Of a stretch of 64,000 nucleotides of DNA, positions 1 to 64,000 are shown one piece after another (position 1 is the stretch's first letter; every line of letters begins with the position of its first letter). The stretch comes from Aquariibacter albus (GTDB lineage: Bacteria > Pseudomonadota > Gammaproteobacteria > Burkholderiales > Burkholderiaceae_C), in the NCBI RefSeq assembly GCF_014145335.1, contig NZ_JACIVI010000001.1:1-64000 (forward strand), read 5' to 3'. The notes under the pieces are model-generated. The model was not told where the DNA came from. It made no database searches and worked only from the letters and a program-made list of their open reading frames with translations. Made by a program: the position numbers and the translations under genes.

Positions 1-152
1 CAGACGGAGAGCTCGGTGCCCGCGGCGGCGGCGAGCTGCTTGAGGCGGATGGCCGTGGCCAGGCCGGCCGGGCCGGCGCCGACGATGAGGACGTCGACGT
101 CGAGGGTGTCGCGCGGGCCGTGGGCTTGCAGCAGCGGGTCGGGGGTCTTCAT
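1..152 (-). CDS. etfQO: Electron transfer flavoprotein-ubiquinone oxidoreductase, N-terminal part (cut by window edge)
   Basis: Only the first 50 codons are in the window. They contain a Rossmann FAD motif (VLIVGAGPAGLATAIRLK) about 20 residues from the start, as in ETF-QO and related flavoproteins. The ATG overlaps the hutD stop by 4 bases (ATGA), and etfA and etfB lie just upstream on the same strand. This context makes ETF-QO, the membrane enzyme that passes ETF electrons to ubiquinone, the best reading. The C-terminal 4Fe-4S ferredoxin domain, which would prove it, lies outside the window. A geranylgeranyl-reductase-type flavoprotein is the main alternative. Confidence 0.75.
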   Translation of the reverse strand, partial: MKTPDPLLQAHGPRDTLDVDVLIVGAGPAGLATAIRLKQLAAAAGTELSV

Positions 153-799
153 GGGCGGGGGGCGTCGAGGGGGCAGGGGGCGATCGGGTCGATGGCCGCC
201 AGCAGCCAGCGGCTGGCGGGCGCCGCGGCCTGGAGGTCCAGCGGGCCGAGCGCGGCCAGCACGGCGGCCGGCAGCAGCAGGGCTTCGTCGGCGGCCAGCA
301 GCAGGGGCGGCACGCCGGCGGTGGCCTGCAGGCGCAGGCGGCCGGCGGCCACCAGCAGCAGGCGCCAGGCCCCGGCGGGCGCGGCGGCGTCCAGGCGGGT
401 CGGGCGCGGGCTCAGCCGGCCCTGCATGCGGTCGCGCTGCACCATCAGGTTGAGCACGCGGTTCGGCCCGGGGCCGTGCGTGCGGGCCTGGAGCGGCCAC
501 TCGCCGGGGAAGCGGATCGGGGTGTCGACGGGGGCGAGCCGCCGCTCGCCTTCCGGGCCGCTCAGCCCGAGGCCGGGGCCGTCGAGCAGAAGCGCATGGC
601 GCTCCAGGCCCGGGAAGGTGGAGAAGGGGCCGTCGACCTCGACCGTGGCCACGCTCAGCCGCCAGCGCGGTGCCGCGCGGTACTCGGAGGCCGGGTCGAC
701 CGCCAGCGTGCGGGTGCGGCCGCCGCCATTGCGCCAGGCTTCGTCGGGCTGCTCGGCCAGCCGCAGCGGCCGGGGCCAGGACAGGGCGGGGCCGGGCAT
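149..799 (-). CDS. hutD: HutD family cupin-like protein
   Basis: The 216-residue product carries the HutD signature near its N-terminus (WRNGGGRTR) and the family's length and Gly/Leu-rich beta architecture. HutD belongs to histidine-utilisation loci in Pseudomonas and Burkholderia, where it is thought to modulate flux; no enzymatic reaction is firmly known. I chose the ATG at 799; a GTG at 832 would add 11 Ala/Pro-rich residues. It sits between etfA and etfQO, an unusual place because no hutH, U, I or C is visible. With hutG nearby, it suggests that this operon handles N-formylglutamate or a related glutamate derivative. Confidence 0.75.
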   Translation of the reverse strand: MPGPALSWPRPLRLAEQPDEAWRNGGGRTRTLAVDPASEYRAAPRWRLSVATVEVDGPFSTFPGLERHALLLDGPGLGLSGPEGERRLAPVDTPIRFPGEWPLQARTHGPGPNRVLNLMVQRDRMQGRLSPRPTRLDAAAPAGAWRLLLVAAGRLRLQATAGVPPLLLAADEALLLPAAVLAALGPLDLQAAAPASRWLLAAIDPIAPCPLDAPRP

Positions 800-838
800 C
801 GCGGGCTCGGCGGGCGGCGCGGCGGGGCGCACCCGGGT

Positions 839-1780
839 TCAGGCCTGCGCCGGCAGGGCGGCCTTCAGGGCCGGCAGCACCTCGAAGAGGTCGCCGACCA
901 GGCCGAGGTCGGCCACCGAGAAGATCGGTGCGTCCGGGTCCTTGTTGATCGCGACGATCAGCTTCGCGTCCTTGATGCCGGCCACGTGCTGGATGGCGCC
1001 GGAGATCCCGGCGGCCAGGTAGAGCGCGGGCGCCACGGTCTTGCCGGTCTGGCCGACCTGGGTCTCGGCCGCGGCATAGCCGGCATCGACGGCCGCGCGC
1101 GAGGCGCCGACGGCGGCGCCGAGATGGTCGGCCAGGGCCTCGACCAGGCCCATGGCCTCGGCCGAGCCGACGCCGCGCCCGCCCGCCACGACGATGCGTG
1201 CCTGGGCCAGCTCGGGCCGGCTGCCGCCGACTGCGCTTCGGCCGAGCAGGCGGCTGCGCGGGTCGGCCGCGACGGCTGGCACCGCGCGGCAGGGCGCTGG
1301 CGCGGCGGCCGTGCCGCAGGGCGCGAAGGCGCTGGCCCGCAGGGTGGCGATCAGGCGTTCGCCCTGGGGCTGGACGGTGGCCAGCACCGCGCCGGCATAG
1401 AGCGGACGCACGCAGCGGTCGGCCTCAGGCAGGGCCACCAGGTCGGCGAGGAAGTTGTTGCCGAACAGCCCGGCCGCGCGGGCCAGGGCCGCGCGGTGGC
1501 CGAGGCCGTGGGCTGCCAGCAGGCGGCGGTAGGGCGCGCCGACCGCGTGCAGCTGGCGGGCCAGGGTTTCGGCGCGGGCCTCGGCCAGCGCGGGGGCGTC
1601 GGCACACAGCAGATCGCGCACGCCGGCCAGATGGGCCACGGAGGCGGCCACCGCCTCCAGGCCGTGGCCGACCAGCAGCAGGTCGACCGGCTCGCCCAGT
1701 GCGGCGGCGGCGCCGACGAGGCGGTCCAGGCCGGGATCGGCCTGCCGGCCGTCGTGGCCGACGAGGATCAGGGTGCTCAT
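839..1780 (-). CDS. etfA: Electron transfer flavoprotein alpha subunit
   Basis: The 313-residue product has the EtfA C-terminal FAD-binding motifs, including [15 protein letters not shown] and [10 protein letters not shown], and the usual length of about 310. With EtfB it forms the soluble heterodimer that carries electrons from flavoprotein dehydrogenases to ETF-QO. The ATG at 1780 follows the etfB stop by 14 bases. The gene is in a five-gene minus-strand operon: DAO flavoprotein, etfB, etfA, hutD, etfQO. A dedicated ETF within a dehydrogenase operon, rather than a housekeeping copy, implies that the DAO enzyme is ETF-linked and not an oxidase. Confidence 0.93.
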
Positions 1781-1794
1781 GGGGCGGGCTCCGT

Positions 1795-2556
1795 TCAGGC
1801 GGGGGTGGCCAGCGCCGGCAGGCGGCGCAGCTGCTCGATCAGGGTGGCGACATCCGGCACGCGCTGACCGGTGGGGCGGGCGGGAGGCTCGCCGGCCGCC
1901 AGCAGGCGGTCGGGGGCCGGACCGGCCTCGGCCAGCTCGGCGGCCGGCAGCACGGCGATCGGGGCCTTCTTGGCCTTCATCATGGCCGGCAGGGTGATGG
2001 CGCGCGGCTCGGCCAGGCGCAGGTCCGCGGCCAGCACGGCCGGCAGCTCGACGGCCAGGCGCTCGACGCCGCGGTCGCCGTCGCAGGACAGTTCCAGCGT
2101 CGTGCCCTTCACCGCCAGCGCGTGCACCGACAGGGCCTGCGGCCAGTCCAGCAGCGCGGCCAGCATGGGGCCGGTGGCGCCGAGGTCGTCGTCGATGGCC
2201 TGCTTGCCGCACAGCACCAGGCCCACGTCCTCGCGCCGCACCACGGCGGCCAGCAGCCGGGCGATGCCCAGCGGGTCCAGGGCCTGGCCGCCGGTGTCGA
2301 CCTGCACCGCCGCATCGGCACCCAGGGCCAGGCCGGTGCGCAGCACATCGTGCACGGCGGCATCGCCGCAGCTCAGCACGGTGACCTTGCGGGCGACACC
2401 GGCCGTGCGCAGGCGCAGGGCCTGCTCCAGCGCGACTTCGTCGAAGGGGTTCATCGACATCTTCAGGCCGCGGGTGTCGACCCCGGACCCGTCGGCCAGC
2501 AGCCGCACGCGGACGTAGGGATCCACCACCCGCTTGACGGGCACCAGGATGTGCAT
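1795..2556 (-). CDS. etfB: Electron transfer flavoprotein beta subunit
   Basis: The 253-residue protein starts [19 protein letters not shown], the conserved EtfB N-terminus, and continues with the [15 protein letters not shown] segment typical of AMP-binding beta subunits. It pairs with the EtfA product encoded directly downstream. The start at 2556 gives the standard family length. The upstream gap to the DAO flavoprotein gene is 34 bases, consistent with one transcript. Its expected role is to accept electrons from that dehydrogenase. Confidence 0.94.
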
Positions 2557-2590
2557 GGGGTTCTCGCTCGGGAAGGAAGGAGGGGCGGGC

Positions 2591-3778
2591 TCAGGACACG
2601 GCGCCGACGCCGTACTTGCCGGTCAGCAGGCTGCCGGTGCGGAAGCGCTCGTGGGCATAGGGCTGCAGCGAGACATCGGTCGCCAGGCCCAGCGCGGCCT
2701 GCGCCAGCAGGCGGCCGACGCCGGGCGAGAGCTTGAAGCCGTGGCCCGAGAAGCCGTAGCCGACCGTCAGGCCCGGCACGTCGGGCAGGGCGCCGAGCAC
2801 CGGGTTCCAGTCCGGCGTCACGTCGTAGACCCCGGTCCAGGACGAGGCCAGGCCGGCCGTCTCGTAGCTGGGGAAGCGCTCGGCCACCTGGCTGCCGACC
2901 TCGACGATGGCGTCCATCGAGACCTCGCCCTGCTCGTTGTCGGGCGTGGCCAGCACCTCGCCGGCCGTGCCCTCGGAGACCAGCATCTGCTTGCCGCCAT
3001 AGCTGCGGCAATACAGCATGCCGGGCGAGCCCAGGTCCTTGAAGACCGGCATCTGGAAGGTGTAGGCCTCCGGGCCCTCCAGGGCCAGCACGGTGTGGCG
3101 CTCGGCCTTGAGCGGGGTGGGCACGCCGGTCCAGCGCTCGATGTCGCCCGCCCAGATGTTCTGCGTGCTGATGATGCGCGGTGCCTCGAAGCGCCCGACC
3201 GAGGTCTCGACGCCGAAGGCCCGGCCCGCCTCGTCGCGCAGCAGGGTCTGCACCTCGACGCCTTCGCGGATCTTCACGCCCAGGCGGCGTGCGGCGCGGG
3301 CGAAGCTGGTGGCCACCAGGTAGGCATCGGCGAAGCCGGCCTCGGGTTCGTAGCCGATCAGCGCGGCATCGTCGAAGCGGGCGATGGGCAGGCGGTCGCG
3401 GGCCGCGTCGCGGTCGATCAGCTGCACCTCGATGCCCTGGGCCTGCTGGCCCTCCAGCGCGCTGCGCAGGGCGGCCAGCTTCGGGCCCTCGGGCGCGGCG
3501 ATCAGGTAGCCGCAGTTCACCAGGCCGGCCGAGGCGTCCTCGTCCTCCAGGTAGCCGGCGAAGTCCTTGAAGATGCCCCAGGAGCGGCGCGCCAGCTCGA
3601 CGTTCTCGATCACCGAGTAATGGGTGCGCAGGATGCCGCTGGACTGCGAGGTGGTGCCGTTGCCGATCTGCGTGCGGTCCAGCACCAGCACGCGGCCGGC
3701 GCCGAAGCGGGCCAGGTGGTAGGCAACCGAGCAGCCGATCACACCGGCCCCGATCACGATGGCGTCGTAGCGTTCCAT
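2591..3778 (-). CDS. DAO-family FAD-dependent N-methyl amino acid dehydrogenase (SoxB/MgdA-like)
   Basis: The 395-residue protein has an N-terminal FAD motif (GAGVIGCSVAYHLA, residues 10-23), the DAO-type region TTSQSSGILRTHYS, and a C-terminal YGFSGHGFKLSPGVG motif typical of sarcosine oxidase beta, glycine oxidase and related amine dehydrogenases. Such enzymes oxidise secondary amino acids. A strong ribosome binding site (GGAGGG) precedes the ATG. It is first in an operon with its own ETF and ETF-QO and divergent from a LysR gene. I infer an ETF-linked dehydrogenase, possibly acting on N-methylglutamate, because the methylamine island nearby lacks mgdABCD. Sarcosine, N-methylproline or another N-methyl amino acid are possible substrates too; the sequence alone does not settle this. 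Confidence 0.8.
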   Translation of the reverse strand: MERYDAIVIGAGVIGCSVAYHLARFGAGRVLVLDRTQIGNGTTSQSSGILRTHYSVIENVELARRSWGIFKDFAGYLEDEDASAGLVNCGYLIAAPEGPKLAALRSALEGQQAQGIEVQLIDRDAARDRLPIARFDDAALIGYEPEAGFADAYLVATSFARAARRLGVKIREGVEVQTLLRDEAGRAFGVETSVGRFEAPRIISTQNIWAGDIERWTGVPTPLKAERHTVLALEGPEAYTFQMPVFKDLGSPGMLYCRSYGGKQMLVSEGTAGEVLATPDNEQGEVSMDAIVEVGSQVAERFPSYETAGLASSWTGVYDVTPDWNPVLGALPDVPGLTVGYGFSGHGFKLSPGVGRLLAQAALGLATDVSLQPYAHERFRTGSLLTGKYGVGAVS

Positions 3779-3868
3779 GCAAGCCCTCCAGCAGGCGTCA
3801 GAGATGTCGATGGCCGTCAGCCTAGGCGCCGGTCCGCGAGGGGATGAAAGCTGAAGCGATCACGATGC

Positions 3869-3887
3869 TCAGTTGAAGAATCACTGA
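3869..3887. promoter_or_regulatory. Candidate LysR operator between the DAO operon and the LysR gene
   Basis: A 5-9-5 inverted repeat, TCAGT-N9-ACTGA, lies in the 161-base divergent gap. LysR-type regulators commonly bind such interrupted dyads between their own gene and the divergent target. TGAA direct repeats at 3844, 3852, 3874 and 3885 surround it. No clear -10/-35 could be assigned. Confidence 0.4.
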
Positions 3888-3939
3888 AGCTGTGGCCCAC
3901 GGCTTGCACGGGGCCCAGCATCCATCGCCTGCTGCCGCC

Positions 3940-5013
3940 ATGTCTTCCACCCCTGCGCCGTCCCCCGCCCGCCTGCCCCCGACCGAAGGGGGCGGACCGC
4001 GTGGCGCGGCCGCCCGGGCCCTGCCCGATCTGCGCACGCTGGAAGCCTTCGTCTGCGTCTGCGAGTCCGGCTCCATGGCCGCCGCCGCCGTCCGCCTGGG
4101 CCTGAGCCAGAGCGCGATCAGCCAGTCCATCCGCGGCCTGGAGCAGCAGCACGGCCTGCAGCTCTTCGACCGCGAGGTGCGGCCCGCCCAGCCCACCCGC
4201 GCCGGCCGGCGGCTGCTGGAGCTGGCCCAGCCGCTCCTCAGCCAGGCCCGTGCACTGACCGAGCAGCTGCGCCAGAGCGCCCGGCAGGACTATGCGCAGA
4301 TCCGCCTGGGCTGCGTCGACTCCTTCGCCGCCACCGTCGGCCCGGCGCTGATCCGTGCGCTCTCCGGCACGGCGCAGCAGATGCAGCTGTGGTCCGGCCT
4401 GACGCCCGGTCTGGCCGCCCAGCTGCAGGGCCGCGAGCTGGACCTGGCCATCTGCACCGAGACCACGCTGGCCGACCCGCGCATCGCCCAGCGCCTGCTC
4501 TTCGGCGAGGCCTGGGTGGCCGTCTTCCCGCGCGGCGCGGCCGCCTGCCCGGCCGCAGCGCCCCAGGCCCTGGCCGAACTGCGCGGCTGGGCCGAATCCG
4601 CCGGCGGCCTGCCGCTGATCCGCTACAGCCAGCGCTCGGTCATGGGCCGGCAGGTCGACCGCTTCCTGCGCCACCTCGGCCTGGACACGCCGCGCCGCTT
4701 CGAATTCGACGCCACCGACCCGCTGCTGAGCCTGGTCGCGGCCGGCCTGGGCTGGGCCATCAGCACCCCGCTGTGCCTGTGGCAGTCGCGGGCCTGGCTG
4801 GACGGCGTCACCGTGCTGCCGCTGCCGCCCAGCCGCTTGGGCCAGCGCGAGTTCTTCCTGCTCAGCCATGCCGGCGAATGGGCCGGCCTGGACGAGGAGA
4901 TCCTGCGCATCACCCGCCAGGTGCTGCGCCACGAGGCCCTGCCGGCGCTCCGTGCCCTGATGCCGGCGCTGCCCGCCGACACCCTCCAGATCCCCGAAGC
5001 CCCCACGCCATGA
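3940..5013 (+). CDS. LysR family transcriptional regulator
   Basis: A 357-residue protein with a Pro/Ala-rich leader of about 30 residues, a winged HTH at about residues 31-90 (LRTLEAFVCVCESGSM, then SQSAISQSIRGLEQ), and a periplasmic-binding-like effector domain. The length is slightly above the family's usual 300 because of the leader. I chose the ATG at 3940; an in-frame ATG at 3892 would extend it further into the intergenic region. It overlaps hutG by ATGA and diverges from the DAO-etfBA operon, so it probably controls both in response to an amine or glutamate derivative. Confidence 0.9.
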   Translation: MSSTPAPSPARLPPTEGGGPRGAAARALPDLRTLEAFVCVCESGSMAAAAVRLGLSQSAISQSIRGLEQQHGLQLFDREVRPAQPTRAGRRLLELAQPLLSQARALTEQLRQSARQDYAQIRLGCVDSFAATVGPALIRALSGTAQQMQLWSGLTPGLAAQLQGRELDLAICTETTLADPRIAQRLLFGEAWVAVFPRGAAACPAAAPQALAELRGWAESAGGLPLIRYSQRSVMGRQVDRFLRHLGLDTPRRFEFDATDPLLSLVAAGLGWAISTPLCLWQSRAWLDGVTVLPLPPSRLGQREFFLLSHAGEWAGLDEEILRITRQVLRHEALPALRALMPALPADTLQIPEAPTP

Positions 5014-5819
5014 GCGAGCCCCTGATCCTCCCCACCCACCAGCTGCAGCGCGGCGAGGCGCCGCTGCTGATCTCCATCCCCCACCTGGGCACCGAACTGC
5101 CCGAGGCCTGGACGGCCGGCTTCAGCCCGGAGGCGCGCCGCCTGATCGACACCGACTGGCATCTGGACCGGCTCTACGACTTCGCGGCCGGCCTGGGCAT
5201 CACCGTGCTCGGCGCGCGCATCTCGCGCTACGTGATCGACCTGAACCGACCCGCCAGCGGCGAAAGCCTCTACCCCGGCCAGACCACCACCGGCCTCTGC
5301 CCGACCGAGACCTTCGAGGGCGTGCCGCTCTACCGCCCCGGCGCCGAGCCCGACGACGCCGAGCGCGCGCGCCGCATCCAGGCCTGCTGGCAGCCCTACC
5401 ACGCCGCCCTGCAGGACGAGCTGGCCCGCCTGCGCGCCCGGCATCCGCAGGTGCTGCTGTGGGAGGCGCATTCCATCGCCAGCCAGCGGCCGCGGCTCTT
5501 CCCCGGCCGCTTGCCGGACCTGAACTTCGGCACCAACGACGGCAAGTCCTGCGCGCCGGCCCTGCTCGATGCCGTGCTGGCCGCCCTGCCCAGCCCGGGG
5601 CCGGGCACCCCCAGCCATGTCGTCAACGGCCGCTTCAAGGGCGGCTACATCACCCGCCACTACGGCCAGCCGTCCAGCGGCGTGCACGCGATCCAGCTCG
5701 AAATGAGCCAGGCGCTCTACGTGGAAGAGGTCCCCCCCTTCCGTTTCCACGACGGTGCCCGCGCCACCCAGGCCCTGCTGAAGGGCCTGCTCGGCGCCGC
5801 CCTGGCCACGCTGGGCTGA
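5010..5819 (+). CDS. hutG: N-formylglutamate deformylase (N-formylglutamate amidohydrolase)
   Basis: The 269-residue product matches the FGase family in length and motifs: SIPHLGTELP near residue 22, TDWHLDRLYDFAAGLG, ARISRYVIDLNRP, and WEAHSIAS with the conserved Glu and His of this zinc amidohydrolase group. It hydrolyses N-formylglutamate to glutamate and formate. In histidine catabolism it follows HutF, but no hutF, hutI, hutU or hutH is visible. It is translationally coupled to the LysR gene and faces the DAO-etf-hutD operon. A separate job, such as deformylating a by-product of N-methylglutamate oxidation, is therefore possible. That is inference. Confidence 0.88.
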   Translation: MSEPLILPTHQLQRGEAPLLISIPHLGTELPEAWTAGFSPEARRLIDTDWHLDRLYDFAAGLGITVLGARISRYVIDLNRPASGESLYPGQTTTGLCPTETFEGVPLYRPGAEPDDAERARRIQACWQPYHAALQDELARLRARHPQVLLWEAHSIASQRPRLFPGRLPDLNFGTNDGKSCAPALLDAVLAALPSPGPGTPSHVVNGRFKGGYITRHYGQPSSGVHAIQLEMSQALYVEEVPPFRFHDGARATQALLKGLLGAALATLG

Positions 5820-5851
5820 GCCTGGGCGGCGGGCCGCCTCGGGCCTCGACG

Positions 5852-5872
5852 CAGGCTCAGGCCTTGAGCCTG
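5852..5872. terminator. Hairpin between convergent hutG and GNAT gene
   Basis: A perfect 8-bp inverted repeat (CAGGCTCA / TGAGCCTG) with a 5-base loop lies in the 65-base gap between two converging genes. It lacks a T-tract on either side, so it may act as a weak bidirectional terminator or be an interspersed palindrome. Confidence 0.4.
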
Positions 5873-5884
5873 TCGGGCCAGGCC

Positions 5885-6346
5885 TCAGTCCAGCAGGCAG
5901 CGCATCGGCCGCATCGGCGAGCCGTGGAAGCCCAGGCCGGCGTAGAAGGCCTGCGCGCGCAGGTTGTCGCCATCGGTCAGCAGCGTGATGCGGCGGCAGC
6001 CGTGCGCGCGGGCCGCGGCCTGCGCGGCCTCGACGAGCTGCCGTCCCAGGCCCTGGCCGCGGTGGCCGGGGCGCACGATCACGTCCTCCAGCCAGGCCAC
6101 CGGCGCACCCAGCGCGGTCGACACGCTGAACAGCAGGTTGACCATGCCGAGCACCTGGCCGTCGGCGCCGCGCGCCAGCAGCAGCCGGCCCAGCGCCGGC
6201 GTGGCCAGGATCTGCGCCAGGCCGCGCTGCGCGGCGGCCGGGTCGGGCCGGAACTCGGCCTCCTGCGCGAACAGCAGGCCGAGCAGCTCGACCAGGGCCG
6301 GCAGGTCGGCCGGGCCGGCGGCCTCGATGCGGGGCGGGGCGCTCAT
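5885..6346 (-). CDS. GNAT family N-acetyltransferase
   Basis: The 153-residue protein shows the acetyl-CoA binding signature of the GNAT fold (VIVRPGHRGQGLGRQLVEAA) and the C-terminal NLRAQAFYAGLGF motif. The substrate cannot be predicted. Its ATG overlaps the stop of the XRE-cupin regulator gene by 4 bases, so the two are co-transcribed. Coupling of an acetyltransferase with a cupin regulator of an amine operon suggests that it may acetylate an amine or amino acid intermediate, but this is only contextual. Confidence 0.88.
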   Translation of the reverse strand: MSAPPRIEAAGPADLPALVELLGLLFAQEAEFRPDPAAAQRGLAQILATPALGRLLLARGADGQVLGMVNLLFSVSTALGAPVAWLEDVIVRPGHRGQGLGRQLVEAAQAAARAHGCRRITLLTDGDNLRAQAFYAGLGFHGSPMRPMRCLLD

Positions 6347-6945
6347 TCGCTGGGCGTCGGGTAGACGATGACGGAGAGGAAGCGGATCGGGCACTTCACC
6401 AGCCGCTCCGGCCCGTGCGGCACGCTGCCCTGGAAGGTCAGCGAATCGCCCGGCTCCAGCAGGTAGACGCGGTCGCCGCTGCGGTACTCGATCTTGCCTT
6501 CCAGCATGTAGATGAACTCGGTGCCGGGATGGTGGAAGGTCGGGTAGCGCTGCGAGTCGTCGTCCATCGTGATCAGGAAGGGCTCGAAGCGCTTGACCGG
6601 GCCCTGGTCGTAGGCCAGCAGGTGGTAGGTGTGACCGTTCTTGGTGCCGCGACGCACCGTTTCCATGCCCTGGCCCTTCTTCACGTGCTGGGCGCTGCTG
6701 CCGGCCGCGTCGTACTTGCTGAACAGCATCGACATCGACACCCCCAGCGCCCGCGCGATGCGGGCCAGGCTGTCCAGGCCGGCGGACGTCTGGCCGGTCT
6801 CGATCTTCGACAGCATGCCGCGGCTGATGCCGGTCTGTTCCGAGACCTGCGCGAGCGTCAGCTCATGGCGCTGACGCACTTCGCGGATGGCCGCGCCGAT
6901 CGATTCCTCGAGCGGCAGGCCCGAGCTGTCCAGTCCCTTGTCCAT
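6343..6945 (-). CDS. XRE family regulator with C-terminal cupin domain
   Basis: This 200-residue protein has an N-terminal HTH_3 domain (about residues 15-75, with LTLAQVSEQTGISRGMLSKI and LARIARALGVSMS) and a C-terminal cupin (about 115-195, with FHHPGTEFIYMLEGKIEY and LEPGDSLTFQGSVPHGP). This is the PuuR/SutR-type architecture, in which the cupin senses a small metabolite. It diverges from gmaS-mgsABC across 185 bases containing a strong inverted repeat, so it very likely controls that operon and itself. The ligand could be methylamine, GMA, N-methylglutamate or glutamine. Confidence 0.93.
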   Translation of the reverse strand: MDKGLDSSGLPLEESIGAAIREVRQRHELTLAQVSEQTGISRGMLSKIETGQTSAGLDSLARIARALGVSMSMLFSKYDAAGSSAQHVKKGQGMETVRRGTKNGHTYHLLAYDQGPVKRFEPFLITMDDDSQRYPTFHHPGTEFIYMLEGKIEYRSGDRVYLLEPGDSLTFQGSVPHGPERLVKCPIRFLSVIVYPTPSE

Positions 6946-7017
6946 CCGTCTTCTCCGTGGCGAGGCCGGCGAAGTTTAGTGAGTCGGGCCACGTGGTGTA
7001 GTTTCACAGTAGGCATC

Positions 7018-7039
7018 ATGTTTGCTTCAAAGGAAACAT
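7018..7039. promoter_or_regulatory. Candidate operator of the XRE-cupin regulator upstream of gmaS
   Basis: A 22-bp dyad with 11-bp half sites ATGTTTGCTTC and AAAGGAAACAT. Nine of eleven positions are complementary and the outer six are perfect. It lies in the divergent gap between the regulator and gmaS, in an AT-rich patch within otherwise very GC-rich DNA. This is the expected size for a dimeric XRE protein site. Confidence 0.6.
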
Positions 7040-7130
7040 TATCGACCTGCCCGCACCGGCTCCGTGCATGGAGCCGCCGCCCCGGGGGCGGGTCGCCCCG
7101 GAACCCGCCCGACCAGGAGCTTCTCACCCC

Positions 7131-8516
7131 ATGAGCCTCAATCCCGCCGCCCCCGCCGGGGGCCCGCTGCCCGAGCCGCAGCGCTTCCACGACGTGGAGG
7201 CTGCCAAGGCCTACCTGCTGGCCCAGGGCGTGGGCTATGTGCTCGCGCAGTTCGTCGACATCCATGGCGTGGCCAAGGCCAAGTCCATGCCGGTCGCGCA
7301 TCTGGAGACCATGCTGAAGGAAGGTGCGGGCTTCGCCGGCTTCGCGATCTGGGGCGTCGGCATCGAGCCGCACGGCCCGGACTTCATGGCCGTCGGCGAC
7401 CTGAAGACGCTGAGCCTCGTGCCCTGGCAGCCGGGCCTCGCACGCATGGTCTGCGAAGGCCATGTGCACGGCGAGCCCTGGCCCTGCGACAGCCGCGTCG
7501 CGCTGCGCCAGCAGATCGCCAGGCTCAGCGCACGAGGCTGGACCCTGTTCACCGGCCTGGAGCCGGAGTTCTCGCTGCTCAGGCGCGGCGTCGGCGGCAC
7601 GCTGGAGCCCTGCGACCCGAGCGACACCCTGGCCAAGCCCTGCTACGACTACAAGGGCCTGTCGCGCACCCGCGTGTTCCTCGAACGCCTGTCGGATGCG
7701 ATGCGCAAGGTCGGCATCGACGTCTACCAGATCGACCACGAGGATGCGAACGGCCAGTTCGAGCTGAACTACACCTACGCCGACTGCCTGACCTCGGCCG
7801 ATCACTTCATCTTCTTCAAGATGGCGGCCAGCGAGATCGCGCACGAGCTGGGCCTGGTCTGCTCCTTCATGCCCAAGCCCTTCGCCAACCGGCCGGGCAA
7901 TGGCATGCACATGCACCTGTCGATTGGCGACGGCAAGCGCAACCTCTTCCAGGACAAGGACGATCCGCGCGGCCTGGAGCTCTCGACCCTGGCCTATCAC
8001 TTCCTCGGCGGCCTGCTGGCCCACGCCCCGGCGCTGACCGCGCTGTGCGCGCCGACGGTGAACTCCTACAAGCGCCTGGTGGTCGGCCGCTCGCTGACCG
8101 GCGCGACCTGGGCGCCGGCCTACATCAGCTACGGCGACAACAACCGCTCCAGCATGGTCCGCATCCCCAAGGGCCGGCTGGAGCTGCGCCTGCCCGACGG
8201 CTCGGCCAACCCCTACCTGGCCACGGCCGCGGTGATCGCCGCCGGCCTCGACGGCATCGAGCGCCAGCTCGACCCGGGCGCGCCGCGCAATGTGAACCTC
8301 TACGACTGGAGCGAAGCCCAGCTCAAGGAGGCCGGCATCGGCCTGCTGCCGCAGAACCTCAGCGCCGCGCTCGATGCGCTGGAGGCCGATCCGGTCGTCC
8401 GCGGCGCGCTCGGCCCCCTGGCCGGCGAGTTCCTCAAGCTCAAGCGCATGGAATGGCTGGAGTACATGCGCCACGTCTCCGACTGGGAGGTGAAGACCTA
8501 CCTGGAGTTCTTCTGA
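7131..8516 (+). CDS. gmaS: Gamma-glutamylmethylamide synthetase / type III glutamine synthetase (GlnT-like)
   Basis: A 461-residue glutamine-synthetase-family protein with the glutamate-binding [12 protein letters not shown] segment, the catalytic GLEPEFSLL, and [17 protein letters not shown] near the C-terminus. The length fits the GlnT/GMAS branch rather than GlnA (about 470 with a Tyr adenylylation motif). It ligates methylamine, or ammonia, to glutamate with ATP. The ATG at 7131 has a ribosome binding site (AGGAG) at about 7115; an upstream in-frame start is less likely. It is first in an operon with mgsABC, which is the diagnostic context for gamma-glutamylmethylamide synthetase in the N-methylglutamate pathway. 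Confidence 0.88.
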
Positions 8517-8568
8517 GCCCGGCCCCGCGCCCCGCCCCGCCTTCTGACCCCCGAAAGGAACCCACCCC

Positions 8569-9477
8569 ATGTGCGGCATTGTTGGACTGCTGCTGAAGAA
8601 GCCCGCGCTGCATGGCCAGCTCGGCGAACTGATGGTGCCGATGCTGATCGGCATGACCGAGCGCGGCCCGGACTCGGCCGGCCTCGCCGTCTTCGGCGCC
8701 CCGCTGGCCGAGGGCCAGCGCAAGATCAGCGTCTACAGCGGCCTGACCGCCGCTGGCGCCGACTACCCCTGGGCCGCCCTGCTCGCTGCCCTCAACGAGG
8801 CCCTGCCGGTGCAGGCCACGATGCAGCTCAAGGGCAACCACGCGGTGCTGACCGTCAACGGGCCGGCCGCCCCGGTGCAGGCCTGGCTGAAGGCCCACGA
8901 CCCCAAGCTGCACCTGCTTTCGGCCGGCCGCGGCATCGAGCTCTACAAGGACATCGGCACCCCGGCCGAGGTGGCGGCGCGCTACGGCTTCGGCCAGCTG
9001 CGCGGCAGCCACCTGGTCGGCCACACCCGCATGGCGACCGAGTCCGCCGTGACGCCCGACCGTGCCCACCCCTTCACCGCGGGCGAGGACTTCTGCCTCG
9101 TGCACAACGGCTCGCTGTCCAACCCCAACGGCATCCGCCGCATGCTGGAGCCGCGCGGCATCCGCTTCGAGACCGACAACGACACCGAGGCGGCCTGCCG
9201 CTTCCTCGAATGGCGTCTGCGCGAGGGCGACACCCTGCACGCCGCGCTGCAGAAGGGCTTCGAGGCCCTGGACGGCTTCTTCACCTTCCTGATGGGCACG
9301 CCGACCGAGCTGGCCCTGATCCGCGACCCCTTCGCGTGCAAGCCGGCCGTGGTGGCCGAGACCGACGACTACGTCGCCATCGCCAGCGAGTTCCGCTCGC
9401 TGGCCCACCTGCCCGACATCCAGCACGCCACCGTGTTCGAACCCGCCCCCGAGGAGATGTACGTATGGAAGGCCTGA
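8569..9477 (+). CDS. mgsA: N-methylglutamate synthase subunit A (class II glutamine amidotransferase, GlxB-like)
   Basis: The 302-residue product begins MCGIVG, placing the catalytic N-terminal Cys of class II glutamine amidotransferases at position 2. It also contains TERGPDSAGLAVFG, GHTRMATES and HNGSLSNPNGIRR. It corresponds to the amidotransferase third of a split glutamate synthase. In MgsABC it is thought to hydrolyse gamma-glutamylmethylamide, releasing methylamine for transfer. It follows gmaS by 52 bases, with an AAGGA site upstream, and overlaps mgsB by 13 bases. Confidence 0.9.
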   Translation: MCGIVGLLLKKPALHGQLGELMVPMLIGMTERGPDSAGLAVFGAPLAEGQRKISVYSGLTAAGADYPWAALLAALNEALPVQATMQLKGNHAVLTVNGPAAPVQAWLKAHDPKLHLLSAGRGIELYKDIGTPAEVAARYGFGQLRGSHLVGHTRMATESAVTPDRAHPFTAGEDFCLVHNGSLSNPNGIRRMLEPRGIRFETDNDTEAACRFLEWRLREGDTLHAALQKGFEALDGFFTFLMGTPTELALIRDPFACKPAVVAETDDYVAIASEFRSLAHLPDIQHATVFEPAPEEMYVWKA

Positions 9478-10154
9478 GCTTCGACCTGGCCCAGCAGCCG
9501 CTGCGCGAGGTCAACCAGTTCCTGCACCGCCCGGCCGAGGCCCTGGCCGGCCGGCAGGTGCGCATCGAGAACCCCGACGGCGCGCACAACATCGCCGTCG
9601 GCCTGAACGCGCCGGTGCAGGTCACCGTGGCCGGCCATGCCGGCTACTACGCGGGCGGCATGAACCAGCTCGCCGAGATCACCATCACCGGCAGCGCCTC
9701 CACCGGCGTGGCCGAGAACATGATGAGCGGCAAGGTCCACGTGAAGGGCTTCGCCTCCAACGGCGCCGGCGCGTCCGCGCATGGCGGTCTGCTGGTGATC
9801 GAGGGCGATGCCGGCCTGCGCTGCGGCATCTCGCTCAAGGGCGGCGACATCGTCGTCGGTGGCTCGGTGGGCAGCTTCTCGGGCTTCATGGCCCAGGCCG
9901 GCCGCATGGTGATCTGCGGCAATGCCGGCCATGCCCTGGGCGATTCGCTCTACGAGGCGGTGATCTACGTGAAGGGCTCGATCGCCTCGCTCGGCGCCGA
10001 CGCCCAGATCGAGCCGATGACGGCCGCCGACCTCGACGCCGTGGCCACCCTGCTGGCCGCCGCCGGCCTGGACCACGACCCCGCCAGCTTCAAGCGCATC
10101 GCCTCGGCCCGGTCGCTGTACCACTGGAACGCCGACGCCGATCAAGAGTATTGA
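9465..10154 (+). CDS. mgsB: N-methylglutamate synthase subunit B (GXGXG beta-helix, GlxC-like)
   Basis: The 229-residue protein consists largely of the repeated Gly-rich turns of the glutamate synthase GXGXG domain (for example GLRCGISLKGGDIVVGG and AGRMVICGNAGHALGD), which forms a right-handed beta-helix scaffold. It is the structural subunit that joins MgsA and MgsC. The ATG at 9465 lies inside the end of mgsA, indicating translational coupling. Confidence 0.9.
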   Translation: MEGLSFDLAQQPLREVNQFLHRPAEALAGRQVRIENPDGAHNIAVGLNAPVQVTVAGHAGYYAGGMNQLAEITITGSASTGVAENMMSGKVHVKGFASNGAGASAHGGLLVIEGDAGLRCGISLKGGDIVVGGSVGSFSGFMAQAGRMVICGNAGHALGDSLYEAVIYVKGSIASLGADAQIEPMTAADLDAVATLLAAAGLDHDPASFKRIASARSLYHWNADADQEY

Positions 10155-10165
10155 GGACCCCTGCC

Positions 10166-11530
10166 ATGAGCGAACACCCCCTGAGCTTCAAGCGCCTGCA
10201 GAAGGAAGAGTCCGCCACCTTCGACCGCAGCACGCTGGACTACATCCACCGTGCGGCCGCCACCGGCCTCTACGAGATCCGCGGCCTGGGCGCCAAGCGC
10301 AAGCTGCCGCACTTCGACGACCTGCTCTTCCTCGCCGGCTCGCTCTCGCGCTATCCGCTGGAGGGCTACCGCGAGCGCTGCGTGACCAAGACCGTGCTGG
10401 GCACCCGCTACGCGAAGAAGCCGATCGAGCTGGACATCCCCATCACCATCGCCGGCATGAGCTTCGGCGCGCTCTCGGCCAACGTGAAGGAAGCCCTGGG
10501 CCGCGCGGCCACCGCGATGGGCACCTCCACCACCACCGGCGACGGCGGCATGACGCCCGAGGAGCGCAACTCCTCCAAGACCCTGGTCTACCAGTGCCTG
10601 CCCTCGCGCTACGGTTTCAAGCCCGATGACGTGCGCCGCGCCGACGCGATCGAGATCGTCATCGGCCAGGGCGCCAAGCCGGGCGGCGGCGGCATGCTGC
10701 TGGGCCAGAAGGTCAACCCGCGCGTGGCCGCCATGCGCACCCTGCCGCAGGGCGTGGACCAGCGTTCGGCCTGCCGCCACCCGGATTGGACCGGCCCGGA
10801 CGACCTGGCCATCAAGATCCAGGAGCTGCGCGAGATCACCGACTGGAACACGCCGATCTACGTCAAGGTCGGCGCCACCCGCGTCTTCAACGACGTGAAA
10901 CTGGCCGTGCACTCCGGCGCCGACGTGGTGGTGGTCGATGGCATGCAGGGCGGCACCGCCGCCACCCAGACCTGCTTCATCGAGCATGTCGGCATCCCCA
11001 CCCTGGCTGCCGTGCGCCAGGCCGTCGATGCGCTGGAGGACCTGGACATGAAGGGCAAGGTCCAGCTCATCGTCAGCGGCGGCATCCGCAGCGGCGCCGA
11101 CGTGGCCAAGGCCCTGGCCCTGGGCGCGGACGCCGTGGCCATCGGCCAGGGCACCCTGATGGCCCTGGGCTGCAACCGCGAGGTCTACTTCCGCGACGGC
11201 CAGCCGATCAGCGCCGAAGCCGACTACGCCGCCCTCGGCACCCAGGCCGGTGCCTGCCACCACTGCCACACCGGCAAGTGCCCGGTGGGCATCACCACCC
11301 AGGACGCGGTGCTGGAACAGCGCCTGCAGCCCGAGTGGGGCGCCAAGCACCTGAAGAACTACCTGAAGACGCTGACGATGGAGCTGACCACCCTGGCCCG
11401 CGCCTGCGGCAAGCAGGACGTGCATCACCTCGAACCCGAGGACCTGGTGGCGCTGACGGTGGAGGCGGCCGCGATGGCGCGCGTGCCGCTGGCCGGCACC
11501 CGCTGGATCCCCGGTCTCGACGGCCGCTGA
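10166..11530 (+). CDS. mgsC: N-methylglutamate synthase subunit C (FMN glutamate synthase-like)
   Basis: The 454-residue protein matches the FMN-binding glutamate synthase domain: GMSFGALSANVKEALGRAA, GDGGMTPEERN, GAKPGGGGMLLGQKV, VSGGIRSGADVAKALALGA. The cluster motif CHHCHTGKC, at about residue 363, fits a 3Fe-4S centre. It carries out the reductive transfer that makes N-methylglutamate from 2-oxoglutarate and methylamine. It ends 87 bases before a strong terminator, so gmaS-mgsABC is a four-gene operon. MgdABCD, usually next, is absent. Confidence 0.92.
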   Translation: MSEHPLSFKRLQKEESATFDRSTLDYIHRAAATGLYEIRGLGAKRKLPHFDDLLFLAGSLSRYPLEGYRERCVTKTVLGTRYAKKPIELDIPITIAGMSFGALSANVKEALGRAATAMGTSTTTGDGGMTPEERNSSKTLVYQCLPSRYGFKPDDVRRADAIEIVIGQGAKPGGGGMLLGQKVNPRVAAMRTLPQGVDQRSACRHPDWTGPDDLAIKIQELREITDWNTPIYVKVGATRVFNDVKLAVHSGADVVVVDGMQGGTAATQTCFIEHVGIPTLAAVRQAVDALEDLDMKGKVQLIVSGGIRSGADVAKALALGADAVAIGQGTLMALGCNREVYFRDGQPISAEADYAALGTQAGACHHCHTGKCPVGITTQDAVLEQRLQPEWGAKHLKNYLKTLTMELTTLARACGKQDVHHLEPEDLVALTVEAAAMARVPLAGTRWIPGLDGR

Positions 11531-11616
11531 AGCGGACGGCGGCGGTCCCTGGCGGGCCGCTGCCGGCAAGCCTTTGCGCAGTGGGTCCGACGCATCCCAG
11601 GGGGGACGCGGACCTT

Positions 11617-11648
11617 GGGCGGGTGGCCTCGGCCTCCCGCCCTTTTTT
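11617..11648 (+). terminator. Rho-independent terminator of gmaS-mgsABC
   Basis: A stem GGGCGGG-T-GGCC / GGCC-T-CCCGCCC with a 2-base loop is followed by six T. It closes the plus-strand operon and its T-tract touches the stop codon of the converging response regulator. A second imperfect hairpin (GGTCCG / CGGACC) lies just upstream at about 11584-11614. Confidence 0.9.
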
Positions 11649-12322
11649 CAGGCCGCGCGATCGACCGCAGGCGTCGCCACCCGGCCGCGGAAGGCCGGAC
11701 TCTGCAGGGCCCAGACGGCCGCCTCCAGCCGGCTCTTCACGCCCAGCTTGCGCAGCAGGTGCTTGATATGCACCTTGACGGTGGCCTCGGCGATCAGCAG
11801 CTCGCGCGCGATGGCCTTGTTGCACAGGCCGTCGGCCAGATGGCCCAGGATCTCGCGTTCGCGCTCGGTCAGCTCGTCCAGCGCCACCGCCGGCTCCGGC
11901 GGATGCAGCGCCGCGTCGACCATGCGGTCGGCCAGGCGTTCGCCGATCACCCGGCCGCCCTGCACCGCATCCTGGATGTGGCGGGCCAGGTCCTCGGGCT
12001 CCAGGTCCTTCAGCAGGTAGCCGTCGGCCCCGGCGCGCATCGCGGCCAGCACGTCCCGGCCGTCGTCGGAGACGGTCAGCATCACGCAGCGCGCGCGCAG
12101 GCCGCGCTGCTTGAAGGCCCGCAGGGTGTCCAGGCCGCTCAGCGGCTTCATGTTCAAGTCGATCAGCACCAGGTCCGGATCCAGGCGCTCGGCGAGGGCC
12201 AGGCCGCTGGCGCCATCCCCGGCCTCGCCGGCCAGGTCCAGGCCCGGCTCGCTGCGGATCAGCTGGGCGACGCCGTGGCGGAACAGCGGGTGGTCGTCGA
12301 TCAGCAGCACGCGGGCGCTCAT
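11648..12322 (-). CDS. NarL/FixJ family response regulator
   Basis: The 224-residue product has a receiver domain (LLIDDHPLFRHGVAQLI at the start, phosphoacceptor Asp in PDLVLIDLNMKPLSG, Lys in GYLLKDLEPEDL) and a LuxR-type HTH at the C-terminus (LTEREREILGHLADG, NKAIARELLIAEATVKVHI). It is overlapped by ATGA with the sensor kinase gene upstream. NarL proteins bind heptamers arranged 7-2-7, and two such sites lie in the dmm/tmm gap, so it may control methylamine catabolism. The stimulus could equally be nitrate or redox. Confidence 0.93.
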   Translation of the reverse strand: MSARVLLIDDHPLFRHGVAQLIRSEPGLDLAGEAGDGASGLALAERLDPDLVLIDLNMKPLSGLDTLRAFKQRGLRARCVMLTVSDDGRDVLAAMRAGADGYLLKDLEPEDLARHIQDAVQGGRVIGERLADRMVDAALHPPEPAVALDELTEREREILGHLADGLCNKAIARELLIAEATVKVHIKHLLRKLGVKSRLEAAVWALQSPAFRGRVATPAVDRAA

Positions 12323-13602
12323 GCCAGGTCCTCCGTGGCCAGGGCCTGCTGCTGGGGCGTGAAGCGCAGCTCGACCCGCGTGCCTCCGCCGGGGCGCGAG
12401 CCCACTGAAAGCGTGCCGCTCAGCGAACGGGCCCGCTCGCGCAGGATGGCCAGGCCGTAGTGCGGCCGGCCCGGATCGGGCGGGCGCAGGCCGCAGCCGT
12501 CGTCCTCGATGCACACGGTCAGGGCCGCGCCGGGCCCGGGGCTCAGCCGGACCCAGGCCTGCTGCGCGCCGGCATGCTGCACGGTGTTCGACAGGGCTTC
12601 GCGCACGATCTGCATCAGATGGAACTCCTCGTTGACGCCCAGCCGGACCGCGCCGAGCTGCGCTTCGAAATGCACTTCGGGGGCCTCGGCGGGCAGGGCG
12701 GCGATCGTGTCCTCCAGGGCGGCCAGCAGGCCGCCGGGCCCGATCGGCACGCGGAAGGCCGCGATCAGCTCGCGCACCTCGCGCCAGGCGCTGTCCAGGG
12801 CGGCACGCAAGTCCCGCGCCGCCGCCTGCAGCGTGTCCGCCGGCCGGGCCTGTTCCAGACCGCGCTGCAGCGCGGCCACCTGGAACTTCATCGTGCCGAG
12901 CGACTGGGCCAGCGAATCGTGCAGCTCGGCGGCGATCGCGCCCCGCTCCTCCAGCAGGGCCAGGCGGCGTTCCTCCTGCCGCCGGCACAGGCCCCCGAGG
13001 GCCAGGCCGAGCAGCCCGGCCGCGGCCTCGGCCAGGGCGCGTGCAGCTGGCGCCTCGGCGCCCCGGCCCTGCAGGCTGAGCTGGCCGAGCGGCTCGCCCC
13101 CCGGACTCGCCGGGGGCAGGGCCACCCGGAAGCGGGCCCCGGGCAGCGTCTCGGGCGAGGCCGCGGCGGCCGCAGGCGTGCCCAGCTGCAGGCCGGCCGG
13201 ACCGCCCAGCCCCTGGGCCGCATCTTCGTGCAGGGTCAGTTGCAGCTGTTCGACCTGCAGCAGGCCGCGCAGCTCGCCCAGCACCCGCTCCAGACCCGGC
13301 CGGTGCTGGCCTTCGCGGGCCAGTCGCTGGGCCAGGTCGCGCAGCTGCTGCAGGGGCCGCAGTGCCTCGGCCGCCGGGGCGGGGGCAGGGCCCGCTTCCT
13401 GCAAGGAGCCGCGCAGGGCCAGCACGGTGGCCGGCAGGCCGAGCGCCACCAGCATCGCCAGGAGCTCCAGCACCGCGGAGGGGCCGCCGGCCGGCGGGTT
13501 CACCAGCAGCAGCAGGGCCAGGCTGCCGACGGCGCTGGCGGCCAGCATCAGCCGCCAGGCCCGCGCGGGACCGGATGGGGACGGATCGGGAGCATCGGAC
13601 AT
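12319..13602 (-). CDS. NarX/DegS-type sensor histidine kinase
   Basis: About 427 residues: two predicted membrane helices in the first 70, a GAF-like or linker region with Ala/Leu-rich coiled sequence, a HisKA_3 box with the phosphorylatable His (HDSLAQSLGTMKFQVAAL), and a HATPase domain (REALSNTVQHAGA, DDGCGL, YGLAILRERA). Soluble sensing through the central region is likely because there is no sizeable periplasmic loop. An alternative ATG at 13620 would overlap the start codon of the divergent PAS-protein gene. It is paired with the NarL-type regulator downstream. Confidence 0.9.
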   Translation of the reverse strand: MSDAPDPSPSGPARAWRLMLAASAVGSLALLLLVNPPAGGPSAVLELLAMLVALGLPATVLALRGSLQEAGPAPAPAAEALRPLQQLRDLAQRLAREGQHRPGLERVLGELRGLLQVEQLQLTLHEDAAQGLGGPAGLQLGTPAAAAASPETLPGARFRVALPPASPGGEPLGQLSLQGRGAEAPAARALAEAAAGLLGLALGGLCRRQEERRLALLEERGAIAAELHDSLAQSLGTMKFQVAALQRGLEQARPADTLQAAARDLRAALDSAWREVRELIAAFRVPIGPGGLLAALEDTIAALPAEAPEVHFEAQLGAVRLGVNEEFHLMQIVREALSNTVQHAGAQQAWVRLSPGPGAALTVCIEDDGCGLRPPDPGRPHYGLAILRERARSLSGTLSVGSRPGGGTRVELRFTPQQQALATEDLA

Positions 13603-13618
13603 GGGGGACAGGGCAGGC

Positions 13619-15160
13619 ATGAATCAACTCGCGGGGGCCTGGGCCGCGCTGGCGCTGGCCTTGCCGATGGCCTGGATGGCCGGCGGCGGGCCGCTGCCGG
13701 GGCGGGCGCTGCCCCTGCTGGGCGCGGCGGGGCTGGTCGCCGGTCTGGGCGGTCTGGCGGGCTGGGCGGTCCGCGCCCTGGCGGCTCGTCGGGCCTCAGG
13801 CCAGCAAGCCGCGGGCCCGTTGCCGGCTGCAGCCCTGCTCGAGGCCCTGCCCGGGCCGGTCCTCGGCCTCGACGCCGAGGGCCGTGTGACCCACCTGAAC
13901 CCGGCCTGGGAGGCGCTGAGTGGCCGGCCCCTGGCCGAGGTCCTGGGCCGGCCCTGGCGCGAGCTGCTGCATCCCGAGGATCGCCCCGCCTTCGAGGCCG
14001 CATTCGCGGCGCGCCTGCGCGGCGAACGCCCCGGGGCCGCCGTCGAACTGCGCTGTCTGACGGCCGACGGCCAGGCCCTCAGCCTGGCCTGGCGGGCCCA
14101 GCCGGTGCGTGCGGCCGACGGCCGCGTCAGCGGCCTGGCCGGCACGCTCGAAGAGCTCAGCACCCGCAAGCGCCTGGACGCCCGCCTGCAGTCGCACCGA
14201 GGCTATGTCGACACCCTGCTGGCCAATGTGCCGGGTGTGGTCTACCGCGCCCGCAACGACCGCCACTACACGATGGAGTTCATCAGTGCCGGCTGCCTGG
14301 AACTCACCGGCTACGAGCCCCACGAGCTGATCGAGAACCGCCGCCTGGCCTACGACGACCTCATCCACCCCGAGGACCTGGAGTTCGTCTGGACTCACAT
14401 CCAGGCCCATCTGGCGCGGCGCGAGGTCTTCCAACTCGCCTACCGCATCCGCGACGCCGCCGGGCGCCTGCTTTGGGTCTGGGAGCAGGGCCGTGGGGTG
14501 TTCAGCGCGCGCGGCGAGCTGCTGGCCATCGAAGGCTTCATCACCGACGTCAGCGAACGCCGTGGCGCCGAGGAGAAGGCCCGCCGCCGCCTGTGGTTCG
14601 AGGCCCGCACCGGCCTGATCAGCCGGCCGATCTTCGACGGCCTGCTGTCCTGGAGCCTGCAGCAGCAGGACAGCGGCCGGGCCGATCCGGTGATCCTGCT
14701 GGTGCTGGAGCTGGCGGGGCACCCGGCCTGCGTCGCCCGGCGCGGCCACGAGGCTGCCGAGGCCTGGCTCACCGAACGCGCTCGGCGCCTGGCAGCCGCC
14801 CTGGGGCCGGGCGCCGTGGCCTGCCGCCTGGGGGCGGCGCAGTTCGCCGTGCTGGCCCAGGATGTCGGTGGTCGGGCCCCCAGCCCGGCTGGCGCGCCGG
14901 ATGCGACCGATCGGTCGGCGTGGCAGCGTGCGGCGCAGGCCCTGGTCCGGCCCTGGTTGGCCCGGCTGGAGCGCCCGGGCCCGGGGGGCGAGTCCGGGGA
15001 GGACGAGGCCAGTGCCCCCGCCGCCGGCCTGGTGCTGGGCCATCCGGGCCATCCCGGCCCCGAGGCCCTGCTGGCCGCCGCCCAGGCTGCCTGCCAGCGG
15101 GCCCTGGCCCGTGGGCCGGGCCAGCTGGAGGTGGCCGAGGCCGGGCCGGGGGCCTGCTGA
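13619..15160 (+). CDS. Membrane PAS-PAS protein with a degenerate GGDEF-like domain
   Basis: A 513-residue protein: two N-terminal hydrophobic helices, a first PAS (about 75-180), a second PAS with PAC segment (about 205-320), then a GGDEF-like region. The signature motif should read GGDEF but is GAAQF (RLGAAQFAVLAQDV, about residue 404), and the I-site is not evident, so diguanylate cyclase activity is unlikely. It may sense redox or ligand and act as an inactive effector, or be a pseudo-enzyme partner of the divergent NarX-like kinase. The start codon nearly coincides with that of the kinase on the other strand. Confidence 0.75.
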   Translation: MNQLAGAWAALALALPMAWMAGGGPLPGRALPLLGAAGLVAGLGGLAGWAVRALAARRASGQQAAGPLPAAALLEALPGPVLGLDAEGRVTHLNPAWEALSGRPLAEVLGRPWRELLHPEDRPAFEAAFAARLRGERPGAAVELRCLTADGQALSLAWRAQPVRAADGRVSGLAGTLEELSTRKRLDARLQSHRGYVDTLLANVPGVVYRARNDRHYTMEFISAGCLELTGYEPHELIENRRLAYDDLIHPEDLEFVWTHIQAHLARREVFQLAYRIRDAAGRLLWVWEQGRGVFSARGELLAIEGFITDVSERRGAEEKARRRLWFEARTGLISRPIFDGLLSWSLQQQDSGRADPVILLVLELAGHPACVARRGHEAAEAWLTERARRLAAALGPGAVACRLGAAQFAVLAQDVGGRAPSPAGAPDATDRSAWQRAAQALVRPWLARLERPGPGGESGEDEASAPAAGLVLGHPGHPGPEALLAAAQAACQRALARGPGQLEVAEAGPGAC

Positions 15161-15182
15161 GTGCAGCGGCCCGCCGGGCCGC

Positions 15183-16286
15183 TCAGCGGCTCGGCACCGA
15201 GGGGCCGAGCCGTGCCGGCGCCCAGCCTTCCGGCAGCACCTGACCTTCGTCGAAGCGGCTCAGCCAGTCCAGCGCCAGCGGCCGGCTGCGGCCCAGGCCC
15301 TTGTAGTCGATCAGGGGCTGCGGCAGGTCGCGCAGCACGCGGTGCAGGCGCGCAGCCCAGACCGGCTGGGTGGCCAGTTCCCTCAGGCTGGCCAGGTAGC
15401 AGCGCACGCTGAACAGGATGGCGTGGCTGCGCGGCAGGCGGAACAGGCCCTGCAGCTCGACGCGCAGGTGCAGCTTGTCGGCGATGTTGTCGGCGTTCAG
15501 GCTGGCGCGGTCCGGACCCCACTCGGGGTAGTGCTCGGGCGAGGTGTCCAGACGCGGATTGACGGTCATCGTCCAGTTCAGCCGCCGCACCGGGGCCCCG
15601 GCCTGCAGCATCAGCAGGTACTTGAGCGCGCGGTCGAAGATACCCATGCCATGGGCCATGGGCACCGGGGCATGCCACTCCTTGAAGCTCATGCCCAGGT
15701 CGAAGGCCAGCGACCAGTCGGCCTGCGAGGTGACCATGCCGGCATCGGCATACAGATCGTTGTCGCGCGGGTCCATCAGCACGAAGTCGCCCTGCGCCTG
15801 GCGCGTGATGTATTCGAGCGGCGGGCAGGGCAGGGTGCTCGCATCGCCGAAGGTGAAGGTCTGCGCCAGGCCGAGCGGGCGGTTGGTCCAGTGCCAGCGG
15901 CTGCCCTCGCGCTGCAGCGTGAAGTGGGCCGGGTAGTCGCGAGCCAGCGACTCCATCAGCAGCTCCAGCGTGTCCCAGCCGGCCGCTTCCATGTGCGGCA
16001 GGCTCGCGCACCGGCCGGGATCCCGGGCCAGGGTCAGGGCGCGGTCGCGGCATTCGGCCACGTAATGCTCGTCGATGTCGAAGGCGAACTCGGTCACGGC
16101 GCCCTGGGGCCCCGGCCGGTGCGGCTCGATGTTGACGCTGTACTCGTAGCGGTCCTGCGGAAAGGGAAAGGGAAAGCGGCGAAGGGCCGCCTCGCTGTTG
16201 CCGTAGCGGTAGTCGCCGCGGAAGCTTTCATCCTTGAAGACGGCGGGGCCGGGGGCCGGGCGGGGCAGGTCCAGGGTCGGGGTCAT
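15183..16286 (-). CDS. dmmC: Dimethylamine monooxygenase haem subunit (DUF3445/HODM alpha)
   Basis: The 367-residue protein resembles the haem-dependent oxidative N-demethylase alpha subunit (DUF3445, PF11927), recognisable by RRFPFPFPQDRYEYS, LSLAPGDPG-like spacing and the RCYLASLRELA region. It is the catalytic PAS-fold haem protein that oxidises dimethylamine to methylamine and formaldehyde. It is last in a minus-strand run dmmD-dmmA-dmmB-dmmC, the same order as dmmDABC of Ruegeria and Pseudomonas. The gap to dmmB is 18 bases. Function is inferred from family and synteny. Confidence 0.88.
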   Translation of the reverse strand: MTPTLDLPRPAPGPAVFKDESFRGDYRYGNSEAALRRFPFPFPQDRYEYSVNIEPHRPGPQGAVTEFAFDIDEHYVAECRDRALTLARDPGRCASLPHMEAAGWDTLELLMESLARDYPAHFTLQREGSRWHWTNRPLGLAQTFTFGDASTLPCPPLEYITRQAQGDFVLMDPRDNDLYADAGMVTSQADWSLAFDLGMSFKEWHAPVPMAHGMGIFDRALKYLLMLQAGAPVRRLNWTMTVNPRLDTSPEHYPEWGPDRASLNADNIADKLHLRVELQGLFRLPRSHAILFSVRCYLASLRELATQPVWAARLHRVLRDLPQPLIDYKGLGRSRPLALDWLSRFDEGQVLPEGWAPARLGPSVPSR

Positions 16287-16304
16287 GGCAGGTCGTCCAC
16301 CTTC

Positions 16305-17264
16305 TCAGAGGTCCAGCGTCAGGCAGGGGCCGCGGTAGCGCGACACGCAGGGCAGCATGCGGCGGCCGGCCGCCCGCTCGCTTGGGTCGAGGATCACGTC
16401 CGCGTGCAGCAGCTCGCCCCCGGCGGTGTCGACGACGGCGGTTTCGCAGCGGCCGCAGGCGCCGCCGCGGCACAGGGCCTGCACGCCGGTGCCGGCGTCC
16501 TCCAGCACATCGAGCAGGCTGCGGTCGCCCGGCACCTGGAGCCTGCGGCCGTCACGCGCCAGGCAGACGGTGAAGGGCTCGCCGCCCGCGGCGGCCGCGA
16601 AAGCCTCGGTGTGCAGGGCCGAGGCGGGCCAGCCCAGGGCGGCGCCCGCGGCGAAGGCGTCCTGCACCATGCCGGCCGGGCCGCAGATCATCAGATGCGT
16701 GCCCAGGGGGCGGTCGGCCAGCAGGGTGCGGAAGTTCAGCCGCGCGCCCGCCGAGGCGTCGTGGTGGGTGACCCGGCCGGGCGCCACGGCCTCGAGTTCG
16801 TCACGGAAGGCGGCCTGGGCCGGATCGCGCCAGGCGTCGTGCACCTCGAAGGACCGGCCCTCGCGCTGCATCACGCGGGCCAGGGCCAGGATCGGCGTGA
16901 TGCCGATGCCGCCGGCCACCAGCACGGTGTGGCGCGCGGTGCGTGGGGCGGGAAACAGGTTGGCCGGCGCCCCGACGGTCAGGAGCTGGCCCTCGCCGAG
17001 GGCCTCGTGGATCCAGGCCGAGCCGCCGCGCGAGGCGGGCTCGCGCCGCACCGCCAGGCGCCAGGCGCGGCGGTCTTCGGGGTCGCCCAGCAGGCTGTAG
17101 GGATTGCGGCGCAGGCCGCCGGGCGTCGGCAGGTGCAGCAGCACGTGGCTGCCGGCCGACCAGGCGGGCAGCCGCTCGCCGTCGGGACGGACCAGGGTGA
17201 TCTCGCGGATGCCGGGAGCGACCGCGCGCAGGCGCTCGACCCGCAGGCTCAGGTCGGTGTTCAT
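16305..17264 (-). CDS. dmmB: Dimethylamine monooxygenase reductase (phthalate dioxygenase reductase-like)
   Basis: A 319-residue reductase with an N-terminal flavin domain (RRNPYSLLGDP), a nucleotide-binding domain (LVAGGIGITPILALARVM, LMICGPAGMVQDAF) and a C-terminal plant-type 2Fe-2S ferredoxin (CRGGACGRCETAV with a distal Cys near residue 309). This is the VanB/OphA1 layout that passes NAD(P)H electrons to an oxygenase. It overlaps dmmA by 4 bases. Its partner is the haem subunit downstream. Confidence 0.93.
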   Translation of the reverse strand: MNTDLSLRVERLRAVAPGIREITLVRPDGERLPAWSAGSHVLLHLPTPGGLRRNPYSLLGDPEDRRAWRLAVRREPASRGGSAWIHEALGEGQLLTVGAPANLFPAPRTARHTVLVAGGIGITPILALARVMQREGRSFEVHDAWRDPAQAAFRDELEAVAPGRVTHHDASAGARLNFRTLLADRPLGTHLMICGPAGMVQDAFAAGAALGWPASALHTEAFAAAAGGEPFTVCLARDGRRLQVPGDRSLLDVLEDAGTGVQALCRGGACGRCETAVVDTAGGELLHADVILDPSERAAGRRMLPCVSRYRGPCLTLDL

Positions 17265-17854
17265 GGGTAGAGGATCTCCGGCGGCGGGTGTTCACCCGGC
17301 ACCTCGGCGTCGACCTGCACGCCCATGTAGGCGCCCAGCCGGCGCGAGAAGTGGTCGCGGACCAGCAGGGTGCGGCCGCAGCCCTGGCAGCTCAGCAGGC
17401 TGCTGCGCACCGCGCCGTGCAGCTGCTGGCAGTGCACGCACCAGACGGGGCGGGCCAGGGTGCCGAAGCGCTCGCGGCGGATCGCGTCCTCGCCCAGGCC
17501 GGCTGCGGCCGCCAGGCGGCTGGCGCGCCACAGCAGGGATTCCGGCCCCAGCAGGTAGAGCCGCAGACCCATGCGGGCCTCGGCCAGCCGGGACTGCAGC
17601 AGGTCCAGGGCGGCCTCGGCGTCCGGCGCGGTCGAGGCGCTTGCCGTGGGCAGCAGCCGGGCCCAGGGGCCGGCACCGACCTGGATCAGCGCCAGGTCGG
17701 CGGGGGCGTCCGCGGCCAGGCGGCGGGCCAGGGCCTCGGCCGTTGCCGGCTCGTCCCCGCAGGCCAGCAGCAGATGGCGGACCCCCTGCGGGTCCCAGGC
17801 CAGCGGCGGATAGACCGGCTGGCTGGGGAGGCGGTGGGACGCAGCTTCAGCCAT
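17261..17854 (-). CDS. dmmA: Dimethylamine monooxygenase small subunit with zinc ribbon (DmmA family)
   Basis: The 197-residue product has an N-terminal Rossmann-like part (HLLLACGDEPATAEALA, LYLLGPE) and a C-terminal rubredoxin/zinc-ribbon motif, CVHCQQLH then CQGCG, characteristic of DmmA-like subunits. The two CxxC pairs could bind zinc or iron and may take part in electron transfer. The ATG at 17854 overlaps the end of dmmD and its stop overlaps dmmB, so all are coupled. A longer start would be inside dmmD and is unlikely. Confidence 0.85.
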   Translation of the reverse strand: MAEAASHRLPSQPVYPPLAWDPQGVRHLLLACGDEPATAEALARRLAADAPADLALIQVGAGPWARLLPTASASTAPDAEAALDLLQSRLAEARMGLRLYLLGPESLLWRASRLAAAAGLGEDAIRRERFGTLARPVWCVHCQQLHGAVRSSLLSCQGCGRTLLVRDHFSRRLGAYMGVQVDAEVPGEHPPPEILYP

Positions 17855-18953
17855 GGGTGCGACGGCGCAGCGGATCGTAGAAGGGGGTGCGGACGACGGT
17901 GGCCGTGAACGCCGCATCGGCCGTGCGCAGCGTCAGGCGCGTGCCGGGCCGGGTGTGGATCGGCGCCAGATGCACCATGGCCAGCGACTGCATCAGGTAG
18001 CGGCTGTAGCTGGCCGTGGTGACCACGCCGACCTGGCGCTCGCCCTCGAAGATCGGCGTGCCGGCCGGCACCGCCGCGTCGTGGTCGACCAGCATGCCGG
18101 CCTGCTTCACGCGTTCGCGGCCGCGCAGCTTCAGCACCGCGGCCTTGCCGATGTAGTCGCCGGGCTTGTCGAGGTCGATCGCCCAGCCCATGTTGACCTC
18201 CCATGGCGTGGTGTCGCCCTCGGGCATCTCGAAGGGGAAGAAGAGCAGGGCGCCTTCGACCCGGGTCAGGTCGAGGGCGGTCCAGGAGGCCGGGATCACG
18301 CCCTGCGGCCGTCCGGCCTCCAGCACGGCATCCCACAGCATCACGGCATCGGCGGCCGCGCAGTAGATCTCGTAGCCGCGCTCGCCGGAGTAGCCCCCGC
18401 GGCCCAGCACCACCGGCTTGCCGAACAGCGTCGTCTCGACATGCTGGAAGTAGGGCAGGGCGGCCAGGTCGGCGGGCGTGTGCGGCGCAAGCACCGACAG
18501 CGCCAGCGGCCCCTGCAGCGAAAGGATGTGCACGTCGCGGTCCGGGGTGACGACCACGTCGCGGCCCGCGGCCAGCAGGGCCAGGGTCCGGGGCGTGGCG
18601 CCGCTGCCGTGCGAGAGGCGGAAGCGCGTCGCGCCGTCGCGGATCACCATGATGTCGTCGACCAGGGCGCCGTCCTCGTTCACCTCGGCGGCCAGCCGGG
18701 CGCAGCCGGGCGTGAGCCGGGTCACGTCGATGCTGACCAGGCGGTCGATCACAGCCTCGGCGTCCGGGCCGTCGACGCGGACGATGTTCAGGGCCGACAC
18801 GTCGTAGAGCGCCGCCCGGGTCCGCGTGGCGACCACCTCCTCGTGCGGATCGCGGTCATAGCTCCACGGGATGGGCATGTCGTTCCAGGTGTCGCCGTCG
18901 AGCTTGGAGCCGAGCTGGCGGTGGCGTTCGTTCAGGACCGATTGACGGGACAT
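17847..18953 (-). CDS. dmmD: GcvT-like tetrahydrofolate-dependent C1-accepting subunit of dimethylamine demethylation
   Basis: A 368-residue aminomethyltransferase-family protein (GcvT/YgfZ fold) with the typical VDGPDAEAVIDRLVSID, GYSGERGYEIYCAA, and GLE/EVNMGWAIDLDKPGDYIGKAA segments. In dmm operons this member is thought to pass the released C1 unit to tetrahydrofolate, avoiding free formaldehyde. It is first of the dmmDABC run. Upstream lies a 392-base gap with two NarL-type sites shared with tmm. It is related to the C-terminal half of Tdm and the two may act in parallel. Confidence 0.88.
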   Translation of the reverse strand: MSRQSVLNERHRQLGSKLDGDTWNDMPIPWSYDRDPHEEVVATRTRAALYDVSALNIVRVDGPDAEAVIDRLVSIDVTRLTPGCARLAAEVNEDGALVDDIMVIRDGATRFRLSHGSGATPRTLALLAAGRDVVVTPDRDVHILSLQGPLALSVLAPHTPADLAALPYFQHVETTLFGKPVVLGRGGYSGERGYEIYCAAADAVMLWDAVLEAGRPQGVIPASWTALDLTRVEGALLFFPFEMPEGDTTPWEVNMGWAIDLDKPGDYIGKAAVLKLRGRERVKQAGMLVDHDAAVPAGTPIFEGERQVGVVTTASYSRYLMQSLAMVHLAPIHTRPGTRLTLRTADAAFTATVVRTPFYDPLRRRTHG

Positions 18954-19040
18954 GCAGGGACCTCGGGGGCGGAGGGTTCGGGAAGGGATGGGGCTGGCAA
19001 CGATTCTGGAAGCCGCCTCCGGCCGCGACCATCCTCTTCA

Positions 19041-19066
19041 CGGACTACCCCGAAGGGAGTAGTCCG
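19041..19066. promoter_or_regulatory. NarL-type 7-2-7 dyad, site 1
   Basis: Read on the minus strand the core is TACTCCC-TT-CGGGGTA, two heptamers with 2-base spacing, within a perfect 8-bp outer palindrome (CGGACTAC / GTAGTCCG, arms 19041-19048 and 19059-19066). It lies about 100 bases upstream of dmmD. It resembles the NarL consensus TACYYMT arranged tail to tail. Confidence 0.55.
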
Positions 19067-19219
19067 CCGCGCCGCAGCTCCGGCGGACCGTGCGGCGGCC
19101 TGCATCCGGTGCGCACTGCACCTCGGGAGGGAGGCAGCGGGCGGGACCGGTGCATCGAAGGTCTCCGGGAAGGCTCATGGGGTGAGCCTTGAGCGGCCAG
19201 AGGGCGAGGCGGGCTGGGC

Positions 19220-19235
19220 TACTCCCTTGGGGGTA
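19220..19235. promoter_or_regulatory. NarL-type 7-2-7 dyad, site 2
   Basis: TACTCCC-TT-GGGGGTA is nearly the same sequence as site 1 in the same 7-2-7 spacing, about 110 bases upstream of the tmm start. Repetition of the motif in one intergenic region supports a real protein site rather than chance. Confidence 0.55.
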
Positions 19236-19345
19236 CGCCGTGATGGGCATTGCCGGTGCCGGGCCTCGCTTCGCACACTGGATCGAACCCGGCAGCCTGC
19301 CTGTGCAGCTGCAGCCCCTCATCCCGTGAACCCAAGGATTTCCGC

Positions 19346-20695
19346 ATGACCCGTGTGGCAGTGATCGGCGCCGGCCCCTCCGGCATGGCGCAGTTGCGAG
19401 CATTCCAGTCGGCCGCGCAGCGTGGCGTGGCCATTCCCGAAATCGTCTGCTTCGAGAAGTGCGCGGACTGGGGCGGCCTGTGGAACTACACCTGGCGCAC
19501 CGGCCTCGACGAGCACGGCGAGCCGGTGCACGGCAGCATGTACCGCTACCTGTGGTCCAACGGCCCCAAGGAGTGCCTGGAGTTCGCCGACTACAGCTTC
19601 GACGAGCACTTCGGCAAGGGCATCGGCTCCTACCCCCCGCGGGCCGTGCTGTGGGACTACATCAAGGGCCGCGTCGAGAAGGCGAAGGTGCGCCCCTGGG
19701 TGCGCTTCTCGACCCCGGTGCGCATGGTCACCTTCGACGAGGCCAGCCAGCAGTTCGACCTGACCTGGCACGACCTGGAGAAGGACGTGATGGGCACCGA
19801 GCGCTTCGATCACGTGGTGGTGGCCTCGGGCCACTTCTCCACGCCCAACGTGCCCTTCTTCCCCGGCCTGGACACCTTCAACGGCCGCGTGCTGCATGCC
19901 CACGATTTCCGCGATGCGCTGGAGTTCAAGGGCAAGGACCTGCTGATCATCGGCCGCAGCTACTCGGCCGAGGACATCGGCTCGCAGTGCTGGAAGTACG
20001 GCGCACGCAGCATCACCAGCAGCTACCGCAGCCGGCCGATGGGCTTCCACTTCCCCGACAACTGGGAACAGAAGCCCCTGCTGACCCACGTGGTGAACAA
20101 GACGGCGCACTTCAAGGACGGCACGTCCAAGGAGGTCGACGCCATCATCCTGTGCACCGGCTACAAGCACCACTTCCCCTTCCTCAGCGAGCCGCTGCGG
20201 CTCAAGACCGACAACCGGCTCTGGCCGCTGGATCTGTACAAGGGGGTGGTCTGGCAGAAGAACCCGCGCCTGTTCTACCTGGGCATGCAGGACCAGTTCT
20301 TCACCTTCAACATGTTCGATGCGCAGGCCTGGTGGGTGCGCGACCAGATCCTGGGCCGCCTCCCGCTGCCCGACTTCGCGGCCCGCGAGGACGACTGCCT
20401 CAGCTGGCGAGCCCGCGAGGAAACGCTCACCGACGACGAGTCGATGATCCGCTTCCAGGCCGACTACGTGAAGGCCCTGATCGAGGCGACCGACTACCCG
20501 ATGTTCGATCTCGAGGGCGTGGTGCAGACCTTCCTGGAATGGGAGCACCACAAGCACGAGAACGTGATGACCTTCCGCGACCACGCCTACCGCTCGGTCA
20601 TGACCGGCAAGATGTCGCCGCTGCATCACACGCCGTGGAAGGACGCGCTCGACGACTCGCTGGAGGCCTACCTGGCCGAGGGTCCCGGTGCCTGA
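19346..20695 (+). CDS. tmm: Trimethylamine monooxygenase (flavin-containing)
   Basis: A 449-residue class B flavin monooxygenase of Tmm length. FAD motif [15 protein letters not shown] at the N-terminus, NADPH motif [16 protein letters not shown] in the middle, and Tmm-like [15 protein letters not shown] and [11 protein letters not shown] segments. It oxidises trimethylamine to TMAO with NADPH and O2. The ATG at 19346 follows an AAGGA site. It overlaps tdm by 8 bases. The pair tmm-tdm with dmmDABC and gmaS-mgsABC nearby is the accepted signature of aerobic TMA catabolism in marine Roseobacter and methylotrophs. Confidence 0.93.
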
Positions 20696-23060
20696 AGTCG
20701 GCGTGGCGATCGACGCCGCAGCCGAGGCCGCGCCCCCGCGACCGGCCCCGCCCCGCGCCGCCGGCCTGCGCGAGCCCGGCCTGCGCCGGCCGCCGCAGCC
20801 CCTGCCCGGACGAAGCCTGCGGGTGCTGGATCTGCCGGCCGGTGCCAGCCTGCGGCTGGAGGATGTCGAGGGCGGCCAGCGCATCGAGCTGGCCTGGCTG
20901 CCGGCGCAGCCGGGGGGCATCGATCCGCTCGCCGCGCTCGGCCTCCCGGAGGCCGGTGAGGGCCTGGCCGCGCTGCTCGCCGAGGCCGTGCCCGGAGCCG
21001 CCGCCTGCCGCGCCCTGCTCGAGGCGCAGGGCCTGAGCCTGGCCGATCTGACCGTGCATGCCGGCTTCGGCCCCGACAGCCCGGCGGGGGCCCAGCTCGC
21101 GCTGCAGCTGCCTGCCGCCGGCTGGCTGATCGTCGGCACGCCGGCCCCGCCGCTGGCCCCGGACGAGAGCGCCACGGCCACGCCGATCGCGCTGTGGCTG
21201 CAGCCGGCGCCCGGCCAGGCCCTGCCCGAGCTGCCGCCGCCGCTGGGCCCGCTGCAGGACGAGTGGCGCATCCCGGCCGGCACCGCGCGGGCCTACATGG
21301 TCAAGGCCGGCGAGTATGTGCAGGTCATCGATGTGGCCGGCCGCCAGTGCTCGGACTTCCAGGCCTTCGCGCGCCACAAGCTGCAGGCCGGCCGGCCGGT
21401 CGCGCTGGACGCGACGCTGACCCGCACCCTGCTGGGCCAGGCCTATCCCACGCCGGGCCTGCCCTCCAAGGCCTTCGACGCCGAAGGCGAGGCCCTGCTG
21501 GAGCTGGTGCAGGACAGCTGCGGCCGCCACGACAGCTACGCCACCGCCTGCAGCCCGCGCTACTACGACGACGCCGGCTACCCCGGCCACGCCAACTGCA
21601 GCGACAACTTCAATGCCGCGCTGGCCCCGCACGGCGTGCCGCCCCGGCTGGCCTGGGAGGCGCTCAACTTTTTCTACAACACCCAGGTCGATGCGCATCA
21701 GCGCCTGAGCCTGGACGAGCCCTGGTCGCGCCCTGGCGATTACGTGCTGCTGCGCGCCCTGGTCGACCTGGTCTGCGTCAGCTCCTCCTGCCCCGACGAC
21801 ATCGATGCGGCCAATGGCTGGATGCCGACCGACATCCATGTCCGCCTCTACCCCGCCAGCGCGCGCTTCCCGCGCGCGATCGCCCACCGCATGAGCCCCG
21901 ACGCCCCCCCGCAGTTCACCCGCGAGACCGCCTTCCACGCGCGCAGCGCCGCCGCGGGTGCGCGCTTCGTCGACTACCGCGGCCACTGGCTGGCCGCCGG
22001 CCACAGCAGCACCGGCGCACTGGCCGAGTACTGGGCCTGCCGCGAGGCGGTCACGGTGATGGACCTGTCGGCCCTGCGCAAGTTCGAGATCACCGGCCCC
22101 GACGCCGAAGCCTTGCTGCAATGGACGCTGACGCGCGACCTGCGCAAGCTCGCGATCGGCCAGGTCGTCTACACCGCGATCTGCCATCCGCACGGCGGGG
22201 TGATGGACGACGGCACGGTCTTCCGCCTCGGCGAGCATCTCTTCCGCCTGGTCTGCGGCGACGACCGCACCGGCCTGTGGCTGCGCGAGGAGGCCGCCCG
22301 CATGGGCTACCGCGCCTGGGTCCGCAGCTCGACCGACCAGCTGCAGAACCTGGCCGTGCAGGGGCCGCGTTCGCGCGAGCTGCTCAAGGGCCTGCTGTGG
22401 ACCGCGCCCGACCGGCCGACGGTCGAGGCCCTGGGCTGGTTCCGCTTCACGCCGGCGCGGCTCGGCCATGCGCGCGGCCTGCCGCTGCTGGTCTCGCGCA
22501 CCGGCTACACGGGCGAGCTGGGCTACGAGCTGTTCTGCCACCCGCGCGACGCCGAGGCGCTGTGGGATGCCGTCTGGGCGGCCGGCCAGCCCCTGGGCCT
22601 TCAGCCCATGGGCCTGGAGGCCCTGGACTGGGTCCGCATCGAGGCCGGCCTCGCCTTCGCCGGCCACGAGTTCGACGACGGCACCGACCCCTTCGAGGCC
22701 GGCATCGGCTTCACCGTGCCGCTGAAGACCAAGGCGGTGGACTTCGTCGGCCGCGAGGCCCTGCTGGCCCGCCAGGGCCATGCCCGCCACCAGCTGGTCG
22801 GCCTGGCGATCGACGGCCACAGCGTGGCCGCGCATGGCGACGCGGTCTTCCTCGGCCGCGCACAGGTCGGCGTGGTCACCAGTGCCTGCCATTCGCCCAG
22901 CCTGCAGCAGGGCATCGCGCTGGCGCGGATCGAGCCCTCGCTGGCCGTGCTCGGCACCGCGCTGGAGATCGGCGCACTCGACGGCCAGCAGAAGCGCCTG
23001 CCCGCCACCGTCGTCCGCTTTCCCCATTTCGATCCCGACAAGACCCGCGTGCGGGCCTGA
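20688..23060 (+). CDS. tdm: Trimethylamine N-oxide demethylase (DUF1989-GcvT fusion)
   Basis: The 790-residue protein has a variable Ala/Pro-rich N-terminal part (1-195), a DUF1989-type domain (about 200-400, with [34 protein letters not shown] and HANCSDNF, whose Cys and His could bind zinc) and a C-terminal GcvT tetrahydrofolate domain (about 425-790). Tdm converts TMAO to dimethylamine and formaldehyde, with THF binding the latter. A GTG start at 20688 lies inside tmm, giving translational coupling. The order of domains and size match characterised Tdm. Confidence 0.92.
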
Positions 23061-23080
23061 GTCGGCGTGAACGCATTCCC

Positions 23081-23941
23081 ATGACCGCTCCCCGCCAGTT
23101 CCGTCTCACCCTGGCCTGCCCCGACCGCCTGGGCATCGCCGCCGCCGTCGCCCAATGCATCGTCGACCACGGCGGCTGGGTGCAGGAAGCCCACAACCAT
23201 GCGGAGACCGACGATCCGCATTTCTTCATGCGGGTCGCGATCGAGCATGCCTCGCTCGCGCCGCGGCTCGACGACTTCCAGCGCGCCTTCGAGGCCCTGG
23301 CCGCGCGCTTCGCGATGCGCTGGTCGCTGGCCGACAGCGCACGGCCCAAGCGCATCGTGCTGATGGTGTCGAAGCAGGCCCATTGCCTCTACGACCTGCT
23401 CGGCCGGATGCAGGCCGGCGAGCTGCCGGGCCAGATCGTCGCCGTGATCTCCAACCACCCCGACCTGCGCGGCCTGGTCGAGTGGCACGGCCTGCCCTTC
23501 CACCATGTGCCCGTCACGCCCGACACCAAGCCCGCCGCCTTCGCCGAGGTCGAGCGCCTGCATGCGGCCTACGGGGCCGAGCTCATCGTGCTCGCCCGCT
23601 ACATGCAGGTGCTGCCGCCTGCACTGTGCGCGCGCCAGGCCGGGCGGATCCTGAACATCCACCACTCCTTCCTGCCCAGCTTCGTCGGGGCCCGGCCCTA
23701 CCACCAGGCCCATGCCCGGGGCGTGAAGCTGATCGGCGCGACCTGCCACTACGTGACCGCGGACCTCGACGAGGGACCGATCGTCGAGCAGGACGTGATC
23801 CGCATCGACCACGCCGACCGCATCGAGGACCTCGTCCGCACCGGTCAGGACGTCGAGAAGGCGGTCCTCGCCCGCGGCCTGCGCTTCCACCTGGAAGACC
23901 GCGTGATCGTGCACGGCCACCGCACCGTCGTCTTCCGCTGA
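23081..23941 (+). CDS. purU: Formyltetrahydrofolate deformylase
   Basis: The 286-residue product has an N-terminal ACT-like domain (LTLACPDRLGIAAAVAQCI) and a formyltransferase-like domain with LNIHHSFLPSFVGARPY and the catalytic HYVTADLDEGPIVEQD region. It splits 10-formyl-THF into formate and THF. It follows tdm by 20 bases. In TMA degraders it likely regenerates THF and drains the C1 units from Tdm and DmmD to formate for energy. Length equals the family's usual 280-290. Confidence 0.95.
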   Translation: MTAPRQFRLTLACPDRLGIAAAVAQCIVDHGGWVQEAHNHAETDDPHFFMRVAIEHASLAPRLDDFQRAFEALAARFAMRWSLADSARPKRIVLMVSKQAHCLYDLLGRMQAGELPGQIVAVISNHPDLRGLVEWHGLPFHHVPVTPDTKPAAFAEVERLHAAYGAELIVLARYMQVLPPALCARQAGRILNIHHSFLPSFVGARPYHQAHARGVKLIGATCHYVTADLDEGPIVEQDVIRIDHADRIEDLVRTGQDVEKAVLARGLRFHLEDRVIVHGHRTVVFR

Positions 23942-24006
23942 GGCGCGTTGCCCGCGCGCCGGCCCCCGTGTTCCCCCGTCCCTTCCCCCACCCTTGGAGT
24001 CTCACG

Positions 24007-24768
24007 ATGACCGCCCTTCGCCGCACCCCGCTCGTCCTCGCGCTGACCCTGGCCGGCCTGACGGCCCCGCTGGCCGCCCGTGCCGAGACGGTCCCGCCCG
24101 AGTTCACCGCCACCTCCAACATCGCGCTGGCCACGCAGTACGTCTTCCGCGGCGTCAGCTACTCGCAGGAGCGCGCGGCCGTGCAGGGCGGCTTCGACCT
24201 GGCCCACCGCAGCGGTGCCTACCTCGGCATCTGGGGCAGCAGCGTCAGCAGCGAGGCCCTGAACGGGGCCACCGCCGAGATCGACCTCTATGGCGGTGTC
24301 GTGCTGCCGGTCGGCGAGGCCACCGTCGACGTCGGCCTGCTGCAGTTCCACTTCCCGCGCGCCAAGCTCGGCAGCGAGAGCTACAACACGCTCGAAGCCT
24401 ATGCCGCGGTGAACTGGTCCATCGTGCAGCTGAAGTATTCGCACACCCTGGGCGACTACTTCGGCTTCAACAGGAAGTCGCTGGGCAGCGGCAGCGATTC
24501 CAAGGGCTCGGGTTACCTGGAAGCCAATGTGAACTGGTCCTTCCTGCCCGGCTGGACGCTGAACCTGCATGCCGGCCACCAGCGCGTGGCCGGCTACGGG
24601 GCCTTCAGCTTCAGCGACTACAAGGTCGGCGTGACCAAGGACTTCGACGGCGGCTGGCAGCTCAGCGTGGCCGCCGCCGGCACGAATGCCGACACCGCGC
24701 TCTACACCATCAACGGCGTCGACACCGGCGACCACAAGCTCATCGGCATGCTCAAGCGCAGCTTCTGA
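24007..24768 (+). CDS. TorF family putative porin (outer membrane, Gcw_chp type)
   Basis: A 253-residue protein with a signal peptide (ALTLAGLTAPLAARA) and beta-strand-rich repeats such as QYVFRGVSYSQERAAVQGG and LNLHAGHQRVAGYGAF. The family (TIGR02001) is often found next to glnK-amtB in betaproteobacteria. It probably forms an outer membrane channel, perhaps for ammonium or amines. It is separated from amtB by 226 bases containing a sigma-54 promoter, so it is not obligatorily co-transcribed with it. Confidence 0.85.
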   Translation: MTALRRTPLVLALTLAGLTAPLAARAETVPPEFTATSNIALATQYVFRGVSYSQERAAVQGGFDLAHRSGAYLGIWGSSVSSEALNGATAEIDLYGGVVLPVGEATVDVGLLQFHFPRAKLGSESYNTLEAYAAVNWSIVQLKYSHTLGDYFGFNRKSLGSGSDSKGSGYLEANVNWSFLPGWTLNLHAGHQRVAGYGAFSFSDYKVGVTKDFDGGWQLSVAAAGTNADTALYTINGVDTGDHKLIGMLKRSF

Positions 24769-24878
24769 GCCAGGCGGCAAACGCCCCATCGCACGGCAGC
24801 CTGCGCCGCTTTGGCGCCTGATGCACAGCCTTGCACAGGATTGAACCAAAGGAATCATGGATTCACTCCAAGAAACTT

Positions 24879-24893
24879 TGGCACAGGCATTGC
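24879..24893 (+). promoter_or_regulatory. Sigma-54 (-24/-12) promoter of amtB-glnK
   Basis: TGGCAC-AGGCA-TTGC matches the RpoN consensus TGGCAC-N5-TTGC exactly. It lies 100 bases before the chosen amtB start. Half sites such as TGCACAG at 24821 and TTGCACAGG at 24832 could be NtrC contacts. The promoter lies inside the longest possible amtB frame, ruling out the upstream start. Confidence 0.85.
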
Positions 24894-24994
24894 GAGGTTG
24901 CTGCGAGCCCGTCCGCAAGACGGGCCCTGCCTTGCGGGCCGCCGTCCCGCCTGCGTCCGACCCTCCGTTCACGGAACCCCGACTGGAGCCTTCG

Positions 24995-26687
<1,693 letters not shown>

Positions 26688-26694
26688 GTCCCTG

Positions 26695-26730
26695 CCCGGC
26701 CCCGCGCCCCGTGGGGCTTGCGGGGCCGGG
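26695..26730 (+). terminator. Terminator hairpin after glnK
   Basis: Perfect 11-bp arms (CCCGGCCCCGC / GCGGGGCCGGG) flank a 14-base loop that itself can pair (GCCCC / GGGGC). No T-run follows (TAGACTCC), so release may be partly Rho-dependent. It separates amtB-glnK from the antiporter gene. Confidence 0.65.
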
Positions 26731-26747
26731 TAGACTCCACGTGGGTG

Positions 26748-26817
26748 TCCCGGTGCAAGGCCGGGGCAGGTTCATGCGACGGTCGGGCCGCCTCGCGGCT
26801 TGAGCCTGTCGCATGCC
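26748..26817 (+). ncRNA. Candidate structured leader (possible Li+/Na+ riboswitch-like) of the antiporter gene
   Basis: Two stem-loops follow each other: CCCGG-N7-CCGGG at about 26750, then a nested structure with outer arms CATGCGAC (26773-26780) and GTCGCATG (26808-26815), an internal loop, and an inner GCCGC-CTC-GCGGC stem. The outer stem ends 2 bases before the ATG at 26818, so folding would mask translation initiation. nhaA-type RNAs upstream of Na+/H+ antiporters have this general plan; I could not run a covariance model. Confidence 0.4.
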
Positions 26818-28074
26818 ATGAGCCCCGATGTCCTCGACCTGCTGGCCGCCCTGCTGTTCGGCCTGGCCCTGGTCCACACCTTCACCGCACCCTTCATCGC
26901 AGGCCTCGCGCACCGCCACCCGCGGCATGCCGGCCTGCTGCATCTGCTGGGCGAGGTGGAAGTCGTCTTCGGCTTCTGGGCCCTCCTGCTGATCCTGCTG
27001 ATGGCCTTGTTGCAGGGCGGGCCCGCTGCGCTGGCCTACGCCGAATCGCGCAACTACACCGAGCCGCTGTTTGTCTTCGTCGTGATGGTGATGGCCGCAG
27101 CACGGCCCGTGCTGCAGACGGTGCTGCAGGCGGTCGATGCCATGGCCCGGCGCATGCCGCTGCCGGCGCCGCTGGCCGTGGCCTGGCTGGGCCTGGCGCT
27201 GGTGCCCCTGCTCGGCTCGCTGATCACCGAGCCGGCGGCGATGACCCTGGCCGCGCTGCTGCTGGCCCCGCGCATCTTCCACGCCGGCGTGCCCGAGCGG
27301 CTGAAGTACCTGGCCCTCGGCGCGCTGTTCGTCAACGTGTCGATCGGCGGCACGCTGACCGCCTACGCCGCGCCGCCCGTGCTGATGGTGGCCGCCGCCT
27401 GGCAGTGGGACAGCGCCTTCATGCTGGCCACCTTCGGCGGCAAGGCCACGCTGGCCGTGCTGTTCAATGCCTCGCTGGCGACCTGGCTGCTGCGCAGCGC
27501 CCTGGCCCGCACGCCCGTGGCGGCCCCCCCGCCGGCCGCGCCACTGCCGCCGGCCCTGGTGGCCGCGCACCTGGCCCTGCTGGCGGGCGTGGTGCTGCTG
27601 GCCCATCACCCCGTGGCCTTCCTGGCGATCTTCATGGTCTTCCTCGGGCTCTGCCAGGCCTATGCGCGCCATCAGGACCGGCTGATCCTTCCGGAGGCGC
27701 TGCTCGTCGGCTTCTTCCTCGCCGGCCTGGTGGTGCTGGGCGGCCTGCAGCGCTGGTGGCTGCAGCCCCTGGTGGCCGACCTGCAGCCGCTGGCCCTCTT
27801 CTTCGGCGCACTCGGCCTGACCGCGCTGACCGACAACGCCGCGCTGACCTACCTCGGTTCGCTGATCGAGGACCTGCCGCAGGCCTCGCGCGTGATGCTG
27901 GTGGCCGGCGCGGTGGCGGGTGGCGGGCTCACGGTGATCGCCAATGCGCCCAATCCCGCCGGCGTGGCCTTGCTGCGCGGCGGGTTTGCCGGCGGCTCGA
28001 TCGGCGCGGGCGGCCTCTTGCTCGGGGCCCTCGGACCGACCGCGGTGGCGGCGGCCGCCTTCCTGCTGCTGTGA
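26818..28074 (+). CDS. Putative Na+/H+ antiporter
   Basis: A 418-residue hydrophobic protein with about eleven membrane helices. Conserved stretches include GSLITEPAAMTLAALLLA, NVSIGGTLTAYAAPPVLMV and LTDNAALTYLGSLI, with charged residues in helices as in the Na_H_antiport_2 family (PF07399, NhaD/ArsB-like). It likely exchanges cations across the inner membrane. The ATG at 26818 was chosen over a TTG at 26800. Its leader may contain a regulatory RNA. No obvious link to amtB function is apparent. Confidence 0.8.
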   Translation: MSPDVLDLLAALLFGLALVHTFTAPFIAGLAHRHPRHAGLLHLLGEVEVVFGFWALLLILLMALLQGGPAALAYAESRNYTEPLFVFVVMVMAAARPVLQTVLQAVDAMARRMPLPAPLAVAWLGLALVPLLGSLITEPAAMTLAALLLAPRIFHAGVPERLKYLALGALFVNVSIGGTLTAYAAPPVLMVAAAWQWDSAFMLATFGGKATLAVLFNASLATWLLRSALARTPVAAPPPAAPLPPALVAAHLALLAGVVLLAHHPVAFLAIFMVFLGLCQAYARHQDRLILPEALLVGFFLAGLVVLGGLQRWWLQPLVADLQPLALFFGALGLTALTDNAALTYLGSLIEDLPQASRVMLVAGAVAGGGLTVIANAPNPAGVALLRGGFAGGSIGAGGLLLGALGPTAVAAAAFLLL

Positions 28075-28182
28075 GTCGCCGCCACAGGCTTGCAAGGCGT
28101 TGACGGGTCCACGGCCCGCGGCCTGCAGGGCCCGGCAGCCCGGGGAGGGCGCTGCTAGAGTGCCGGCTGCTCTCCGTGACCG

Positions 28183-28205
28183 GACGGGCCGGCTGCCGGC
28201 CCGTC
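28183..28205. promoter_or_regulatory. Perfect palindrome upstream of the OmpR-type regulator
   Basis: Arms GACGGGCCGGC and GCCGGCCCGTC are perfectly complementary around one central base, ending 16 bases before the GTG start at 28222. It may be an autoregulatory operator or an RNA hairpin in the 5' UTR. It has no T-tract. Confidence 0.4.
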
Positions 28206-28221
28206 TCAACGCCCCCCTGTC

Positions 28222-28944
28222 GTGACCTCTACGCCCCAACCCTCTGCCGGCGCCCTGCACATCCTGCTTGCGGAGGACGATCCGGCCGTGGCCGATACCA
28301 CCGCCCGGGCCCTGCGCTCCCAGGGCTGGTCGGTGGACACCACCGCCCGTGGCGAGCCGGTCCCCGCCTCGCTGAAGTCCGATCCCTACGACCTGCTGAT
28401 CCTCGACATCGGCCTGGCCGGCATCGACGGCTTCGAAACCCTGCGCCGCGTGCGCGGGGCCGGCATCGAGACGCCGGTGCTGGTGCTGACCGCCCGCGAT
28501 GCCATCGAGGACCGCGTGCATGGTCTGGAGACGGGCGCCGACGACTACATGGTCAAGCCCTTCTCGCTGGCCGAGCTGGTGGCGCGCGTGCGGGTGCTGA
28601 CCCGCCGCCACCGCAGCCGCCGCGACAGCGAGCTCACCATGGGCTCGCTGCGCATGGACCTGGTCGCCCAGCGCGCCTGGATCGGCAACCAGCCGGTCGA
28701 GCTGTCGGTGCGCGAATGGGCGGTGCTCGAATACCTGCTCGGCCGGGTCGGCCACGTCGTCGCCAAGGAGCAGATCCTCCAGTCGATCAGCGGCTGGGGC
28801 GAGCAACTCTCCGAGAACGCGGTCGAGGTCTACGTCTCGCGCCTGCGGCCGAAGATCGAGCCGGCCGGCCTGCGCATCCGCGCCGTGCGCGGCTTCGGCT
28901 ACCTCGTCGAGGAACAGCCCGAGCTGCTGCCGCCGCTCACCTGA
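28222..28944 (+). CDS. OmpR/PhoB family response regulator (QseB/TctD-like)
   Basis: A 240-residue protein: receiver domain with acidic pocket (LLAEDDPAVAD), phosphoacceptor Asp (YDLLILDIGLAGIDG), conserved Lys (DYMVKPFSLAEL), and a C-terminal winged helix (ELSVREWAVLEYLLGR, VEVYVSRLRPKIE). A GTG start is used, as no ATG precedes the receiver core. It pairs with the kinase starting 46 bases downstream. Targets are unknown. Confidence 0.93.
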   Translation: MTSTPQPSAGALHILLAEDDPAVADTTARALRSQGWSVDTTARGEPVPASLKSDPYDLLILDIGLAGIDGFETLRRVRGAGIETPVLVLTARDAIEDRVHGLETGADDYMVKPFSLAELVARVRVLTRRHRSRRDSELTMGSLRMDLVAQRAWIGNQPVELSVREWAVLEYLLGRVGHVVAKEQILQSISGWGEQLSENAVEVYVSRLRPKIEPAGLRIRAVRGFGYLVEEQPELLPPLT

Positions 28945-28990
28945 TCCCGCCCGCGGGCTGCCCGGCCTGCCGGCGCCCCGCCCGTCCGCC

Positions 28991-30415
28991 ATGTCGCTCA
29001 GCCTGCGCGCCCGACTGCTGCTCGGCACCCTGACCCTGACGGCCCTGGTCGTGCCGCTGCGGGTCATGATCGACCTGCGCGCCGGGACCGCCGCCAGCGA
29101 GACCGCGGCCGATGCCGCCCTGGTCAACCTCGGCCGCGCGATGGCGGCCGTGCTGCCGACCCTGGACGATCCACTCGTCCAGGCCGAATCCGGGACCCCC
29201 CAGGCGCTTGAGCGCCTGCTGCGCTCGCACAGCCCGGAGCGCATCTGGTGGGCCCTCAGCGATGGCCATGCGGCGTGGCTGGCCGGTGACCTGTCCATCC
29301 GCGATCTCAACCCCGGCGGCCGCTGGCCGCCCACCGAGCCGCGCTGGGAGGATGTTCGGCTCGACGGCGAGTCCCTGCGCCTGGCCGAGCTTCCCATCGA
29401 CTGCGGCCGGCCCAAGCCCTGCGTGCTGCGCCTGGCCCAGACGACCCAGCGCCGCAGTGCCGCCCGACGCGAAGCCCTCGAAGTCGCCCTGCTGCAGGGC
29501 CTGGCCACGGCCGTGCTGCTCGGCGGCGGCCTGATGGCCGTCATTGCCTGGACGCTGCGTCCGCTGCGCCGCCTGCGCGCCGACCTGGCCCAGCGGCCGC
29601 TCCATGCCCCGCAGCCCGTCGATCGCGAGGGCTTGCCCGACGAGCTGAACCCGCTGCTCGATGGCGTCGACCTGCTGATGCAGCGTGCCGCTTCCGAGCA
29701 CGAACGCCAGCGCCACTTCATCGCCGACGCCGCACACCAGCTGCGCACCCCGCTGACGGCGCTGCGCACCGAAGCCGAGCTGGCCCTGATGGCCTCGCCC
29801 TTCGGCGAGCCGGCCAGCCCCGGGCTGGAGCGCCTGCACCGCTCGGCCCTGCGCGCCGCCCGGCTGGCCGACCAGCTGCTGCTGCTGGCCCGCACCGAGG
29901 CCAGCCAGGGCGAGCCCGGCGGCGACGAGCGCTTCGACCTGCGCGCCGTCGTCCACGATGCGGCCCGCGACTGGGTGCCCCGTGCCCTGGAGCACGGCGC
30001 GGACCTGGGCTTCCAGCTGGAGGAAGCGCCCGTGCTCGGCCGCGCCTACCAGGTGCGCGAGCTGCTGGCCAACCTGATCCACAACGCGCTGGAGTACGCG
30101 GCCCCGCCCGATGGCCTGCCCGTCCACATCACCGTGCGTTGTCTGCCGGTGCCCCATCCGCAGGGCGACCCGCCCCGCGAAGCCCTGCTGGAAGTCGAGG
30201 ACAACGGCCCCGGCATCCCGCCGGAACAGCGCGAGCAGGTGCTCGAACGCTTCTTCCGCGCCCCGGGCGCGCCGGGCTCGGGCAGCGGCCTGGGCCTGGC
30301 CATCGTGCGCGACATCGCGCAGGCCCACCGAGCCCGCCTCATCCTCAAGGACGGCGAGGGCGGCCGCGGCCTGTGCGTACGCGTGATCTTCCCGATCGCG
30401 CCGCCGCTGGGCTGA
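28991..30415 (+). CDS. Sensor histidine kinase (QseC/TctE-like)
   Basis: A 474-residue kinase with N- and central membrane helices enclosing a periplasmic domain (about 30-165) that carries two Cys in DCGRPKPC, a HAMP-like linker, the His box (HQLRTPLTALRTEAELAL) and a HATPase domain (NLIHNALEYA, DNGPGIPPEQ, SGLGLAIVRDIA). This TctE-type architecture often senses carboxylates or cations. It is in an operon with the OmpR-type regulator, which it presumably phosphorylates. Confidence 0.93.
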   Translation: MSLSLRARLLLGTLTLTALVVPLRVMIDLRAGTAASETAADAALVNLGRAMAAVLPTLDDPLVQAESGTPQALERLLRSHSPERIWWALSDGHAAWLAGDLSIRDLNPGGRWPPTEPRWEDVRLDGESLRLAELPIDCGRPKPCVLRLAQTTQRRSAARREALEVALLQGLATAVLLGGGLMAVIAWTLRPLRRLRADLAQRPLHAPQPVDREGLPDELNPLLDGVDLLMQRAASEHERQRHFIADAAHQLRTPLTALRTEAELALMASPFGEPASPGLERLHRSALRAARLADQLLLLARTEASQGEPGGDERFDLRAVVHDAARDWVPRALEHGADLGFQLEEAPVLGRAYQVRELLANLIHNALEYAAPPDGLPVHITVRCLPVPHPQGDPPREALLEVEDNGPGIPPEQREQVLERFFRAPGAPGSGSGLGLAIVRDIAQAHRARLILKDGEGGRGLCVRVIFPIAPPLG

Positions 30416-30457
30416 GCGGGGGAGGGGCCGGGCCGCCGAGGCGCCCGGCCCGCGGGC

Positions 30458-31552
30458 TCAGACGTTGAACAGGAAGTTCATCACATCGCCATCCTTGACG
30501 ATGTAGTCCTTGCCTTCGGCGCGCATCTTGCCGGCGTCCTTCGCGCCCTGCTCGCCCTTGAAGGCGAGGTAGTCCTCGAAGGCAATGGTCTGGGCGCGGA
30601 TGAAGCCGCGCTCGAAGTCGGTGTGGATCACGCCGGCCGCTTGCGGCGCGGTCGCGCCGATGGCCACCGTCCAGGCCCGCACTTCCTTCACCCCGGCGGT
30701 GAAGTAGGTCTGCAGGCCCAGCAGCTTGAAGGCGGCGCGGATCAGGCGGTTCAGGCCCGGTTCGTCCTGGCCCATCTCGGCCAGGAAGATGGCGCGGTCT
30801 TCGTCCTCCATGCCGGCCAGCTCGGCTTCGGTCTTCGCGCAGATCGCCACCACCGGCGCGTTCTGCTTCTCGGCATAGGCCTTGAGGCGGTCGAGGAAGG
30901 GGTTGTTCTCGAAGCCGGTCTCGCTGACGTTGCCGACGAACATCGCCGGCTTGGCGGTGATCAGGCACAGCGGCTTGAGGATGACGCGCTCTTCCTTGCT
31001 GAACTCGACCGAGCGCACCGGCTGCGCCTGGTTCAGCGCGGCCTGGCACTTCTCCAGCACCTTCACCAGCGCGGCCGCTTCCTTGTCGTTGCCCGAGCGC
31101 GCCGCCTTGATCGAGCGCTGCAGCGTCTTCTCGACGGTGCCGAGGTCGGCCAGGCAAAGCTCGGTCTGGATGACCTCGATGTCGGCGATGGGGTCGACCT
31201 TGCCGGCCACGTGGATGACGTTGTCGTCCTCGAAGCAGCGCACCACATTGACGATGGCGTCGGTCTCGCGGATGTGGCTGAGGAACTGGTTGCCCAGGCC
31301 CTCGCCCTGGCTGGCCCCGGCGACCAGGCCGGCGATGTCGACGAACTCGACGATGGCCGGCACGATCCGCTCGGGCTTGACGATGCCGGCCAGCGCCTGC
31401 AGGCGCGGGTCGGGCAGCTCGACCACGCCGACATTGGGCTCGATGGTGCAGAAGGGGTAGTTCTCGGCCGCGATGCCCGCCTGGGTCAAAGCGTTGAAGA
31501 GGGTGGACTTGCCGACGTTGGGCAGTCCCACGATGCCGCATTGGAGGCTCAT
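30458..31552 (-). CDS. ychF: Redox-regulated ribosome-binding ATPase YchF
   Basis: A 364-residue Obg-family protein with P-loop [14 protein letters not shown], switch region [20 protein letters not shown], the NVSE/NKxD-equivalent, coiled coil, and C-terminal TGS domain ([27 protein letters not shown]). Length equals E. coli YchF (363). It hydrolyses ATP and associates with ribosomes. It stands alone, divergent from the hybrid kinase; a TAAAAT -10-like box occurs upstream at about 31593 on the minus strand. Confidence 0.97.
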
Positions 31553-31657
31553 GGCCGTGTACCTGTCACAGGTGAATGCAAAACGGCAGATTTTAGGGAC
31601 GGACCCGCCTGCCGCCGGTGCTAGCCTGCGCCAGGTGTCAGCAGGCCGGGCTGTCCG

Positions 31658-33526
31658 ATGCCCGATGCTGCCCCGGAGGGAGGAAACGCGGTCGTGGATG
31701 CAGTCGCTCCGCAAGCCTTGATCACCGGGCCGGCGCCGGCCGGCCTGCGCGGCCTGCTGCCGGCCCTGCAGGCCATGCCCGACCTGCTGCCGCCGCTGCT
31801 GGTCTTCCTGCTGATCGCGCTGCTGCTCGATCTGCATCGCCGCCTCGGCGCCGACCCGACGCTGCGCCGCTGGCCCTGGGGGCTGGGCGTCGTGCTGGCG
31901 GTGGTGCCGGGGGTGCTGGCGCTCAGCCGGCCCGCCGCGGCCTGGGACGAGGCCCTGCTGCTCGGCGCGCTCAGCGCCGCCCTGCTGGTGGCGCTGTGGC
32001 TGGGCAGCACGGTGGCCGACCTGCGCCAGACCCGTGCCCGCCTGCGCCAGGCCAATGCCGAGCTGGAAGCCCGCGTGCGCGAGCGCACCCGGGCGCTGGA
32101 GAACGCCCGCGACCTGGCCGAGGCCGCCTCCAGCGCGAAGAGCCGCTTCCTGGCCACGATGACGCACGAGCTGCGCACGCCGCTGAATGCCGTGCTCGGC
32201 GCGACCGAGCTGCTGGCCCAGCGGCCGCAGCTCAGCCCGACGGACCGCCGCCTGCTGGAGTCCGCCCACGACAGCGGCCGCCATTTGCTGGCCATGATCG
32301 AGAACGTGCTCGACCTGTCCCGCATCGAGGCCGGCCAGATGCCGGTCGTCCCGGCCCCGTTCTCGCTCGCCGAATGCCTGCACGGCGCCCTGGAGGCGGT
32401 GCGCCTGGCCGCCGAACGCAAGGGCCTGCTGCTCGATCTGCAGGGCGGCGCGGCCCTGCCGGACTGGCGCATCGGCGATGCGCTGCTGATCAAGCGGGTG
32501 CTGATCAACCTGCTGGGCAATGCCGTGAAGTTCACGGCCCACGGCAGCGTGGTCCTGAGCCTGCACGAGGACACGCCCGGCGGCCTGCGCATCGAGGTTC
32601 GGGACACCGGCATCGGCATTCCGGCGGCCGCGCTGCAACGGGTCTTCGAGCCCTTCCGCCAGGCCGACGACACCACCACCCGGCGGCATGGCGGTTCGGG
32701 CCTGGGCCTGGCCATCACGCGCGAGCTGCTGACCGCCCTGGGCGGCACGATCACGCTGGACAGCATCGAGGGCCGCGGCACCACCATGACCGTGCACCTG
32801 CCGCTGCCGGTCTGCGAGGACGTGCGTCCCAGCGAACTGGCCGCTTGGCGCGACCGGCTCTTCGAGCTCCGCCCGGCCCTGCCCCCGGCCAGCCTGCCGC
32901 CCGAGCGTCTGGAGCCCCTGCCGGCCGGCCGCGAACGGCCCGACGCAGCCGAGCTGCCTTGGCCCCCCCGTCCCGGGCCGGATCCCGGGGGCGCCGAGCC
33001 CGCGCAGCCTGCTCGGGCCGTCGAGGCTGCGGCGGCGGAAGCGGCGGCCGAGCCCGCTGCGCTGCCGCCCGCCGAGCCCGCGGCTCCCGCCGCCGAGCCC
33101 GCCCCCGCAGCGCCCGCGGCCCTGCCGGCTGCGGCCTGGGCGCGCCGCCTGCTCGTGGTCGAGGACGACATGGTCAACCAGCTGATCGCCACCCAGATGC
33201 TGGCGGCCGACGGCTGGCAGGTCGACATCGCCGAGCATGGCGGCGAGGCCCTGGCCCGCCTGCGCGAGCGCCCCTATGCCCTGGTGCTGATGGACTGGCA
33301 GATGCCGGTCATGGATGGGCTGGAGGCCACCCGCCGCCTGCGGGCCGGCGAGGCCGGCGAAGCCCTGGCCCGGCTGCCGGTGATCGGCGTGACGGCCAAT
33401 GCGCATGCGGACGACCGCCAGGCCTGCCTTGAGGCGGGCATGAATGAGGTCGTCACCAAGCCCCTGAGCCTGCCGGTGCTGCGCGCCGTCGTGCGGCAGT
33501 GGGCCGATCCGGCCGCCGCGGCCTGA
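31658..33526 (+). CDS. Hybrid sensor histidine kinase/response regulator
   Basis: A 622-residue protein: membrane helices in the first 115 residues, a coiled-coil linker, HisKA ([19 protein letters not shown]), HATPase ([33 protein letters not shown]), an Ala/Pro-rich linker of about 110 residues (390-495), and a receiver domain ([34 protein letters not shown]). No HPt domain is present, so a separate phosphotransfer protein is expected. The linker is unusually long and low complexity. Signal unknown. Confidence 0.92.
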
Positions 33527-33565
33527 TCCGCACGCGGCGGTCCGGCCCGGGGCTGCTGTGGCGCC

Positions 33566-36073
33566 TCAGCGGCCGATCAGGCCCTTCAGCGCGTCCTTGA
33601 CCTTGTCCTTCGGCTGGGCCGGCGCGGCGGAGGCGCCGTCGGCCGGTGCCGGTGCGCCCTTGCCACCCAGCAGGCGGTCGACCAGGGCCGCGCCGCCCCC
33701 CGAGCCAACGGCCGCCCCCAGGGCCTGGCGCTTCAGCAGCTCCTTGCCGACCTCGGACCAGCGGATGCGCCAATCCACCGCGCTGAAGGGGCCTTCGAGC
33801 TTGATCGGCACGGTCAGGCCCTTCAGCGCGGCGAGCTCCGGCCCGTCCTGGCCTTGCGGCGTGCCCGTCACGGTGGCCCGCGCCACGTAATCGACCCGGC
33901 TGGCGCCGAGGTCGACCAGGCCTTCGCCGCCCAGGCGCAGGAAGGGGCTCTTGGCGCTGAGGTCCTTGCTGCGGGCCACGCCCTCGCGAATGTCGAAGCT
34001 CAGGCTGACTTCGGAGAAATCGGTCTTCTCGCTGGCCTGGCTGGCCTGCTTCGCGTCGCCGCCGGCGATCGCGCCGCGCCAGTCGCGCAAGGTCTTGGCC
34101 AGGTTGATGCCGCGCACCGCGCCATCGCGCATCTGCAGGGCCAGCCTGCCGCCCAGGGCCTGCTTCAGGGCGCCGACAGTCGGGCCGCGGCTGTTGAGCC
34201 GGGTGCTGAGCTTGCCGCGGCCTTCGAGCTTGTCGAAGCCGGCCAGCGCGCCCAGCATCGCGTGCAGGTCGACGTCGTTCGCGTCCAGGCCCAGGGCCAG
34301 CGCGCCGCTGCCGGCATCGGCCTGGGCCGTGGCCTGGAAGCGACCGCCCCAGGCGCGGCCGTCGAGCTGGCTCAGGTCGAGCTTGCCGTCCTTCAGGCGG
34401 GCGGCCAGCTCGGCCTGCTCGATGCGATGCGGCGGCAGGATGAGGGTGCCGGCGCGCAGCTTCAGCGTCGCGTCCACTGCCTTCAGCGGCGAGAGGTCGA
34501 TCTTCTGCGCGTCGACCGCGGCCGCGGACGCTGCACCGGCCGGTGCCGAGGCGGCCGACGGTGTGACCGGCGGCAGGAAGCTGCTCAGGTCCAGCGTGCC
34601 GAAACTGGCCTGCAGGCCCAGGCGCGGCACGCCGCTGCCGAGCACGGCGTCCAGCAGGGTCTCGAAGGCCTGGCCGTTCAGCGTGCCCTTGAGCTGGGCT
34701 TCCGCCTGCTGGCGGGCGGGGGCGCCGGCCGGCTGCTGCAGGGCCAGGCGGCCCTGGGCCTGCAGGGCCAGCGGCGGCAGGGTGGGGTCCTTCAGGTCGA
34801 GCTGCAGCTTCAGCGGGGACAGGCTCAGGGCCAGCGGCTGCGGCGCCAGGCTGAGGTCGCCGTCGAGCTGGGCGGCGATCTGCCGGTTGCCTTCGCTGCC
34901 GCTCAGGCTGAGCTTCAGGCCCGGCACGACGATCTTCTCGAAGCGCCCGCTCGGCGCCTGGGAGCCGAGCTGCAGCTGCAGCTCGCGCGAGCCGCCGGCC
35001 ACCGGCCCGGCCAGCCGCGCGCTGCCGCTGAGCGGGCTGCCCGACAGGCCCTGGCCTTCGACCGACAGCGCCGGCCAGTCGAGCTGCGCGACGAGCTGCT
35101 GCGCCGCATCGGCGGGGCCCAGGGCGGCCTTCAGCTCCAGCGCCAGCCGGGCCAGTTCGATGCGCTGGCGGGCCGGCTTGAAGCCCAGGCCTTCGACGGC
35201 CAGGCGCAGGGTCTCGATCCGGGCGCCGGCCGGACGTGCGGCCAGCTCCAGCTGCAGGCCGCGGGCGTCGAGGGCCTGCTGGCTGCCATCCCAGTCCAGC
35301 GCCCCGCTGAGCTTCGCGTCGATGGCCTGCACGCCCAGCGCGCTGCCCTTGAGGCCGAGCTTCAGGCCGTCGAGGGCCACGCTGGGCGGCTGGTCGGCCG
35401 GCAGGCGGAAGCGCAGCGTGCCGTCCAGGCTCAGCGCGGCATCGACCGGCGGCTCGGCCAGCTTGGCCTGCAGGCGCAGCTCGATGGGCGTGGCCTCGCC
35501 CTCGGCCAGCCGGCCGCTGCGCAGGCGCTCGATCTGCACCTGGCCGTCCAGCCGGGCTGGCACGTCCTGCACGAGCAGGCGCAGGTCGTCGAGCGCCAGG
35601 CCGTCGACCGAGAAGGCCAGGGGCTTGCCGGGCGCCGAAGGGTCCTTGGCCGAGGCCGCATCGTCGCGGCCCAGCGCGATCAGGTCGTCGATGTTGCGGC
35701 GGCCCTGCGCGTCACGGCGCAGGGCCATCTGCACGCCGCGCGCCTGGACGGCGTCCACCTCCAACCGCTGCGCGCTCAGCAGCGGCAGCACGCGCACGGC
35801 CAGCCGGGCTTCGTCGACGCGCAGGAATTCGTCGGGCTGGCCGGCTTCGCTCAGGTGCACGCCGTGCAGGGTGACGGCGACCTTGGGCCACAGCGCCAGG
35901 CCGACCGGGCCGTCGAGCTTGAGCGTGCGCTGGGTGCGCTCGGCCACCTGCGCCTCCAGCAGCTTGCGGATGTCGTCGCCATCGAAGCGGGCGACGAGCA
36001 CGCCAGCGGCCAGCACCAGCAGGGCGAGCACGGCGGCGAGAGCGATCAGCAGGCGCTGGATCCAAGTCGGCAT
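33566..36073 (-). CDS. AsmA family protein
   Basis: An 835-residue protein with a single N-terminal membrane anchor (QRLLIALAAVLALLVLAAG) and a long repetitive beta-rich periplasmic part ending in the AsmA_2 region (KTLRDWRGAIAG, SLSFDIREGVARS, GLTVPIKLEGPF). AsmA proteins are envelope factors that are thought to form lipid-transport bridges. I chose the ATG at 36073; another at 36115 adds 14 polar residues. It is divergent from the UbiH-like gene. Confidence 0.9.
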   Translation of the reverse strand: MPTWIQRLLIALAAVLALLVLAAGVLVARFDGDDIRKLLEAQVAERTQRTLKLDGPVGLALWPKVAVTLHGVHLSEAGQPDEFLRVDEARLAVRVLPLLSAQRLEVDAVQARGVQMALRRDAQGRRNIDDLIALGRDDAASAKDPSAPGKPLAFSVDGLALDDLRLLVQDVPARLDGQVQIERLRSGRLAEGEATPIELRLQAKLAEPPVDAALSLDGTLRFRLPADQPPSVALDGLKLGLKGSALGVQAIDAKLSGALDWDGSQQALDARGLQLELAARPAGARIETLRLAVEGLGFKPARQRIELARLALELKAALGPADAAQQLVAQLDWPALSVEGQGLSGSPLSGSARLAGPVAGGSRELQLQLGSQAPSGRFEKIVVPGLKLSLSGSEGNRQIAAQLDGDLSLAPQPLALSLSPLKLQLDLKDPTLPPLALQAQGRLALQQPAGAPARQQAEAQLKGTLNGQAFETLLDAVLGSGVPRLGLQASFGTLDLSSFLPPVTPSAASAPAGAASAAAVDAQKIDLSPLKAVDATLKLRAGTLILPPHRIEQAELAARLKDGKLDLSQLDGRAWGGRFQATAQADAGSGALALGLDANDVDLHAMLGALAGFDKLEGRGKLSTRLNSRGPTVGALKQALGGRLALQMRDGAVRGINLAKTLRDWRGAIAGGDAKQASQASEKTDFSEVSLSFDIREGVARSKDLSAKSPFLRLGGEGLVDLGASRVDYVARATVTGTPQGQDGPELAALKGLTVPIKLEGPFSAVDWRIRWSEVGKELLKRQALGAAVGSGGGAALVDRLLGGKGAPAPADGASAAPAQPKDKVKDALKGLIGR

Positions 36074-36157
36074 GGTGGGGTGCGGGGGTTCGGGCGGGTC
36101 AGGGCTGCGCTTCATGGTAGCGCCGCAGGCCTGGCCGGCCTTCCTAGAATGCGGCGC

Positions 36158-37372
36158 ATGAAACCCCGCAGCGCCCCGGAACCGGCCGTGTGCATCCAGG
36201 GCCGCGGCGCGGTCGGCATGGCCCTGGCGCTCGCGCTGGCGCACCAGGGGCTGCCGGTGGCCTGGGTCGCCGGCGCCGCGCGGCCGCCCAGTTCCCGGCC
36301 CGATCCGCGCACCTATGCGCTCAATGCCGCCTCGCGCCGCCTGTTGCAGGCCCTGCGGGTGTGGGAGGCCCTGTCCGAGCAGCCCGGCGTCGTCACCCCG
36401 GTGCGCGAGATGGCGGTGCATGGCGACCGTGGCGGCCAGCTGGCCTTCAGCGCCTGGCAGCAGCGCCAGGAGGCCCTGGCCTGGATCGTCGATGCCGCTG
36501 CGCTCGACCGTGCGCTGGCCACCGCCCTGCGCTACGCCCCGCATGTGCAGGCCGTCGAGCAGCCCTGCGCCGCACCGCTGCAGGCCCTGTGCGAAGGCCG
36601 CGACGGCGAGACCGCGGCCCGCTGGGGCGCGCGCCGCATCCGCAGCGACTACGGCCAGGCTGCGCTGGCCACCCGACTGCAGGCCGACCGTCCCCACCGG
36701 GGCCGGGCCTGGCAGAGCTTCGCCTCGCCCGCGGTGCTGGCCCTGCTGCCTTTCGACGGGGCGGCCGGACCGGCCGCGGCCGGCTACGGCCTGGTCTGGT
36801 CGCTGCCGCAGGCCCGGGCCGAGGCCTTGCGCGATGCGCCCGCCGAGGCGCTGGAAGCCGCCCTGCAGGACGCCACCGGCGGCGTGGCCGGCACGCTGCG
36901 CCTGGCCGATCCCGACCCTGCCGCCCGCGCCTGCTGGCCGCTGCGCCTGGTGCGGGCCGAGCGCTGGCACGGCCCGGTGCCCGAGGCCGCGCTGCATCCG
37001 GCCGGGCCGCGTGCGCCCGGCGTCGATCCGGCCTCCTGGCTGCTGCTGGGCGATGCCGCGCATGTCGTGCATCCCCTGGCCGGCCAGGGCCTGAACCTCG
37101 GCCTGGCGGACGTGGCGGCCCTGGCCGCCGTGCTGGGCGAAGCCCGGGTCCGCGAGGCCTGGCGCGCGACGAACGACCCGCGCCTGCTCGACCGCTACGT
37201 CCGCCGCCGCGCCGGCCCCACCGCCGCCATGGCCCGGGCCACCGACGGGCTCTGGCAGCTGTTCGCGCCCTCGCAGCCCGTGGTGGCCGGCCTGCGCAAT
37301 CTCGGGCTCGGCCTGCTCGACCACCTCCCCCCCGCCAAGCGCTGGCTGGCTGCCCAGGCCCTGGGCGGCTGA
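36158..37372 (+). CDS. FAD-dependent monooxygenase, UbiH/UbiF family
   Basis: A 404-residue flavoprotein hydroxylase. FAD-binding motif CIQGRGAVGMALALALA at the N-terminus, DPRTYALNAASRRLLQ (UbiH-type), and LLGDAAHVVHPLAGQGLNLG at about residue 300. The enzyme would hydroxylate the ubiquinone ring precursor (or a related aromatic). Several paralogues usually exist, so the exact position cannot be assigned. It is followed by dsbC, a pair conserved in related betaproteobacteria. Confidence 0.85.
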   Translation: MKPRSAPEPAVCIQGRGAVGMALALALAHQGLPVAWVAGAARPPSSRPDPRTYALNAASRRLLQALRVWEALSEQPGVVTPVREMAVHGDRGGQLAFSAWQQRQEALAWIVDAAALDRALATALRYAPHVQAVEQPCAAPLQALCEGRDGETAARWGARRIRSDYGQAALATRLQADRPHRGRAWQSFASPAVLALLPFDGAAGPAAAGYGLVWSLPQARAEALRDAPAEALEAALQDATGGVAGTLRLADPDPAARACWPLRLVRAERWHGPVPEAALHPAGPRAPGVDPASWLLLGDAAHVVHPLAGQGLNLGLADVAALAAVLGEARVREAWRATNDPRLLDRYVRRRAGPTAAMARATDGLWQLFAPSQPVVAGLRNLGLGLLDHLPPAKRWLAAQALGG

Positions 37373-37485
37373 ACTTTGCCGGTGCAGGCCGGGTCTGCTC
37401 CCGTCCGGGTCGGGCCCCCCAGGCCGGCCCGTCCTCTTGCCTTGCGCTGCGGCGCAGCCTCCTCCTGGCCCTGAAAGTTCCCCCG

Positions 37486-38295
37486 ATGCCTGTCCTGTCG
37501 ATGCCCCTCCCGCGCCGTCCTGCCGCCCGCTGGGCCCTGGCCGCCCTCCTGGGGGCCGGCAGCCTGCTGGCGCTGGCCGGGCTGCTGCGCAGCGAACCGG
37601 CCCAGGCCCAGGCGGCGGCCGGTCCGGTCGATGCCGAGACCGACAAGCGCCTGCGCAAGGTGCTGAGCGAGCGCCTGCCCGGCCTGCCGCGCATCGACGA
37701 GATCCGGCCCACGCCGATCCCCGGACTGTTCGAGCTGCGCATCGGCAGCGACCTGGTCTATGGCGATGCCAGCGGCCAGTACCTGGTGCAGGGCCAGATC
37801 ATCGAGACCGCCAGCCGCCGCAACCTGACCGAGGAGCGCATCAACAAGCTGACCGCGGTCGATTTCGCGAGCCTGCCGCTCAAGGACGCGATCGTCTGGA
37901 AGACGGGCACGGGCAAGCGCCGCATCGCCGTCTTCAGCGACCCCAACTGCGGCTACTGCAAGCGCTTCGAGGCCGAGCTGAGCAAGGCCAAGGACCTGAC
38001 CGTCTACACCTTCCTGATGCCCATCCTGAGCGAGGACTCGGCCACCAAGTCCAAGGCCATCTGGTGCGCCAAGGACAGCACGGCCACTTGGCGCAGCTGG
38101 ATGCTCGACGGCGTGAACCCCGCCAGGACCGCGGCCGACTGCGCCAACCCGATCGAGCGCAACCTCGAGCTGGGCCGCAAGCTGAAGGTCAATGGCACGC
38201 CGGCCATCGTCTTCGAGGACGGCACGCGGGTGCCGGGCATGGTGCCGGCCGCCGAGCTGGAACGCCGCCTGGGCGAGATCGCCAAGGGCGGCTGA
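37486..38295 (+). CDS. dsbC: Thiol:disulfide interchange protein DsbC
   Basis: A 269-residue periplasmic isomerase with a signal peptide (AALLGAGSLLALAGLL, about residues 18-33), a dimerisation domain, and a thioredoxin domain with the active site CGYC (DPNCGYCKRFEAELSKA), a cis-Pro in NGTPAIVF, and an additional structural Cys pair (IWCAKD and AADC). It corrects wrong disulfides. Cytochrome-rich SOX enzymes nearby may need it, but it is probably housekeeping. Two in-frame ATGs (37486, 37501) are plausible. Confidence 0.93.
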   Translation: MPVLSMPLPRRPAARWALAALLGAGSLLALAGLLRSEPAQAQAAAGPVDAETDKRLRKVLSERLPGLPRIDEIRPTPIPGLFELRIGSDLVYGDASGQYLVQGQIIETASRRNLTEERINKLTAVDFASLPLKDAIVWKTGTGKRRIAVFSDPNCGYCKRFEAELSKAKDLTVYTFLMPILSEDSATKSKAIWCAKDSTATWRSWMLDGVNPARTAADCANPIERNLELGRKLKVNGTPAIVFEDGTRVPGMVPAAELERRLGEIAKGG

Positions 38296-38369
38296 GGCGG
38301 GCGGGCGGCCCCCCGCGGCCAAGCCCGAGCGCCGGCAGGGCGGGCAGGGCCTGCCTAGACTGCGGTTCG

Positions 38370-39749
38370 ATGAGCCTCGCCCCCGCGCCCATCGCGTCCT
38401 CCCCCGCATCCGACGCCCCTGCGGCCTGGGCCCCCGGCCCGGCCGACCTGGCCGCCTTGCAGGCCGCCGGCATCCCCGCCGCCCTGCACCTCTTCCCGCC
38501 CAGCGCCCAGGCCGCCTGGGCCCGGCTGGCGGCGCTGAAGCCCGCCAGCTACGCGCGCAGCCGCAATGCGCTGGACGGCGCGGTCTCCGGCCTCTCGCCC
38601 TATTTCGCCCACGGCCTGATCGAGCCCGGCGCGGCCCTGGCCGCGCTGGCCGCCCGCCACCGCCTGGGCTACGAGGACAAGCTGGTCTTCGAGTTCGGCT
38701 GGCGCGCCTTCTTCCACCACGTGCGGGCGCGGCGGGGCGACGCCATCCTCGACACCCTGCGGCCCGAGGGCCTGCCCGCCGGCCCGGCCGCCTACCGCGC
38801 CCGCCTGCCCGAGGACGTGCTGGAAGCCCGCAGCGGCGTGCCGGCCATCGACCAGGCGGTGCGCGTGCTCTATGCCAGCGGCTACCTGCACAACCACGCC
38901 CGCATGTGGCTGGCCAGCTACCTGGTGCACCTGCGCAAGGTCGACTGGCGGGTCGCGGCCGACTGGCTCTACGGCCACCTGCTCGACGGCGACCTGGCCT
39001 GCAACCACCTGAGCTGGCAGTGGGTGGCGGGCAGCTTCTCGTCCAAGCCCTATCTTTTCAATGCCGACAATGTGGCGCGTTATGCGCCGGCGGCGGCCGC
39101 CCGCGCCTGGCGCTCGGCGGGCACGCTGATCGACCGCAGCTACGAGGCGCTGGAGCAGCTGGCCCGCCAGGGCCGCGCCAGCGGGCCCGAGCCCGGCGCG
39201 CATCCGGCCGTCGAGCCGCCTGCGCTCCGGGCCGAGCCGTCCGCCGAGATCCTGGCCGGCCTGCGCCGGCTGGACGACCTGGCTGAACTCGGCCCCGCCA
39301 CCGCCGCGCTGGACCTGGTCCACCCCTGGGCCCTGGGCGAGCCGCCGGTCGGTGACCGTCCGCAGCGCCTGGGCCTGCTGCACCTGCCGGCGCATGCGGC
39401 CCGGCCCTGGTCGGCGCGGCGCTGGGCCTGGGTGCTGGCGCGCATGGCGGCGGTCTGCGACCGGGTCTGGATCGGCGATGCCGCGCCCCTGCTGCAAAGC
39501 CTGCGCGCCCAGGGCCGGCCGCTGCGCGCCGCGCCGGCCCCCGAGTCGGGCTACGCCAGGCTGCTGGCCGGCCTGGCGGCCCCGTCGGCGCCGCCGCCGC
39601 TGTTTGCCGATCCGGCCGGCTCCTGCACCTCCTTCAGCCGCTGGTATGCGCAGAGCCAGGCCCTGGCCCCGCATCTGGAGGATCGGCTGCGGCCCTGGGC
39701 CGCGGCGGGGGCCGCCGGCTTGGGCACACTGTCGCTGTTTCCGGGCTGA
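38370..39749 (+). CDS. Photolyase/cryptochrome FAD-domain protein with non-standard architecture
   Basis: The 459-residue product begins with a photolyase FAD-binding domain (about 45-265): YARSRNALDGAVSGLSPYF, YEDKLVFEFGWRAFFHHV, QAVRVLYASGYLHNHARMW, DGDLACNHLSWQWVAGSFS. The usual N-terminal alpha/beta antenna domain is missing. A 180-residue C-terminal region (GLLHLPAHAARPWSARRWAW, then IGDAAPLLQSLRAQG) looks alpha/beta but I do not recognise it; it could be a permuted antenna-like domain. It may be a DNA repair enzyme or light sensor. Class and activity are uncertain. Confidence 0.8.
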   Translation: MSLAPAPIASSPASDAPAAWAPGPADLAALQAAGIPAALHLFPPSAQAAWARLAALKPASYARSRNALDGAVSGLSPYFAHGLIEPGAALAALAARHRLGYEDKLVFEFGWRAFFHHVRARRGDAILDTLRPEGLPAGPAAYRARLPEDVLEARSGVPAIDQAVRVLYASGYLHNHARMWLASYLVHLRKVDWRVAADWLYGHLLDGDLACNHLSWQWVAGSFSSKPYLFNADNVARYAPAAAARAWRSAGTLIDRSYEALEQLARQGRASGPEPGAHPAVEPPALRAEPSAEILAGLRRLDDLAELGPATAALDLVHPWALGEPPVGDRPQRLGLLHLPAHAARPWSARRWAWVLARMAAVCDRVWIGDAAPLLQSLRAQGRPLRAAPAPESGYARLLAGLAAPSAPPPLFADPAGSCTSFSRWYAQSQALAPHLEDRLRPWAAAGAAGLGTLSLFPG

Positions 39750-39788
39750 GGCCCGGTTCTTCCCGCCTGCTGCCGCCCACCCGCCACC

Positions 39789-40250
39789 ATGTCCGCGCCT
39801 TCCTCCGCCCCCGACGCTGCCGGCCCCGTGCCCCTGCTGGCCACCCGCCTGGGCCTGGCCGGCCTGCTGCCCTTCGTGCTGGGGGCCGCACTGGTCTGGA
39901 TCGTCAACGAGGAGGCCCATCCCTATGTGGTCGATGCCCTGGCCGGCTATGCCGCGCTGATCGCCAGCTTCCTTGGCGGCCTGCACTGGGGCCTGGCCAT
40001 GCGCCTGCCCGAAGGGCCGCTGCGCGTGGCCCGGCTGCGCTGGGCGGTGCTGCCTTCCCTGATCGCCTGGATCGGGCTGACCATGCCGGCCTACGCCGGC
40101 CTGGTGGTGCTGGGCGGGCTGCTGATCGCCTGCTACCTGGTCGACCGCCGCAGCTACCCCGCCCTGGGCCTGGCGCCCTGGCTGACGCTGCGCTTCCGGC
40201 TCAGCACCGTGGCCGCCCTGAGCTGCTTCCTGGCCGCGGCCGGCAGTTGA
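39789..40250 (+). CDS. DUF3429 family membrane protein
   Basis: A 153-residue protein with four to five membrane helices. The central AALIASFLGGLHWGLAM segment is typical of DUF3429. Function unknown. It lies 39 bases after the photolyase-like gene and 40 bases before the M61 peptidase gene, so it may be in one transcription unit with both. Confidence 0.85.
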   Translation: MSAPSSAPDAAGPVPLLATRLGLAGLLPFVLGAALVWIVNEEAHPYVVDALAGYAALIASFLGGLHWGLAMRLPEGPLRVARLRWAVLPSLIAWIGLTMPAYAGLVVLGGLLIACYLVDRRSYPALGLAPWLTLRFRLSTVAALSCFLAAAGS

Positions 40251-40290
40251 GCTTCTTTTCCTTGCCGGGGCGCCCGCCGCGCCCGCGACG

Positions 40291-42117
40291 ATGATCCGCT
40301 ACCGCATCGAGCTGCCCCAGCCCGCCAGCCACCAGTTCCACATCACGCTCACCGTGCCGCAGCCGGCGGAGGCTCAGGTGCTGAGCCTGCCGGTCTGGAT
40401 CCCCGGCAGCTACCTGGTGCGCGAGTTCGCCCGCCACCTGCACAGCCTGCAGGCCGAACAGGGCGGCCAGCCCTGCGAGATCGTCTGGCGCGACAAGGCG
40501 AGCTGGACGGTGCACTGCCGCGGCCGCGGCGCCCTGACCCTGCGCTACCAGGCCCATGCCCTGGACCCCTCGGTGCGCGCGGCCTGGCTCGACGCGCAGC
40601 GAGGCTTCTTCAATGCCAGCAGCCTCTGTCTGCGCGTGCACGGCCGCGAGGCCGAGGCCCATGCCCTGCAGCTCGGCCCGCTGCCGCGCGGCTGGCAGGT
40701 CGCCACCGCCATGCGCCCGGCCGCCGGCCAGGGCGAGTCGCCGCGCCGCTTCGAGGCGGCCGACTACGACGAGCTGCTCGACCATCCCTTCGAGCTCGGC
40801 CCCTTCTGGTCGGGCGGCTTCCGCGCCCAGGGCGTGCCGCACCGCTTCGTCGTCAGCGGTGCGCCGCCGGGCTTCGACGGCGAACGCCTGCTGGCCATGA
40901 CGCAGCAGATCTGCGAGGCGCAGATCGCCTTCTGGCATGCCGAGACCGATGCCCGCGGCCGCCGCCGCGTAAAGAAGCCGCCCTTCGAGCACTACGTGTT
41001 CATGCTGCACGCCAGCGACGAGGGCTACGGCGGCCTGGAGCACCGCGCCAGCACGGCCCTGGCCTGCGGCCGGCGCGACCTGCCGCGCCGCGCCCTGGTC
41101 GATGTGGAGGGCGCGCCCGGCGCCGGGGGCCCCAGCGAGGGCCTGACCCAGCTCCTCGGCCTGATCAGCCACGAGTACTTCCACACCTGGAACGTCAAGC
41201 GCCTCAAGCCCGCGCCCTATGTGGCCTACGACTACGCGCGCGAGCAGCCGACCGAGCTGCTGTGGTTCTTCGAGGGCTTCACCAGCTACTACGACGACCT
41301 CTTCCTGGTGCGCGCCGGCCTGATCGACGAGGCCAGCTACCTCAAGGGCCTGGCCCGCACGATCAACCAGGTGCTGGCCACCCCGGGCCGGCAGATCAGC
41401 AGCGTCGCCCAGGCCAGCCTGGATGCCTGGATCAAGTACTACCGGCCCGACGAGAACACCGTCAACGCGACGGTCAGCTACTACACCAAGGGTGCGCTCG
41501 TGGCCCTGGCCCTGGACCTGACGCTGCGCCGCGAAGGCCGCGGCACGCTCGACACCCTGATGCGCCGTCTGTGGGTCGCCACCGGCTGCGGCACGGCCGA
41601 CCCCGGCCGCGAAGGCGCGCTCGACGAAGCCCTGCTGCGCCGCGAGCTGGCGGCCGTGGCCGGCCGCTCGATGGATGCCGAGCTGGACGCCTGGGTCCAC
41701 GGCCGCGGCGAGTTGCCGCTGCCGAGCCTGCTGGGCAGCGTCGGCCTGGGCTGGTCCGAGGACGCGCCGACCCCGGCCCAGCGCCTGGGTGCGCGGCTCA
41801 GCGAGTCGGGCGGCCAGCTCAAACTGGCCAGCGTCTTGCGCGGCGGCGCCGCCGCGGCGGCCGGTCTGGCGCCGGGCGACGAGTTGCTCGCCGTCGACGG
41901 CTGGCGCCTGGGCAAGGCCGAGGACCTGGCCCTCTACGGCGCCTTCCACGGCCCGCGCCGCCTGCTGGCCGCCCGCGACCGTCGTCTGCTGGAGCTGCAG
42001 CTCGATGCCAGCGGCCCGGTGCAGTCCAGCGTCAAGCTCAGCCCGCGGACCGATGCCCCGGACGAGGCCCGCGCCCGGCGCGAGGCCTGGCTGGGCGGCG
42101 GCGACCGACCGCGGTGA
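40291..42117 (+). CDS. M61 family metallopeptidase with C-terminal PDZ domain (glycyl aminopeptidase-like)
   Basis: The 608-residue protein has the zinc motif HEYFH (LISHEYFHTWNVKRLKP, about residue 292) and a downstream Glu (LLWFFEGFTSYYDDLFLV) as third ligand, plus a PDZ domain near the C-terminus (VLRGGAAAAAGLAPGDELL, about 515-565). No signal peptide is visible. It probably degrades small peptides in the cytoplasm. It overlaps the next gene by 4 bases (GTGA). Confidence 0.92.
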   Translation: MIRYRIELPQPASHQFHITLTVPQPAEAQVLSLPVWIPGSYLVREFARHLHSLQAEQGGQPCEIVWRDKASWTVHCRGRGALTLRYQAHALDPSVRAAWLDAQRGFFNASSLCLRVHGREAEAHALQLGPLPRGWQVATAMRPAAGQGESPRRFEAADYDELLDHPFELGPFWSGGFRAQGVPHRFVVSGAPPGFDGERLLAMTQQICEAQIAFWHAETDARGRRRVKKPPFEHYVFMLHASDEGYGGLEHRASTALACGRRDLPRRALVDVEGAPGAGGPSEGLTQLLGLISHEYFHTWNVKRLKPAPYVAYDYAREQPTELLWFFEGFTSYYDDLFLVRAGLIDEASYLKGLARTINQVLATPGRQISSVAQASLDAWIKYYRPDENTVNATVSYYTKGALVALALDLTLRREGRGTLDTLMRRLWVATGCGTADPGREGALDEALLRRELAAVAGRSMDAELDAWVHGRGELPLPSLLGSVGLGWSEDAPTPAQRLGARLSESGGQLKLASVLRGGAAAAAGLAPGDELLAVDGWRLGKAEDLALYGAFHGPRRLLAARDRRLLELQLDASGPVQSSVKLSPRTDAPDEARARREAWLGGGDRPR

Positions 42118-43355
42118 GGTCCCTGCTGCGCCGCCGCGGCCTGCTGCTGCTGGCCGCCGCCGTGATCCTGGTCCACAGCCTGCTGCTGGGCGGCCTGGCC
42201 GAGCTGCTGCCGGCGCGCGCCGGCGCGTCGATCGAACGGATGTCGGCCGATTTCGTCACGGCCTTGCCGCTTGCCGCCGCGCCGCCGCCGCCGCCTGCCG
42301 CCGCGCCGGCCCCGCCGCCCGCGGCGGACCCGCTGGCCGCCGCCCGGCCGGCGGAGCCACCGGCCAGTGCCCCGCCCGCGGAACCGCCCCCGGTGCCGCC
42401 CCTGCCGCAGCTGCCGGCCTCCTCGCCTCGGGCAGCGTCCTCGCCGGCGGAGCCGGACTTGCTCGCACAGGGCGGCCCGCCCCCGCCCGAGCCTTCCGCC
42501 TCGCGGCCGCCGCCGGCTGCCGCCAGTGCGCCGCTGCTGGCCGCCAGCGCGCCACCGCCGGCGGCCAGCGCGGCGGGGCTGCCGGTCCTGGCCTCTGCGG
42601 CCTCGGACGAGGGGGAGCTGGTGGGCAAGGAATTGCTGATCGACGGCTTCGCCTGGCCGGGTTCGACCGAGATCCGCTACCGGCTCGGGGGCGACGTGCG
42701 CGGTGAGGTGCATGGCACGGCCGCCGTGCGCTGGCTGCGCGAGGGCCGTCGCTACCAGGTGCATCTGGATGTCACCGTCGGCCCGGGCTTTGCGCCGCTG
42801 CTGCAGCGGCACACCACCAGCGCCGGCCGGATCACCCGCCAGGGCCTGATGCCCGAGCACTACGAGGAACGCACCCGCATCGCCTTTGCGCCGGAGCGCC
42901 GGGCGCGGGTCGATTTCGCCCCGGGCCGGGTGACCCTGGCCCAGGGGCGCCAGGTCGAGGTGCCGCCCGATGTGCAGGACGGCGCCAGCCAGTTCATCCA
43001 GCTGGCCTGGCGCTTCGCGCGTCAGGCCCAGGCCCTGGCGGTCGGCGATGCCGTCGACATCACGCTGGCCCTGCCGCGCCGGGTGGACGGCTGGATCTAC
43101 GACGTGCTGGCGCTGGAGCCGGTCGACACGCCCGAGGGTCCGATTCCTGCATGGCATCTGCGCCCGCGCCGCAGCGGCGATCCCAGCACCTATGCGATCG
43201 AGGCCTGGCTCGCGCCCTCCCTGCGCTGGATGCCGGTGCGGATGCGGGTCAGCGACGGGCGCGGCAACCGGCTTGATCTCGAGCTGTCGGAACGCTTGCG
43301 TGAAGTACCTGTCACATCCCGGCCCGCGAGTCCGGCGAGCCAGACGCTAAAGTGA
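42114..43355 (+). CDS. DUF3108 domain protein with membrane anchor and Pro/Ala-rich linker
   Basis: A 413-residue protein: an N-terminal membrane helix (GLLLLAAAVILVHSLLLGG), a Pro/Ala/Ser-rich stretch of about 125 residues (55-175) resembling TonB/TolA spacers, then a DUF3108 beta domain (EGRRYQVHLDVTVG, DVQDGASQFIQLAWR, DGWIYDVLALEPVDTPEG). GTG start at 42114 inside the peptidase stop. It probably crosses the periplasm to contact the outer membrane. Exact role unknown. Confidence 0.85.
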   Translation: MRSLLRRRGLLLLAAAVILVHSLLLGGLAELLPARAGASIERMSADFVTALPLAAAPPPPPAAAPAPPPAADPLAAARPAEPPASAPPAEPPPVPPLPQLPASSPRAASSPAEPDLLAQGGPPPPEPSASRPPPAAASAPLLAASAPPPAASAAGLPVLASAASDEGELVGKELLIDGFAWPGSTEIRYRLGGDVRGEVHGTAAVRWLREGRRYQVHLDVTVGPGFAPLLQRHTTSAGRITRQGLMPEHYEERTRIAFAPERRARVDFAPGRVTLAQGRQVEVPPDVQDGASQFIQLAWRFARQAQALAVGDAVDITLALPRRVDGWIYDVLALEPVDTPEGPIPAWHLRPRRSGDPSTYAIEAWLAPSLRWMPVRMRVSDGRGNRLDLELSERLREVPVTSRPASPASQTLK

Positions 43356-43405
43356 AGTGTTCCTGAAGCGTTCCGGTCCGGGGCCTTCCGTTCTCCTTGC
43401 CCACC

Positions 43406-44221
43406 ATGTCTGTCGCCTACCCCAGCTTCGATCCCGCCCCGCAGAACCTGCTGCTCGACCGTCGCGGCGGCGCGCCCCTGGCCACCGCCTGGATCACCCT
43501 GAACCGCCCGGCCGCGCTGAATGCGCTGAACGATGCCCTGATGGACGAGCTGGGCGCCGCGCTCCTGCAGGCCGACGCCGACGAGGGCATCGGCTGCATC
43601 GTCATCACCGGCAGCGAGAAGGCCTTCGCGGCCGGTGCCGACATCGGCGTGATGGCCGGTCTGAGCTACGCCGACGCCACCCGCGGCGACTTCATCACCC
43701 GCAACTGGGAGACGATCCGTCGCATCCGCAAGCCCGTGATCGCGGCGGTGGCCGGCCACGCGCTGGGGGGCGGCTGCGAGCTGGCGATGATGTGCGACCT
43801 CATCATCGCCGCCGACACCGCGCAGTTCGGCCAGCCCGAGATCAAGCTCGGCATCATCCCGGGCGCCGGCGGCACGCAGCGCCTGCCGCGCGCCGTGGGC
43901 AAGGCCAAGGCCATGGACATGGTGCTGACGGCCCGCACCATCGGCGCCGAAGAGGCCGAGCGCGCCGGCCTCGTCGCCCGCCTGGTGCCGGCTGCCAGCC
44001 TGCTGGACGAGGCGCAGAAGGCCGCCGACGCCATCGGCCGCCAGCCGCTGCTGGCCATCCTGGCCGCCAAGGATTGCGTGAACCGTGCCTTCGAAGGCCC
44101 GCTGGCCGAAGGCATCGCCTACGAGCGCCGCCAGTTCCACGCGATGTTCGCCACCGAGGACCAGAAGGAGGGCATGGCCGCCTTCCTGGCCAAGCGCAAG
44201 CCGGTCTTCACGCACCGCTGA
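43406..44221 (+). CDS. Enoyl-CoA hydratase/isomerase family protein
   Basis: A 271-residue crotonase-fold protein with the oxyanion-hole and catalytic segments: [67 protein letters not shown]. Both catalytic Glu are present, so short-chain enoyl-CoA hydratase activity (EC 4.2.1.17) is likely. It stands as a single gene upstream of the acyltransferase gene. Start at ATG 43406; an upstream TTG is weaker. Confidence 0.94.
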
Positions 44222-44233
44222 TCGGGGGGCTGG

Positions 44234-44824
44234 ATGCGAGAGGATCCAGGCGACCGGGACCAGATGCTGGTGCCCGACTGGTCGCGAGAGGCTTGCCGTC
44301 CCTGGGACTGGGCGCCATCGCGGCAACTGCTGCGAGCGCTGCGCGCCTACCAGCGTGCCCACCCTGGACCGTTGGGGGCGCCCGTTCGCGCCTGGGCCGC
44401 TTTCAGGCACCGCTTCTGGTCGGTCGTGACCGGTGCCGACATCCCGCTCAACAGCTGCATCGATGGCGGCCTGATGATGCTCCACCCCAATGGCATCGTG
44501 ATCCATCCGGGAGCCCGGATCGGTCCGAACGCCTTCCTGCTGCAACAAGTCACTTTGGGGACTGGGCCGCGGCCCGGCCTGCCCGTGCTGGGTGCGGATG
44601 TGATGGTGGGGGCAGGCGCCAAGGTTCTCGGGGGAGTGCTCCTTGGAGATCACTGCCGGGTCGGTGCGAATGCCGTCGTGGTGGACGACGTCCCGGCCGG
44701 AGCCGTGGCCGTGGGCATCCCCGCCCGCGTGCTGCCTCCGTCTGCCGACCGTTACTCAGATCCAACTGACGGCACTCAGCCGCCGCAGACCACCGCGGCA
44801 CGCTCCAGCCGCCAGGACAGGTAG
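44234..44824 (+). CDS. Serine O-acetyltransferase-like hexapeptide-repeat acyltransferase
   Basis: A 196-residue protein with left-handed beta-helix repeats: LMMLHPNGIVIHPGARIGP, LGADVMVGAGAKVLGG, VLLGDHCRVGANAVVVDD, and the CysE-type PAGAVAVGIPARVL end. It lacks the long N-terminal helical domain of CysE (about 270), so it resembles the short, polysaccharide-modifying members (WcaB/EpsC-like). It overlaps the YeeE gene convergently by 49 bases. Codon use is less GC-biased than neighbours, hinting at transfer. Confidence 0.82.
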   Translation: MREDPGDRDQMLVPDWSREACRPWDWAPSRQLLRALRAYQRAHPGPLGAPVRAWAAFRHRFWSVVTGADIPLNSCIDGGLMMLHPNGIVIHPGARIGPNAFLLQQVTLGTGPRPGLPVLGADVMVGAGAKVLGGVLLGDHCRVGANAVVVDDVPAGAVAVGIPARVLPPSADRYSDPTDGTQPPQTTAARSSRQDR

Positions 44825-45900
44825 CGCCAGGCCGCGTAGGAGCCGATCGCGAAGCCCGCCAGCGCCAGCGGCGCGCCCAGCGTCAGCAGCGACAGGCCGC
44901 TCAGGCCCTGGCCGAAGGTGCAGCCCACGGCCAGCACCCCGCCGAAACCCATCAGCACGGCCCCGACCAGGTGCTGGGCCGTGTCGCTCACGTTCGCGAA
45001 AGTCTCCCAGCGGAATTCGCGGCGCAGCCGCGCGCTGGCCGCGCTGCCGAGCAGGGTGCCGATCACCAGCGCGATGCCGAAGTTCAGCACCGTGTTCTGG
45101 TCCGAGGCGAGTTCGAGGTAGGCCAGCGTGGCGCCGATCGGCGCGACGAAGCTCAGGCCTTCCGGCCGGCGGCTGCCGGTGCCGACCCAGGCGGCCTCCA
45201 GGGTCTCGGGATGCTCGGGCAGGTGGCCGACCAGGCCTGTGACGACCCAGGCGGCGACGATCAGCAGGCCGACGACGCCGCCCCCGATCCACTGGGCCGC
45301 GCCCAGGTGCGCGCGGCCGCGCAGGATCCACAGCCCGCCCGCGACCAGCAGCAGCGCGACCAGGCCCAGCCTCAGGGTGTCGACCGGCAGATCCAGGCCC
45401 GCAGCCAGCAGGCGCGGCAGGTCCGCGTGCGGCAGCTCGACGGCGACCCGGTCGAGGCCGTCGACCCGCAGGCCGGCGAAGGCGCCCCGCAAGCTCATTT
45501 GCGCGCTGACGGCCACCCCCCCCAGCACCACCAGCGAACGCAGGCTGCCGGCCCCGGCGCGCACCAGCGAGCGGGTCGCGCAGCCCGAGGCCAGCACCAT
45601 GCCGGCCCCGAAGATCGCGCCGCCGAGCAGGTGGCTCAACCAGCTCAGCCGCGGCTGCAGGTAGACCGCGGCATCGAGCTGCAGCACACCGGCCGCCAGC
45701 AGGCCCTGGGTGCCCGCGATCGCAATCAGTGCGGCCAGCAGCCACATCCGCATGCGGCTCGCTTCGCCGAAGGTGTAGAGGTCGGTCAGCGCCCCCATCG
45801 TGCAAAAGCGCGACCACTGGCCGACCGCGCCGAGCAGCAGGCCGATCAGGCCGCCGAGGGCAAGCACGCGGAAGGTGAGGGCGGCGACGTCGAGGTCCAT
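44776..45900 (-). CDS. YeeE/YedE family sulfur-compound transporter (TsuA-like)
   Basis: The 374-residue membrane protein has about nine helices and three conserved Cys motifs characteristic of YeeE/TsuA thiosulfate channels: SRFCTMGALTDL, ASGCATRSLVRAG and AVGCTFGQGLSG. These Cys are thought to relay thiosulfate by transient S-S contact. Close to the sox operon, it likely brings thiosulfate or a related sulfur compound into the cell. It is divergent from the GH75-like gene. Confidence 0.9.
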   Translation of the reverse strand: MDLDVAALTFRVLALGGLIGLLLGAVGQWSRFCTMGALTDLYTFGEASRMRMWLLAALIAIAGTQGLLAAGVLQLDAAVYLQPRLSWLSHLLGGAIFGAGMVLASGCATRSLVRAGAGSLRSLVVLGGVAVSAQMSLRGAFAGLRVDGLDRVAVELPHADLPRLLAAGLDLPVDTLRLGLVALLLVAGGLWILRGRAHLGAAQWIGGGVVGLLIVAAWVVTGLVGHLPEHPETLEAAWVGTGSRRPEGLSFVAPIGATLAYLELASDQNTVLNFGIALVIGTLLGSAASARLRREFRWETFANVSDTAQHLVGAVLMGFGGVLAVGCTFGQGLSGLSLLTLGAPLALAGFAIGSYAAWRYLSWRLERAAVVCGG

Positions 45901-45940
45901 GGCGCTTGGGAGACGGGCGAAAAGCCGAGGATTCTAGAGG

Positions 45941-45985
45941 CCGCCCCGGGCCGCCCCGGGCCGGCCCGGGCCCCGGCCCGGGGGC
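45941..45985. repeat. Short GC tandem palindromic repeat
   Basis: Ten-base units CCGCCCCGGG, CCGCCCCGGG, CCGGCCCGGG, then CCCCGGCCCGGGGG. They sit in the divergent gap between the YeeE-like and GH75-like genes. Likely slippage-prone and a possible structured spacer; no regulator site assigned. Confidence 0.6.
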
Positions 45986-46054
45986 TCGGTCCGGTCCCGA
46001 GGGGCCGCCAGAATCTCCGGCAGACGGCCCGCCGGGCCGGGTCCAGGAAGCCCC

Positions 46055-46999
46055 ATGTCCGCTCCGTTCAGGCGTCTCGCCCCCCTCGCGCTGGCCCTTC
46101 TCCTCCTGCTGCCCGGGGCACGGGCCGAGCCCGACGCCTGCGCGATGCCGCTGGCCTTCGAGCAGAAGGATGGCAACGCCCCCGGGGGGCGCACGCCGGT
46201 GCATGCCGACGGCCAGGCCCTGCTCTTCATCGAGCGCCTGAACGTCAACACCGATGGCACCCGCCGCAGCTACCGGGTCGACGACTTCTGGGGCGAGCGC
46301 GAGGCGCTGAACAACCTCTGCAATGCCATGAGCGATGCCTGCGCCGGCCTGGACGCCGAGGGCCTGCGCCAGCGCCGCCTGCTGACCGAGCAGGCCGCGG
46401 CGGCCGGCTGGCCGGCCGATCGCCTGCGTGCGACCCGGCTGGCGCCGTCCATCCTGCCCTTCCGCGACGGCAAGCCTTGTCCGGCGGTCGAGGGCTACCT
46501 GGTCTCGGCCACCGCGCTGCAGCGCCCCGGCGTGGCCGATGTCTGCGACCCGGCCCGCTACGCCGATGCGCTGCAGGTTCCGGCCCTGGTGCTGCCCAAG
46601 GGCCCGGGCGCCGGCAAGCCCTCGGGCTTTGCCGCCCGCGGGGCCGGCATCGGCGATCTGGTGATGGCGCTGCGGCTCGACCGCATGGAGCCGGTCGGGG
46701 CCGTCGTGGGCGACAGCGGTCCCTCGGGCGAACTGGGCGAAGGCTCGGTCGCCCTGAACGGCCGCCTGCTGGGCAAGACGGCCGAACCGGTGAACTACCG
46801 CGAGCTGCGCGGCAAGCCGCCCTTCACGGGCAAGGGCTGGACGGTGCCGCCGACCCTGGTGCTGGTCTTCCCCGGCAGCCGGGACCGTGCCCAGCCTTAT
46901 CTGGAGCCCGAGCGCATCGAGGCCGCGGCCCGTGCCCGCTTCGAGGCCTGGGGCGGCCTGGCCCGCGCCCAGGCCTGTGCTCAGTCCTTGAAGCGGTAG
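46055..46999 (+). CDS. Secreted protein resembling GH75 (chitosanase-fold)
   Basis: A 314-residue secreted protein with a signal peptide (ALALLLLLPGARA) followed by Cys-rich sequence. The segment DGTRRSYRVDDFWGERE and the GH75-like AVVGDSGPSGELGEGSVAL (about residues 214-232) point to the Glyco_hydro_75 fold, but several members of the wider group are not chitosanases. I cannot identify the substrate. It ends converging on the cytochrome gene, overlapping by 19 bases. Confidence 0.45.
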   Translation: MSAPFRRLAPLALALLLLLPGARAEPDACAMPLAFEQKDGNAPGGRTPVHADGQALLFIERLNVNTDGTRRSYRVDDFWGEREALNNLCNAMSDACAGLDAEGLRQRRLLTEQAAAAGWPADRLRATRLAPSILPFRDGKPCPAVEGYLVSATALQRPGVADVCDPARYADALQVPALVLPKGPGAGKPSGFAARGAGIGDLVMALRLDRMEPVGAVVGDSGPSGELGEGSVALNGRLLGKTAEPVNYRELRGKPPFTGKGWTVPPTLVLVFPGSRDRAQPYLEPERIEAAARARFEAWGGLARAQACAQSLKR

Positions 47000-47343
47000 T
47001 GCTCGCGGTTGAGCACCGCGGCGATCGCGGTCACGTCCTCGGGGAAGAGGCCCAGGTTCAGCTCGGTGTTGCACTGCTCCACCATGCCGCGCAGGTGGCC
47101 GGCGTTCGTCAGGCGCCCGCCGGGGCGGTAGATCGCATGCGGCTTGCCGCCAGTCTTGTCGGCATGGCAGGCGTCGCAGCGGTTCTCCTGGATCAGCTTG
47201 CGGCCCAGGGCCAGGTCGGCGCCCTGGTAGATCGCCGGCTCGGCATGCAGGCCGGCCTGGCCGAAGAGCAGGCCCAGCAGCGCCACGGGGGCAGCCCGCC
47301 GCAGGCGGAGACGGACGGATGCGGGGGCAGTCATGCGGGCCAT
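46981..47343 (-). CDS. Small periplasmic monohaem cytochrome c
   Basis: A 120-residue protein with signal peptide (AAPVALLGLLFGQAGLHA) and one haem c motif, CDACH (about residue 56), with a possible distal Met in LRGMVEQCN. It probably carries electrons for the adjacent sulfur or quinoprotein-type system (SoxH/SoxW-like genes). It is last in the long minus-strand run that begins at soxC. The family is not recognised beyond the haem motif. Confidence 0.78.
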   Translation of the reverse strand: MARMTAPASVRLRLRRAAPVALLGLLFGQAGLHAEPAIYQGADLALGRKLIQENRCDACHADKTGGKPHAIYRPGGRLTNAGHLRGMVEQCNTELNLGLFPEDVTAIAAVLNREHYRFKD

Positions 47344-47429
47344 GGTCGTCCTTGGAACGGGGTGGGTTGCAGTCTAGGCAGGCCGGGCCGGCCCCGGCAC
47401 CTGGGTTCGGCCCCGACCCTGCGCGGCGC

Positions 47430-47963
47430 TCAGGCCGGCCGGTCGGCGTAGCGGATCAGCTCGGCCACGTCCTCGGCGAACATCTCGCCGGGGATCACCT
47501 CGCGCAGGCGGCCGCCACGGTCGATCACCACCGTCAGCGGCAGCACGTCGCGCGTGCTGAACAGGGGCGCCAGGCGCTTGGCCTCCAGCGTGACCGGGAA
47601 GTCGTAGGCGTTCTGCCGCAGGTAGGCCCGGGCGGCCTCGGGCCGGTCGAAGCTGGCGGTCAGCACCCGCAGCGGCTTGCCGGCCGCGGCCCGGTGCAGG
47701 GCCTGCACATGCGGGTTGTGGCGGCGGCAGAAGGGGCAGTAGCTGGCCCAGAAGACCAGCACCACGGCCTGGTCGTGCAGGGCCTGGAGGTCGAGCAGGC
47801 CGCCGTCGAGCAGGGGCAGGGGCTGCGGCCAGTTCACCCGGTCGCCCCGTGCCAGCGGATCGGGCCGCGGCGGCGTCGCCGGGGCGGCCTTTGGCGGCGC
47901 GCCGGCGGGCAGCAGCAGCGTGCCCAGCCCGGCCTGCAGCAGGCGGCGGCGGGCCTCACTCAT
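47430..47963 (-). CDS. Periplasmic thioredoxin-like protein (TlpA/ResA type, SoxW-like)
   Basis: A 177-residue protein with a short N-terminal signal region, then a thioredoxin fold with CPFC active site (FWASYCPFCRRHNP) and cis-Pro in DVLPLTVVIDRGG. SoxW-type thioredoxins keep the SoxY carrier Cys reduced or support cytochrome maturation. It overlaps the SoxH-like gene by 8 bases. The position within the sox cluster supports a sulfur role. Confidence 0.85.
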   Translation of the reverse strand: MSEARRRLLQAGLGTLLLPAGAPPKAAPATPPRPDPLARGDRVNWPQPLPLLDGGLLDLQALHDQAVVLVFWASYCPFCRRHNPHVQALHRAAAGKPLRVLTASFDRPEAARAYLRQNAYDFPVTLEAKRLAPLFSTRDVLPLTVVIDRGGRLREVIPGEMFAEDVAELIRYADRPA

Positions 47964-49047
47964 CCTCGCGCTCCATCAGCAGGTAGGTGTTGTAGGCATT
48001 CATGCGGTGGGCCGCCTGGAACAGCGGCAGGCCGCGGTAGCGCGACCAGTCGGCCTGGGCATAGGCCTCGTCGAAGGGCAGCAGCTCCCGGGCGGCACGG
48101 CCCATCTGCCGGCGCAGATCGACCAGGTAGTCGCGGGTGAGCTGCAGATCGGCACGGGCCTGGGTGGTGTGCGGGCCGTGGCCGGGCACCAGCAGGTCCA
48201 GCGGCCGGGCCAGCAGGCGGTCGAGCGCGACGATCCAGGCCCGGCTGTCGGCCTGGCCGACAAAGGGAATGCGGCCGCGGAAGGCCAGGTCGCCGACGAA
48301 GCTCACGCCCAGCTCGGGCAGGTGCACGGCCAGGTCGTCGGGGGTATGGGCCGGGCCCAGGGCTTCCAGCTCGAAGCGACGGCCGCCGATCTCCAGCGTC
48401 AGCCGGTCCTCGACCCAGCGGTCCGCGGCGACCAGGCGCGTGCGCTCGTCCACCCAGGGCGCCAGGGTGAGCCGGCTTTCCTCCAGGCGGCGACGCGCGG
48501 TGTCGGAGGGCAGGTAGTCGCGGCCGCGGGCCTGGGCGATCACCTGCGCGCCGCGGTCCTTGAACACCTGCAGCCCATAGACATGGTCGGCGTGGTAGTG
48601 GGTCACGATCACGTGCGTGACCGGCTTCGGCGTCAGGCGCGCGATCGCGGCCCGCAGCAGCTCGGCCAGGGGGGGCGAGCCCAGTGCGTCGATCAGCACC
48701 ACGCCGTCCGCGGTGATCACGAAGCCGGCGTTCGAGATGAAGTTGCCGTTGGCGGCCGAGCCCAGGGCCGAGACGCCGCGCACGTAGTACACGCCGGTGG
48801 CCACCTCGATGGGCTCGATCTCCACGGCCGGCAGGAAATCGGCGTCGGCCCCGCCGGCCGGGTGCGCCTGGCCTGGCGTGGCGGGCGCGGCCTCGGTCGT
48901 CGGCTGCGCCCGCGCCGGCCGGCCGGCCGCGGCCAGACCGAGCGCCAGGGCCAGCAGCAGGCCGGGCAGCACCTGCCGCAGCAGCCCGCCGGCCCGGCCG
49001 GTGGACGGGCACAGGGCGGCACGGGCGGGCAGGGCGGGGGCGTTCAC
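47956..49047 (-). CDS. soxH: Metallo-beta-lactamase fold hydrolase, SoxH-like (quinoprotein relay metallohydrolase type)
   Basis: The 363-residue product has a signal peptide (LLPGLLLALALGLAAAGRP-type, given in part) and the metal motif HYHADH (VTHYHADHVYGLQVF), plus GDLAFRGRIPF and PGHGPHTTQARADL contributing further ligands. It belongs to the periplasmic SoxH group found with sox or PQQ/quinoprotein genes. Substrate unknown; a glyoxalase II-type thioester or thiosulfonate hydrolysis is imaginable. It overlaps the SoxW-like gene. Confidence 0.8.
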   Translation of the reverse strand: MNAPALPARAALCPSTGRAGGLLRQVLPGLLLALALGLAAAGRPARAQPTTEAAPATPGQAHPAGGADADFLPAVEIEPIEVATGVYYVRGVSALGSAANGNFISNAGFVITADGVVLIDALGSPPLAELLRAAIARLTPKPVTHVIVTHYHADHVYGLQVFKDRGAQVIAQARGRDYLPSDTARRRLEESRLTLAPWVDERTRLVAADRWVEDRLTLEIGGRRFELEALGPAHTPDDLAVHLPELGVSFVGDLAFRGRIPFVGQADSRAWIVALDRLLARPLDLLVPGHGPHTTQARADLQLTRDYLVDLRRQMGRAARELLPFDEAYAQADWSRYRGLPLFQAAHRMNAYNTYLLMEREDE

Positions 49048-49057
49048 ACCGACCGGG

Positions 49058-49603
49058 TCAAAAGGCCAGGGCGTCCTCGATGGCCTTCAGGCCGGCGCGC
49101 GCGCAGGCCTCGTCAGCCTCGCCGCCGGGGGCGCCGGACACGCCGATGGCGCCGACCAGGCTGCCGCCGGCCTCGATGGGCAGGCCGCCGCCGAGGGCCG
49201 CGACACGGGCATGCGCGGTGCGGATGCCGCTCATCGACTTGCCGGCCTGGGTCTCGGTGGCCAGGGCCATCGTCGGGATCTTGAAGCTGGCCGCGGTCCA
49301 GGCCTTGTTGGCCGCCACCTCGACGGTGTGCGCGCCTGCAAAGCGGTCCCGCACGAAGGCCTGCAGGACCCCGCTGCGGTCGACCACCGCCACCCCGGTC
49401 TGGTAGCCGGCCTTGCGGCAGCTTTCCAGCGCGGCCTGGGCGGCCCGCAGCGCGGTCTCGGGGGTGAGGCTGGTCGTGCCGAAGGTGGCGGCGGCCTCGG
49501 CCGCGCCGCCGGGGGCTGCGCTCAGGCCCAGGGTGAGGGCCAGCAGGGACGCTGCAGCCGAACGGGCCGCGAGGCGGCGGGGCTCAGGGCTTGATGTAGG
49601 CAT
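49058..49603 (-). CDS. GlcG/HbpS haem-binding family protein, periplasmic
   Basis: A 181-residue protein with a signal peptide (AAASLLALTLGLSAAPGGA) and GlcG/HbpS domain (QTGVAVVDRSGVLQAF, AANKAWTAASFKIPT, GLPIEAGGSLVGAIGVSG). Family members bind haem or cobalamin or act in redox sensing. Its start overlaps the end of the DsrE gene by 20 bases. In Burkholderiales it recurs beside sox genes, and its role there is not established. Confidence 0.88.
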   Translation of the reverse strand: MPTSSPEPRRLAARSAAASLLALTLGLSAAPGGAAEAAATFGTTSLTPETALRAAQAALESCRKAGYQTGVAVVDRSGVLQAFVRDRFAGAHTVEVAANKAWTAASFKIPTMALATETQAGKSMSGIRTAHARVAALGGGLPIEAGGSLVGAIGVSGAPGGEADEACARAGLKAIEDALAF

Positions 49604-50006
49604 AGCCTTCCTTCTGCAGCTTGGTCAGCCGCACGACGCCGGAGGGGGTGAAGTCCGCCTCCTGGATGAACTGCTCCTTCTTCAGGTTGCGGTTCTTCAG
49701 CGTGATCTCGCAGACCTCGAACTTCACGCCGCGCGACTTGAGCGCGGCCACCGTGGCGTCGAAGGGCGCCTCGTTGCGGTCCTTCATGCCGTCCATCAGG
49801 AAGTCCACGCCGAAGGCGTGGGTCACGACGGTGATCTCGGCGGAGGGGTCGGTGTCGAGATGGTTCCGGATGTTGCGCAGCGTGGCCAGGGCCTGGCTGG
49901 CGGTGTCGTTCACGTGGTAGACGACCTTGTCGCCGGCCCAGGCGGGCAGGGCGCAGGCGGCGGCCAGCAGCAGGGTGGCGAGGGGGCGGGTGAGGGCAGT
50001 CGTCAT
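49584..50006 (-). CDS. DsrE family periplasmic protein
   Basis: The 140-residue protein has a signal peptide (PLATLLLAAACALPAWA) and the DsrE/F fold (KVVYHVNDTASQALATLRN, ITVVTHAFGVDFLMDG, GVKFEVCEITLKNRNL). A single Cys in the FEVCEI segment could bind sulfur, as in sulfurtransferases. It lies 62 bases after soxB in the sox operon, suggesting a role in handling sulfane sulfur in the periplasm. Confidence 0.88.
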   Translation of the reverse strand: MTTALTRPLATLLLAAACALPAWAGDKVVYHVNDTASQALATLRNIRNHLDTDPSAEITVVTHAFGVDFLMDGMKDRNEAPFDATVAALKSRGVKFEVCEITLKNRNLKKEQFIQEADFTPSGVVRLTKLQKEGYAYIKP

Positions 50007-50068
50007 GCGCGGCTCCGGAAGGGGTGGGAGGGGAGGGCGTGAGCCTAAGCCGTGGGCCGGCCGCGCGC

Positions 50069-51802
50069 TCAGGCCAGGCCCGGATTGCCGTCCACGCCGA
50101 TCAGGCGCGGGGTGTTCAGGCGGCGCGGCTTGACGACCTTCTGGTCCTTGAGCCAGCGCTCGACCAGCTCCCACACGGGCGGCAGGCCGGCCTTGGCCGC
50201 TTCCTCCGACACCGGCGCCCAGCCGGCCACCTTGTAGCTCTTGCCGGCCTCGATGGGCTGGCCGTCCAGGCGCATGTCCTGGATGCGGCGGCCCATGGCG
50301 GCGCCGGGCTCGATGGCATACGTCAGGCCGCCGACGCGCACCATGTCGCCGCCCTGCTGGTAGTAGGGGTCGGCGTTGAAGAGGTTGTCGGCCACGTCCT
50401 CCAGCACGGTCTTGATCGTCTCGCCGCTCATGGGCGTGACGGTCGCGTGGGAGTAGGTGGTGGCCAGCTGGTCCATCATCAGCTCGCGGGTGATGGCCTG
50501 GCCCGGCAGCAGGCTGGTGCCCCAGCGGAAGCCCGGCGAGAAGGCGATCTGCGCGCCCTGGGTCTCGATCAGCGCGTCGCAGATCAGCTGGTCCCAGCTG
50601 CCGTTGAAGTTGCCGCGGCGGTAGAGCGTGCCTTCGGTGGTGGCCAGCACCTCGTTCAGCTTGGCCTCGTAGGGCGCGCGGATCTTGGCGATCTGCGCGG
50701 CCATGGCGGCGTCGGCCGGCAGCATCTTCGAGAACACGGGCAGCAGGCGGTACTTGAAGTCGCTGACCTTGCCGTCCACGACCTTGAAGTCCATCACGCC
50801 GAGGAACTTGCCGTTGCTGCCGGCATTGGTCACCAGGGTCGTGCCGCCAGGGTTCTTGACCGGCACCGCCACCGGCACGCCGTCGTGGGTGTGGCCGCCG
50901 AAGATCGCGTCCACGCCGCGCACGCGGCTGGCCATCTTCAGGTCCACGTCCATGCCGTTGTGGCTGATCACCACGACCACCTGGGCCCCCTTGCCGCGCG
51001 CCTCGTCGACCATGGCCTGCAGGTTCTCGTCCTGGATGCCGAAGCTCCAGTCGGCCACCATGTAGCGCGGGTTGGCGATGGGCGTGTAGGGGAAGGCCTG
51101 GCCGATGATGGCGCAGGGCACGCCGTTGATGGGGCGGATCACATAGGGCTTGAAGACGGGGTCGCCGAAGTCGGTGGTCTTGACGTTCTGCGCGACGAAA
51201 TCCACCTTGCCGGCGAAGTCCTTCTCCACGATCTCCTTGACCCGCTCCATGCCATAGGTGAACTCCCAGTGGCCGGTCATCACGTCCACGCCCAGCAGCT
51301 TGCAGGCGTCGACCATGTCCTGGGCGTTGGTCCACAGGCTGGTGGCGCTGCCCTGCCAGGTGTCGCCGCCGTCGAGCAGCAGGGCACCCGGGCGGCTGGC
51401 CTTCATGCGCTGGACCAGGGTGGCCAGGTGGGCGAAGCCGCCGACCTGGCCGAACCTGGCCGCGGCCTTCTCGAAGTCGTTGAAGGCCAGGGCATGGGCC
51501 TCGGCCGTCCCGGGGCGGAGGCCGGCCTGCTTCAGCAGGTGCTCGCCGACCAGGTGCGGCACCTGGCCACGCATGCTGCCGATGCCCAGGTTCACGCTGG
51601 GCTCGCGGAAATAGATGGGCAGGAGCTGCGCATGGCAGTCCGTCATGTGCAGGAAGGACACCGCGCCCGGGCCCTTGAAGGCCGGCGGCAGGTCATACAG
51701 CGAGCCGGCTGCCGCCTCCGCCGAGGCGTGGCGGGCCAGCGGCAGGCCGGCGGCGGCGGCAAGGCCCAGCAGTCGGACGAAATCGCGTTTGGACAGATTC
51801 AT
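50069..51802 (-). CDS. soxB: Thiosulfohydrolase SoxB
   Basis: A 577-residue periplasmic dinuclear-manganese enzyme with a twin-arginine-type signal (SKRDFVRLLGLAAAAGLP). Metallophosphatase-like motifs are visible: HMTDCHAQLLPIYFREPS, LDGGDTWQGSATSLW, MTGHWEFTYG, GGHTHDGVPV, and the 5'-nucleotidase C-domain. It hydrolyses sulfate from the SoxY-bound thiosulfonate. A hairpin with T-rich tail lies between soxX and soxB. The start at 51802 gives the Tat signal at once. Confidence 0.97.
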   Translation of the reverse strand: MNLSKRDFVRLLGLAAAAGLPLARHASAEAAAGSLYDLPPAFKGPGAVSFLHMTDCHAQLLPIYFREPSVNLGIGSMRGQVPHLVGEHLLKQAGLRPGTAEAHALAFNDFEKAAARFGQVGGFAHLATLVQRMKASRPGALLLDGGDTWQGSATSLWTNAQDMVDACKLLGVDVMTGHWEFTYGMERVKEIVEKDFAGKVDFVAQNVKTTDFGDPVFKPYVIRPINGVPCAIIGQAFPYTPIANPRYMVADWSFGIQDENLQAMVDEARGKGAQVVVVISHNGMDVDLKMASRVRGVDAIFGGHTHDGVPVAVPVKNPGGTTLVTNAGSNGKFLGVMDFKVVDGKVSDFKYRLLPVFSKMLPADAAMAAQIAKIRAPYEAKLNEVLATTEGTLYRRGNFNGSWDQLICDALIETQGAQIAFSPGFRWGTSLLPGQAITRELMMDQLATTYSHATVTPMSGETIKTVLEDVADNLFNADPYYQQGGDMVRVGGLTYAIEPGAAMGRRIQDMRLDGQPIEAGKSYKVAGWAPVSEEAAKAGLPPVWELVERWLKDQKVVKPRRLNTPRLIGVDGNPGLA

Positions 51803-51832
51803 GGCAGCGGCCTGACGCCCTGAAGGGCGCAC

Positions 51833-51859
51833 AGAAAAGAGGGGCCCGGGACGGGCCCC
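51833..51859 (-). terminator. Attenuator-like hairpin between soxX and soxB
   Basis: On the minus strand, GGGGCCC-GTCCC-GGGCCCC is followed by TCTTTTCT, which matches an intrinsic terminator. As soxB lies downstream in the same direction, this would limit read-through and set the soxB dose. A second small hairpin (CGCCCT-TC-AGGGCG) is at 51816-51829. Confidence 0.6.
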
Positions 51860-51921
51860 GAATCACGAGGAGAAGAAGGGGCTCCGGTCGCAGCGCAGCT
51901 CGCGCCGGCGGGCGGCCGGGC

Positions 51922-52563
51922 TCACTGGTTGACCGGGGACTTCGGGTCCAGCAGCAAGGCCATCACATGCTTGATCTGCTGCTCGGTGAGGATGCCGGCG
52001 TGGCCGGCGCGGGGCATGGCGGAACAGGCGTTGTAGGCCTTCGCATTCCACAGCTTGCCCCAGGTGTATTCGACGATGGCCCTGGACGCCGGATCGGCCG
52101 GGTCGGCCACGCCACGCAGCTTGCCGTACTGGTAGAGGCTGGGGCCGATGGTGCCGAAGGACAGCTCGGCCTTGCTGATCTGGTGGCAGTTGTAGCAATT
52201 GCCGCCGTTGGCTTCGCCGGCCTTGTCCGTCCAGGTGTTGCCACGGCCGCTCTGGGCGATCTTCTCGCCCTCCTTCCAGTCGCCGAGGAACTGGCCATCC
52301 TTCGGCCACTGGATGGTCTTGAAGTTGGCGGCTTCGAGGGCCTGGGTCTGGGCTGCCGTCAGCGGCTTGCCGCGGGCCTCGGCCTGCGAGCAGGCGGCAT
52401 TGGCCTCGTCCTGCTGCAAGCGCGCGACGGTGGCGATGCCCTTGTCGCTGAAGGAGGCCTGCATCATCGCGGCGGCCTGGGCGTCCAGCTCGGCCGGGCT
52501 GGGCCCGGTCGCGCAGGCGGCCAGCCACAGGGCGGCGGGGAGGGTGGCGGTCAGGGATTTCAT
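51922..52563 (-). CDS. soxX: Cytochrome c subunit SoxX
   Basis: A 213-residue cytochrome with a lipoprotein-like signal (ATLPAALWLAACATG) and a haem motif CYNCH (GGNCYNCHQISKAELSF), with distal Met in YNACSAMPRAGHAGI. It is the small subunit of the SoxAX thiosulfate-oxidising cytochrome that links thiosulfate to SoxY. The N-terminal extension (about 100 residues before the haem) contains two CxxxA-like regions; a long SoxX is known in some betaproteobacteria. It follows soxA by 12 bases. Confidence 0.93.
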   Translation of the reverse strand: MKSLTATLPAALWLAACATGPSPAELDAQAAAMMQASFSDKGIATVARLQQDEANAACSQAEARGKPLTAAQTQALEAANFKTIQWPKDGQFLGDWKEGEKIAQSGRGNTWTDKAGEANGGNCYNCHQISKAELSFGTIGPSLYQYGKLRGVADPADPASRAIVEYTWGKLWNAKAYNACSAMPRAGHAGILTEQQIKHVMALLLDPKSPVNQ

Positions 52564-52575
52564 CGGGGCGTCTCC

Positions 52576-53433
52576 TCAGCGCTTGATCGCCGGGGCGATC
52601 GATTCGGCGCCCTTGGCATTGAGGCCCATGTAGCTGGCCAGGGCGATCGTCACCTCCGAGCCGAAGCCCGGGTAAGGGAAGCGCTGCTGGCGGAAGCAGT
52701 CGTTCAGCCGCCGCTGCATGCCCCAGAGCTGGCCGGCCGACACGCGGTAGGCCGGCCAGGCGGCGAAGCCCACGCCGTCGCCCGGGTTCTTGCGCAGGTC
52801 CGGCAGATCCTGCAGGCGGATGCGCTGGCCTTCCGCGCCGTGGCAGGTCGCGCAGGCAAAGTCATAGGGCCCGCCGCGGTAGAAGAAGGCGCGCTTGCCC
52901 AGCTCGTACATGCGCTGCTCTTCCGGGTGCGCGCTGGGCAGGTTCATCTTCATGCCGCGCGATTCGGCGCTGATCCAGGCCACCAGGGCCTCCAGCGTCT
53001 TCTGCTCGCCCTTGCCGAACTCGGTCTTGGCGATCTCGTCGGCCTTGAAGCCCTGCAGGGTCTCCATGCAGCTCAGCAGGCGGGATTCCAGGTCCTGCAC
53101 CCGGCCGGTGTCGGCGAAGAAGCGCGGCAGCGTGACGAAGGCGCCCTTGACCACGCCCTTGCCCTGGCCCAGGTCGCAGCCTTCCAGGCTGGCCTTCTTT
53201 GGGCCGCGGGCTTCCTTCCAGAGCGACTCGCCCTTGAGCTCGAAGAGCTCGGCCGGGTTGCCGTCCTCCAGCATCTTGCGGTATTCGGCAATGCCGTCGG
53301 CCGTCGACTTGGCCGGCGCGGCTTGCGCGCTGACCGGGGGCGGGCCGGCCAGCAGCGCGGCGCCGCCCGCCAGGGCCAGGGCCGTGGCGATCAGGCGCAG
53401 GCGCGGGGCCCGGGACGTCTTGCTGGGTGCCAT
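52576..53433 (-). CDS. soxA: L-cysteine S-thiosulfotransferase subunit SoxA, monohaem type
   Basis: The 285-residue protein has a signal peptide, then two cytochrome-like halves. The first half has lost its haem motif (LEGCDLGQGKG and LLSCME keep only a Cys pair), the second keeps CATCH (YDFACATCHGAEGQRI). The catalytic Cys is in RRLNDCFRQQRFPYPG, about residue 246. This is the monohaem SoxA variant. With SoxX it conjugates thiosulfate to the SoxY Cys. The gap upstream to soxZ is 137 bases. Confidence 0.94.
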   Translation of the reverse strand: MAPSKTSRAPRLRLIATALALAGGAALLAGPPPVSAQAAPAKSTADGIAEYRKMLEDGNPAELFELKGESLWKEARGPKKASLEGCDLGQGKGVVKGAFVTLPRFFADTGRVQDLESRLLSCMETLQGFKADEIAKTEFGKGEQKTLEALVAWISAESRGMKMNLPSAHPEEQRMYELGKRAFFYRGGPYDFACATCHGAEGQRIRLQDLPDLRKNPGDGVGFAAWPAYRVSAGQLWGMQRRLNDCFRQQRFPYPGFGSEVTIALASYMGLNAKGAESIAPAIKR

Positions 53434-53570
53434 GTCGTGTCTCCTCGTGCGGCCCCGGTCGGTGCTGGGGCGGGGTGGGCCGTCGTCTTGGCGACGGCGC
53501 TCGGGCGGCGTGGTCCCCCTGCGGAGGCAGCCGGGGCTGGCGTGCCGCCGGCCCCGGGCAGGGCGCGGGA

Positions 53571-53882
53571 TCAGGACACGGTGGCTTCGTCGGTGCGGCT
53601 GTCGCCCTTGTTGTCGACCCAGCTCACGGCGATCTTGTCGCCGGCCTTGGCGCCCTTGACGGCGAACTGCAGGTAGGGGTTCTTGGAGATCGCCGGGCCC
53701 CACTGGGCCTCCATCACGACCTTGCCGTTGTGCTTGGCGGTCACGCTCTGGATGAACCAGGCGGGAATCAGGGCGCCGGACGCGTCCTTGCGCTGACCGG
53801 TCTCCATCTCGTGGCTCATCAGGACGCGGACGGTGGCCTTGTCGCCGGCCATCTGTGCGCGGATCTTCATCGGATCGGCCAT
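53571..53882 (-). CDS. soxZ: Thiosulfate oxidation carrier complex protein SoxZ
   Basis: The 103-residue protein has the SoxZ immunoglobulin-like fold: VRVLMSHEMETGQRKD, PAWFIQSVTAKHNGK and QWGPAISKNPYLQFAVKG. It is a partner of SoxY, with which it forms the carrier complex. No signal peptide, as normal, because it is exported bound to SoxY. It is separated from soxY by 147 bases, a larger gap than usual. Confidence 0.96.
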   Translation of the reverse strand: MADPMKIRAQMAGDKATVRVLMSHEMETGQRKDASGALIPAWFIQSVTAKHNGKVVMEAQWGPAISKNPYLQFAVKGAKAGDKIAVSWVDNKGDSRTDEATVS

Positions 53883-54029
53883 GGGGTAACTCCTTGAATG
53901 GGTGAAACGTTCGGGGATGTCGGGGAGGGTCGGCGGCTCAGGATGTGAGCTTGGGTTCCCACGGGCGCGCGGAGCTCGCCCGGTTCGCCAGGCACGCAGG
54001 CGTCCGCAGGGACGCCCACGTCTCCGGGC

Positions 54030-54497
54030 TCACCCACCGCAGCCGCCGAGGGTGACCTTGACTTCCTTTTGCGCGAACAGCACCTTGCCATCGGCCATCA
54101 GGGCCACGGCATAGACGTTGGAGGACTGGCCCATCTTGGCGCGGGTCTGCACCGCGGCCTCGACGCTGTCGCTCACGTCGAACTTGGCGGTCAGGATCGA
54201 GGGGTTCTTCTCGACCAGGATCAGCATGCTCTTCACGCCCGCCAGGCTGGTCGAGGCACCCAGCGGCACGACGGCGCCGTTCTCGGCGATGTCCGGGCCG
54301 GTGATCGTCACGTCCTTGCTCTCGACCGGCGCGCCGGCACCCAGGGCCTTCATCAGGTCGGCCATGGTCTTGGCGTCGAAGGCAGCCTTGTTGTAGTCGG
54401 CGGCCAGGGCGAGGCCGGGCAGGCTCATCAGGCCGGCGCTGGCCAGCAGGCCGGCCACGGTGGCGCTGCGTTGCAGCATCTGTCGACGGGTTTGCAT
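54030..54497 (-). CDS. soxY: Thiosulfate oxidation carrier protein SoxY
   Basis: The 155-residue protein has a Tat signal (TRRQMLQRSATVAG) and ends in the substrate-carrying arm GGCGG (VTLGGCGG), whose Cys binds the sulfur substrate. The central ILVEKNPSILTAKF and VYAVALMADGKVLFAQKE segments are typical. Intermediates stay attached to it while SoxAX, SoxB and SoxCD act. Confidence 0.96.
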   Translation of the reverse strand: MQTRRQMLQRSATVAGLLASAGLMSLPGLALAADYNKAAFDAKTMADLMKALGAGAPVESKDVTITGPDIAENGAVVPLGASTSLAGVKSMLILVEKNPSILTAKFDVSDSVEAAVQTRAKMGQSSNVYAVALMADGKVLFAQKEVKVTLGGCGG

Positions 54498-54582
54498 CGT
54501 TGCTCCTTGGGATCCTTGGAAATCAGGCGGCTGCGGGTGGGGCCGCGGTCGGGGCCGGGGTACGGCGGCTTGGGGGCTGAGA

Positions 54583-55704
54583 TCAGGGCTTGGCGGCGCC
54601 AGCGGCCAGCCAGCCGGCGATCAGGCGGGCCTCGTCGTCGCTGAGCGACTGCGGCGGCATCGGGATGTTGCCCCAAACGCCGGCGCCCCCCTGCTTGATC
54701 TTGCCGGTCAGGTAGGCGACCGCGTCGGCGCGGCTGCCGTGTTTCTTCGCGATCTCCTGGAAGCCGGGGCCGACCAGCTTGTGCTCCATGCCGTGGCAGG
54801 CCGTGCAGCTGTTCTTCTGCGCGAGCGCGACCGCAGCGGCCGTGCCGGCCTCCGCGGCGGGCTTGGGCGCGGCGGCAGGGGCCGCGCTGCCGGGGCGGCT
54901 GGTGTTCAGGCCCTTCTGGGCGCCGACCGCGCGCTGCTGCTCCGCCAGGTTGCCGTGCGCGTCCATGGCATGGGCCGGCAGGAAGGAGGCGATCTTGGCC
55001 TCCGCCGGGCAGTTCTTCATGCAGGCCGAGCCCTGGACGTCCGGCTTGCTGTGGCCGCCGAATTCGGGGCCGGGCCACAGGCCGTGCACGGTGTTGACGC
55101 CGGCGCGGTTGGGCAGGCGCTTCTGCACCTCGGCGATGTTGCGGTCGGACAGCACGAAGTCATCCGGCAGCACGCCGCCCATGTTCAGCAGGTAGGCCGT
55201 GACGGCGTAGACCTCGTTGGGCTTGAGGGACTTCGGCTGGTTCCACGGCATGGCGCGGTGGATGTAGTCCCACAGCGTCGAGACACTGGAGACCTTCATC
55301 AGCGTGGTGCGGCCGGGGAAGCCGGGGTCGGTCAGGCGGGCGACGCGGCCGGTCTTCACATCCTCGGCGGTCGTGCCGCCGATCAGCGGCGAGAACACTT
55401 CATTGCTCTCGCCGAAGATGCCGTGGCAGGAGGCGCACTTGCCCTCCCAGACGTCCATGCCGAGGGCGACCGAGCCTTCGCCGGGCGGCAGGCCCTTGAA
55501 GTCGGGGCGCACGTCGATGTCCCAGGCCTGGATCTCCTTGGCGGTCGCGCCGCGGCCGATGCCGGGGAAGTCCGCCGGGGCGGCCGCGGCGGCCCGGGCC
55601 TTGGGGGCGGCCTGCGCATGCAGCGCCGGCGCGGTGGCCAGCAGGGCCGCCGCGAGCAGGGCGGCCTGCAGCGGGCGCATCGCCTTCTCAAGCGAGCTGG
55701 ACAT
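54583..55704 (-). CDS. soxD: Sulfane dehydrogenase cytochrome subunit SoxD
   Basis: The 373-residue protein has a signal peptide (LQAALLAAALLATAPALHA) and two cytochrome c motifs, CASCH (about residue 89) and CTACH (about 302), separated by a long loop with a Cys pair (SACMKNCPAE). A Pro/Ala-rich segment precedes the second domain. It takes electrons from SoxC. The start overlaps the soxC end by 17 bases. Presence of SoxCD means full oxidation of the sulfane sulfur rather than globule storage. Confidence 0.93.
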   Translation of the reverse strand: MSSSLEKAMRPLQAALLAAALLATAPALHAQAAPKARAAAAAPADFPGIGRGATAKEIQAWDIDVRPDFKGLPPGEGSVALGMDVWEGKCASCHGIFGESNEVFSPLIGGTTAEDVKTGRVARLTDPGFPGRTTLMKVSSVSTLWDYIHRAMPWNQPKSLKPNEVYAVTAYLLNMGGVLPDDFVLSDRNIAEVQKRLPNRAGVNTVHGLWPGPEFGGHSKPDVQGSACMKNCPAEAKIASFLPAHAMDAHGNLAEQQRAVGAQKGLNTSRPGSAAPAAAPKPAAEAGTAAAVALAQKNSCTACHGMEHKLVGPGFQEIAKKHGSRADAVAYLTGKIKQGGAGVWGNIPMPPQSLSDDEARLIAGWLAAGAAKP

Positions 55705-57067
55705 TCTTCACCTCCCCGCTTTCCTGCACATGCCAGGTCTGGATGGCGTTGTTGTGATAGATCGAGCGCGAGCCGCGCACGGCGCGCAGCGCGGTGTAGG
55801 TCGGTTGCACGTGGCCGGTCTCGTCGGTGGCGCGGCTCATCACCAGCGCGGGCTTGCCGTCCCAGACCCAGTCGGCGTTGAAGCGCGTCAGGCACTTGCT
55901 CATCACCGGGCCCTGCAGGCGGGCGGGCCGCCAGTTGCGGCCGCCGTCGACCGAGACGTCGACCTGGGTGATCCGGCCGCGACCCGACCAGGCCAGGCCG
56001 GAGACGTTGTAGTAGCCCTTGTCCAGCAGCACCTGGCCGCCCGAGGGCGTGGTGACCACGCTCTTGACCTCCTGCAGCGAGGTGTACTGGCGGTGGACGC
56101 CGCCGGGCATCAGGTCGATGTAGTGCATGACCTCGTCCTTGGCGCCATAGGGCTGGTCCCCCAGCTCGATGCGGCGCAGGTACTTCACCCAGCTCACGCC
56201 CTGCACGCCCGGCACCACCAGGCGCAGCGGGTAGCCGTTCTCCGGGCGCAGCATCTCGCCGTTCTGGCCGTAGGCCAGCAGCACCTCGCCGCTCTCGATC
56301 AGCGACATCGGGATGGTGCGGGTCATCGAGGAGCCGTCGGCGCCCTCGGCCAGCACGAAGCGGCCGCGCTTGAGGTCGGCGCCGCAGAGGTTCAGCACAT
56401 GGATCAGCGGCACGCCGGTGAACTCGCTGCAGCTGATCATGCCGTGGCTGTACTGGCAGGTCGGCACCGCGACATTGCCCCACTCCATGCCGGTGTTGGC
56501 GCCGCACTCGATGAAATGGAAGCGGCTCACGCTGGGCAGGCGCATCAGCTCGTCGAGCGTGAAGACCATCGGACGCTTGAGCATCGTCTCGTCCGAGCCA
56601 TTGACCATCAGCCGGTGCTTGGAGGGATCGATGTCCCACCAGCCCTGGTGGTGGCGCTCGAAGTGCAGGCCGCTGGGCGTGACGATGCCGAACAGGCTCT
56701 GCAGCGGCGCGAAGCTCACCGAGGCCTGGGCCGTCTGCGTCAGGCCCGGGCTGGGGCGGCGCTGGACGTTGGACTCGTACTTCGACGGTTTGCCGTAGCC
56801 GTCGGTGACCACCGGCTGCCCCAGGCCGGTGGTGTGCGCCGGCAGGTTCAGGATGTTCGGATCCCCGCCCTCGGGCGGCACCGGGTTGGCCGCCGCCTGG
56901 GCCGATGAGGCCGCGGCGGCACCGCCCCCGGCCAGGGCTGCGGCAAAGGCGCTGCGAATGAAATCACGTCGGCCATCGCGGGCCTCGGCCTTCACGCGCT
57001 CGATGCCCTGCGCGTCCAGGAAGTTCTCGGGGGCCTTGAGCAGGCGGCCCGAGGCAGGCTTGTCCAT
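55688..57067 (-). CDS. soxC: Sulfane dehydrogenase molybdenum subunit SoxC
   Basis: A 459-residue molybdopterin sulfite-oxidase-family protein with a twin-arginine signal (DGRRDFIRSAFAAALAGG). The molybdenum-ligand Cys is in FHFIECGANTGMEWGN; conserved SoxC regions include HHQGWWDIDPSKHRLMV and NGYPLRLVVPGVQGVSWVKY (two parts). With SoxD it removes electrons from the sulfur bound to SoxY. It is the first gene of the sox operon and has the probable SoxR operator upstream. Confidence 0.96.
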   Translation of the reverse strand: MDKPASGRLLKAPENFLDAQGIERVKAEARDGRRDFIRSAFAAALAGGGAAAASSAQAAANPVPPEGGDPNILNLPAHTTGLGQPVVTDGYGKPSKYESNVQRRPSPGLTQTAQASVSFAPLQSLFGIVTPSGLHFERHHQGWWDIDPSKHRLMVNGSDETMLKRPMVFTLDELMRLPSVSRFHFIECGANTGMEWGNVAVPTCQYSHGMISCSEFTGVPLIHVLNLCGADLKRGRFVLAEGADGSSMTRTIPMSLIESGEVLLAYGQNGEMLRPENGYPLRLVVPGVQGVSWVKYLRRIELGDQPYGAKDEVMHYIDLMPGGVHRQYTSLQEVKSVVTTPSGGQVLLDKGYYNVSGLAWSGRGRITQVDVSVDGGRNWRPARLQGPVMSKCLTRFNADWVWDGKPALVMSRATDETGHVQPTYTALRAVRGSRSIYHNNAIQTWHVQESGEVKNVQLA

Positions 57068-57105
57068 CGATGGTCTCCTCGCGGCTGCTTGAAGCAGCAA
57101 ATCAC

Positions 57106-57133
57106 AATATAAGCACGCGCAAATATTAACCAA
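57106..57133 (-). promoter_or_regulatory. soxC promoter with overlapping SoxR-like operator
   Basis: On the minus strand a -35 TTGGTT (57128-57133) and -10 TATATT (57106-57111) are spaced by 16 bases. A 9-4-9 dyad AATATAAGC / GCAAATATT (57106-57127, 7 of 9 pairs) covers the -10 and spacer. A repressor there would block RNA polymerase, as expected for an ArsR-type sox regulator. Confidence 0.6.
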
Positions 57134-57318
57134 AGGCGCATGGCGGGTGGCCCCGGGTGTTCCCGGGCGCCGGGATCGTGGGGGCGTCAGGCGCAGGTCA
57201 GCGCCCTCCGGCAGCGGGCTTCATGCCTGCATCGTTATGATTCGATGGAAGGGCACCCCGCCCTGCGCAGCGCGTCCGGCCCCTCGTCCGGCGCCTGGAC
57301 CGAGCCGCGGAGACCTTG

Positions 57319-57699
57319 ATGAGCACAGCCCTGGAAGCCGACCAAGTCTTTGAGTCCGCGGCCGAGCTGTTCTCGCTGCTGGCCACGCCGATCCGGCTCA
57401 AGCTGATCAGTGCGCTGTGCCGCGAGGAGAAGAACGTCTCCCAGCTGCTCGCCGAGATTGAGACGACCCAGCCCAATCTGTCGCAGCACCTCGCCACGCT
57501 CTACCGCACCGGCATCCTCGGCCGGCGCCGTGAGGGCACCCAGGTCTTCTACCGCCTGGTCAATGAGCAGGCCGCCACGCTCTGCCGTGCGGTCTGCACG
57601 CAGATCGCGATGGACCTCGCCGAGCAGCCGCCGGCTCCGGCCCCGGTCCCGGTGGCGGTGCCTGCCGAGCCGGTCCGGCGCAGCCGCCGCAAGGCCTGA
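57319..57699 (+). CDS. soxR: ArsR family transcriptional regulator (SoxR of the sox operon)
   Basis: The 126-residue protein is a winged-HTH ArsR/SmtB repressor: ATPIRLKLISALCREEKNVS, LLAEIETTQPNLSQHLATL, GTQVFYRLVNEQ. Metal-binding CxC is absent, but a Cys in ALCREEK and another in VCTQIA are placed as in the persulfide-responsive SoxR/BigR/SqrR group. A Pro-rich tail of about 25 residues follows. Divergent from soxC. The ATG at 57319 has GGAG about 8 bases upstream. Confidence 0.88.
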   Translation: MSTALEADQVFESAAELFSLLATPIRLKLISALCREEKNVSQLLAEIETTQPNLSQHLATLYRTGILGRRREGTQVFYRLVNEQAATLCRAVCTQIAMDLAEQPPAPAPVPVAVPAEPVRRSRRKA

Positions 57700-57781
57700 G
57701 TGGGCGCCCCGTCCGGCAGGGGCTGCGCCGGACGCCGGGCGCGTGCCGCGATGGCCTAGGCGTTTTCACGGGCATCGTCTA

Positions 57782-57796
57782 CCACCCTTCGGGTGG
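57782..57796. other. Hairpin upstream of the pilus operon
   Basis: CCACCC-TTC-GGGTGG, 6-bp arms, in the 212-base gap between soxR and the secretin gene. It may end soxR transcription or be part of the cpaC promoter region. No T-tract follows. Confidence 0.35.
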
Positions 57797-57911
57797 ATTT
57801 CCCGGTGGGGGCTCCGCGAAGATCGGCGGCCGCTGAACGGAGCCGGCCGTGCGGGGCGCATGCCTGCGCCCGGTCGGTCCGCCAGGCTCAGACCCTGATC
57901 CCCTGCCTTCC

Positions 57912-60371
57912 ATGACCTCACGCCTGACGCGAGTCCAGCCGGCCCGGCTTCGCGCCGGCCGCTCCCTCGCCCTGCTGTTGCTGGCCCTGCCCGCGGCCCT
58001 GGCCTGGGCGCAGCGCCTGGAGGTGCACCGCTCGCATTCGCGCCTCGTCGAAGTGCCCTTCGATGTGGCGAGCATCGCCGTGGGCAGCCCCGGCGTGCTG
58101 CGGGCCACCGCCATCACGCCGCGCCGCGTGCTGATCAACGGCGGCCGCACCGGCGCCACCTCGCTGATGTTCTTCGGCAAGCAGGGCCAGTTCGAGGAGC
58201 ACCGGGTCTTCGTCACCCACGACGTCAGCGCGCTGCGCGAGCAGCTGCTGCGCCTGGACCCGCGCATCCGCATCGACACCGACCCGAACCGCAACGCCCT
58301 GGTCCTGACGGGCACCGTCCGCACCGAGCAGCTGCGCCGCCGTGCGCTCGATGCCGCGCTCAGCTTCGTCGGTGACGCGAGCTACCAGATCCGCGAAAGC
58401 CGCCAGGTCCTCAGCCGCAGCACCGCCACGCCCGGCGCTGCGGCGGCGGCCTCGGCCGCCGAACCCGGCCTGCCCCAGCTCGATGACGAGGACGAGGAGG
58501 GGGCCGCCGAGGCCGGGGCGGGCGGCATCGCCCCGCAGCCCGTCACGCCGCGGCCGGCCGCCGGCGAGGCCGGCCGCGACCTCAGCACCACCATCACCCG
58601 CGTGCGCGAGCTGGGCGAGGGCGCGCCGCAGATCATCGACCTGCTGCATTCCGAGGAAGTGCTGGCCACCCGAGCCCTCCAGCTCGAAGGCCTGCTCGCC
58701 GCGCTCGACCCGAGCCTGAAGGTCAGCGAAGTCAACACCGTGCTCCACATCAAGGGCACGGTGGCCAACCCCACCGTCCACGCCCGGGCGCTCTCGCTGA
58801 TCGAGAGCTTCGTCTCCGACGGGGCCTACCGCCCCAACGGCCTGCGCCCGATCGCCGACCGCGGCGGCATCCTGGTCGCGGGCCGCGACCCCTACACCGC
58901 CGGGGTCGGCGGGGTGGGGGGCGCCGGCGGCGCGGGCGGGTCGAACCGCAGCCTCGGCACGGCCGGCGGCGTCGGCGTGGGCGGCGTGGCGGGGCTCGGC
59001 GGCGCGGCGGGCGTGGGCGGTGTTGGCGGCGCGGCCGCCCGCCTGGGCCTCTTCCGCCCCTCGCCGCCCAAGGGCAACATCAACCAGAACCTGTCCCGGG
59101 CGGACAGCGTGCTCATTGCCGAGGGCAAGGCCCTGGCCCTCATCAAGGTCCGCAGCCAGCCGCGGGTCGAGGTCAAGATCCGGCTCGTCGCGGTGGACCG
59201 CGACCTGACCGACCAGATGGGCATCAACTGGCGCATCGACGGCTCGCGCGTGGCCGTCGGCAACCTGACCGGCGGGGTCGTGTCCACGCTGCCCGGAGGC
59301 GCCCCGACGGGCAACAACTTCACCACCGGCAGCAGCACCACGAGCAACAACACCGTCGCCAACAGCATCAATGTCGGGGCGGCCAACCTCGTCGGCCTGC
59401 TGCAGATCGGCAGCAAGATTTCCATCTCCGCCTTCCTGCAGGCCGTGGAGCAGAAGGGCGCGGCCACCTCGCTGTCCGAGCCCCTGCTGACCGCCGTCAG
59501 CGGCGAGCTGGTCACCTTCCAGGTCGGCGGCGAGATTCCCCTGCCCGACTCCAACACGGCGATCACGACCAACTCGGCCCTCGGCGGCACGACCACCACC
59601 AACGCCACCAGCGTCTTCTTCCGGCCCTTCGGCGTGCAGCTCTTCCTGCGCCCCACGGTGCTGGAAGACGGCCGCATCAGCCTGGTGCTGGACCAGCGCA
59701 TCTCCACCCCCGACTTCGCCCGCACCATCACCATCGGCGGCAACCCGGTGCCCTCCTTCAGCCAGCGCACCGTCCAGACCCTGACCGAGACCGCCGACGG
59801 CGAAACCTGGGCCGTCGCCGGCCTGATCAGCTCCGAGGACAGCCAGGAGCTGAGCAAGGTCCCCTTCATCGGCGACCTCCCGGTGCTGGGCCGCCTGTTC
59901 CAGTCCAAGACCGGCCGCAAGGCGCGCAACGAGCTGATCATCACGATCACCGCGCGCAAGGTGCCGCCGCAGGAAGAGGACGCCCCGGTCCTGGGCGGCG
60001 CGCTGCCTCCGTCCGCCCCGGACGCGGCCGAGACCCTGGCGCCGGGCGAACGCCTCGAGCCGCGGCCCACGCCGGGTGCCCCGGCACCTGCCCTCGCCCC
60101 GCCCGCAGGACCGGACCCCGCCGCCCCGGTGTCGGCCGCGCCGCGGCTCGAGCCGGTTCCGGCCCCGGAAGCCCGGGCCCCGTCCCCGCCGGCAACGCCC
60201 GCGCCCCCGGTCGCCGCGCCGCCTGCCGTCGCGCCGCCTGCCGCTGCGCCTGCGGCCCGGCGTGAGCTCCGCCCCACCGCCCGCACGCTCGAGGGCCTGG
60301 CGCCCGAGGCCCTGGAGGCCGTTCGCGCCCGGGCCCTCGGGGCGGCTTCGGCGCCCGGGGGCCGGCCATGA
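57912..60371 (+). CDS. cpaC: Tad/Flp pilus secretin CpaC/RcpA with Gly-rich insert
   Basis: An 819-residue outer membrane secretin: signal peptide (LALLLLALPAALAWA), pilus-assembly BON-like N-domain (residues 20-110), N1-type repeats, a Gly-rich insert at about 336-384 (repeated GVGGVGG/GGAGG), the secretin C-domain (ISISAFLQAVEQKGAATSLS, FQVGGEIPLP, PFIGDLPVLGRLFQS), and a Pro/Ala-rich tail of about 125 residues. A typical CpaC is about 500-600, so the insert and tail are additions. It forms the pore for Flp pili. Its end overlaps the TPR gene by ATGA. Confidence 0.92.
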   Translation: MTSRLTRVQPARLRAGRSLALLLLALPAALAWAQRLEVHRSHSRLVEVPFDVASIAVGSPGVLRATAITPRRVLINGGRTGATSLMFFGKQGQFEEHRVFVTHDVSALREQLLRLDPRIRIDTDPNRNALVLTGTVRTEQLRRRALDAALSFVGDASYQIRESRQVLSRSTATPGAAAAASAAEPGLPQLDDEDEEGAAEAGAGGIAPQPVTPRPAAGEAGRDLSTTITRVRELGEGAPQIIDLLHSEEVLATRALQLEGLLAALDPSLKVSEVNTVLHIKGTVANPTVHARALSLIESFVSDGAYRPNGLRPIADRGGILVAGRDPYTAGVGGVGGAGGAGGSNRSLGTAGGVGVGGVAGLGGAAGVGGVGGAAARLGLFRPSPPKGNINQNLSRADSVLIAEGKALALIKVRSQPRVEVKIRLVAVDRDLTDQMGINWRIDGSRVAVGNLTGGVVSTLPGGAPTGNNFTTGSSTTSNNTVANSINVGAANLVGLLQIGSKISISAFLQAVEQKGAATSLSEPLLTAVSGELVTFQVGGEIPLPDSNTAITTNSALGGTTTTNATSVFFRPFGVQLFLRPTVLEDGRISLVLDQRISTPDFARTITIGGNPVPSFSQRTVQTLTETADGETWAVAGLISSEDSQELSKVPFIGDLPVLGRLFQSKTGRKARNELIITITARKVPPQEEDAPVLGGALPPSAPDAAETLAPGERLEPRPTPGAPAPALAPPAGPDPAAPVSAAPRLEPVPAPEARAPSPPATPAPPVAAPPAVAPPAAAPAARRELRPTARTLEGLAPEALEAVRARALGAASAPGGRP

Positions 60372-61069
60372 AGCGCTTCAGCCTGCGCCGGGCGGCTGCC
60401 GCGGACGAAGCCCGCCTCGGGATCCGCGGGCGGCCCATGCTGCTCGGCCTGCTGGCCCTGCTGCTGCTGGTGGCTGCCGGCCTGCTCTTGCTGCGCGAAC
60501 AGCGCGAAACCACCCGCCGCAGCACGCTGCTGGCCGAGGCCGAGAAGGTCGCGGCCCAGTCGGCCGACGGCCCCAGCGTGCTGGCCGCCTGCCAGGCCGT
60601 GGTCCAGCAGCTGCCGGAAGCCATCGCCCACCACGCGGCCGACCCCCAGGCCCAGGCCGAGCTCGGCCGCGCGCGGCGTGCCCAGGGCCAGTGCCTGGCC
60701 AAGCTCAAGCGCTACGCCGAGGCCATCACCGAGCTGCGCGCCGCCATCGAGCTGCGGCCCGAGTACGCCCCGCTCTATGGCGACCTCGCGCTCGCCCAGT
60801 CCCGCAACGGTCAGCACCTGCCGGCCCAGCGCACCGCCCGGCTGGCCGTGCAGCTGGACCCGCAGGTCTGGCAGGCCCATCGCCTGCAGGCCCGCGTGCT
60901 CGACGCCGCCAGCAGCCCGCTGCCCGCGCTGCGCGCCTACGACGAGGCCCTGCGCCTGGCGCCGCCCGACCAGATCCGCCCCCTGGAGGATGAAGTCGGC
61001 CGCATGCGCCAGCGCCACGGCCTGGCCGCACCGGCGGCGGACGCCGACGCCCGAGGAGCCCCCCGATGA
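60368..61069 (+). CDS. Membrane-anchored TPR protein (TadD-like position)
   Basis: A 233-residue protein with one N-terminal membrane helix (LLGLLALLLLVAAGLLLL) and three TPR-like repeats (for example AKLKRYAEAITELRAAIEL). In Tad loci a TPR lipoprotein (TadD) assists pilus assembly; this one has a transmembrane anchor instead of a lipobox, so equivalence is uncertain. It is translationally coupled to cpaC and overlaps the next lipoprotein gene by 4 bases. Confidence 0.8.
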   Translation: MKRFSLRRAAAADEARLGIRGRPMLLGLLALLLLVAAGLLLLREQRETTRRSTLLAEAEKVAAQSADGPSVLAACQAVVQQLPEAIAHHAADPQAQAELGRARRAQGQCLAKLKRYAEAITELRAAIELRPEYAPLYGDLALAQSRNGQHLPAQRTARLAVQLDPQVWQAHRLQARVLDAASSPLPALRAYDEALRLAPPDQIRPLEDEVGRMRQRHGLAAPAADADARGAPR

Positions 61070-61638
61070 ACGCCACGCTGCCCTGTCTCGCCCTCGTCCT
61101 GCTGCTGCAAGGCTGTGCCGGGCCGCGCGCCCGCCTGCCCGTCCCGCTGGACGCGCCGCCCCAGGCCCAGCCCGAATGGCTGGCCGTCCAGCACTGGCAG
61201 CTGGGTGCGGCGCGCCAGGCCGCCGAGATCGCGCAGGCCCTGCAGCAGGCCGGGCTGGCCGGCCGGCCGCTCGCCGTCGCGGCGGCGCAGCCCGACAGCC
61301 CGCTGGCCCGCGCCTGGCAGGGGCTCCTGCAGACCGAGCTGCACCGCGCCGGCCTGCGCGTACAGCCCGAGGCGACGCTGCAGGTGCAGACCGAGATCCA
61401 GCTCTTCGGCTTCGCCCCCGGCCGCGCCAACCAGGGGCCGGTCGCCGCGCCGGACGATCTGCTGAACCGCCCGATTCCGCAGCACGAGGCCCTGCTGCAC
61501 ACCCGTCTGCGCGAGGGCAGCGGCCCCTGGCTGCTGCATCGCAGCCAGGCCGTCTACCTGCGCGACGAGGACCTGGCGCTCTACCGCGCCGCGCCCGGCG
61601 TGGCGCCCGCCCGCACGGTGCCCGTCCTCGCGCGCTGA
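61066..61638 (+). CDS. Lipoprotein in the Tad locus, function unknown
   Basis: The 190-residue protein begins with a lipobox-type signal (LVLLLQGCAG) and has no family that I recognise. It contains RLPVPLDAPPQAQPEW, an Ala/Gln-rich helical part and a beta-rich C-terminus (LRDEDLALYRAAPG). Overlap with the TPR gene and position in the operon suggest a role in pilus assembly, perhaps in secretin placement. Confidence 0.7.
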   Translation: MNATLPCLALVLLLQGCAGPRARLPVPLDAPPQAQPEWLAVQHWQLGAARQAAEIAQALQQAGLAGRPLAVAAAQPDSPLARAWQGLLQTELHRAGLRVQPEATLQVQTEIQLFGFAPGRANQGPVAAPDDLLNRPIPQHEALLHTRLREGSGPWLLHRSQAVYLRDEDLALYRAAPGVAPARTVPVLAR

Positions 61639-61653
61639 ACCTAGGAACCGGCC

Positions 61654-62331
61654 ATGCCTTCCGCCCCTGCTTCCCTTCCCGGCCGGCGTGCCGGCCTGGC
61701 CGTCCTGCTGGGCCTGGGCCTCGCGCTGGCCGGCTGCGTCCTGCCGCCGCAGGCCGCTGGCGTCGACCTGCGGGCCACGCCGGCCCTGCCGCTGAGCCCC
61801 GATCCGCTGACCCGCAGCAGCGAGCAGGCCGGGGACGAGCTCGCCGCCGCCTGGCGCCAGGCCGGCCTCGGCCGCGGCGAGACCCTGCTGGTCAGCAGCC
61901 TGGTCGCGCTGGACGACCTCAGGACCTCCTCGCCCCTCGGCCGCCTCGTGGCCGAGCAGGTGGCCGGCCGGCTGGCCCAGCACGGCCTGGGCGTCAAGGA
62001 GCTGCGGCTGCGCGAAGGCCTGGTGATCCGGGCCGACCAGGGCGAGCTCATGCTCTCCCGCGACGCCGCCGAGCTGGCGCGCCAGCACCTCGCCCAGGTG
62101 GTCCTGATCGGCACCTACACCCGCTCGCGCGAGGCCACCCGCATCAACCTGCGCCTGGTGCGGCTCGACGATGCCCGCGTGCTGGCCGCCAGCCAGTACG
62201 CGGTGGCCGTCGACGAGCGCACCGAGACGCTGCGCCGCGTGCCCGACGGGCCTGCCACGACCCCGGCCGGGCGCGGCACGCTCTACGACGCGATCCGCGA
62301 CTACGACCGCCGGCAGCCGCCGCTGCGCTGA
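61654..62331 (+). CDS. FlgO-domain lipoprotein in the Tad locus
   Basis: A 225-residue lipoprotein with signal LLGLGLALAGCVLPP. The C-terminal two thirds resembles the FlgO domain (PF17680): PLGRLVAEQVAGRLAQHGL, VKELRLREGLVIRADQGEL, AQVVLIGTYTRSREATRIN, RVLAASQYAV. FlgO of Vibrio is a flagellar outer membrane lipoprotein; here it sits in a pilus locus, so it may help seat the secretin in the outer membrane. Seven bases separate it from cpaE. Confidence 0.82.
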   Translation: MPSAPASLPGRRAGLAVLLGLGLALAGCVLPPQAAGVDLRATPALPLSPDPLTRSSEQAGDELAAAWRQAGLGRGETLLVSSLVALDDLRTSSPLGRLVAEQVAGRLAQHGLGVKELRLREGLVIRADQGELMLSRDAAELARQHLAQVVLIGTYTRSREATRINLRLVRLDDARVLAASQYAVAVDERTETLRRVPDGPATTPAGRGTLYDAIRDYDRRQPPLR

Positions 62332-62338
62332 AGCCCGC

Positions 62339-63532
62339 ATGCGCGTCCTCATCGTCAGTGCCCAGGAGCTGTTCCGCCAGACCGTCCAGGCCGCCTGCCT
62401 GCGCTTCGGCGAATCGATGATCAGCCTGCGGACGACCGACAGCCTGGGCCAGGGCCTGGAGCTGGCCGAGCAGTTCCAGGCCGAGCTGGTCGCCCTCGAC
62501 CTGACCCGCAACGTCGAGGCCGGCATGCTGGCCCTCGCCCAGCTCGCCGCCCACCCGAGCCGCCTGGTGGTGGCCAGCATCGACAAGGCCAGCACCGACG
62601 TGATGGCCCGGGCCGTGCGGGCCGGCGCCCGCGAGTTCCTGGCCCAGCCGGTGCAGGACGACGAGGTGCATGCCGTGCTGCGCAAGGGCCTGCGCCTGGT
62701 CACGCCGGCCGGGGTCGAGGCCCCGCCGGCCCGCCGTGGCCGCATCCTGGTGGTGTTCTCCAGCAAGGGCGGTGTCGGCAAGACCACCCTGGCCTGCAAC
62801 ATCACGGTGCGCCTGGCGCAGCGCCTCGGCGAGGGCCGGGTCGCGATGATCGACGCCAACACCCAGGCGCCGAACGTGGCCCCCATGCTCGACCTCCGGC
62901 CCGAGCGCTGGCTGCGCGACGCCGTCGAGCAGTACCGCCGCCTCGACGGCGACATGCTGCGCCAGATGATGACGCCGCACGACAGCGGCGCCCTGGTGCT
63001 GGCGCACTCCTCGGACAACCCGCTGGGCCTCGATTTCGAGGAGGACCAGCTCGGCAAGATCCTGCTGGTGGCCAAGAGCCACTTCGACCATGTCGTGGTC
63101 GACACCTTCCCGGTGCTGTCCAGCCTGAACCTGGCGGTGATGGACCTGGCCGACGACATCCTGCTGGTCACCGAGCCGGTGGTCCCGGCGCTGCGCAGCG
63201 CGCGCTACAACCTGCAGGTGCTGCGCCAGGCCGGCTACGGGCCCGAGCGCATCCGCCTGGTCGTCAACCGCTTCTCGCGCTTCAGCGGCAATGTGCCGAT
63301 CGACCTGGTGGCCGACACCCTGGAATGGCCGGTCGAGGCCGTGCTGAACTACGACGTGAACGCGACCATCGCCGCCAACAACGGCCGGCCGGTGGTCGAC
63401 ATGTTCCCCGAGTCGCTGATCGCCCGCGACATCGGCCAGCTGGTCGACACGCTGGTCGGGGCCTCGCCCGCCGGACCCGGCCCCCGTGCCGGCCTGGGCG
63501 ACCGCATCCGCCGCTTCCTGCGCGGCTACTGA
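62339..63532 (+). CDS. cpaE: Tad pilus assembly ATPase CpaE/TadZ
   Basis: The 397-residue protein has an N-terminal receiver-like domain (about 1-120, LIVSAQELFRQTVQAA, but phosphoacceptor site replaced by LTRNVE) and a MinD/ParA-type ATPase domain with deviant Walker A (SSKGGVGKTTLACNITVRL), a VAMIDANTQAPNVAP segment and a C-terminal VPIDLVADTLEWPVEAV region. TadZ positions the pilus machine at the pole. It precedes cpaF by 13 bases. Confidence 0.94.
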   Translation: MRVLIVSAQELFRQTVQAACLRFGESMISLRTTDSLGQGLELAEQFQAELVALDLTRNVEAGMLALAQLAAHPSRLVVASIDKASTDVMARAVRAGAREFLAQPVQDDEVHAVLRKGLRLVTPAGVEAPPARRGRILVVFSSKGGVGKTTLACNITVRLAQRLGEGRVAMIDANTQAPNVAPMLDLRPERWLRDAVEQYRRLDGDMLRQMMTPHDSGALVLAHSSDNPLGLDFEEDQLGKILLVAKSHFDHVVVDTFPVLSSLNLAVMDLADDILLVTEPVVPALRSARYNLQVLRQAGYGPERIRLVVNRFSRFSGNVPIDLVADTLEWPVEAVLNYDVNATIAANNGRPVVDMFPESLIARDIGQLVDTLVGASPAGPGPRAGLGDRIRRFLRGY

Positions 63533-63545
63533 GCCCGGGCCCGCG

Positions 63546-64000
63546 ATGAATCCCTCCGATGAAGCCCTGCCCAGCCTCCGCGATGCGCTGCGTCGCAGCG
63601 CCAGCGGCGGCAGCGACTTCCTGGGCGAGCGCCTGCGCTCCCTGGCCCAGACCCAGCGCGACAGCCGGGTCATCGCGGACGGCGCGGGCATGCTGCCGGG
63701 GGTCGGCCCCTCGCACAGCAGCTACAGCCAGGTGCGGCATCGCCTGCACCGGGGCCTGCTGGAGGTGCTGAACCCGCAGGCGGTGGCCCAGGCCGGCATG
63801 CCGCAGATCCAGGCGGCCATCGAGGCCTACCTCGACGACGCGCTGGCCCGCGAAAGCCTGCCGCTGTCCCGTGCCGAGCGCGATCAGCTGGGCGAGGACC
63901 TGCTCTACGAGGTCATCGGCCTCGGTCCGCTGTCGCCGCTGATGACCGATCCGACCGTGGCCGACATCCTGATCAACGGCCCGCACCAGGTCTATGTCGA
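63546..64000 (+). CDS. cpaF: Tad pilus assembly ATPase CpaF/TadA, N-terminal part (cut by window edge)
   Basis: The first 151 codons are present. They include the conserved pre-ATPase region (LGEDLLYEVIGLGPLSPL, TDPTVADILINGPHQVYV) at about 118-151, which identifies the CpaF/TadA secretion ATPase. It will power pilin assembly. The Walker A motif lies outside the window. It is in one operon with cpaE and the upstream genes. Confidence 0.95.
   Translation, partial: MNPSDEALPSLRDALRRSASGGSDFLGERLRSLAQTQRDSRVIADGAGMLPGVGPSHSSYSQVRHRLHRGLLEVLNPQAVAQAGMPQIQAAIEAYLDDALARESLPLSRAERDQLGEDLLYEVIGLGPLSPLMTDPTVADILINGPHQVYV

Follow-up and report, generated by a model that had tools for sequence, protein, structure and literature searches.

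A probable inverted-order photolyase of Aquariibacter albus with a putatively relocated antenna-type domain

A gene in a 64,000-nucleotide stretch of the Aquariibacter albus genome (the window) probably encodes a light-driven DNA repair photolyase of inverted domain order, related to NewPHL/SPL and to Phr4/5/6, a reading to which we assign a probability of roughly 78%. The FAD domain comes first in this protein, and the region that follows is best read, from sequence profiles and structural models, as the alpha/beta (antenna-type) domain of photolyases relocated to a C-terminal position. CPD photorepair is the most likely function predicted from the sequence, and its role may be auxiliary, since the genome carries two further photolyase-family genes with conventional domain order. 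The inverted layout itself is known, having been published as NewPHL/SPL and Phr4/5/6; NewPHL and SPL were reportedly first described in Emmerich 2020 and Xu 2021. The gene and its catalytic domain lie at the following positions of the window:

38370-39749, plus strand: inverted-order photolyase, whole gene, 459 aa with an ATG start (intact open reading frame and relatives)
38487-39173, plus strand: FAD (catalytic) domain, about residues 40-268 (Pfam PF03441, photolyase structure alignment, AlphaFold2 pLDDT mostly >90)

The gene at 38370-39749 is real, as a genome of the same genus (G001) has the protein over residues 1 to 459 with 93% identity. Raw counts of codon differences between the two genes, not normalized, gave 41 synonymous and 31 non-synonymous changes, the latter divided into 11 in the first 40 residues, 8 in residues 41 to 270, and 12 in residues 271 to 459. 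In the genome collection, 165 relatives were confirmed; the best 80 of these, all from other genomes, showed 46 to 54% identity in the best segment, with 75 aligned over most of their length. Many of the 80 are labelled as Burkholderiales or its genera and are mostly metagenome assembled, and a few bear other labels. Five partial loci (L029, L050, L057, L076, and L077) were left out of this set and three more (L021, L032, and L034) were omitted before alignment, so that alignment A1 holds 72 of the 80 loci. At one further locus (L168, genome G268), a photolyase of the window's branch is found in two frames, an FAD part and a C-domain part, through a split, a frameshift, or a sequencing error. 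Among 50,697 phage records, 10 match an alpha-type relative, none of them over 80% of that relative.

Pfam returned a single match on the 459-aa protein, FAD_binding_7 (PF03441) at residues 108 to 264 (E 1.4e-22), and structural comparison widened the domain to about residues 28 to 269. NCBIfam gave only DASH cryptochrome and photolyase catalytic-half matches, far below the cut-off. The AlphaFold2 model of the whole protein, based on 73 sequences, reached a pLDDT of 88.7 and a pTM of 0.88, with the first 18 residues poorly predicted. The N-terminal part of this model (residues 10 to 275) was placed by VIA-align closest to the Vibrio cholerae (6-4) photolyase (Z 16.7), and no alpha/beta domain precedes the FAD domain. 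The first-pass annotation had put the FAD domain first, at residues 45 to 265, and had suggested a permuted protein; both points hold, as the open reading frame is confirmed and the domain order is inverted relative to conventional photolyases.

Residue equivalences were obtained by mapping the protein on E. coli photolyase (1dnp), and conservation was counted over 73 rows:

38691-38693, plus strand: E108, equivalent to E. coli E274 (E in 71/73 rows)
38793-38795, plus strand: Y142, where E. coli has W306, the distal Trp being replaced by Tyr (Y in 72/73)
38892-38906, plus strand: N175...M179, equivalent to E. coli N341...M345 (N in 73/73, M in 70/73)
38946-38948, plus strand: W193, equivalent to E. 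coli W359 (73/73 rows)
39003-39005, plus strand: N212, equivalent to E. coli N378 (73/73 rows)
39015-39017, plus strand: W216, equivalent to E. coli W382 (72/73 rows)

W111 (E. coli W277) and W218 (E. coli W384) are also present in 73 of 73 rows, which completes what we take to be the CPD-site list of the E. coli enzyme (E274, W277, N341, M345, and W384; E108, W111, N175, M179, and W218 in the window protein). N212 is presumably the Asn beside FAD. W216, which we take to be the Trp adjoining FAD, and W193, presumably the middle Trp of the electron path, are both kept and the W306 place is Tyr, so that the protein has a Trp dyad, not a triad. The NewPHL of D. shibae likewise has a Trp dyad, and the Asn switch residue is conserved in NewPHL, according to the accessible portions of the respective reports (PMC8948257, PMC12083526). 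In the proposed mechanism, the all-helical N-terminal domain would bind FAD, and the CPD would be held by the five residues of the substrate site. On excitation by blue light, reduced FAD would pass an electron to the CPD, the dimer would split, and the electron would be returned. Oxidized FAD may be photoreduced via W216 and W193, possibly ending at Y142. A preference for single-stranded DNA, carried over from the NewPHL literature, is less sure.

Phylogenetic analysis of the FAD domain, with trees constructed without DASH, class II, or PhrB-type rows, separated 37 inverted or split proteins from 9 conventional proteins among 46 chosen rows with full support (100/100). The inverted side contains an alpha-type, NewPHL-like branch (n = 10; 100/99), a second branch (n = 11; 86/95) whose members are split or fused and of which 10 have Fe-S cysteines, and the window's own branch (n = 16; 96/94, Persicobacter left out). 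The window branch and the Fe-S branch group together (95/91; 94/92 with Persicobacter included). When the long Persicobacter row was added, the inverted or split rows, 33 in that tree, fell on one side (100/100) and the window branch was recovered at 93/78. The Fe-S cysteines occur in the rows of Deinococcus, G055, G337, G398, G371, G426, and G392, L166 (G302) being without them, and split and fused forms both occur inside this branch. By its sequence, the window protein lies in a separate branch of inverted-order photolyases, sister to the Fe-S branch; a clade of the alpha-type and window branches without the Fe-S rows was not rejected (p-AU 0.416, on a row set including the conventional photolyase that neighbors the inverted one in Persicobacter). 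The window FAD domain falls with the alpha-type relatives against the conventional rows at 100/100, and its putative kinship to NewPHL runs through these alpha-type look-alikes, not through characterized NewPHLs. Homologues of the same domain order have been reported as CPD photolyases, as far as the accessible parts of PMC13274461 and PMC9426592 go, which is largely the outcome that the first-pass annotation had named as counting against its own reading; the literature searched yielded no characterized member of the window's own branch, and the founding NewPHL/SPL papers may include that branch. The second conventional-order photolyase-family protein of the A. albus genome (G000:C1:1172444-1173067, minus strand, locus L002) shares a very long branch with a 507-aa Persicobacter open reading frame (L099, 3474-4997), which is located directly downstream of the inverted photolyase of that genome.

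The proteins that the sister branch resembles have been described from marine cyanobacteria: Phr4 and Phr5 as two genes and Phr6 as a fusion, with reversed domain order and Fe-S cysteines, predicted in the available part of PMC9426592 to be (6-4) photolyases. The same portion of that report describes a phr4 mutant that is UV sensitive, mainly to UV-C, and E. coli carrying phr4/phr5 with UV-C survival raised equally in light and dark, which lends slight weight against light-driven repair in the sister type. That the window protein is itself a (6-4) photolyase, as its place beside the Fe-S branch in the tree might suggest, is in our judgment highly unlikely. The four Fe-S cysteines are absent from the window branch, where Cys reaches at most 12 of 73 rows at any position of the two regions, and N175 and M179 fit the CPD pattern, whereas both positions are His in eukaryotic (6-4) enzymes.

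The second half of the protein was analyzed separately, and two features are placed there:

39222-39719, plus strand: predicted C-terminal alpha/beta domain, antenna-type and Z-domain-like, about residues 285-450 (AlphaFold2, VIA-align, hhalign)
39393-39425, plus strand: stretch with invariant H342, W347, R351, and W352, W320 being upstream (C-terminal domain alignment)

In the window protein, the C-terminal stretch is without a Pfam match, and 73 members gave only stray weak matches. Modelled alone with AlphaFold2, the domain reached a pLDDT of 88.1 and a pTM of 0.76, with alternating strands and helices. A Foldseek search with the domain alone gave no PDB match at E <= 0.001, its best rows being unrelated, and the resemblance to photolyases emerged only when 996 Foldseek candidate chains were realigned with VIA-align. 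Ranks 1 to 6 were then all photolyases, representing four distinct proteins (8a1h, Z 7.7; 7ykn, 7.6; 4dja, 6.5; 9hnk, 6.3; 9q8f, 6.2; and 1iqr, 5.9), ahead of the first unrelated row at Z 5.6, and in all six the alignment begins where their N-terminal alpha/beta domain begins. The best row covers 101 residues at 2.5 A, over residues 21 to 150 of the V. cholerae (6-4) photolyase; its Z of 7.7 falls short of 8, the value below which the tool advises caution, and is not proof alone. A lone hmmsearch match to spectrin in the PDB sequences (E 0.21) was taken as chance.

Direct profile comparison of the window-branch C-domain failed both with the N-domains of conventional photolyases (E 0.039 over 28 columns) and with the alpha-type C-domain (E 0.34). 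A profile of 11 related alpha/beta domains, encoded by separate genes or fused, matched the window-branch C-domain over 130 columns, nearly end to end (hhalign pairwise E 2.1e-8 without a shuffled control, probability 95). The same profile matched the N-domains of 30 conventional photolyases (E 1.4e-12, probability 98; 10 conventional proteins without the start motif of the pattern used are omitted from that profile) and the alpha-type C-domain (E 1.9e-5, probability 78). Since the direct match fails, the link of the window C-domain to ordinary N-domains runs through this 11-domain set. Smaller profiles gave E 0.0015 (two Deinococcus C-domains) and E 0.0011 (four Deinococcus domains and one from G055), and the score of the latter, 27.75, compares with 7.2 to 14.3 for 10 column-shuffled controls.

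Several of these domains are encoded by their own genes, as named plasmid relatives revealed. Deinococcus sp. QL22 (L094) has two genes with a 4-base overlap, one for the FAD domain (257 aa) and one for a protein of 173 aa, and the other three Deinococcus proteins are fused. The 173-aa protein shows similarity to the ordinary N-domain, PF00875 (DNA_photolyase), at E 2.3e-4, and PF00875 matches were confined to Deinococcus P0004 and P0005 (2.3e-4 and 1e-3), both below the Pfam cut-off. Genome G055 (L156) also has a split pair, and five genomes of the window's order have FAD-only open reading frames with a separate small gene at the 3' end, in the same order (L162 in G337, L163 in G398, L164 in G371, L165 in G426, and L166 in G302). 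The small alpha/beta genes of split photolyases encode about 130 to 175 aa. The window-branch C-domain HMM found three of the five separate small genes of the order (E 1.9e-7, 7.7e-6, and 2.5e-5) and missed two, and the Deinococcus/G055 HMM found all five together with the fused G392 protein. By analogy, these genes may be called Phr5-like, the cyanobacterial Phr5 being known here by description. Collectively, the photolyase fold match, the profile chain, and the gene-pair intermediates point to a relocated antenna-type domain as the most plausible identity of the C-terminal region. The first-pass annotation had described this region of about 180 residues as an unknown, possibly new domain; it is right that no Pfam model names the region, and the novelty does not stand.

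Such a domain would most likely cover the FAD domain as a structural lid and is less likely to be a signalling output. We consider it rather unlikely that the protein is a repair enzyme that still has an antenna chromophore bound in its relocated C-terminal domain and gathers light there: the fold is that of antenna-binding domains, nearest to the PhrB type, but NewPHLs are, to our knowledge, antenna free. The accessible parts of two reports likewise pull in opposite directions, as an antenna chromophore is present in the V. cholerae (6-4) photolyase (PMC9852545) and the Phr7 Z-domain is described as atypical and short (PMC9426592).

The gene immediately following the photolyase may encode a partner:

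39789-40250, plus strand: DUF3429 membrane-protein gene, 39 bases downstream of the photolyase, possible partner (PF11911, E 8.2e-30)

Next come genes for an M61 peptidase and for a DUF3108 protein. The fetched flanks, some of them short, contain a DUF3429 gene at 23 of the 80 loci; at 15 of these it is immediately downstream of the photolyase, on the same strand. It also adjoins the Asticcacaulis relative (same strand) and the Novosphingobium relative (divergent); the loci with DUF3429 next to an inverted photolyase are L004-L015, L030, L050, and L077, and L098, L158, and L159. The gene was found in none of seven wide alpha-type loci examined and was absent from the Ruegeria, Peteryoungia, Niveispirillum, Persicobacter, and four Deinococcus stretches, several of which are short. 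Several NewPHL-like genes of alphaproteobacteria (L097, L098, L157, and L159) have a gene of the AarF/ABC1/UbiB kinase family nearby.

At the genome level, DUF3429 is present in all 9 of the genomes with a window-type protein versus 7 of the 31 others among 40 relatives. Across 250 genomes of the order, it occurs in 25 of 30 with an inverted or split FAD domain versus 38 of 220 others (Fisher p 8.6e-13), and by genus in 13 of 15 versus 17 of 106 (p 9e-8); these counts use an FAD-domain cut of E <= 1e-45 chosen after inspection of the list, place four genomes with weaker matches (G035, G039, G277, and G346) among the others, and take both scans as the same 250 genomes, as assumed from equal settings and matching handles. 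In 6 of the 30 genomes, DUF3429 lies within 150 bases of the inverted or split FAD gene. The co-occurrence might also have arisen through shared ancestry or lifestyle. No DUF3429-photolyase link was found in the literature searched, and the founding NewPHL/SPL papers may include the window's branch.

This neighbor could fit a cryptochrome-like light sensor, with the FAD domain as photoreceptor and the C-terminal domain and the DUF3429 membrane protein as signal output, much as the first-pass annotation had proposed a sensor with a new output domain. The C-terminal domain does diverge faster (mean column identity 33% versus 45% for the whole protein) while W320, H342, W347, R351, and W352 nonetheless stay invariant in it, the DUF3429 gene both adjoins and co-occurs, and the two other photolyase-family genes could cover repair. 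However, the CPD-site residues are conserved, the supposed output domain is of the antenna type, and inverted relatives are reported as repair enzymes in the available text of PMC13274461. We therefore regard a sensor as very unlikely and the earlier proposal as unsupported. A third, Fe-S-free inverted lineage, in which the C-domain was rebuilt around the invariant W/H/R cluster and has DUF3429 as its working partner, perhaps in a repair unit associated with the membrane or in a light signal coupled to repair, is a speculative idea that we consider quite unlikely. The preferred reading remains a photolyase that repairs CPDs.

The significance of these results is modest and lies chiefly in the two-gene and one-gene forms and in the DUF3429 link. 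The "unknown" second domain of inverted photolyases can be tied to the alpha/beta domain of ordinary photolyases, here at another position in the chain. Gene pairs in which the FAD gene precedes the alpha/beta gene, in the order seen in the fused protein, suggest a simple route, in either direction, between two genes and one domain-swapped protein, and this route bears on the root of the photolyase/cryptochrome family, which the accessible literature treats as debated. The DUF3429 association provides a testable clue to that family.

Among known systems, NewPHL/SPL has inverted topology and repairs CPDs in single-stranded DNA, as given in the available part of PMC13274461, and SPL is named as a class in the portions at hand of PMC9178010 and PMC9649867. 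Published NewPHL sequences with accessions in PMC13274461 are those of D. shibae (A8LJA9), M. mesophilicum (M7YZC8), E. litoralis (Q2N8F4), and R. centenum (B6IPR5). Phr7, an FAD domain plus a Z-domain according to the accessible part of PMC9426592, is counted with them. The window protein shares with this group the FAD domain first, a small alpha/beta-type domain last, the Trp dyad, and the CPD-site residues, and like Phr7 it is without Fe-S cysteines. It differs from the NewPHL-like alpha rows in forming a separate branch, in a C-domain that is not directly alignable to theirs (E 0.34), and in having Tyr at the position of W306, at which none of the 10 alpha rows is aromatic. With Phr4/Phr5/Phr6 it has in common the FAD domain first and a photolyase domain second, and two-gene and fused forms exist there as split pairs do in the window's order; those cyanobacterial proteins, compared by description, have the four Fe-S cysteines, whereas the window branch has none. 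With the class I CPD photolyase of the E. coli type it shares the FAD domain, the CPD-site residues, and the W382/W359 equivalents, and it differs from that enzyme in its opposite domain order, without an N-terminal alpha/beta antenna domain, and in the replacement of the distal Trp by Tyr.
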